Shown here piece after piece: positions 1-32,304 of a DNA stretch of 32,304 nucleotides. The number at the start of each line of letters is the position of its first letter. The first letter of the stretch is position 1. The stretch is from NCBI GenBank assembly GCA_015066575.1, contig SVOD01000008.1, forward strand, positions 1 to 32,304. Direction: 5' to 3'. The translations under genes and the position numbers were made by a program. This DNA comes from Oscillospiraceae bacterium (GTDB taxonomy: Bacteria; Bacillota; Clostridia; Oscillospirales; Acutalibacteraceae). The notes under the pieces were generated by a model. The model saw only the letters and a program-made list of their open reading frames with translations, did no database searches and was not told where the DNA came from.

Positions 1-26
1 AACGGCTAATTTGCTAATTTGCTAAC
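1..26. repeat. Short tandem octamer array (GCTAATTT type), cut by window start
   Basis: ggctaatttgctaatttgctaac; related array at 17367-17401. Confidence 0.65.
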
Positions 27-30
27 CGCT

Positions 31-78
31 GACAAATAAGGTTTGTCGAGCGAACAGCTCGACAAATCCTTATTTGTT
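31..78. repeat. Family C palindrome (GACAAATAAGGTTTGTCGAGC-gaaca-GCTCGACAAATCCTTATTTGT), copy C1
   Basis: Long inverted repeat; related copies at 5600-5636, 5758-5805, 11435-11484 and a half copy at 11704-11731. Confidence 0.85.
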
Positions 79-102
79 AACAAATAATTCACAGTTTTTC
101 TA

Positions 103-131
103 TTGACTTTTTCTTGCCGGGGGAGTATAGT
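103..131 (+). promoter_or_regulatory. SigA-type promoter of hrcA operon
   Basis: TTGACT (103-108), 17 bp, TATAGT (126-131). Confidence 0.8.
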
Positions 132-143
132 ATATGACAGTGG

Positions 144-170
144 TTAGCACTCGAACAGCAAGAGTGCTAA
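144..170 (+). promoter_or_regulatory. CIRCE operator (HrcA binding site)
   Basis: TTAGCACTC-N9-GAGTGCTAA exact consensus, just downstream of the promoter and upstream of hrcA. Confidence 0.97.
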
Positions 171-258
171 CACAACCGAAAAAAGAGTGCTAAATCAAGC
201 TTAAAGTCAAATAGATTTGTGATAGAGTGGCTGTATCGGTGAATTTGGGGAGAGAGCG

Positions 259-1299
259 ATGAAACTTTCGGCAAGAAAAGAAAAAATACTTGCAACTGTC
301 GTAGAGCACTATATCCCGACAGGGGAGCCGGTCGGCTCCAAGGCGCTCAGCGAAGAGTTGGGCTATTCTTCCGCCACCATTCGCAACGAAATGAGCGAGC
401 TGTGCGAGCTCGGCTATTTGGAGAAGAACCACGCTTCTTCCGGCAGAATCCCCACCACCGCAGGCTACCGCTACTATATCGACAACCTGATGAACACCAG
501 CCCGCTTGAAGATATCGAGTGCGCCAAGTTGGAGGCAATGCTCAGAAGCGGTGCCAAAACCCCCGAAAAGATTTTGGAAAACGCGGGTGGCATTTTGGCA
601 AGGCTGACCAACTGTGCAACGCTCATCACCACACCCGATGCAAGTTCGGCAACCATCAGCAAGGTGGAACTGATTCCGGCAAGCAGTAAAACGGCAATTC
701 TGGTGCTCTTAACCTCGAGCGGTATTATTAAAAACTGCGTGTGCAGAATTGATATTGATATCAGCGAGTCGCTTAAAGAGCGCTTCAAGCAGATTGTCGA
801 TACCTACTTTGTGAGCGCCAATGTCGGCGCACTCAGCGAAGAAATGCTTGCCGATATTATTGATGCCCTCGGCACGGAGGACTATGCGATTAAACCGCTG
901 CTCTCGGCACTGTATGAACTGGGCAGGGAAGCGGGCGAAAGCAAAACCTTTGTGGAAGGCGAAAGCAATTTGCTCGCCTACCGCGACACCTACGGCGATA
1001 TTTCCGAGCTCATCTCCTTTTTGCAGCAGCAGGAGCAGCTCTCGCGCCTGGTTTCCTTCAGCCAAACGAAGGATAACAGCCGCATGAGCATCTTAATCGG
1101 CAGCGAAAATGTGTTTGATGAGTTAGGTGATTCGAGTATGATACTTTCGCGCTATGCTTTCGGCAATAATGCGATGGGCACCATCGGCATTATCGGGCCG
1201 ACAAGAATTGATTATGCGCGGCTCATCCCCGATGTGCAGTACCTGACCGATATGGTCGGCAGGCTACTGAGCGAGCATTTGGGTGATGAGGAAGAATAG
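259..1299 (+). CDS. hrcA: Heat-inducible transcription repressor HrcA
   Basis: 346-aa ORF with HrcA-like N-terminal winged helix (ILATVVEHYIPTGEPVGSKALSEELGYSSATIRNEM); downstream of CIRCE; followed by grpE. Confidence 0.97.
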   Translation: MKLSARKEKILATVVEHYIPTGEPVGSKALSEELGYSSATIRNEMSELCELGYLEKNHASSGRIPTTAGYRYYIDNLMNTSPLEDIECAKLEAMLRSGAKTPEKILENAGGILARLTNCATLITTPDASSATISKVELIPASSKTAILVLLTSSGIIKNCVCRIDIDISESLKERFKQIVDTYFVSANVGALSEEMLADIIDALGTEDYAIKPLLSALYELGREAGESKTFVEGESNLLAYRDTYGDISELISFLQQQEQLSRLVSFSQTKDNSRMSILIGSENVFDELGDSSMILSRYAFGNNAMGTIGIIGPTRIDYARLIPDVQYLTDMVGRLLSEHLGDEEE

Positions 1300-1308
1300 G
1301 AGAAAACC

Positions 1309-1872
1309 ATGGCAAAAAAAGAAGAGAAAAAAGAAACCAAAAAGAAAGTAAGCGCAGAGCCCGAAGAGGTGAAGGAAGAAGCGGCGCCGGAAAGCAGCGC
1401 GGCTGAAGAAAGCACCGCGGCGCCGGAAAGCAGCGATGTTGAGGCGAAACTCTGCGAGCAGTTAAAGAAAAAAGACGAGCAGTATTTGCGCCTGGCAGCG
1501 GAATATGATAATTACCGCAAGCGCACCGCCAAGGAAAAAGAGGATACTTTTGTCAACGCCAAAGTCAGCGTTCTCGAAAAGTTCCTGGAAGTGGCGGACA
1601 ATTTCGAAAGAGCCAAAGATGCCACCGGCACCCTGGAAGATTACCAAAAGGGTATTGAGCTGATTTTCACACAGTTTTTAGAGAAGCTCAAGGCCCTCGG
1701 CGCAGAACCTTTCGGCGAAGCGGGGGAAAGTTTTGACCCCGAACTGCACATGGCAGTGATGCATGTGGAGGATGAAGAGAAGGGCGAAGGCGAAATTGTG
1801 GAAGTATTCCAAAAAGGCTACAAGCTCGGCGATAAAGTCATTCGCCACGCGGCAGTCAAAGTTGCGAATTAA
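1309..1872 (+). CDS. grpE: Nucleotide exchange factor GrpE
   Basis: 187 aa; acidic N-terminus, YLRLAAEYDNYRKRTAKEKED and ...PELHMAVMHVED...VIRHAAVKVAN motifs. Confidence 0.96.
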   Translation: MAKKEEKKETKKKVSAEPEEVKEEAAPESSAAEESTAAPESSDVEAKLCEQLKKKDEQYLRLAAEYDNYRKRTAKEKEDTFVNAKVSVLEKFLEVADNFERAKDATGTLEDYQKGIELIFTQFLEKLKALGAEPFGEAGESFDPELHMAVMHVEDEEKGEGEIVEVFQKGYKLGDKVIRHAAVKVAN

Positions 1873-1878
1873 TGCACA

Positions 1879-1917
1879 ATTCGGAATTCGGAATGCGGAA
1901 TTCGGAATTCGGAATTA
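1879..1917 (+). repeat. Heptamer array (CGGAATT/CGGAATG)
   Basis: ttcggaattcggaatgcggaattcggaattcggaatt, period 7. Confidence 0.9.
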
Positions 1918-1952
1918 AAGGGCGGGACACCCGCACCCGATTATAATAGTTC

Positions 1953-2015
1953 GGTTTGCGGTAGCAAACAAAACGCAGAGAGTGAATTTAGCGTTTTCAT
2001 CTTAACCACTTCTCG
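1953..2015 (+). repeat. Module E, copy 1 (63 bp, upstream of dnaK)
   Basis: Colinear with 4095-4157, about 55/63 identical by hand count; contains hairpin GTTTGC-ggta-GCAAAC. Confidence 0.9.
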
Positions 2016-2017
2016 TC

Positions 2018-2058
2018 GCCCCTTTCAGGGGAGATGTCACGAAGTGACAGAGGGGTAG
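2018..2058. repeat. Double-hairpin module D, copy 1
   Basis: CCCCT-ttc-AGGGG then TGTCAC-gaa-GTGACA then gaGGGGTAG. Confidence 0.8.
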
Positions 2059-2156
2059 TTCGGTTTGCGGCAGCAAACAAAACAATCACATTCGGTTCAA
2101 TCAATAACCACCAACATAGTAAAAAATATCTTAACATAGATTCGGAGGAATGAATT

Positions 2157-4001
2157 ATGGCAAAAATCATCGGTATCGACTTAGGTACAACCAATTCTTG
2201 TGTAGCAGTTATCGAGGGCGGCGAGCCCACGGTTATTGCAAATGCGGAAGGTGCAAGAACCACCCCTTCCGTAGTCGGATTTAAAAAGGACGGCGAGCGC
2301 CTTGTGGGCAACATCGCAAAGCGCCAGGCAGTCACCAATCCGGAAGGAACCGTTTCTTCTATCAAGAGACATATGGGTTCCGATTACAAAGTGAATATCG
2401 GCGGCAAATCCTATACGCCGCAAGAGATTTCGGCAATGATTTTGCAGAAATTAAAGGCAGATGCCGAGAGTTATCTCGGTGAGACAGTGACCGAAGCCGT
2501 TATCACGGTTCCCGCTTACTTCTCCGACTCTCAGCGCCAGGCAACCAAGGATGCCGGTAAAATTGCGGGCTTGGAAGTCAAGAGAATTATCAACGAGCCT
2601 ACCGCGGCGGCACTCGCCTACGGTATCGACAAAGAGCAGGACCAAAAGGTGATGGTTTACGACCTGGGCGGCGGCACCTTTGATGTTTCCATCATCGAAA
2701 TGGGTGACGGTGTGCAGGAAGTGCTTGCCACCAACGGTAACACCATGCTCGGCGGCGACGATTTTGATAACAAGATTATCGACTGGTTAGTTGCAGAGTT
2801 CAAAAAAGAGCAGGGCATTGACCTTTCCAACGACAGAATGGCAATGCAGCGCTTGAAGGACGCTGCGGAGAAGGCGAAGATTGACCTTTCCGGCACCACC
2901 ACCGCCAACATCAACCTGCCCTTTATTACCCAGGGTGAAGACGGTCCCAAGCACTTGGATTTAACCTTGAGCAGAGCGAAGTTTAACGAAATGACCGCAG
3001 ACCTTGTCGAAAAGACCATGGACCCGGTCAGAAAGGCGCTTGCAGACAGCGGCTTGAGTGTCGGCGAAATCGACAAAGTGCTCATGGTCGGCGGTTCTTC
3101 GAGAATCCCCGCCGTGCAGGAAGCGATTAAGAAATTCACCGGCAAAGAGCCCTTTAAGGGAATCAACCCCGATGAGTGCGTGGCAGTCGGTGCGGCGATT
3201 CAGGCAGGCGTTCTCAATAACGATGTGGAAGGTTTACTGCTTCTTGATGTTACCCCGCTTTCGCTCGGTATTGAAACGATGGGCGGCGTGAGCACCAAGA
3301 TTATTGAGAGAAACACCACCATCCCGACCAAGAAGAGCCAAATCTTCTCCACCGCGGCAGATAACCAAACGAGCGTAGAAGTGCATGTGCTGCAGGGCGA
3401 AAGAGAGTTTGCAAGAGACAATAAAACACTCGGTATGTTCCACCTTGACGGTATTCTTCCCGCGCGCCGCGGTGTGCCGCAGATTGAAGTAACCTTTGAT
3501 ATTGATGCCAACGGTATTGTGCATGTATCTGCCAAGGACCTCGGCACCGGCAAAGAGCAGCAAATCAGCATCACCGCCTCCACCAATATGAGCAAAGAAG
3601 ATATTGATAAGGCAGTGCGCGAGGCAGAGCAGTTTGCCGCTGAGGATAAGAAGAGAAAAGAAGATGTGGATACCCGCAATCAGGCAGACCAAATGGTCTA
3701 CGAGTGCGAGAAACTCTTAAGCGAGTCCGGCGACAAGTTTGATGCAGCCGACAAGTCCGACTTGGAGAGCAAGTTAAATGCCCTCAAAGAAGCGCTTAAG
3801 GGTGACGACAGCGCTGCGATTAAATCCGCGCAGGAAACCTTGACACAGAAGTTCTATGAGGTTTCTCAAAAACTCTATCAGGCAGCCAACCCGCAGGGCG
3901 CACAACCCGGTGCGCAGCCCGGCGCGGATGCCGGCGCACAGGCAGGCCCGAATGCGGACGGCACGTATGATGCGGATTTCCGCGATGTGACAGAAGAATA
4001 A
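2157..4001 (+). CDS. dnaK: Molecular chaperone DnaK (Hsp70)
   Basis: 614 aa; [40 protein letters not shown] motifs. Confidence 0.99.
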
Positions 4002-4020
4002 GCCGGAGGCTTATCTTTCC

Positions 4021-4046
4021 GAACGCGGAATGCGGAATGCGGAATT
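4021..4046 (+). repeat. Heptamer array (CGGAATG)
   Basis: gaacgcggaatgcggaatgcggaatt. Confidence 0.85.
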
Positions 4047-4094
4047 AGAGGGCGAGGCACTCGCGCTCGTTCCGCTTCGCTCTATTTCCGGTTG

Positions 4095-4157
4095 GGTTTG
4101 CGTCAGCAAACAAAACGCAGAAAGTAAATTAAGCGTTTCCATCTTAACCGCTTCTTG
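4095..4157 (+). repeat. Module E, copy 2 (downstream of dnaK)
   Basis: Colinear near-copy of 1953-2015. Confidence 0.9.
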
Positions 4158-4203
4158 CCCTCCCTTGTCAGGGAGGGGGGGACCGCTTGCGGTGGAAGGG
4201 TAG
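4157..4203. repeat. Double-hairpin module D, copy 2
   Basis: CCCTCCCT-tgtc-AGGGAGGG then ACCGC-tt-GCGGT then ggaaGGGTAG. Confidence 0.8.
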
Positions 4204-4375
4204 TAAAACAATTCTACTGTTTCCACAAAAAGATTGCAATCAATTCATTGCTTATAGGAGGAATGATTCCTGCATTGCACAAAAAGCAAGATACACGCGG
4301 TACAACTGTGAACGCAGTGAACAACTGTCAGCTTGCTGACCACTATTCGCGGTAGCGAATCACTTAACAAACATA

Positions 4376-4406
4376 GCGCTAATGCTTCTTCAAGAAGCAT
4401 TAGCGC
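4376..4406 (+). promoter_or_regulatory. Perfect 15-bp hairpin immediately 5' of the dnaJ ribosome-binding site
   Basis: GCGCTAATGCTTCTT-c-AAGAAGCATTAGCGC; SD-like GGAG at 4410-4413; ATG at 4420. Confidence 0.8.
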
Positions 4407-4419
4407 GTTGGAGTATACA

Positions 4420-5565
4420 ATGGCAGAAAAAAGAGATTATTATGAAGTCTTGGGCGTCGGCAAGGGCGCAAGCGAGGATGAGATTAAAAAGGCTTTCCGC
4501 AAGAAAGCCAAAGAGTATCACCCCGATTTGCATCCGGACGATGCTTCCGCAAAGGAAAAGTTCCAAGAGGTAAATGAAGCATATGAAGTGCTCTCCGACA
4601 GCGAGAAAAAAGCGCGGTATGACCAATTCGGGCATGCCGGCGTTGACCCGAACTTCGGTGCGGGCGGCGGCAACCCGTTTAACGGGGCTGCCGGTTTCGA
4701 TTTCGGCGATATTGATTTAGGCGATATCTTCGGCTCCTTCTTCGGCGGCTTCGGCGGAGGCGGCGCGCGCCGCAACCCGAATGCACCCCGACCGGGGGAT
4801 GATATCACTGTCAGCCTTGTCATATCGTTTGAAGAGGCGGCAAAGGGCGCGACCAAGCGCGTGGAGTTAGACCATATCGAAACCTGCTCGGATTGCGGCG
4901 GCTCGGGTGCGGCGAAAGGCACCACCCCCGAAACCTGTTCGGAATGCGGCGGTAAAGGCTATGTGAGCGTGCAACAGCGCACGGCGTTCGGCGTGATGAG
5001 TTCGCAGCGCCCCTGCTCCAAGTGCGGCGGTAAAGGCAAAATTAATAAGAACCCCTGCAAGACCTGTAACGGGCAGGGCAGGGTGAAGAAGAGAAAGACC
5101 ATTGAGGTTAAAATCCCCGCCGGCATTGATGACGGGCAAATTTTGCCGGTCAGAGGCATGGGCAACGCCGGTATCAACGGCGGCAGAGCGGGCGATTTAA
5201 AAATTCTCATTCGCGTCAGACCGCACCCCTTCTTTGAAAGAGAGGGCTTCAATGTGTGGTACGAGCAGGAAATCAATATTGCGCAGGCTTCGCTCGGCGC
5301 CACGGTGACCGTGCCGACTTTGGACGGGAAGGTGCAGCTTGACATTAAGCCCGGCACCCAATCCGGCGACATTCTCAAACTCGGCGGCAAAGGGATACCG
5401 CGCCCCTATGAGAGAGGCAAGGGCGACCAGCTTGTGCGCATTAAAGTGGTTGTTCCCAAGAATTTAACCGCACAGCAAAAAGACCTGCTTTCGCAACTGG
5501 CGGCAAGCTTCGGCACCCCCGACACCGGGAATAAGAAGAGCGGTTTCTTTAACAAAAAACGATAA
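4420..5565 (+). CDS. dnaJ: Chaperone protein DnaJ (Hsp40)
   Basis: J-domain [12 protein letters not shown]...HPD, G/F region, four CxxCxGxG-type zinc motifs. Start placed at 4420 rather than the track's 4333. Confidence 0.98.
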
Positions 5566-5571
5566 AAAAAT

Positions 5572-5597
5572 GAGCAGCATTGCTGCTCGTTTTTTTA
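5572..5597 (+). terminator. Rho-independent terminator after dnaJ
   Basis: GAGCAGCA-t-TGCTGCTC followed by GTTTTTTT. Confidence 0.9.
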
Positions 5598-5599
5598 TC

Positions 5600-5636
5600 G
5601 ACAAATCAGGATTTGGCGATGCCAAATCCTGATTTG
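5600..5636. repeat. Family C palindrome, copy C3
   Basis: CAAATCAGGATTTGGC-gat-GCCAAATCCTGATTTG, 16-bp perfect stem. Confidence 0.85.
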
Positions 5637-5671
5637 AGTGTTCAGTGTTCAGTAGCAAGGCTACGCCTTGC
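5637..5671 (+). repeat. Heptamer array (AGTGTTC) plus covarying hairpin
   Basis: agtgttcagtgttcagta then GCAAGGC-tac-GCCTTGC. Confidence 0.75.
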
Positions 5672-5681
5672 TTTTTTTGAA

Positions 5682-5723
5682 ACCGCCCTATCAAGGGCGG
5701 TGCGTGCATAGCACGCGGTGGGT
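5682..5723. repeat. Double-hairpin module D, copy 3
   Basis: ACCGCCCT-atca-AGGGCGGT then GCGTGC-ata-GCACGC then ggtgggt. Confidence 0.75.
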
Positions 5724-5758
5724 GAAACTGAAAACTGAACCCTGAAAACTGAAAACTG
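5724..5758. repeat. Heptamer array (CTGAAAA type)
   Basis: gaaactgaaaactgaaccctgaaaactgaaaactga, period 7; inverted relative to 5637-5653. Confidence 0.85.
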
Positions 5759-5805
5759 ACAAATAAGGTTTGTCGAGCTGTCAGCTCGACAAATCCTTAT
5801 TTGTC
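5758..5805. repeat. Family C palindrome, copy C2
   Basis: GACAAATAAGGTTTGTCGAGCTG/TCAGCTCGACAAATCCTTATTTGTC. Confidence 0.9.
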
Positions 5806-6717
5806 GAGATATTCTTCTAACCTTTGTGCATGCGAAGCGTTATGGATGAGTCTGCCGTCGGAGCGGGCGCGCAAAAAGCGCACGGCCTCCGAGCGCGCTA
5901 CCGCCATGCGGTAAAGCGGGTTTGCGGCGATTTTTTCTTCGGGCAGGTAAATGATTTCGCGGTGAATGCCCATCGCCTCCGTTGCCTCGCGCAGATTTAA
6001 GAGAAACTGCTCTGCCGGCTCCGAAAAGCGGTAGAGGTAGGTTGCCGTATCTTCCTCGGTAAACAACTCCAGCGCACAGCTGCCTGCGCGCATGGCGGCA
6101 TTCCAATACTGCTCGCCCTGCGCGGTGCGAAAGAGCCCTTTGTGCGTAAAGGGGGCTCTCAGCGGAGCTTGCTCCAACAGCTTTTGGCGCGTTTGCTTGA
6201 CTTTGGCGGCAGCCTTGGTCAGTCTTTCGTAAAACGGCTTGGTATCGTAGCCCATTTTGCCGAAGGAATATTGTACACCGGAGAGCATCGTAATCGTGAT
6301 TGTGTAGCCGTTCAGGTCGATGGCTTCGGTAAAGCACAGCGCAATGCGCACGGCGTGGCGGTTTTGCGGCAAAATGCACACGCTGTCCGTATAGAGTGCA
6401 ATGATGCCGCGCGCACTGTCTTGCGGCAGAGCATATTCGCCCTCACAGAGCATCAGCTGTTCTTCTTCCACAAACAACGCTTCCAGGCTGCGCGTGGCAA
6501 AACAGCGGGTAAGCTCTTCCCAAAAGCCGTCATAGGAAAAGCCGAGCATCGAAATTTCAATGCTTTCGCCGGCGAGCGTGTCAATATAGACTCTGTGGTT
6601 GTGTTCGCGCAGTGCCGCAACATTCGCATAGTCCAAAAAGAGGGTGCCCAAGTGTACACCCTCTTTGTCAATACTTACCTGTGTGTCGCGCCCGGCGACA
6701 CAAGCTTGGTACTTCAT
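5797..6717 (-). CDS. Uncharacterised protein with possible duplicated PH-like regions
   Basis: 306-aa ORF from ATG at 6717 (in-frame upstream M in the track lies inside the upstream gene); overlaps the upstream stop as ATGA. Confidence 0.8.
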   Translation of the reverse strand: MKYQACVAGRDTQVSIDKEGVHLGTLFLDYANVAALREHNHRVYIDTLAGESIEISMLGFSYDGFWEELTRCFATRSLEALFVEEEQLMLCEGEYALPQDSARGIIALYTDSVCILPQNRHAVRIALCFTEAIDLNGYTITITMLSGVQYSFGKMGYDTKPFYERLTKAAAKVKQTRQKLLEQAPLRAPFTHKGLFRTAQGEQYWNAAMRAGSCALELFTEEDTATYLYRFSEPAEQFLLNLREATEAMGIHREIIYLPEEKIAANPLYRMAVARSEAVRFLRARSDGRLIHNASHAQRLEEYLDK

Positions 6718-7463
6718 GATAGCTTTGCACCGCACTCGCCGCAGAATTTCATACCGGGCTCATTTTCAAAGCCGCAGCTCGGGCAAGTGGTGTTTTTCTT
6801 CATCGGGGAACCGCATTCGCCGCAGAATTTTAAGCCGAGCGCCACGTTCGCACCGCAGTTGGGGCAGCGCTGTGTGCCGAGCGGTGCGCCGCATTCGTTG
6901 CAGAATTTGCCGTTGCCTGCGGGTTTGCCGCATTGAGGGCAAATGGTGGTGCGGGTTTCGATTTTGCCTTGCCAGACGGTTGCGCTGTCTGCCGCTTCAT
7001 CAATATTGCGCTGCATGGCGCGGCTTCTTGCCTGCGCTACATAGCTTGCTTCGCGCGGCGCACAGTCGGTGCAAAGGCCTTCCTCTTCATTCCAGCAATC
7101 AGCACATACCCACTTGTTGCAGCCGGGGCATTTTTTAAATTCCGGCTTTACTTCTGCCTGGGCGGCATCAAATGCCTGCTCCTGCTCCTTGCGCCATTCG
7201 GGACTTTCGCCGCTGAAGCGGCTGCCGATAGCATCACTGCCGCGCTCAAGTGCCCACCCGAGGTCGCCTGCCTTGCCGCCTAAAAAGCCGCCGAGGGTAG
7301 ATGCCATTCTGCCGAATTTGTCGGACTTTTGGCGCTGCCCGTAGGTAGAGGAGCGCACAAAACTGCTTTTAAAGCCGTTGCCGCAGCAATCGCAGTAAAA
7401 CTCAAACTGGAAGCCTGCTTCCGTGGATAAGTCGTTATAATTTCTGGTAAAAGAATGTAACAT
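6714..7463 (-). CDS. Multi-zinc-ribbon protein (CxxC-rich)
   Basis: Start MLHSFTRNYND at 7463 with SD aaggagtggtgact; repeated CPxCG...KFCxECG ribbons at C-terminus. Confidence 0.85.
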   Translation of the reverse strand: MLHSFTRNYNDLSTEAGFQFEFYCDCCGNGFKSSFVRSSTYGQRQKSDKFGRMASTLGGFLGGKAGDLGWALERGSDAIGSRFSGESPEWRKEQEQAFDAAQAEVKPEFKKCPGCNKWVCADCWNEEEGLCTDCAPREASYVAQARSRAMQRNIDEAADSATVWQGKIETRTTICPQCGKPAGNGKFCNECGAPLGTQRCPNCGANVALGLKFCGECGSPMKKNTTCPSCGFENEPGMKFCGECGAKLS

Positions 7464-7581
7464 AGTCACCACTCCTTGTATGAATTTTCTCAATATTATT
7501 ATGACAAATTTAAAAAAGAAAGTCAATAGATTTGCTTTTTTTGCGCTTTCGGCTATAATAAAGGAGAAAGGGAGTGAGTGC

Positions 7582-8133
7582 TTGAGCAATTTTAATCTTT
7601 TTTTCCTGCTTTTCATCGGGCTGTTTTTGGCAATAGCCATCGTATTTATCGTTTTGTACTTTTTTAAAAACAAAGCGGCGCCCGCTAATACCGCAGCCGC
7701 GCAGAGCGGCGCGAAGGAGCAGGAGGTCTACCGCTTTGCCGATGCGTTTGAAACAGTAAACCTTTTGGGCAAAACCCCGTCGCAAACCGATGTAAATGAA
7801 AACTACTTTACAGAAAAAGGGATGTGGCAGGTGCTGGCATTTGATACGCTTCTGTTTCAAAAAGAGGCATATGGCTGGATTTACTTTTCCGGTGAAGGGC
7901 AACTTGCCGATACGGTCTATGTCAATTCAAAGCAGATGAATTTCAAGCAGTGCCGCGAGGCGCTCACCGCGCGCTATGGAGAGCCCGCAAGCGAGTGGGA
8001 AACACCCTATGTGGAGGTAAACGGCGGCGCGCAAAGCGGCTGTCGTTTCCAAAGCGAAGAATTGCTCATCGAACTCACGCACGGCAGCGAGAGGGAGTAT
8101 ATAGAGTTGCAAATTCAAAATTCTAAATGCTAA
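7582..8133 (+). CDS. Small single-pass membrane protein, unknown function
   Basis: TTG start at 7582 preceded by GGAG; TM FNLFFLLFIGLFLAIAIVFIVLYFF; promoter-like TATAAT at 7554-7559 makes the track start at 7480 unlikely. Confidence 0.65.
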   Translation: MSNFNLFFLLFIGLFLAIAIVFIVLYFFKNKAAPANTAAAQSGAKEQEVYRFADAFETVNLLGKTPSQTDVNENYFTEKGMWQVLAFDTLLFQKEAYGWIYFSGEGQLADTVYVNSKQMNFKQCREALTARYGEPASEWETPYVEVNGGAQSGCRFQSEELLIELTHGSEREYIELQIQNSKC

Positions 8134-8172
8134 ATTGAAAGATAACAATTCAGAGTAAGAAAGGAAATAACT

Positions 8173-9336
8173 ATGCAAAATTTTCAGTATTGTACCCCGA
8201 CAAAATTGATTTTCGGGAAAGGGGTTATCGACCAACTGCCCGCAGTCATGGAGCAGTTCGGCAAAAGGGTGCTGATGACCTACGGTTGCGGCAGTATTAA
8301 AAAGAGCGGGCTTTATGACAAAGTGAAGGCGCTGCTGCCACAAAAAGAAATATTTGATTTGGCTGGCATTGAGCCCAACCCCAAGTATAACCCGAGTGTG
8401 CTCGAGGGTGTTAAAATTTGTAAAGAGGAAGCGATAGATGTCATTCTCAGCGTGGGCGGCGGCAGTGTGCTCGACTGTTCAAAAGCCATCGCCGCCGGCG
8501 CAAAGTATGCCGGAGACCCCTGGGACCTCATCAGCTACAAGGTGAAGGCAAAGGATGCGCTCCCGATTGTCGACATTCTCACCCTTGCCGCCACGGGCAG
8601 CGAGTTTGACGCGGGCGGTGTGATTTCGCGCACCGAAACCAACGATAAAATCGGTTATATTGACCCGCTTCTTTACCCGCGCGTTTCCCTGTTGGACCCG
8701 ACCTATACCTTTACCGTTTCCAAAAAGCAGACGGCGGCAGGCTGTGCTGACGCCATGAACCACATTATCGAGCAGTATTTCTGCGCGGATTCCACATTGC
8801 TTAACGACGGCTTTATGGAGGCGGCGCTGAAAAGCTTGATGATTCAAACAAGAAAGTGCCTCGAAAACCCGGAGGACTATACTGCCAGAGCCGAAATGAT
8901 GCTTTGCTGCACCTATGGCTGCAACCGCATTTATTCGCTCGGTAACAGCCAGTCCGGCTGGCCGTGCCACGGGATTGAGCACGCCTTGAGCGCGTATTAT
9001 GACATTACACACGGCGAGGGGCTTGCCATTATCACCCCGCGCTGGATGGAACACATTTTAAATGAAAATTCGGTGGCGCGCTTTGTTAAATACGGTGTCA
9101 ATGTTTTCGGCATTGATGAGAATCAGGAAAAGTTTGCGATTGCTCATCAGGCGATTGAAGCCACTTACAAATTCTTCGAGTCCATCGGCATTCCGATGCA
9201 CTTGCGCGAAGTGGGGATTGATGAGAGCCGTATCGGCGAAATGGCGCACCATATCGCGGTCAATGAAGGGCTCGAAAACGCCTGGGTACCGCTAAGCGAA
9301 GAAGATTTAACAGAAATTTTGACCGCTTCACTCTAA
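8173..9336 (+). CDS. Iron-containing (NADPH-dependent butanol-type) alcohol dehydrogenase
   Basis: 387 aa; FGKGVIDQLPAVMEQFGKRVLMTYGCGSIKKSG, SVGGGSVLDCSKAIA, WPCHGIEHALSAYYDITHGEGLAIITP motifs. Confidence 0.93.
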   Translation: MQNFQYCTPTKLIFGKGVIDQLPAVMEQFGKRVLMTYGCGSIKKSGLYDKVKALLPQKEIFDLAGIEPNPKYNPSVLEGVKICKEEAIDVILSVGGGSVLDCSKAIAAGAKYAGDPWDLISYKVKAKDALPIVDILTLAATGSEFDAGGVISRTETNDKIGYIDPLLYPRVSLLDPTYTFTVSKKQTAAGCADAMNHIIEQYFCADSTLLNDGFMEAALKSLMIQTRKCLENPEDYTARAEMMLCCTYGCNRIYSLGNSQSGWPCHGIEHALSAYYDITHGEGLAIITPRWMEHILNENSVARFVKYGVNVFGIDENQEKFAIAHQAIEATYKFFESIGIPMHLREVGIDESRIGEMAHHIAVNEGLENAWVPLSEEDLTEILTASL

Positions 9337-9350
9337 GCAATTAAAACTTG

Positions 9351-9386
9351 AAAGGCAACGGAAAATGTTCCGTTGCCTTTGCTTTT
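9351..9386. terminator. Terminator between convergent ADH and pncB
   Basis: AAAGGCAACGGAA-aatg-TTCCGTTGCCTTT plus T-rich tail. Confidence 0.85.
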
Positions 9387-9406
9387 GTACAGCCTCTGTT
9401 TGTCGT

Positions 9407-10600
9407 TTATTTCTCTCGGTGGAGCCGGAAAGCAACCGAATCTTTTAAGTACTTGAGATAGTCCGGGTCCTTACACATCGCTTTACCCGGTGTGTCCGAG
9501 AGCTTTGCAACCGGTCTGCCGTTGACATATTGCAGTTTAATAACAATGTTCAGCGGCGTAATGCCCGTATCATTCGAGCAGAAGGTGCCGATGCCGAAGG
9601 AAACCTTTGTCTTATCTTTAAAGTAGTCATAGAGCTCTTGCGCTCTGTCAAAATCCAAGCTGTCGCTAAAGAGCAGCAGTTTGGTTTTGGGGTCAACCCC
9701 GTATTTTTGATAGTGTGCAATGATTTTTTCGCCCCATTCGTACGGGTCGCCGCTGTCGTGGCGCACACCGTTATAGTTATTGACCATGGAGCGGTCAAAA
9801 TCGAGCAAGAACAGGTCGGTGGTAATCGTATCGGTCAGCGCCGTACCGTTATCACCCTTATATTCGGCATACCAGTCCTGCATCGCGTAGTGGTTGGTGT
9901 AGGCGAGGGGAATGGAATCAATGCCTTGGTACATCTGCACAAATTCGTGCGCAAAGGTGCCGATGGGGGTGAGGTGGTATTTCATCGCCAGGTAGACATT
10001 GGAGGTGCCCACGCAGTTGTCGGTTTCGCTTGCCAAGCGGCGCACCACTTCATCCTGCCACGCGCGCGAGAGCCTGCGGCGGCAGCCGAACTCGGCGTAT
10101 TTGAAGGTGTATTTACCGCTTTGAAAGGCGGCAATTTTTTCCTCTAAGCGGCGCTGCGCTTCTTCTAAAAGCAGCGCGTAGTCATATTGCATTCTAAAGT
10201 AGACTTCGTTGACTATTTCGAGCAGGAAGATTTCAAACTGCATCGCGCTGAAGAGCGGACCGTTGACCACAATCTCCAACTTGCCGTTTTCATCCAGTGA
10301 GGTGGTGACATACTCGCGAATCGGGCGCCACAGGCGCAGGAATTCCACATAGTCGTTTTTAATAAAGCGAATGGAGCGCAGGTAGTCAAGCTCTTCTTTG
10401 GTAAAGCGCAGGGAGCACAGGTGGTCGATTTGGGCATTGATTTCGGCGAGCATTTCGGGTGTGAACACAATGCCTTCGTTGCGGCATTTGAAGTAATATT
10501 CGCCGATTAAATCGGTATGCTTGTGAAAAATCACCTGGTCCATATTAAATTTATACAGGTCGGTGTCTAACAGAGAAGTAATAATCGGTTCTAATTTCAT
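9407..10600 (-). CDS. pncB: Nicotinate phosphoribosyltransferase
   Basis: 397 aa; SLLDTDLYKFNMDQVI..., EFGCRRRLSRAWQDEVVR, GVRHDSGDPYEWGEK motifs. Confidence 0.96.
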   Translation of the reverse strand: MKLEPIITSLLDTDLYKFNMDQVIFHKHTDLIGEYYFKCRNEGIVFTPEMLAEINAQIDHLCSLRFTKEELDYLRSIRFIKNDYVEFLRLWRPIREYVTTSLDENGKLEIVVNGPLFSAMQFEIFLLEIVNEVYFRMQYDYALLLEEAQRRLEEKIAAFQSGKYTFKYAEFGCRRRLSRAWQDEVVRRLASETDNCVGTSNVYLAMKYHLTPIGTFAHEFVQMYQGIDSIPLAYTNHYAMQDWYAEYKGDNGTALTDTITTDLFLLDFDRSMVNNYNGVRHDSGDPYEWGEKIIAHYQKYGVDPKTKLLLFSDSLDFDRAQELYDYFKDKTKVSFGIGTFCSNDTGITPLNIVIKLQYVNGRPVAKLSDTPGKAMCKDPDYLKYLKDSVAFRLHREK

Positions 10601-10625
10601 GCTATGTACCTCGGTATAAGATTAC

Positions 10626-11360
10626 TTATATTGTGGGTATGTGCGGGTCAAATGCCGGCATTAACTGCAATTTAAACAGATTCAGGCGATGGCGGCGGTC
10701 AATATTGGCTTTCTTTTCGCTGTCGGCAATGCTGCCTGTGCGAATGTAGGTATCCAACTCGGCATAGGTAAAGCCGAGGTTGTCCTCATCGGTCTTGCCG
10801 CTCAAGCCGTCAATCGGCGGCTTTTCAATAAGCACCTCTGGTAAGCCCAATTCTCTGCCGATGGCTTTCATCTCCTGCACGGTCAGGTTTGAACAGGGGC
10901 TGAAGTCGCCCGCGGCATCACCGTAGCGCGTGGAGTAGCCCACCCAGTCCTCGGAAAGGTTGCAGGTGTTTGCCACCCTGCCGTTGTGGCTTTGTGCGAC
11001 CGCATAGAGCGTGCTCATGCGCAGGCGCGGCGGCAGGTTGATAATGCTTTGCTCGGAGAGCGTAAAGGGCATACTCTCTTTGAGCGACTCAAATGCGGCG
11101 CCGATATTGACCGTGTAGTGGCGAATACCCAAGTGCTCAACAAGCAACTGCGCCATATCGATATCGCTCTGCGCGCCGTTGGGCATCAGCACCCCGATAA
11201 CGCGCTCTTTCCCCAGCGCCTCGGCGCACAGCGCCGCGACAATCGAACTGTCCTTGCCGCCGGAGATACCGACAATCGCATTGCAGCCTTTTCCGTTTTC
11301 TTCAAAGAAGGCGCGAATCCACGCCACACAATCGTCTTTTATGCGTTTGGCATCAAACAT
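10626..11360 (-). CDS. nadE: NH3-dependent NAD+ synthetase
   Basis: 244 aa; VGISGGKDSSIVAALCAEALG P-loop, NTCNLSEDWVGYSTRYGDAAGDFSP; no glutaminase domain. Confidence 0.96.
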   Translation of the reverse strand: MFDAKRIKDDCVAWIRAFFEENGKGCNAIVGISGGKDSSIVAALCAEALGKERVIGVLMPNGAQSDIDMAQLLVEHLGIRHYTVNIGAAFESLKESMPFTLSEQSIINLPPRLRMSTLYAVAQSHNGRVANTCNLSEDWVGYSTRYGDAAGDFSPCSNLTVQEMKAIGRELGLPEVLIEKPPIDGLSGKTDEDNLGFTYAELDTYIRTGSIADSEKKANIDRRHRLNLFKLQLMPAFDPHIPTI

Positions 11361-11398
11361 AGTGTTCTCCTTTTTAATAGGTAAAAGGTATTTCTTTT

Positions 11399-11427
11399 AT
11401 TATATGCTTATTGCGTGCGTTTTTCAA
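11399..11427 (-). promoter_or_regulatory. Promoter of nadE-pncB
   Basis: Reverse strand TTGAAA (11427-11422), 17 bp, TATAAT (11404-11399). Confidence 0.75.
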
Positions 11428-11434
11428 GTAGCGC

Positions 11435-11484
11435 GACAAATAAGGATTTGCGGAGCCCCTTGCGGGCTCCCAAATCCTTATTTG
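11435..11484. repeat. Family C palindrome, copy C4
   Basis: GACAAATAAGGATTTG c GGAGCCC-cttgc-GGGCTCC CAAATCCTTATTTG. Confidence 0.9.
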
Positions 11485-11541
11485 AATTCGGAATTCGGAA
11501 TGCGGAATTAGTGGTGGCAAGGCTACGCCTTGCATTTTAAA
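11484..11541 (+). repeat. Heptamer array plus covarying hairpin module
   Basis: gaattcggaattcggaatgcggaattagtggtg GCAAGGC-tac-GCCTTGC attttaaag. Confidence 0.85.
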
Positions 11542-11621
11542 GATTTCTCGCAATCTCGAAATAATAAATCATTAGCTGTTACAAGGTTTTTTTACTTGTG
11601 AGTAAAGACTACATTTTCACA

Positions 11622-11692
11622 ATAGAGCGAAGCGGAACAAGTGCGAATGTGTCGCCCTTTAATTCCGAATTCCGAACTCCGAATTCCGCATT
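11622..11692 (-). repeat. Heptamer array plus module F, inverted orientation
   Basis: Reverse complement reads tgcggaattcggagttcggaattcggaattaaagggcgacacattcgcacttgttccgcttcgctctat; 39-bp module F matches 17260-17299 with one mismatch by eye. Confidence 0.9.
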
Positions 11693-11703
11693 GCTGTTCA
11701 TAG

Positions 11704-11731
11704 AACAGCTCGACAAATCCTTATTTGTCGA
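11704..11731. repeat. Family C half copy, C5
   Basis: gaacagctcgacaaatccttatttgtcg matches the right half of C1. Confidence 0.8.
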
Positions 11732-11734
11732 ACA

Positions 11735-11776
11735 AAAAAGAAAAACGAGTGCTTGCGCACTCGTTGCTCTTTTTTG
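11735..11776 (-). terminator. Terminator of the acidic microprotein gene
   Basis: ACGAGTGC-ttgc-GCACTCGT flanked by A-rich and T-rich tracts. Confidence 0.8.
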
Positions 11777-11780
11777 ATAA

Positions 11781-12023
11781 TTATTCAGCTTTTTCTTCTT
11801 CTGCAACTTCTTCAGCTGCTTCTTCAGCCGGTTCTTCAGCTGCTTCGTTGAGTTCACAACCTTCGCAGTCTTCGCATTCGCACTCGAAGCAATCGAATTC
11901 ATCCCAATCTTCGTCATCGTCATCACCGACGAACTTGTTGATGATGAAATATGCGCCTGCAGCGATAGCGGCTACGATAATGATAGCACCAACTACTTTA
12001 AGAATCACTTTTAAAAGACCCAT
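11781..12023 (-). CDS. 80-aa membrane microprotein with acidic Cys-rich motif
   Basis: N-terminal TM, GDDDDEDWDEFDCFECECEDCEGCE, Glu/Ala tail; SD GGAGG; promoter TTGACA-N17-TATAAT. Confidence 0.85.
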   Translation of the reverse strand: MGLLKVILKVVGAIIIVAAIAAGAYFIINKFVGDDDDEDWDEFDCFECECEDCEGCELNEAAEEPAEEAAEEVAEEEKAE

Positions 12024-12052
12024 GGTAATACCTCCGAAATTTATTTGATTTA

Positions 12053-12081
12053 ATTATAATATATCTTTGGCATATTGTCAA
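12053..12081 (-). promoter_or_regulatory. SigA-type promoter of the acidic microprotein gene
   Basis: Reverse strand TTGACA (12081-12076), 17 bp, TATAAT (12058-12053). Confidence 0.85.
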
Positions 12082-12219
12082 ATCATTTTGTCTTTTTTAG
12101 CACAAAGTTTATTATTCCTGCCGCCCGCATAAAATATACTTGAAGAAAAACTTATTATTCGCTATAATAAATTAAATAGAAAGAAATTTGAAAAACAGAT
12201 ACATTATGGAGATATAACA

Positions 12220-13863
12220 TTGAGTGCAGACAAATATACCTTACAGAGACTCTGTATGAACTGCTTTGAAGAAAAAGGCGATGTCCGTACCTGCCCCTAC
12301 TGCGGCTATGCTGACGGCGCGGCGCAGGGCACGTGGCATTTGCCGCTCAGAGCGATTATTGCCAACCGCTATGCTGTCGGCAGATTTCTCGGCGCGAACG
12401 GTGACGGCGCAACGTACCTGGGCTACGATGTCAGAAGCGAGTCGCCGATTATCATCAGAGAATTCTTACCTGTCAATCTCATTGACAGGGCGCCGGATTA
12501 CAGCATTCGCCCGCAAGTACAGTATGCGCAGAGCTTTGCCGCTTGCAAAGAAGAATTTTTGAACCTGTGGCGCGGTATTGCGCGCATGCGTGAGCTGACC
12601 GGTGTGATGACCATTTATGACATCACCGAGGATTTCGGGACAGTCTATGTCATCAGCGAATATATCGAAACCATCACGTTCCGCGACTATTTGGATGCAC
12701 AGCCCTCCGGCAGGCTGCCGTGGGAAGAAGTTAAGCGCTTGTTTATGCCCTTGCTTTCCACGCTCTCGGAGCTGCATAAGGCGGGGATTGTGCACGGCTG
12801 TATTTCTCCGAATTCGCTGCGCATTTGTAAGGATGGCAGAGTCAGGCTCTTCCAATTCAGTATTCCCGAAGTGCGCACGGTCGGCGAAGTGCTGCCTACC
12901 GCGATTTCGCCCGGTTTTGCGGCACTGGAGCAGTATTCCGCGAGCGAGACCATTGGTCCGTGGAGCGATGTGTACTCCTTCTCGGCGCTTATCTACCGCT
13001 CGCTGACGGGCAATACACTGCCCGAGGCACCCCAGCGCATTAACGATGAAACCATCGCCATTCCCGACGAGGTCAGGCAGAACACGCCGGAGTACGTGTT
13101 TGAAGCCCTGTGGCGCGGTTTGCGTGTCAATTCCAAGCTCAGAACAAGGAGCCTGGAAAGCCTGCAAAATCAGCTCAACGGTGTGCGCGAAAAAATTGCC
13201 GAAGCGGTGGATACCGAAGAGGAAGAAGCGTTACCGCCCCCCGAACCGCCAAAGAAAAGCCACGGCGGCTTGATAGCGTTTCTTATCATCCTTGTGATTT
13301 TGGCGGCTGCCGCTGCCTTGGCACTGACTGTTTTCAGGGAGCAGACCTTCTCGTTGCTCGGCATTACCTCCTCCACACCGGCGGCAGAGCACACCACGAG
13401 CGAGGAAATGGTAACCGTGCCGAACTTTGTGACTTCCAACATGACCAAAGAGCAGATTAAAAACAATGTGATTTGGAATGAAGATTTCTACATCGTCTTT
13501 GAAGAAAAAACCGATTTGAATGCGGATATCAACCATATCTGTTCGCAGTCGGTTCCGGCGGGAGAGAGTGTCAACAAGGGCACACAGATTATTTTAGATG
13601 TCTGCATCGGCAGGCCGGATGTGGAATTGCCGAATGTGACCGAGATGAGGGAAGCCGATGCGGTTAAAACGCTGGAAAAATTAGGCTTTACGGTCAGTGT
13701 GGTCTATGTCGATAACGACGGCACAAAGCCCAAGGGCGTTGTCAGCCAAATGTCCAAGGATGCGGGCGTGACCTATACCTACGGCACGGAAGTGGTGCTT
13801 TCGGTCTATGCCGAAGTGAAACCGACAACCACGCAGCCGGAAACGACCACGCTTAAACAATAA
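12220..13863 (+). CDS. Zinc-ribbon / protein kinase-fold (predicted pseudokinase) / TM / two PASTA domains
   Basis: CMNCFEE...CPYCGY; kinase-like GRFLGANGDGATYLGYD...IIIREFLP...HGCISPNSLRI...LFQFSIPE...ISPGFAALEQY; TM LIAFLIILVILAAAAALAL; PASTA repeats VTVPNFV and VELPNVT. Confidence 0.9.
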   Translation: MSADKYTLQRLCMNCFEEKGDVRTCPYCGYADGAAQGTWHLPLRAIIANRYAVGRFLGANGDGATYLGYDVRSESPIIIREFLPVNLIDRAPDYSIRPQVQYAQSFAACKEEFLNLWRGIARMRELTGVMTIYDITEDFGTVYVISEYIETITFRDYLDAQPSGRLPWEEVKRLFMPLLSTLSELHKAGIVHGCISPNSLRICKDGRVRLFQFSIPEVRTVGEVLPTAISPGFAALEQYSASETIGPWSDVYSFSALIYRSLTGNTLPEAPQRINDETIAIPDEVRQNTPEYVFEALWRGLRVNSKLRTRSLESLQNQLNGVREKIAEAVDTEEEEALPPPEPPKKSHGGLIAFLIILVILAAAAALALTVFREQTFSLLGITSSTPAAEHTTSEEMVTVPNFVTSNMTKEQIKNNVIWNEDFYIVFEEKTDLNADINHICSQSVPAGESVNKGTQIILDVCIGRPDVELPNVTEMREADAVKTLEKLGFTVSVVYVDNDGTKPKGVVSQMSKDAGVTYTYGTEVVLSVYAEVKPTTTQPETTTLKQ

Positions 13864-13913
13864 AAAACAGCTCCCGACAGAATAAAACGGGCTGAAAATG
13901 TCATATACTATTA

Positions 13914-13945
13914 GGGCACAAGGGAATGACCTTGTGCCCGTTTTT
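13914..13945 (+). terminator. Terminator after the pseudokinase
   Basis: GGGCACAAGG-gaatga-CCTTGTGCCC-GTTTTT. Confidence 0.9.
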
Positions 13946-13948
13946 AAT

Positions 13949-14004
13949 GCAGAATTCGGAATGCGGAATTCGGAATTAAATGGCGACACATTCGCGCTTG
14001 TTAA
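13949..14004 (+). repeat. Heptamer array plus partial module F
   Basis: gcagaattcggaatgcggaattcggaattaaatggcgacacattcgcgcttgtt. Confidence 0.85.
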
Positions 14005-14042
14005 TAATGTGAGTGCATGTAGCAAGAGAAAGGCTAATAAGT

Positions 14043-16295
14043 ATGATGTTTTCGTTTGACAACTTTACTGCCGGTGCGAACAAAGCACTGAATTTGGCGG
14101 TAGAAAACGCCCAAAAAATGGGGCATACCTATATCGGCAGTGAGCATATTTTGCTGGGGCTTGTGTGTGAAGGCTCCGGGGTAGCGGCGGCGGAATTGGG
14201 TACCAGAGGCATCAGTGCGGCGGTGCTCAAAAAGGCAATCAAAAGCCATGTGGGCATAGGAAGTGCCACGCACTTGAGCGAAAGAGACCTCACGCCGCGC
14301 GCGGCAAGCATTGTCAAAAGCGCGCGCTCCGGGTCGATGGGCACCTACCGCAACACGGTGGGCACGGAGCACCTGTTGCTTGCCATTTTACACGAAAGCG
14401 ACTGCATGGCGCTACGCATTTTGCAGCAGCTGCAGGTTTCGCCTGCCGCGATTGTCGGCGATTTGCTGGGAGCTACCGCCGGCACTGCGCCGAAGAAAAA
14501 AACCGCCGGCAAGTCGAGCTCACTGCTGCTCAAATACGGCAGAGATTTAACCGACCTTGCCGCCCGCGGTGAAATTGAACCGGTCATCGGCAGAGAAAAG
14601 GAAATTCGCAGAACCCTGCGCGTGCTGGCGCGAAAGACGAAAAACAATCCCTGCCTAATCGGGGAGCCGGGTGTCGGCAAAACCGCAATAGCAGAGGGCT
14701 TGGCGGTACTCATCGCCACGGCGCAGGTGCCCGAAATATTGGCATCGAAAAGGATTGTTTCCATTGACTTGAGCGGCGTGGTGGCAGGCACCAAATACCG
14801 CGGTGACTTTGAGGAACGCATCAAAGCCATCATTGCCGAAACCAAGCGCCTTGGAGATGTGATTTTATTTATCGATGAAGTGCACAACCTCATCGGCACC
14901 GGTGCGGCGGAAGGGGCTGTGGATGCCGCCAATATCCTCAAGCCTGCCCTTGCCAGAGGGGAAGTGCAGCTCATCGGCGCGACCACGATTGAGGAATATA
15001 CCAAAAATATAGAAAAAGACAGTGCGCTTGAGCGCCGCTTTCAGCCGATTCTGGTCGAGGAACCGACTGCCGCACAGACGCTGCGCATTCTGGAAGGTGT
15101 CAAGCGGTATTACGAGCTGCACCACGGGGTAGAATATACCCGCCGCGCCCTTGAAAGCGCCGTGGAGCTCTCACAGCGCTACATTACCGACCGCTATTTG
15201 CCCGACAAAGCCATTGATTTAATCGATGAGGCGGCGAGCGAAACAAAAATGACACGCCCGCACGGCGGCGACAAAGCGGTGGTCGATACGCAGGATATTG
15301 CTAAAATTGTTGCGCAGTGGACAGGCGTGCCGGTGAGCAAAATGGATGAAGATGAGTCTCGCCGCCTGAGCCGACTGGAAGAAGAACTTTCCGCCTGCGT
15401 CATCGGGCAGGAGGAGGCGGTGCAGGCGGTTGCCAAAGCCATCCGTCGCGCAAGGCTGGGCATTTCCCAAGCCGAAAGACCGATTGGCTCGTTTTTATTT
15501 ATCGGCTCCAGCGGAGTGGGGAAAACAGCTCTTTCCAAAGCGATTGCCAAGTGCGTTTTCGGGCGCGAGGATGCCTTGATTACGGTGGATATGAGCGAAT
15601 ATATGGAGAAGCACGCCCTCTCTGCTCTCATCGGCGCACCGCCCGGGTATGTCGGTTTTGAGGAGGGCGGACAGCTGACCGAAAAGGTGCGCAAAAAACC
15701 TTATTGTGTGGTGCTTTTTGATGAGATTGAAAAGGCACACCCCGACATTTTTAATCTGCTTCTGGGCATCATGGAAGAGGGCGAAATCAAAGATGCCATG
15801 GGCAGAAAAATCAATTTCAGAAACACGATTATTATCATGACCGGCAATATCTGTGCCGATATTTTGAATAAAGACTTTTCTCTCGGCTTCGGGCAAGGCG
15901 GCGCACAGCGCAAAGCCGAAGTGCAGGCGGCGCTCAAGAAGCGCTTTAAACCGGAGTTTTTGAACCGTATTGATGAGATTATTATTTTTAACAAATTGGG
16001 TGAGGCACAGCTGCGGCGCATTGTTCAAAGAGAGCTGGCACACTTCGCCCGACACCTGGAAAATCGCTTCTGCTGCACGGTGGAAACGGATGAGAGCCTG
16101 GTTAATTTCATCTGCCGCAGGGCAATGGAAGAAAATGCGGGTGCCAGACCGGTGCGGCGCGCGATTCAAACGCTGCTGGAGGATAAAATATCGGATATGA
16201 TGATGGCGGGTACGTTCAAAAGTAACAAAAAATACGTAATTTTTTGTGAAAATAATATAGTAAAAATACTTGACAGTCGAAAAGTTTTGTTATAA
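14043..16295 (+). CDS. ClpC/ClpA-type AAA+ unfoldase lacking the middle (UVR/M) domain
   Basis: Clp_N repeats, two Walker A (GEPGVGKT, GSSGVGKT), candidate ClpP loop KDFSLGF; short linker DEAASETKMTRPHGGDKAVVDTQDIAKIVAQW. Confidence 0.92.
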   Translation: MMFSFDNFTAGANKALNLAVENAQKMGHTYIGSEHILLGLVCEGSGVAAAELGTRGISAAVLKKAIKSHVGIGSATHLSERDLTPRAASIVKSARSGSMGTYRNTVGTEHLLLAILHESDCMALRILQQLQVSPAAIVGDLLGATAGTAPKKKTAGKSSSLLLKYGRDLTDLAARGEIEPVIGREKEIRRTLRVLARKTKNNPCLIGEPGVGKTAIAEGLAVLIATAQVPEILASKRIVSIDLSGVVAGTKYRGDFEERIKAIIAETKRLGDVILFIDEVHNLIGTGAAEGAVDAANILKPALARGEVQLIGATTIEEYTKNIEKDSALERRFQPILVEEPTAAQTLRILEGVKRYYELHHGVEYTRRALESAVELSQRYITDRYLPDKAIDLIDEAASETKMTRPHGGDKAVVDTQDIAKIVAQWTGVPVSKMDEDESRRLSRLEEELSACVIGQEEAVQAVAKAIRRARLGISQAERPIGSFLFIGSSGVGKTALSKAIAKCVFGREDALITVDMSEYMEKHALSALIGAPPGYVGFEEGGQLTEKVRKKPYCVVLFDEIEKAHPDIFNLLLGIMEEGEIKDAMGRKINFRNTIIIMTGNICADILNKDFSLGFGQGGAQRKAEVQAALKKRFKPEFLNRIDEIIIFNKLGEAQLRRIVQRELAHFARHLENRFCCTVETDESLVNFICRRAMEENAGARPVRRAIQTLLEDKISDMMMAGTFKSNKKYVIFCENNIVKILDSRKVLL

Positions 16296-16296
16296 T
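16270..16296 (+). promoter_or_regulatory. Promoter of the dockerin-like gene, overlapping the clp 3' end
   Basis: TTGACA (16270-16275), 15 bp, TATAAT (16291-16296). Confidence 0.6.
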
Positions 16297-16304
16297 ATAA
16301 AACT

Positions 16305-16928
16305 ATGAAAAAGTTTCTGTGTATTATTTTAGCAATTATGATGCTCGTTCCGGTCGGAACGGCAGCCCTTGCCATGAATGCGGGCGCTGAAGATGTTCTT
16401 AAGGCTGAGCTTGTCTCAAATACCGCCTCTGCCGAGAATTCGGCTAAGAACGCTGAGGGCGCTACCATTTCCGGTAAGGTTAATGTCAGTTTCATTTTTA
16501 ACAACGACGGCAAGGCAACTTTATTACAGGGCGGTCACCCCGTAAAAGTTGTCAACATTGCTGCGAATGGTTCTTATTTGTTCGACAAACTGGCAGAAGG
16601 CACATATGATTTGCGCATTTCTATCCCCGGCTGGACAGAGAACAACGTGACTTCCATCAGCGTAAGCGAAAATGAAGATGTTGAAATTTGCGAGAATGTT
16701 GTCTTCGGCGGCGATGTCGACCAAAGCGGTGTCATCGATGTGCTCGATGTGGCAGCAGCACTGGCAAACCTCGGCGAAAATGTGACAAGTACCAATATCA
16801 ATTCCGATGTAGACCACAACAAGGAAGTTTGCTTAGGCGATATTTCCGTGATTTTGGCAACTAAGAACTATGGTCAAAGTGCTTTCACTTCTTCGTATTT
16901 CAACGATGGTTGGACCAATCCGTATTAA
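16305..16928 (+). CDS. Secreted small protein with C-terminal dockerin type I-like module
   Basis: Signal peptide MKKFLCIILAIMMLVPVGTAALA; GDVDQSGVIDVLDVAAAL and SDVDHNKEVCLGDISVIL Ca-loop-like repeats. Confidence 0.85.
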   Translation: MKKFLCIILAIMMLVPVGTAALAMNAGAEDVLKAELVSNTASAENSAKNAEGATISGKVNVSFIFNNDGKATLLQGGHPVKVVNIAANGSYLFDKLAEGTYDLRISIPGWTENNVTSISVSENEDVEICENVVFGGDVDQSGVIDVLDVAAALANLGENVTSTNINSDVDHNKEVCLGDISVILATKNYGQSAFTSSYFNDGWTNPY

Positions 16929-16944
16929 TAGCAATTCACTTCTA

Positions 16945-16978
16945 AACAGAGTAGGGTAACACCTGCTCTGTTTTTTTT
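16945..16978 (+). terminator. Terminator after the dockerin-like gene
   Basis: AACAGAG-t-AGG...CCT-g-CTCTGTT with T8 tail. Confidence 0.85.
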
Positions 16979-17038
16979 GCACACCTTGTGCCTCTCTTTC
17001 ATAGTATGAATTGAAATTGATGAAAGGGGGAAACGAGA

Positions 17039-17131
17039 ATGTGCTGTGGTAACTCCAACAATAATTCCATCTGCTGGATTATTCTCATCGTCATCGTTTT
17101 ACTTGCTATCGGCAATGGTTTTGACGACTGA
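17039..17131 (+). CDS. 30-aa membrane microprotein MCCGNSNNNSICWIILIVIVLLAIGNGFDD, absent from the ORF track
   Basis: ATG after SD-like gaaaggggg; hydrophobic stretch; own downstream terminator; resembles short YjcZ-type spore-associated peptides (recall, unverified). Confidence 0.65.
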   Translation: MCCGNSNNNSICWIILIVIVLLAIGNGFDD

Positions 17132-17170
17132 TTGATACGCTGACATAATCAATTTGATTGTTGTTTCTTG

Positions 17171-17227
17171 AATATCTCTGCGCTTTCGGGTATAATGACA
17201 GTAATCGAAACGCAGAGATATTTTTTT
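17171..17227 (+). terminator. Long-stem terminator after the microprotein
   Basis: AATATCTCTGCG(c)TTTCG ... CGAAACGCAGAGATATT followed by T tract. Confidence 0.8.
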
Positions 17228-17299
17228 AATGCGGAATGCGGAATGCGGAATTCGGAATTAAAGGGCGACACATTCGCACTTGTTCCGCTGCGCTCTATG
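17228..17299 (+). repeat. Heptamer array plus module F
   Basis: aatgcggaatgcggaatgcggaattcggaattaaagggcgacacattcgcacttgttccgctgcgctctat. Confidence 0.9.
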
Positions 17300-17329
17300 T
17301 TATTGTTGCGAGTTCATAAAAACGAACTT

Positions 17330-17401
17330 GTGTTAAAATGCAACGCTTTGCGTTGCCACTACTCGCCAATAGGCTAATAGGCTAATTTGCTAATAGGCTA
17401 T
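17330..17401 (-). repeat. Octamer array plus covarying hairpin module, inverted
   Basis: Reverse strand: TAGCCTAT/TAGCAAAT array, then agtagtg GCAACGC-aaa-GCGTTGC attttaaca. Confidence 0.85.
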
Positions 17402-17454
17402 ACATTATCCGCGCAAGCGAAGTGTCGGCTGTGAAAAAGGAAGGAAAGGAAACG

Positions 17455-18384
17455 ATGGAGCAGAATTGGATTGATATTGCTTTATGTGTGGCAGTGGAGG
17501 ATGCCGAGCAGGCGGCGTGGCTGATTGGCGAGTGTACGCCCTACGGCTTGTATATTGAAGACTACAGCCGCTTGGAGGAGGAAACGCGCGAGATTGCACA
17601 CATTGATTTAATCGACCGCGATTTGCTGCAAAAAGACAGAGAGCATGCGATTATCCACATATATATCGGCGAGAATGAAAACCCGCAGGAGTGCATTGCC
17701 ATGCTCGGTGAGCGCTTAAAGAGCGCGGGCATTGCGTATGAATATCACTTTACCGCCATCAAACAGGAGGATTGGGCAAACAATTGGAAGCAGTATTTTC
17801 ATCAGCTGCCCATCGGCGAAAAGCTGCTCATTTGCCCGAGCTGGGAGCAGGCACAAAACCCGCAGGGGAGAGCCGTGCTCTATTTGGAACCCGGTATGGC
17901 ATTCGGCACGGGAACGCACGCCACGACCTGCCTTTGCATGGAAGTAATGGAAAAATACATTACACCCCAAACGCGCATGCTCGATGTCGGCTGCGGCAGC
18001 GGGATTTTGGCGCTCAGCGCCGTGCTGCTCGGGGCTCAGAGCGCTATCGGTGCGGATATAGATGAAAAGGCAGTCAAAACCGCAGCGGAAAACGCAGCGC
18101 GCAACGGATTTGCACCGCCGCGCATTCGCTTTGAGCAAGGCGATTTAACCGAGAGAATCAGCGGGCAGTTCAACCTGATTGTCGCCAACATTGTTGCGGA
18201 TGTTATTGTGGTGCTCTGTGAGCAAATCACCCGCTTTATGAGCGAGGATGCTTTCTTTATTGTCAGCGGCATTATTCTGGAGAGTGAAGCGCAGGTGCGC
18301 GCTGCTTTCGAGAAGCAGGCGCTACGCATTATTGAGCGGCGCGAAAAAGCGGGCTGGGTTGCCTTTGTGCTGCAAAAAGCATAA
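17455..18384 (+). CDS. prmA: Ribosomal protein L11 methyltransferase
   Basis: FGTGTHATTCLCMEVME, MLDVGCGSGILALSAVLLGA; ATG with SD aaggaaagg. Confidence 0.95.
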   Translation: MEQNWIDIALCVAVEDAEQAAWLIGECTPYGLYIEDYSRLEEETREIAHIDLIDRDLLQKDREHAIIHIYIGENENPQECIAMLGERLKSAGIAYEYHFTAIKQEDWANNWKQYFHQLPIGEKLLICPSWEQAQNPQGRAVLYLEPGMAFGTGTHATTCLCMEVMEKYITPQTRMLDVGCGSGILALSAVLLGAQSAIGADIDEKAVKTAAENAARNGFAPPRIRFEQGDLTERISGQFNLIVANIVADVIVVLCEQITRFMSEDAFFIVSGIILESEAQVRAAFEKQALRIIERREKAGWVAFVLQKA

Positions 18385-18390
18385 AAACAT

Positions 18391-18414
18391 CTGTAAATGA
18401 ATAGTGCTTTACAG
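18391..18414. promoter_or_regulatory. 24-nt inverted repeat CTGTAAA-N9/10-(C)TTTACAG
   Basis: ctgtaaatgaatagtgctttacag; same ends and length as 18764-18787. Confidence 0.6.
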
Positions 18415-18424
18415 CGATTTTTCA

Positions 18425-18468
18425 GCCTCGATTTCCCCGAAAAAACAGGGTAATCGAGGCGCTTTTTT
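18425..18468 (+). terminator. Terminator after prmA
   Basis: GCCTCGATT...AATCGAGGC-GCTTTTTT. Confidence 0.85.
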
Positions 18469-18728
18469 GTGAAAAAACAGCGCAGACTGCTTTAACTGTT
18501 TTGTAATAAAATCGACACATTGCGGCGAAAAGCGACTGCCAAGCAGAGGCGCAATACGCGCAAAAGCGTGTGTTTTTACCGGCAAAACGGCTCAACGGAT
18601 GCGTACTGCCACTTCCTGTTTTCCTCGTAGCGATGCGTTTTTTTAAAAAACACAGTGGCATGTCGGTGAAAAAAGCGCCGCTTGTACGCAGCAGGGGCAG
18701 ATTGCATTAAATTGTAATAAATTTGTTA

Positions 18729-18757
18729 TTGACATTTATGCTTACATTTAGTATAAT
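18729..18757 (+). promoter_or_regulatory. Promoter of ylxM-ffh
   Basis: TTGACA, 17 bp, TATAAT. Confidence 0.9.
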
Positions 18758-18763
18758 ATCACA

Positions 18764-18787
18764 CTGTAAAGAAAAATGGCTTTACAG
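18764..18787 (+). promoter_or_regulatory. Inverted repeat at the predicted 5' end of the ylxM transcript
   Basis: CTGTAAAG-aaaaatgg-CTTTACAG. Confidence 0.65.
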
Positions 18788-18804
18788 CTATGGGAGGGAT
18801 TCAA

Positions 18805-19182
18805 ATGGCAAAAAATTTGAATATTACCGTGTATCTCGATTTCTACGGCGAAATGCTTACCGATAAGCAAAGGGAGTATTTGGAGTACTATTATAATGAC
18901 GATTTATCCCTTTCCGAAATTGCCAGCAATATCCCTTACGGTGAAAAGGGCAGGTCTCGCCAGGCTGTCAGAGATGTGATTAAGCGCGCGGAAGGTCAGC
19001 TCATTGAAATGGAAACAAAACTTGGCTTGGTCAAGCGCTTTATGACCGTGCAGGAAGGGTTAAATGAAATCATTGAGTGCGCGGAGATTATCAACAAAAC
19101 CAATCTCAATTTCGGGCTTTCCCGCGAAATTAATGATGCGGTTATCAAAATCAAAGCAATCGCCGGCAATCTTGCCGATTAG
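18805..19182 (+). CDS. ylxM: YlxM family DNA-binding protein (SRP operon)
   Basis: MAKNLNITVYLDFYGEMLTDKQREYLEYYYNDDLSLSEIA; precedes ffh; SD GGGAGG. Confidence 0.93.
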   Translation: MAKNLNITVYLDFYGEMLTDKQREYLEYYYNDDLSLSEIASNIPYGEKGRSRQAVRDVIKRAEGQLIEMETKLGLVKRFMTVQEGLNEIIECAEIINKTNLNFGLSREINDAVIKIKAIAGNLAD

Positions 19183-19190
19183 GAGTTAAC

Positions 19191-20555
19191 ATGGCATTTG
19201 AAGGTTTAAGTGAAAAACTATCGGCTGCTTTTAAGCGCTTGCGCTCAAAGGGTAAGTTGACCGAAGCCGATGTGAAAGCCGCCATGAGAGAAGTTCGCCT
19301 GGCGCTGCTGGAAGCGGATGTTAACTATAAAGTAGCAAAAGATTTTACCAATAAAGTCACCGAGAGAGCCATCGGGCAGGATGTGATGGAAAGCCTGACG
19401 CCGGCGCAAATGGTTATCAAAATTGTCGATGAGGAGCTGTGCGAGCTGATGGGCGGCACCGAAACCCGCCTGGCAACCTCCTCGCGCCTGCCGACCATCG
19501 TGATGATGTGCGGCTTGCAGGGCTCCGGTAAAACCACCCACTCCGGCAAGCTGGCGCTCATGCTCAAAAATCAGGGGCACCGCCCGCTGCTGGTCGCTTG
19601 TGACGTATACCGACCGGCTGCGATTAAGCAGCTGCAGGTTGTGGGCGAAAAAATCGGCGTTCCCGTTTTTGAAAAAGGGCAGTCAGACCCGGTGCAAATT
19701 GCCCTGGAGGCAGTCAAATACGCAAGGGACTACGGCTACGACTATATGTTTTTAGATACCGCAGGTCGCTTGCATATTGATGAAGTGCTCATGGATGAGC
19801 TGCGCAACATTAAAGCGCAGGTGCATCCGCACGAAATTTTGCTTGTCGTCGATGCCATGACCGGTCAGGATGCGGTCAATGTGGCAGCGGCATTTGATGA
19901 AGCCCTGGGGATAGACGGTTTGGTGATTACCAAGCTCGACGGTGACACCAGAGGCGGTGCGGCACTTTCCGCAAAGGCGGTAACCGGCAAGCCAATCAAA
20001 TTTGCAGGTATCGGCGAGAAACTCGAGGATTTGGAAGTATTCCACCCCGACAGAATGGCAAAGCGCATTCTCGGCATGGGCGATGTACTCACCCTTATTG
20101 AGAAAGCCGAACAGCAGATTGATGAAAAATCGGCGGCAAAATTAGAGCAAAAGCTCAGAAAAAATAAATTTGATTTAGATGATTTGCTTGAGCAATTGGA
20201 GCAAATCCGCAATATGGGTTCGATTAAGGACCTGCTGGGCATGATTCCCGGGATGAGCAAGAAAATCGGCGATGCGGATATCGACGAGCGCCAGTTCGAC
20301 CGCTTACAGGCAATCATTCGCTCGATGACGGCGAAGGAGCGCAAGAATCCCGATATTATCAACCCGTCTCGCAAGCGTAGAATTGCTGCGGGTAGCGGTA
20401 CGCAGGTGGAAGATGTCAACCGTGTGCTCAAGCAGCATCGCGATATGCAAAAGATGTTTAAGCAGATGAACTCCAAGTCCATGAAGCGCAAAATGTCCCG
20501 CATGGGCGGCATGGGCGGTATGGGCCCCGGCGGTATGAGCGGATTTGGGTTTTAA
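19191..20555 (+). CDS. ffh: Signal recognition particle protein Ffh (SRP54)
   Basis: GLQGSGKTTHSGKLA, DTAGRLHID, TKLDGDTRGGAALS; Met-rich C-terminus. Confidence 0.98.
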   Translation: MAFEGLSEKLSAAFKRLRSKGKLTEADVKAAMREVRLALLEADVNYKVAKDFTNKVTERAIGQDVMESLTPAQMVIKIVDEELCELMGGTETRLATSSRLPTIVMMCGLQGSGKTTHSGKLALMLKNQGHRPLLVACDVYRPAAIKQLQVVGEKIGVPVFEKGQSDPVQIALEAVKYARDYGYDYMFLDTAGRLHIDEVLMDELRNIKAQVHPHEILLVVDAMTGQDAVNVAAAFDEALGIDGLVITKLDGDTRGGAALSAKAVTGKPIKFAGIGEKLEDLEVFHPDRMAKRILGMGDVLTLIEKAEQQIDEKSAAKLEQKLRKNKFDLDDLLEQLEQIRNMGSIKDLLGMIPGMSKKIGDADIDERQFDRLQAIIRSMTAKERKNPDIINPSRKRRIAAGSGTQVEDVNRVLKQHRDMQKMFKQMNSKSMKRKMSRMGGMGGMGPGGMSGFGF

Positions 20556-20608
20556 TTCGGAATGCGGAGTTCGGAATGCGGAATGAGCGGTGGTGCCGCT
20601 TGCGGCAC
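20555..20608 (+). repeat. Heptamer array plus covarying hairpin
   Basis: attcggaatgcggagttcggaatgcggaatgagcggtg GTGCCGC-tt-GCGGCAC. Confidence 0.85.
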
Positions 20609-20664
20609 ATTAGAATGCGAAACGCAGTTTCGCCACCACAACTCCACACTCCACACTCCACACT
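20609..20664 (-). repeat. Second heptamer array (GTGGAGT) plus covarying hairpin, inverted
   Basis: Reverse strand: gtgtggagtgtggagtgtggagttgtggtg GCGAAAC-tgc-GTTTCGC attcta. Confidence 0.8.
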
Positions 20665-20741
20665 TTTTTCGTAAACCGGCAGGGTAACCTGCTTGAATAA
20701 ATTATGGAAACAATACCAATATATTTGGGAGGTAAATTAAA

Positions 20742-20984
20742 ATGGCAGTAAAAATCAGACTTCGTAGAATGGGCGCTAAGAAAGCACCCTACTATCGTAT
20801 CGTGGTGGCAGATTCCAGATATCCTCGTGACGGTCGTTTCATCGAGGAAATCGGTGTATACAATCCTTTGAAGGAGCCTGCGGAAATCAAGGTGGATGCG
20901 GAAAAGGCAAAGCAATGGATTAGCAATGGCGCACAGCCGACCGATACCGTCAAAGCCCTTTTGAAGAAAAACGGCGTTCTTTAA
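20742..20984 (+). CDS. rpsP: 30S ribosomal protein S16
   Basis: [42 protein letters not shown]. Confidence 0.99.
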
Positions 20985-21019
20985 TTGCGGGCAGGGTTTT
21001 CAAAACGGAGGAAAAATAA

Positions 21020-21253
21020 GTGAAAGATTTACTTGTGTCCATCGCACAGGGTTTAGTTGACGCACCTTCAGAAGTCACCGTAGAGGTTGATGAACCGAAC
21101 GCGGAAGGGGTAACGGTATACCATTTGCACGTTGCACCCGATGATATGGGGCGCGTTATCGGTAAGCAGGGCAGAATTGCCAAGGCAATTCGCGTTGTGA
21201 TGCGCGCTGCCTCCAACCGGCAGGATGCGAAAATTGCGGTGGAAATTGACTAA
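21020..21253 (+). CDS. khpA: KH domain RNA-binding protein KhpA (YlqC)
   Basis: 77 aa; VAPDDMGRVIGKQGRIAKAIRVVMRAAS; GTG start; between rpsP and rimM. Confidence 0.95.
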   Translation: MKDLLVSIAQGLVDAPSEVTVEVDEPNAEGVTVYHLHVAPDDMGRVIGKQGRIAKAIRVVMRAASNRQDAKIAVEID

Positions 21254-21260
21254 AATGACA

Positions 21261-21297
21261 AAAACCCCCGAAGTCCTTTTGCGGATGCGGGGTTTTT
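21261..21297 (+). terminator. Terminator between khpA and rimM
   Basis: AAAACCCC...GGGGTTTTTT. Confidence 0.75.
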
Positions 21298-21318
21298 TGT
21301 TTGTTGCAGGGAGAAAGC

Positions 21319-21834
21319 ATGGCAAAAGAGTACCTGGAAGCGGGAAAGATTGTGTCAACCCACGGTGTGCGCGGTGAAATGCGCGTCAAGCCGCTGAGTG
21401 ACGATGCATCCTTTTTGAGCGGATTTGATACGGTTTTTTTTGACAGCGGCGGGCAGGAGCCCGTGCGCGTGATTGCCGCGCGCCCTCACGGGAATGTGAC
21501 ACTGCTCAGCTTAGAGGGTGTCGATACCGTGGAAAAAGCGGAGCGCCTGCGCGGCAAGTCGCTGTTTATTCAAAAAAGTCAGGCAGTATTGCCGCAGGGC
21601 AGCTATTTTATTGAAGATATTATCGGTCTGCAGGCAGTTGATGAAGTCGGCGGCGAAGTGCTCGGCACTGTCAGCGATGTGCAGGCGTACCCTGCCAACG
21701 ATGTGTGGTTTATCCGCAACGGGGAAAGGGAAGTGCTCATTCCCAATATTCCGGACGTAGTCAAAAAAGTGTGTATAGAAGAGGGCAAAGTGTATATTCA
21801 TAAAATGAAAGGGCTGTTTGAAGATGCGCATTGA
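21319..21834 (+). CDS. rimM: 16S rRNA processing protein RimM
   Basis: YLEAGKIVSTHGVRGEMRVKPLSD; C-terminal PRC-barrel-like region. Confidence 0.96.
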   Translation: MAKEYLEAGKIVSTHGVRGEMRVKPLSDDASFLSGFDTVFFDSGGQEPVRVIAARPHGNVTLLSLEGVDTVEKAERLRGKSLFIQKSQAVLPQGSYFIEDIIGLQAVDEVGGEVLGTVSDVQAYPANDVWFIRNGEREVLIPNIPDVVKKVCIEEGKVYIHKMKGLFEDAH

Positions 21835-22567
21835 TATATTAACTCTGTTTCCCGAGATGTGCTATGCGTACTTAAATGAGAGCATTATCGGCAGAGCCAG
21901 GAAAAAAGGCGCAATTACCATTGAGTGCGAAAATATTCGCGATTACACGCTCGACAAGCACAATCGGGTGGATGATGCGCCCTATGCCGGCACCACCGGG
22001 ATGGTGATGCAGGCACAGCCGATTTATGATTGTTATATGTCGCTGTGCGAAGCGTTGGAAAAAAAGCCGCATTTGATTTATATGTCGCCACAGGGCAAAA
22101 CCCTCACCCAACAGCGCGCGCTGGAGCTGAGCAAGCTCGATAACATCGCCCTGTTATGCGGGCATTACGAGGGTGTGGACGAGCGCGTGATTGAAGAAAT
22201 TGTCGATGAAGAAATCTCCTGCGGTGACTATGTGCTCACCGGCGGCGAGCTGCCGGCGCTGCTGCTCGCGGACTGCATTGCGCGCATGGTGCCGGGGGTG
22301 CTGCCAAATGAGGAGGCCTACACCAATGAAAGCCATTTTGCCTCTCTTTTGGAAGCGCCGCAGTATACAAGACCTTATGAATGGCGCGGCAAAACCGTGC
22401 CGGATATTTTGCTTTCGGGACATCACAAGGCGGTTGCCGCATGGAAGCGGCAGCAGGCAATCAGGCGTACCCTTTTGCGCCGCCCCGACCTTCTGGAGCG
22501 CGCCGATTTGAGCGAAAAAGAGCGCGCGTATGTGCAGCAATTAAAAGGTGAATTTGAGTCAAATTAA
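21824..22567 (+). CDS. trmD: tRNA (guanine-N1)-methyltransferase
   Basis: MRIDILTLFPEM, CGHYEGVDERVIEEIVDEEISCGDYVLTGGELPAL; overlaps the rimM 3' end. Confidence 0.98.
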   Translation: MRIDILTLFPEMCYAYLNESIIGRARKKGAITIECENIRDYTLDKHNRVDDAPYAGTTGMVMQAQPIYDCYMSLCEALEKKPHLIYMSPQGKTLTQQRALELSKLDNIALLCGHYEGVDERVIEEIVDEEISCGDYVLTGGELPALLLADCIARMVPGVLPNEEAYTNESHFASLLEAPQYTRPYEWRGKTVPDILLSGHHKAVAAWKRQQAIRRTLLRRPDLLERADLSEKERAYVQQLKGEFESN

Positions 22568-22711
22568 ACATTTTCACGGGCAATTGTTTATAAATTCTGC
22601 TCTAAACGTAAAAAAACAGCTGATTTTTTGTAAATTTGCACAAAAAACTTAACACCGTTAAATAAATATTCGGGAAGAAAGCTGAAAATGTAAAAAAGCG
22701 GTGCGAAAATA

Positions 22712-22739
22712 TTGACCTATTGCTAAAAAAAGGTATAAT
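22712..22739 (+). promoter_or_regulatory. Promoter upstream of HPr gene
   Basis: TTGACC, 16 bp, TATAAT. Confidence 0.75.
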
Positions 22740-22800
22740 ATATATTGTATTTTAAGAAATAAACCAATCTAAAACTGCGATTGCGTTTGGGGGTATTAAT

Positions 22801-23064
22801 ATGTTTATTAAAAGTGTTGAAGTCAGTAATAAAGTCGGTTTACATGCGCGTCCTGCGACATTCTTTATTCAAAAAGCCAATGAATTCAAATCTACCATCT
22901 GGGTGGAGAAGGACGGCAGAAGAGTCAATGCAAAGAGCCTTTTAGGTGTGCTCTCGCTCGGTATTGCACAAGATACTTCTATCAACATTATTGCCGACGG
23001 CGCCGATGAAGAGCTTGCTGTCAACAGCTTGGTAGAGCTTGTCGAGGAAGGCTTAAACGGCTAA
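22801..23064 (+). CDS. ptsH: HPr family phosphocarrier protein
   Basis: GLHARPATFF (His15 site), NAKSLLGVLSLGI (Ser46 region). Confidence 0.93.
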   Translation: MFIKSVEVSNKVGLHARPATFFIQKANEFKSTIWVEKDGRRVNAKSLLGVLSLGIAQDTSINIIADGADEELAVNSLVELVEEGLNG

Positions 23065-23083
23065 AAAAGATGACAGATAACCC

Positions 23084-23117
23084 GGCACTGTGAATGCTTC
23101 ACAGTGCCTTTATGTTT
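23084..23117 (+). terminator. Terminator after HPr gene
   Basis: GGCACTGTGAA-tgc-TTCACAGTGCC-TTTATGTTT. Confidence 0.8.
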
Positions 23118-23128
23118 ATGACAATTAC

Positions 23129-23193
23129 AATGCGGAATGCGGAATTCGGAATGCGGAATTAAAGGTGGCGAAGCTATGCTTCGCATTTTAAAA
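23129..23193 (+). repeat. Heptamer array plus covarying hairpin
   Basis: caatgcggaatgcggaattcggaatgcggaattaaaggtg GCGAAGC-tat-GCTTCGC attttaaaa. Confidence 0.88.
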
Positions 23194-23252
23194 GCAGTTC
23201 GCACCAACGAACAGGCGCACAAGTGTGCAAACAAGAAAGAAGGTGAAGAAGC

Positions 23253-25085
23253 TTGCAAAGAATAGAGAGATTGCTCAAAAAAGCCAATGCACTGCCGCTG
23301 CAAAGCGGTGTCTACATTATGAAAGACAAGAGCAAAAAGGTTATTTATGTCGGCAAGGCAAAGAAGCTCAAAAACCGCGTCACTTCTTACTTTCGCAAGA
23401 ATTCTTCCCACAATACCAAGACCGTGATGATGGTCTCAAATGTCGAAGACTTCGATTACATTTTGACCGACAGCGAGTTTGAAGCGCTGGTGCTCGAGTG
23501 CAGTCTGATTAAGCAGTATCAGCCCAAGTACAATATCTTACTCAAGGATGACAAAGGCTACAGCTATATTCGCGTTACCCGGGAGGCATATCCGCGCATC
23601 AGCGAGGTCAAGCAAAAGGCGGATGACGGCGCTAAATATATGGGACCCTTCACTTCCTCGTGGGCAATTTCCGCCTCGGTCAGGGAGGCCAACAGCATTT
23701 TTATGCTGCCCGATTGCAACAAGTCTTTTCCGCGCGATTTCGGCAAAACGCGCCCCTGCTTAAACTACCATATCGGGAAGTGTATGGGCGTTTGCACCGG
23801 TAAAATCTCGCAAGAGGAATATGCCGAGACCATCGAGCAGGCGCTGGCGTTTTTGCAGGGAAACAGCAAGCAGGTGCTGAAGCTTATGCAGCAAAAAATG
23901 CTCGATTACAGCGAAAAAATGCAGTTTGAAAAAGCGGCGCGCCTGCGCGACCGCATAGCCGCGATTGAGCGCTTGAATGACAGGCAAAAGGTTGTGGCGG
24001 GCACCTACCGCAGCGAAGATGTATTTGCCCTTGTCAGAGGCAATAAGAAGATGTGCTTGAGTGTGCTGCGCTTTCGCGACAATCGCCTGCAGGAAAGTGA
24101 AAACTTTATTGTGGACAATACACCCGACACCGGGGAGGCTGTCAGGGAATTGCTGCTGCGTTTTTACGCGATGAGGGATGATATACCACCGCGCATCCTT
24201 TTTGAGGATGAAATTGAGGATGCCGCACTTCTCGAAGCTTATTTTACTTCGCAAGCGGGCAAAAACGTGAAGCTGATTGTGCCCAAAAAGGGAGAACAGG
24301 TTAAGCTCTGCGAGCTTTGCCGCCAAAATGCCGCACAGCATTTGGCTCTGTATGAGGGCATGAGTATGAGGCAGACCGCGGCGCTCGATGAGCTGGCGCG
24401 TCTGTTGGGATTGAGCGCACCGCCGAGCTGGATTGAAAGCTACGATATTTCTCATACCGGCGGGCAGGACAATGTCGCGGGTATGGTCGTTTTTAAAGAC
24501 GGAAAGCCCTATAAAAAAGCCTATAAGCGCTTTACCATCAAGGGCTTTAGCGGGCAGGATGACTATGCTTCGATGGCGGAGGTGCTCGGGAGAAGATTTC
24601 GGCACTACTATGAGGATGAGGCGGACAGCAGCTTTAAGCAGCTGCCGGATTTGATTTTGCTTGACGGCGGCAAAGGGCAGGTCAGTGCGGTGCAGCCCGT
24701 GCTTGCGCAGATGGGAATCGATGTGCCGCTGTTCGGTATGGTCAAGGATTCCAAGCACAAGACAAGAGCGATTGCCACCTCCGGCGGGGAGATACAAATT
24801 AACAGCGTGCGCACGGCGTTTGCGCTGGTCACTCAAATCCAGGATGAAGTGCACCGTTTTGCCATCACTTACCACCGCAAAAAGCATAAAAAAAGCACGA
24901 TTTCTACCGGTTTGACCGCGATTGAAGGCGTGGGGCAGGCAAGGGCAAAGCAGCTGCTCAGGCACTTCGGCTCTCTGCGCAAAATCAGGGAGGCAACGAC
25001 CGAGGAAATCGCGCTTCTCAAAGGGTTTTCGCCGGAGCTGGCGCAAAGAATCAAGGAGGCTTTGCAGGCACCGGAAGGGAAATAG
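23253..25085 (+). CDS. uvrC: Excinuclease ABC subunit C
   Basis: 610 aa; GIY-YIG domain LPLQSGVYIMKDKSKKVIYVGKAKKLKNRV, C-terminal HhH; TTG start. Confidence 0.98.
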   Translation: MQRIERLLKKANALPLQSGVYIMKDKSKKVIYVGKAKKLKNRVTSYFRKNSSHNTKTVMMVSNVEDFDYILTDSEFEALVLECSLIKQYQPKYNILLKDDKGYSYIRVTREAYPRISEVKQKADDGAKYMGPFTSSWAISASVREANSIFMLPDCNKSFPRDFGKTRPCLNYHIGKCMGVCTGKISQEEYAETIEQALAFLQGNSKQVLKLMQQKMLDYSEKMQFEKAARLRDRIAAIERLNDRQKVVAGTYRSEDVFALVRGNKKMCLSVLRFRDNRLQESENFIVDNTPDTGEAVRELLLRFYAMRDDIPPRILFEDEIEDAALLEAYFTSQAGKNVKLIVPKKGEQVKLCELCRQNAAQHLALYEGMSMRQTAALDELARLLGLSAPPSWIESYDISHTGGQDNVAGMVVFKDGKPYKKAYKRFTIKGFSGQDDYASMAEVLGRRFRHYYEDEADSSFKQLPDLILLDGGKGQVSAVQPVLAQMGIDVPLFGMVKDSKHKTRAIATSGGEIQINSVRTAFALVTQIQDEVHRFAITYHRKKHKKSTISTGLTAIEGVGQARAKQLLRHFGSLRKIREATTEEIALLKGFSPELAQRIKEALQAPEGK

Positions 25086-25086
25086 C

Positions 25087-25115
25087 TTGACATTATTTTA
25101 ATAATATAGTATATT
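25087..25115 (+). promoter_or_regulatory. Promoter of rsmD-coaD
   Basis: TTGACA, 17 bp, TATATT. Confidence 0.8.
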
Positions 25116-25178
25116 ATTTGAGATTGGGATTTTGTTTTGATTCCCACTACCGAAATCTCCGAGCCGAGGTGTGAACGA

Positions 25179-25715
25179 TTGCGAGTCATTGCAGGCAAGT
25201 GCGGCGGCAGAAGGTTGCTGACACCGGCAGACAATGCTGTCAGACCGACTACCGATAAAGTCAAGGAAGCACTGTTTTCTTCCTTGCAATTTGAGCTGCA
25301 GGATGCCTGTGTGTTGGATTTGTTTTCCGGTTCGGGACAGCTCGGGATTGAGGCGCTCAGCCGCGGCGCAAGGCAGGCTGTGTTTGTCGACAGCAGCAGG
25401 CAGTCCGTAGCGCTGACCAAGCAAAACCTGGCGCTGTGCCGGCTCGAAGGGCAGGTTGTTTGCAGCGACAGTTTGGCTTACCTCAAGCACTGCACACAGC
25501 AGTTCGACATCGCATTTTTAGACCCGCCGTATCGGGTGGGGCTGTTGCAGGAAGCCCTGCCGGCGGTCAGCCGTGTGATGCGCGAGGGCGGCGTGATTGC
25601 AGCGGAGTGTCCGGTGGAGGAAGCGACACCCGATTGCTTGGAAAACGGCTTTGTTAAAGTCAAAACCAAGCAGTACGGAACCATGCGCTTGAATTACTAC
25701 AGAAGAGAGAATTAA
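25179..25715 (+). CDS. rsmD: 16S rRNA (guanine966-N2)-methyltransferase RsmD
   Basis: RVIAGKCGGRRLLTP...VRPTTDKVKEALFSSL, LDLFSGSGQLGIEALSRGA, FLDPPY; TTG at 25179 after GAGGTG preferred over 25137. Confidence 0.92.
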   Translation: MRVIAGKCGGRRLLTPADNAVRPTTDKVKEALFSSLQFELQDACVLDLFSGSGQLGIEALSRGARQAVFVDSSRQSVALTKQNLALCRLEGQVVCSDSLAYLKHCTQQFDIAFLDPPYRVGLLQEALPAVSRVMREGGVIAAECPVEEATPDCLENGFVKVKTKQYGTMRLNYYRREN

Positions 25716-26201
25716 ATGAGAGTTTGTATTTGCCCCGGTTCCTTTGACCCGGTGACAGTGGGGCATTTGGATATCATCAGGAGGGCGTCAACCCTTTTTG
25801 ATAAAGTCATTGTCAGTGTGATGATGAACAGCGCGAAAACCGCGGCCTTTTCGATAGAGGAGCGAGTGGCATTTATTTGCCGCTGTACGGCGGATATTCC
25901 CAATGTTGAGGTGGAAGGCGTCAGCGATATTTTACTTGCCGATTACGCGAAAGAGAAGGGCGCTGTTGCCATTGTCAAAGGGCTGCGCGCGGTGTCCGAC
26001 TATGAATATGAATTCCAGCAGGCATTGATGAATAAAAGCCTGAATGCCGATGTGGAAACCGTGTTCCTGATGACAGACAGCGAAAATATGTTCTTGAGCT
26101 CTTCCGCTGTTAAAGAGGTATGCAAGCTTGGCGGCGACATTCGCAAATTTGTTCCGCCGGCTATACATGATGATATAGTGAACAGATTCATGCCGAGATA
26201 G
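25716..26201 (+). CDS. coaD: Phosphopantetheine adenylyltransferase
   Basis: CPGSFDPVTVGHLDIIRRAS; KGLRAVSDYEYEFQ. Confidence 0.98.
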   Translation: MRVCICPGSFDPVTVGHLDIIRRASTLFDKVIVSVMMNSAKTAAFSIEERVAFICRCTADIPNVEVEGVSDILLADYAKEKGAVAIVKGLRAVSDYEYEFQQALMNKSLNADVETVFLMTDSENMFLSSSAVKEVCKLGGDIRKFVPPAIHDDIVNRFMPR

Positions 26202-26232
26202 TATTTCGGTAAAATGAAAGGAGAATAACACA

Positions 26233-26745
26233 GTGACTATTGAAGATTTTTTGGATTTACTGGAGGAAACAATTGAGGATGGTAAATCGGTTGTCTTGAC
26301 CAATAAAATTATGGTAGACGGCGAAAAAATGAAGGAAATCATTGAAGATATCCGCCTGAATATGCCCGAAGAAATCAGAAAGGCAAAGAAGATTGTTGAA
26401 GATAGAGCAACAATCCTTGAAAAGGCTGCCGCGGATGCCGAGATGACCATTAAAAAGGCGGAGGAGCAGCAGCAGCTGATGGTATCCGACACTGAGGTTA
26501 TGAAAGTGGCACAGGCACAGTCCAACGCCCTTCTGGCAAAATCCAACGGCGAAGCCAACGACATTCTTGCCGAGGCAAAGGATAAGGCGACTGCCATGAG
26601 AAACAGCGCTATTCGCTTTGTGGATGAGTTGATGCGCCAGGCGGATGATGCGCTCTATGACAACCTTTCCGAGCTGCGCCGCGCAAGACAGTCCTTTAAG
26701 GGCACTGCCGATGCCGTTGTCGGTGAATCCGATATCGAAGACTAA
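26233..26745 (+). CDS. Coiled-coil protein of unknown function (ATP synthase subunit b-like helical)
   Basis: Long charged Ala-rich helix; GTG start with SD aaaggag. Confidence 0.75.
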   Translation: MTIEDFLDLLEETIEDGKSVVLTNKIMVDGEKMKEIIEDIRLNMPEEIRKAKKIVEDRATILEKAAADAEMTIKKAEEQQQLMVSDTEVMKVAQAQSNALLAKSNGEANDILAEAKDKATAMRNSAIRFVDELMRQADDALYDNLSELRRARQSFKGTADAVVGESDIED

Positions 26746-26865
26746 AACCTGCGTTGCCCGCCGAAAAGAATCCTTCGCAAAAAACCGAGTGAAAACTCGG
26801 TGAGTTTGTGACTGATTCTTTGGCAAAAACGGGCATCATACAACAGCATATTTAGTATTTTTTTT

Positions 26866-26900
26866 GAGAGAACCACAATATTTTGCGGTTCTCTTTTTTT
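26866..26900 (+). terminator. Terminator upstream of mraZ
   Basis: AGAGAACC...GGTTCTCT-TTTTT. Confidence 0.8.
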
Positions 26901-26934
26901 GCGCAAAAAAGATGAAATATTTTTAAAAAATGGC

Positions 26935-26963
26935 TTGCATTTAGGGCATAAATATAATATAAT
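26935..26963 (+). promoter_or_regulatory. Promoter of the mraZ cluster
   Basis: TTGCAT, 17 bp, TATAAT (26958-26963), with an overlapping second TATAAT at 26953-26958. Confidence 0.65.
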
Positions 26964-27061
26964 ATAAACACTAGGTGGTAGCTGGTGCCGCGAATTGCCA
27001 TCTAAACACAAATCATCCCTACAATTTTTCCCAAATTATCCCTCAGGAAAGGAGTGAAGAT

Positions 27062-27550
27062 ATGGCATACAATACATTTACCGCACAAGCGGAAACCAAA
27101 CTCGACAATAAATGCCGTATTGTCATTCCTGCGATATACCGCGAAGGGCTTGGGGAAGAATTCAAAATTGTATTGGGTATTGAAAAATGCCTGTACATTA
27201 TGGAAAACAAAATGTTTGACAGCATCAGCCGCCAAATTTCCAAATTGCCGCTCAATTTGTTTACGAAACTCGCCAGAAGATTTAATGCGTTTTCTTTCAG
27301 TGCGAAAACGGACAAGCAGGGCAGAGTGGTGCTCCTGCCGCAGCTGCGCAAGGCGCTCGGCTTGGAAATCGGAGAAACCATTGTGCTCGCGGGCATGGGA
27401 CCGTATATTGAAGTCTGGAACGACAGCGAGTTTAACAACGTTGTGGAACTCTCTGCAGAAGAAAGAGATATTCTGATGTCCTATATGAAGTTCGACTACG
27501 ATGAAAGCGACGAAGAAGACAGCGGTGAAGAAGACAGCGATGAAGTTTGA
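27062..27550 (+). CDS. mraZ: Transcriptional regulator MraZ
   Basis: Two SpoVT/AbrB-like halves (AETKLDNKCRIVIPAIYREGLG; AKTDKQGRVVLLPQLRKALGL); SD AAAGGAGTG. Confidence 0.93.
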   Translation: MAYNTFTAQAETKLDNKCRIVIPAIYREGLGEEFKIVLGIEKCLYIMENKMFDSISRQISKLPLNLFTKLARRFNAFSFSAKTDKQGRVVLLPQLRKALGLEIGETIVLAGMGPYIEVWNDSEFNNVVELSAEERDILMSYMKFDYDESDEEDSGEEDSDEV

Positions 27551-28460
27551 GCACACCTCGGTGCTTCTGCACGAAGCGGTTGATTCGCTTGCCATCAAGC
27601 CCGGCGGTGTGTATGTGGACGGCACGGCAGGCGGCGGCGGCCACACGGCAGCCATCCTGCAACAGCTTGGCGAAAGCGGCACACTCGTTGCCGTAGACCG
27701 GGACCCGGATGCGCTGTCAATACTCGGGAAACGATTCGCTGCCAATCAAAATGTTATTATAATTAATAATAATTTTAGTCATATTAAAAACATTCTATCG
27801 GATATCGGCATCTCTAAAGCGGACGGTATTCTGCTGGATATCGGTGTCAGTTCCCACCAACTGGACACGGCAGAAAGAGGGTTTTCGTATCACTTTGATG
27901 CACCGCTGGATATGCGCATGGCGCAGCAGGGCACCTCGGCAAAAGAGATTGTCAACAGCTACGGCGAGCAGGAACTTGCCGCTGTTATTTTCCGCTACGG
28001 TGAGGAAAAATACGCGCGTTCAATTGCCAAAAACATTGTCAAAGCGCGCAGCGAGAAGCCGATAGAGACAACCTTTGAATTGGTGGATATCATCAAGGCT
28101 TCCATGCCCGAATCCGCCAAGAGAGGGGCACATCCGGCGCGTAAGACCTTTCAGGCGCTGCGCATTGAAGTCAACGCCGAGCTCGATGCGCTCGAACAGG
28201 CGCTTGACAGCGCGCTCGATTGCCTGAATACGGGCGGTGTGATTTCCGTTATCACCTTCCATTCTTTGGAAGACAGGCTGGTGAAAACGAAAATGAAAGA
28301 ATGGGCGCAGGGCTGTACCTGTCCGAAGGATTTTCCCGTATGTGTGTGCGGTAAAACGCCGCGCGCGAGGGTGCGCAAGGCCGTGGCGCCGACACAGCGG
28401 GAAGTGGAAGAGAATAATCGCAGCCGCAGCGCGCGTTTGCGCTCGGCGGTCAAATTGTAA
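27540..28460 (+). CDS. rsmH: 16S rRNA (cytosine1402-N4)-methyltransferase
   Basis: FEHTSVLLHEAVDSL...VDGTAGGGGHTAAIL; overlaps mraZ end. Confidence 0.97.
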   Translation: MKFEHTSVLLHEAVDSLAIKPGGVYVDGTAGGGGHTAAILQQLGESGTLVAVDRDPDALSILGKRFAANQNVIIINNNFSHIKNILSDIGISKADGILLDIGVSSHQLDTAERGFSYHFDAPLDMRMAQQGTSAKEIVNSYGEQELAAVIFRYGEEKYARSIAKNIVKARSEKPIETTFELVDIIKASMPESAKRGAHPARKTFQALRIEVNAELDALEQALDSALDCLNTGGVISVITFHSLEDRLVKTKMKEWAQGCTCPKDFPVCVCGKTPRARVRKAVAPTQREVEENNRSRSARLRSAVKL

Positions 28461-28518
28461 AGACAAATACTACCGAAGCAAGGGCTTCGCTAAAATACAG
28501 TGGTGAGAGGAATAAAAA

Positions 28519-28986
28519 ATGGCAGTTTACGACAACAGTGCATATGATTTTGAAACATTTTCCCCCAGAAGACAGGTGCTGCCTCAGGAGCAACCCGAGA
28601 AAAGGGGATTTGAACCGAAAATTGTGCGTGCTCCCAAAAAGAGCTTTAAGCAGCAACAGGAGGAAAAGCATCATTACCGCAATAGGTTTATTCGCGTCAT
28701 GGCAGTGTCTCTCATTTTGTTCACACTGCTTGGCAGCCGCATTTATCTGCAGGTGAGCCTGACCGAAAAAACCAGAGAGCTCGACAATCTCAATAGCGAG
28801 ATTAAGGTTTCTCAAAGTGAAAATGTGGCGCTCAACAACCGCCTTTATGAAATTATGAGCCTTGACACGGTCGAGCAAAAAGCCGTTAAGCAGCTGCATA
28901 TGGTTAAGCGCGACTCCAGCCAAATTCGATACATTGAAGTGGACTCTACGGACAATTCGACCGATGGGGTCAGAGTCAGCGAGTAA
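28519..28986 (+). CDS. ftsL: FtsL/septum formation initiator-like cell division protein
   Basis: 155 aa, single TM plus coiled coil, between rsmH and PBP. Confidence 0.75.
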   Translation: MAVYDNSAYDFETFSPRRQVLPQEQPEKRGFEPKIVRAPKKSFKQQQEEKHHYRNRFIRVMAVSLILFTLLGSRIYLQVSLTEKTRELDNLNSEIKVSQSENVALNNRLYEIMSLDTVEQKAVKQLHMVKRDSSQIRYIEVDSTDNSTDGVRVSE

Positions 28987-29109
28987 TTTTTAAAACAACG
29001 CAATAATATAATTACGAGAGCCTTTTTTCAAAGACTCTCGTTAGCCTTTATTCTTATAATATAATAAATATAATATTATAGAGGCAGAATATCATTGGAG
29101 GAACAGAAT

Positions 29110-31386
29110 TTGCAAAAGGCAATCAAAAAAATCAGCTTAAAGCGAATCAGGGTTTTGATGCTTGTTATATTCATCGGTTTTGCCATTTTGGGGGTAAAGC
29201 TGATGTGGGTTCAATTGGTTAAGGGGAATTACTACAAGGAAAAAGCACTGCAAAACCAGCTCTCCGATACCATCATTGAAGCCGAGCGCGGCACAATTTA
29301 TGACAGCAATATGAATGTGCTTGTGCAGAGCGCAACGGTTTGGAAGGTCTTCATTGACCCGGTCAGCGTTAAAAGCGAAGCGGAAAAGAGCGGCAAAAAT
29401 GTGGCAGAGGAATTGGCGCAAAACCTTTCCAAAATTTTAGATGTCAAACAGGAAGATGTGCTTGCCGCCTGCAAAAAGGACACGCGCTACGAAGTGATTA
29501 AAGACGATGTCGAGCACGAAATGAAGCAAAAACTGCTTGCGTATACCACCGACAAACAGTACACCTCCTGCGTCGGCGTGGAAACCTCCACCAAGAGATA
29601 TTACTCTTCCTCCTCTTTTGCGGCAACGGTGCTGGGCTTTGTCGGTTCCGACGGGCAGGGCATTGAGGGGCTCGAGGCTTTTTATGATGACACGCTCACC
29701 GGCACGGCAGGCAGAATTGTGACGGCGAAAAATGCACAATCGGGTTCCATGCCCAACAACTACGAGAGCGTGATTGACTCAAGCGACGGCTCGAGCATTG
29801 TGCTGACCATTGACGATGTGCTGCAGTATTCTCTGGAAAAGAACTTGGATACCGCCAGAACCAACGCGGATGCCAAATATGCCTACGGGGTTGTGATGGA
29901 TGTCAATACCGGCGCGATTCTTGCCATGTCCAACAAGCCCGACTTTAATTCCGATGACCCGTGGGAGATAAAAGATAAGGATGTCAAGAAAGACATTGCC
30001 AAGATTACGGATAAGAAAGAGCGCGCACAGGCAGAGTCCGATGCCCTCATAGCCCAGTGGAGAAACCGCACCATTTCCGATACCTACGAACCCGGCTCCG
30101 TATTTAAGATTATCACGGCTGCCGCGGCGCTTGAGGAAGGGGTAGTCAAGCCCGATGATACATACTATGATTCCGGCAGCATTGAAGTCGAGGACAGGGT
30201 TTATCACTGTCAGCTCAGAACCGGTCACGGGCTGGAAACCTTCTCGGAGGGCTTGCAGAATTCCTGTAACCCGTGGTTTATTACCGTCGGGCAAAAGCTG
30301 GGTGTCCACAATTTTTACAAATACTTTGAAGCCTTCGGTTTTACGGAAAAGACCAATATTGACTTGCCCGGTGAGGCAACACCCGCTGCGGGTGTCACCT
30401 ACCACACCGAAGATGAAATGGGGCGCGTGGAGCTTGCGTCCGAGTCCTTCGGGCAGTCCTTCCAGGTCAGCCCCATTCAAATGATGACTGCGGTGTGCGC
30501 TGCGGCAAACGGCGGCAAACTGATGCAACCGTATGTGGTTAAGGAAGTGCTCGACAGCGAAGGCAATGTGACCTCCACCACACAGCCCAAGGTGCGCCGG
30601 CAGGTGATTTCCGAATCCACCTCCTCCACCTTGTGCCTGATGCTGGAAGAAGTGGTCAAATACGGCACCGGTAAAAATGCCTATGTAGCCGGCTACAGGG
30701 TAGCGGGTAAGACCGGTACCTCCGAAAAGCTCGGCACCATTCAGGACGACACCGGCAAAAAGTATGTTACCAGCTTTGTGGCGTTTGCGCCGGCAAATGA
30801 CCCGAAAGTGGCAGTGCTCATTGCGGTCGATGAACCGCAGGGCGGCAATATCGGCGGCGGTACCAACGCGGCGCCCTCCGTGGCGGCAGTCATTGAGGAA
30901 GCGATGAAGTATTACAACGTGCAGCCGCAGTATACCGAGGATGAAATGACACAGCTGGAAACTGCGACACCGTCGCTTGTCGGCATGAGTGTGGATAAAG
31001 CGCAGTCGGTATTAGAGGACAGCAATCTGCAATATATCGTTGTGGGTGATGGGAAGGAAATTACCGGTCAATCCCCCGCGGCAGACAGAAATATTCCGGG
31101 CGGCGGCACGGTGGTGCTGTATACGGATAAAGACTACAAAGCAGAAACCGTGAAGGTACCTGATTTTACGGGGCTGAGTGTTTCGGAAGCCAACTCGCTG
31201 GCGACGGAAAACGGTTTAAATATCCGCTTTAGCGGAAACAATCTGGAGAGCGGCACGGTCACCGCTTACCGGCAGTCCGAGGAAAAGGACAGCGAGGTGG
31301 AGAAGGGTTCCGTCATTACGGTATTCTTTATCGCTTCGAGCGGTGTAAGCGACACCTATACAGGGGATGCCGCCGTGGAAGATTAA
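29110..31386 (+). CDS. Class B penicillin-binding protein with two PASTA domains (FtsI/PBP2B/SpoVD type)
   Basis: PGSVFKI, NSCN, GKTGTSEK motifs; TTG at 29110 preceded by GGAGG (29097-29101), which overlaps the track start at 29095. Confidence 0.93.
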   Translation: MQKAIKKISLKRIRVLMLVIFIGFAILGVKLMWVQLVKGNYYKEKALQNQLSDTIIEAERGTIYDSNMNVLVQSATVWKVFIDPVSVKSEAEKSGKNVAEELAQNLSKILDVKQEDVLAACKKDTRYEVIKDDVEHEMKQKLLAYTTDKQYTSCVGVETSTKRYYSSSSFAATVLGFVGSDGQGIEGLEAFYDDTLTGTAGRIVTAKNAQSGSMPNNYESVIDSSDGSSIVLTIDDVLQYSLEKNLDTARTNADAKYAYGVVMDVNTGAILAMSNKPDFNSDDPWEIKDKDVKKDIAKITDKKERAQAESDALIAQWRNRTISDTYEPGSVFKIITAAAALEEGVVKPDDTYYDSGSIEVEDRVYHCQLRTGHGLETFSEGLQNSCNPWFITVGQKLGVHNFYKYFEAFGFTEKTNIDLPGEATPAAGVTYHTEDEMGRVELASESFGQSFQVSPIQMMTAVCAAANGGKLMQPYVVKEVLDSEGNVTSTTQPKVRRQVISESTSSTLCLMLEEVVKYGTGKNAYVAGYRVAGKTGTSEKLGTIQDDTGKKYVTSFVAFAPANDPKVAVLIAVDEPQGGNIGGGTNAAPSVAAVIEEAMKYYNVQPQYTEDEMTQLETATPSLVGMSVDKAQSVLEDSNLQYIVVGDGKEITGQSPAADRNIPGGGTVVLYTDKDYKAETVKVPDFTGLSVSEANSLATENGLNIRFSGNNLESGTVTAYRQSEEKDSEVEKGSVITVFFIASSGVSDTYTGDAAVED

Positions 31387-31421
31387 ACAAACGCAACAAC
31401 AATTTTCGGAGGTGCACATAC

Positions 31422-32304
31422 ATGAAAATATCGGAATTGTTAACGGGAGTCAAGGTGATATCCGATTACAGGAATGTCAGAGTTAAGGATATCACGGACG
31501 ATACGAGAAAAGTCAAAAAGGGCAGTGTGTTTGTCTGCATCAAGGGCGCAAATTTTGATGGTCACAGCGCCGCTCGGGAGATGCTCGACAAGGGTGCGGC
31601 AGCCGTCGTCTGCGACCACTCTTTGGGGCTAAAAAAAGAAGTGGTGGTCGAAAACACCCGCAGTGCATATTCCGTGATGTGCGCCAATTTCTTCGGTAAT
31701 CCCGCAAAGCAGTTGAAGCTTATCGGTTTGACCGGCACCAACGGTAAAACCTCGTCGACTTACTTTATCAAGAGCCTGTTTGAGCTCTTCGGCATCAAAA
31801 TGGGCTTAATCGGCACCATGCAGAACATGGTGGGGGGAGAAGCATTTGAAGCGCAGTACACGACTCCGACTGCCTATGAGCTGCAGCAGCTCTTCCGCAG
31901 GATGGCGGATGCAGGCTGTCAGTATTGCGTGATGGAGGTCTCCAGCCAGGCGTTGGCGCAGGGCAGGGTAGACGGCTTGCATTTTGACATTGCCATCTTC
32001 ACCAATTTAACGCAGGACCATTTGGATTTTCACGGCACAATGGAAAATTATGCGGCGGCGAAGAAAAAGCTCTTTGCCAACTGCGATACAGCCATTATCA
32101 ATCTCGATGACCCCTATGCCGCCTATATGCGGGAGGGGTTGCGCTGCAAGGTGGTGACCTATTCCGCCAAGGACAACAGCGCCGATTTCGTGGCAAAGAA
32201 TATTCAGCTGGATGCGCGCGGCATTACATACGAATTGTTGGGCGATGCGGTGATTGCAAGGCTCAAATGCCCGGTGCCCGGCTCATTTACGGTGTATAAC
32301 ACCC
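31422..32304 (+). CDS. murE: UDP-N-acetylmuramyl peptide synthetase MurE, truncated by the window end
   Basis: MKISELLTGVKVI; DTRKVKKGSVFVCIKG; GLTGTNGKTSSTYFI; TNLTQDHLDFHGTMENY; SD CGGAGGTG; no stop before 32304, so missing from the track. Confidence 0.95.
   Translation, partial: MKISELLTGVKVISDYRNVRVKDITDDTRKVKKGSVFVCIKGANFDGHSAAREMLDKGAAAVVCDHSLGLKKEVVVENTRSAYSVMCANFFGNPAKQLKLIGLTGTNGKTSSTYFIKSLFELFGIKMGLIGTMQNMVGGEAFEAQYTTPTAYELQQLFRRMADAGCQYCVMEVSSQALAQGRVDGLHFDIAIFTNLTQDHLDFHGTMENYAAAKKKLFANCDTAIINLDDPYAAYMREGLRCKVVTYSAKDNSADFVAKNIQLDARGITYELLGDAVIARLKCPVPGSFTVYNT

What the first reader, a model, noticed from the sequence alone, without database searches (positions are those of the whole stretch)
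11435..11732. Modular array-bounded inverted element (about 300 bp): C palindrome / heptamer array + / hairpin + / spacer / module F - / heptamer array - / C half-palindrome
Nested symmetry in a non-coding gap. The outer C-family sequences (CAAATCCTTATTTG) sit outside two inverted CGGAATT-type arrays (11484-11510 and 11660-11692), which enclose a stem-loop with GTGG...ATTTTAA flanks and, on the other side, a 39-bp module (F). The same module set recurs at 17228-17401 in opposite orientation with a different terminal array. This looks like a MITE/BOX-like modular element whose ends are short tandem arrays rather than conventional terminal inverted repeats. I do not recognise a named family, although heptamer STRRs (cyanobacteria) and BOX elements are partial analogues.
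Basis: partly seen in the sequence, partly recalled or inferred. Interest (0 to 1): 0.85.

Follow-up and report, generated by a model that had tools for sequence, protein, structure and literature searches.

The report
Palindrome-bounded hairpin cassettes with heptamer arrays
This is one of many copies of a small non-coding, mobile-looking element built from hairpins and 7-base repeats; related species carry the same palindrome-marked spots but with different elements inside them, which suggests that short DNA cassettes are swapped at fixed places and pass between species.

Summary
Window 11435-11732 is one of seven near full-length, 93-100% identical dispersed copies: palindrome C, inward 7-mer array, GTGG hairpin, core, F hairpin, inverted 7-mer array, C half. 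C half-sites number 216 in this genome (control 0) and were seen only in this genus. Period-7 arrays are a real class: 36, against 0-2 for any other period. They sit directly 5' of REP-like GTGG hairpins whose stems covary.

The strongest result is comparative. At 10 of 14 sites a related species has C at the same boundary (0-3 nt), but in 8 of 9 readable sites the contents differ. Cassette cores are up to 99.3% identical between species whose genomes are about 74% identical.

Best reading: non-autonomous REP/BIME-like foldback cassettes in palindrome-bounded intergenic slots, turning over faster than the slots and moving between species. No mobilising enzyme and no target-site duplication were found; RAYT linkage was tested and not met. 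All genomes compared are fragmented assemblies.

The parts
11437..11484 (.). left terminal C palindrome (CAAATAAGGATTTG ... CAAATCCTTATTTG)
   Evidence: copies diverge just outside it
11485..11510 (+). left heptamer array (AATTCGG/AATGCGG), pointing inward
11511..11540 (+). REP-like unit: GTGG(TGG) tag, 7-bp hairpin GCAAGGC-TAC-GCCTTGC, ATTTTAA tail
   Evidence: covariation
11541..11621 (.). core spacer of the E1 cassette family
   Evidence: 97.8% identical core in relative G006
11622..11660 (-). module F, second hairpin unit in inverted orientation
11661..11692 (-). right heptamer array (AATTCCG), inverted; pairs with the left array
11693..11730 (.). right terminal hairpin and C half-palindrome
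5602..5803 (.). second complete C-to-C element in the window, cassette family E2 (AGTGTTC / AAACTGA arrays)
17228..17401 (-). related unit without C: octamer array, GTGG hairpin, spacer, F, heptamer array
20554..20664 (.). inverted pair of GTGG hairpins, each with its own array (AATNCGG left, ACTCCAC right)
1875..1940 (+). heptamer array plus F module, lone end
4019..4086 (+). heptamer array plus F module, lone end
13946..14002 (+). heptamer array plus F module, lone end
23128..23193 (+). heptamer array plus GTGG hairpin, lone end

Best explanation
It is a non-autonomous, mobile foldback cassette bounded by palindromes. Shown: many near-identical dispersed copies; a fixed order; covarying GTGG hairpins preceded by inward 7-mer arrays; arrays that can pair into a long stem; copies that end at C palindromes; mainly intergenic placement, often beside terminators; the same C boundary in other species with different contents; cassettes more alike between species than their genomes. 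Inferred: an unidentified enzyme supplied in trans reads the folded palindromes and hairpins and copies or exchanges the cassette at C, so that a C palindrome acts as a reusable slot. Also inferred: the arrays grow and change by strand slippage beside the hairpins, and modules recombine at shared hairpin sequences.
For: Seven near full-length copies. 216 C half-sites, control 0. Covariation: 98.5% paired, 41 cells changed on both sides, 0 of 500 shuffles as high. 81 of 169 GTGG hairpins have 7-periodic DNA upstream, against 3 of 67 for the control tag GAAG. Array regions within an element match each other, p = 0.008; RNA fold z = -9.8. 10 of 22 elements touch a terminator-like hairpin against 4.6% of random positions. 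Same C boundary in relatives at 10 of 14 sites, other contents in 8 of 9 readable. Single palindrome at two occupied sites in G002. E4 core 99.3% identical between G000 and G004 against about 74% for long alignable stretches.
Against: No mobilising gene was found: no C-ended copy with a gene was seen in the listed places, Y1 transposase genes are not flanked by these units, and IS110 is absent from three of the four C-bearing genomes. No excision or insertion event was observed. Only about 14 sites were compared, in fragmented assemblies. At s2 in G006 the cassette is of the same class, and at s6 it is a relative in opposite orientation.
Confidence: 0.6

Rival explanations
1. Repeated independent insertion: C-ended MITEs are inserted by a conventional transposase that strongly prefers certain bases beside terminators, so different species acquired different elements at the same site.
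For: Terminator preference; C-ended copies behave like TIR elements.
Against: Flanks of different sites share almost nothing except occasional CGA next to C, and there is no target-site duplication. Outer bases TCGAGTTGCC are shared by G000 and G002 at s4 while G002 has only one palindrome there, which points to an inherited boundary.
Confidence: 0.2
2. Slot contents change by ordinary homologous recombination or gene conversion between dispersed C copies and between species, with no dedicated enzyme.
For: C copies are numerous and similar; mosaics exist, such as the E2 core with an E1 array.
Against: Homology at C is at most about 48 bp and only about 14 bp per conserved arm; exchange to unrelated palindromes at s3 and s14 in G006 leaves no shared homology at the inner side.
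Confidence: 0.25
3. The elements are mainly functional 3' end structures (terminators or mRNA stabilisers) kept by the host, and their spread is secondary.
For: Excess in convergent gaps, 12 of 36 against 11 of 143; strong RNA fold; contact with terminators.
Against: A terminator is usually already present beside the element; contents at orthologous sites differ; three same-genus genomes lack exact C.
Confidence: 0.12
4. Part of the apparent cassette swapping is assembly error at repeats.
For: Many contigs start or stop near C; at s12 in G006 the two flanks show different cassette types.
Against: Separate contigs agree on cassette type from both flanks at s2, s6 and s8 in G006; s3, s4 and s14 lie inside contigs of 24-54 kb; C is about 48 bp, so one read can span it.
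Confidence: 0.1

Closest known systems
GTAG-tagged REPs, BIMEs and REPINs mobilised by RAYT transposases (PMC3733652, PMC2817692, PMC3116915)
   Same: Short hairpins with a 4-nt tag (GTGG variants are on record), stems of 6-9 bp with compensatory changes, inverted dimers, intergenic and often convergent placement, high copy number.
   Different: Each unit here carries a 7-mer tandem array on its tag side, elements are bounded by a second palindrome family (C), contents are exchanged at fixed boundaries, and no linked RAYT was found.
REP dimers inside longer palindromes in Anabaena variabilis and Halothiobacillus neapolitanus (PMC3733652, section 7)
   Same: REP units sit inside a larger conserved palindrome; the closest published precedent for C that I found.
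   Different: There the dimer splits one palindrome and no palindrome without a REP was found; here each side has its own palindrome (full or half), single palindromes occur at orthologous sites, and arrays intervene.
BOX elements of Streptococcus pneumoniae (PMC3049150)
   Same: Modular, non-coding, dispersed, foldable elements without an identified own enzyme.
   Different: The modules here are heptamer arrays, tagged hairpins and terminal palindromes; no BOX module sequence was recognised.
Heptamer repeats of cyanobacteria and Beggiatoaceae (TAACTGA; PMC4679880) and Mrazek's long simple repeats as cited there
   Same: Seven-base intergenic arrays with an ART/AYT-type core; seven is the dominant period.
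   Different: Here several array sequences occur per genome, oriented towards covarying hairpins; in 300 kb of Nostoc plasmid DNA the arrays had no such hairpins.
Integron attC sites and cassettes (from general knowledge, not compared here)
   Same: Palindromic boundary with variable inner stem and exchange of contents.
   Different: Cassettes carry no genes, slots are dispersed, and no integron integrase was identified.

Membership tests
REP / REPIN mobilised by RAYT | small palindrome with a GTAG-type tag at one end | tested here: met
   GTGG tag, 7-bp stem, covarying; GTGG is a recorded variant
REP / REPIN mobilised by RAYT | units arranged as inverted doublets | tested here: met
   of 8 close pairs of GTRG hairpins, 5 are inverted with tags outside and 3 head-to-tail; in E1 the partner is F, not a GTGG unit
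REP / REPIN mobilised by RAYT | RAYT gene flanked by two inverted copies of the repeat | tested here: not met
   long Y1 genes in G001, G003, G004, G006 have GGGGACGG-type ends and no GTGG unit within the 700 bp read on either side; G000 has only IS200-like Y1 genes; G000 is 82.7% complete
Classical MITE (TIR plus TSD) | terminal inverted repeats shared by copies | tested here: met
   C arms at both ends of the copies
Classical MITE (TIR plus TSD) | target-site duplication | tested here: not met
   22 elements, no excess for any length 2-10 and offset 0-5
Classical MITE (TIR plus TSD) | autonomous relative with the same ends | tested here: inconclusive
   none seen among listed C pairs, but the lists were cut and contigs break in these repeats
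BOX element | boxA, boxB, boxC sequence modules | not tested
   no BOX sequence was aligned; the resemblance is in architecture only
Known structured RNA family | match to an Rfam model | tested here: not met
   no match at gathering threshold in the window

The most novel reading that the evidence does not exclude
Fixed, palindrome-marked intergenic slots are inherited across species while gene-free cassettes (array, hairpin, core, hairpin, array) are exchanged in and out of them and pass between species, by an unknown recombinase that reads folded palindromes: an attachment-site and cassette system without genes.
Probability: 0.35. Interest if true: 0.8.

Novelty: new variant of a known kind. 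Interest (0 to 1): 0.62.

Why it matters
Heptamer arrays have been noted in distant bacteria, and why seven is favoured is still open. Here they are tied by position and direction to REP-like hairpins, in elements that can be compared site by site between species, so their origin becomes testable. If slot exchange holds in isolates, it is a gene-free exchange of DNA cassettes within and between species, placed next to many terminators, where it could alter the 3' ends of transcripts.

Tried and rejected
(1) RAYT genes as linked mobilisers: the long Y1 genes of relatives carry GGGGACGG ends, not these hairpins. (2) IS200-like Y1 genes in G000 and G004: their end hairpins are not GTGG units. (3) IS110 (PF01548): absent from G000, G002 and G006, which have C. 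(4) Tyrosine recombinases (PF00589): in all seven genomes, so not informative. (5) Target-site duplications: none. (6) Full C palindromes in viral contigs: none. (7) Rfam: no match in the window. (8) An autonomous C-ended copy with a gene: none among the listed C pairs, but those lists were cut. (9) The empty site at nadE itself: only G005 has both flanks on one contig, and its gap holds another array-hairpin unit.

Full report
WHAT IS THERE. The window is one contig (C54) of a 2.2 Mb genome in 181 contigs, 82.7% complete. Named matches to the array-hairpin pattern are Clostridia and Ruminococcaceae metagenome assemblies, several from goat and sheep small intestine. The element lies between nadE (10626-11360, minus strand) and a terminator-like repeat beside a small minus-strand open frame at 11781-12023. 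The best copies in the genome match 285-298 bp at 93-100% identity. Aligned copies lose similarity just outside the C sequences on both sides, so the unit that was dispersed runs from C to C.

C PALINDROMES. C has conserved 14-nt arms (CAAATAAGGATTTG ... CAAATCCTTATTTG) around inner stems that differ between copies but remain complementary. The genome has 216 half-sites with at most one mismatch and none of the reversed control. Exact half-sites number 63 in G002, 103 in G004 and 147 in G006, and 0 in G001, G003 and G005. Full palindromes number 58 in G000 and 35 in G006, and 0 in the other 149 family genomes searched, which came from other genera. Most C half-sites lie outside open frames (75 of 82), with an excess in convergent gaps: 12 of 36 against 11 of 143, p = 0.0002. 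Of 22 complete elements 10 touch a terminator-like hairpin, against 4.6% of random genome positions. There is no target-site duplication.

ARRAYS AND HAIRPINS. In 324 kb of own sequence period-7 arrays number 36 and no other period from 4 to 15 exceeds 2. Their sequences differ widely (AATTCGG, AGTGTTC, AGTGAAT, AGTGTGG, GTAGAAT, TTTGAAT and others), usually with ART as a shared core (my reading). A hairpin lies within 38 nt on the inner side of 33 of 52 orientable arrays and on the outer side of 31 of 52, against 15% at random array-free intergenic positions. Of 169 hairpins tagged GTGG, 81 have 7-periodic DNA directly upstream and at most 2 have any other period there; for the control tag GAAG it is 3 of 67 (p = 1e-11; the counts include near-identical copies). 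Units chosen without asking for pairing (GTGG, 16 bases, ATT, with an array upstream) nearly all fold: on 29 distinct units 98.5% of cells pair, 41 cells change on both sides, and 0 of 500 shuffles reach this.

WHOLE-ELEMENT FOLD. As RNA the element has z = -9.8: a C hairpin, a long stem of the two arrays enclosing the inner hairpins, and two 3' hairpins. As DNA the array part has z = -4.8. Across 19 non-redundant elements the two array regions match each other better than those of other elements, p = 0.008. Exceptions (L063 14917, L065 8297, L016 1419, L078 4434) are mosaics, for example the E2 core joined to an E1 array and tag.

SLOTS AND CASSETTES. Several cassette families share the C-to-C architecture. 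I joined the flanks of 14 elements and searched six relatives. At s4, G002 has a single palindrome with the same outer bases and G006 has none; at s14, G002 has a single palindrome, while G006 has the full architecture made of other palindromes and other heptamers; at s3, G006 and G002 also have palindrome, array, hairpin, array, palindrome with mostly unrelated sequences. At 10 of 14 sites a relative has a C half-site within 0-3 nt of the homologous boundary. In 8 of the 9 readable sites the inside is not the cassette of this genome in the same orientation; s6 is a same-family relative inverted, and s2 is the same class in G006 but different in G004. Site s13 in G002 holds an E2 cassette that aligns best to site s8 of this genome. 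The E4 core is 99.3% identical over 151 bp between G000 and G004, whose long alignable stretches average 74%; the E1 core is 97.8% identical over 134 bp to G006 against 85.6%. Recent movement between species is the simplest reading.

MECHANISM. The data fit a non-autonomous foldback element whose outer palindromes mark a reusable position. I infer an enzyme acting in trans on folded strands, because structure rather than sequence is kept in the inner C stems and the GTGG hairpins. I infer slippage beside hairpins as the source of the arrays; the preference for seven is unexplained here (a polymerase-footprint idea of Mrazek 2007 is cited in PMC4679880). No candidate enzyme was found.

COMPARISON. 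Tagged REPs (PMC3733652) and REPINs (PMC3116915) are the nearest kind for the hairpin units. REP dimers inside longer palindromes are on record (PMC3733652), the closest precedent for C. Attached 7-mer arrays and slot behaviour were not found in the papers read. RAYT linkage was tested and not met. Nostoc plasmids show period-7 arrays without such hairpins, so arrays are not bound to this element everywhere.

LIMITS. Only fragmented assemblies were available and contigs often stop in these repeats. Gene placement used simple open frames. The stretches read were partly chosen because they hold matches. Site counts are small. The paper library is open-access only.

Noticed in passing
L091-L096 (G001, G003, G004, G006): Long Y1 transposase genes of about 253-274 aa flanked by GGGGACGGTTC-type repeats, resembling the TIRYT genes with GGGGWSAS ends of PMC3733652.
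   Followed up: partly
L084 (G004:C160): The right end of an IS200-like element directly abuts an AGTGTTC-type heptamer array.
   Followed up: no
window 1949-2033 and 4091-4175: An 85-bp repeat (81% identical) lies on both sides of dnaK (2157-4001), next to array-F units.
   Followed up: no
L065 about 8366-8450; L068 about 19480-19560; L004 and L009 right ends: A further module (AGCCGAGCAA ... CGCCAAGGTTC) appears to interrupt an array or a C half-site, giving within-genome empty sites for that module.
   Followed up: no
L195-L200 (Nostoc plasmids): Eight period-7 arrays in 300 kb, against 0-1 for other periods, without GTGG hairpins beside them.
   Followed up: partly
L099 8262-8482 (G002:C78): Two E1-like units in tandem, about 190 bp apart, with an array at the junction.
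   Followed up: no
G000 contig ends, e.g. C54, C171, C40, C63: Many contigs begin or end within C or an array, so these repeats limit the assembly.
   Followed up: partly
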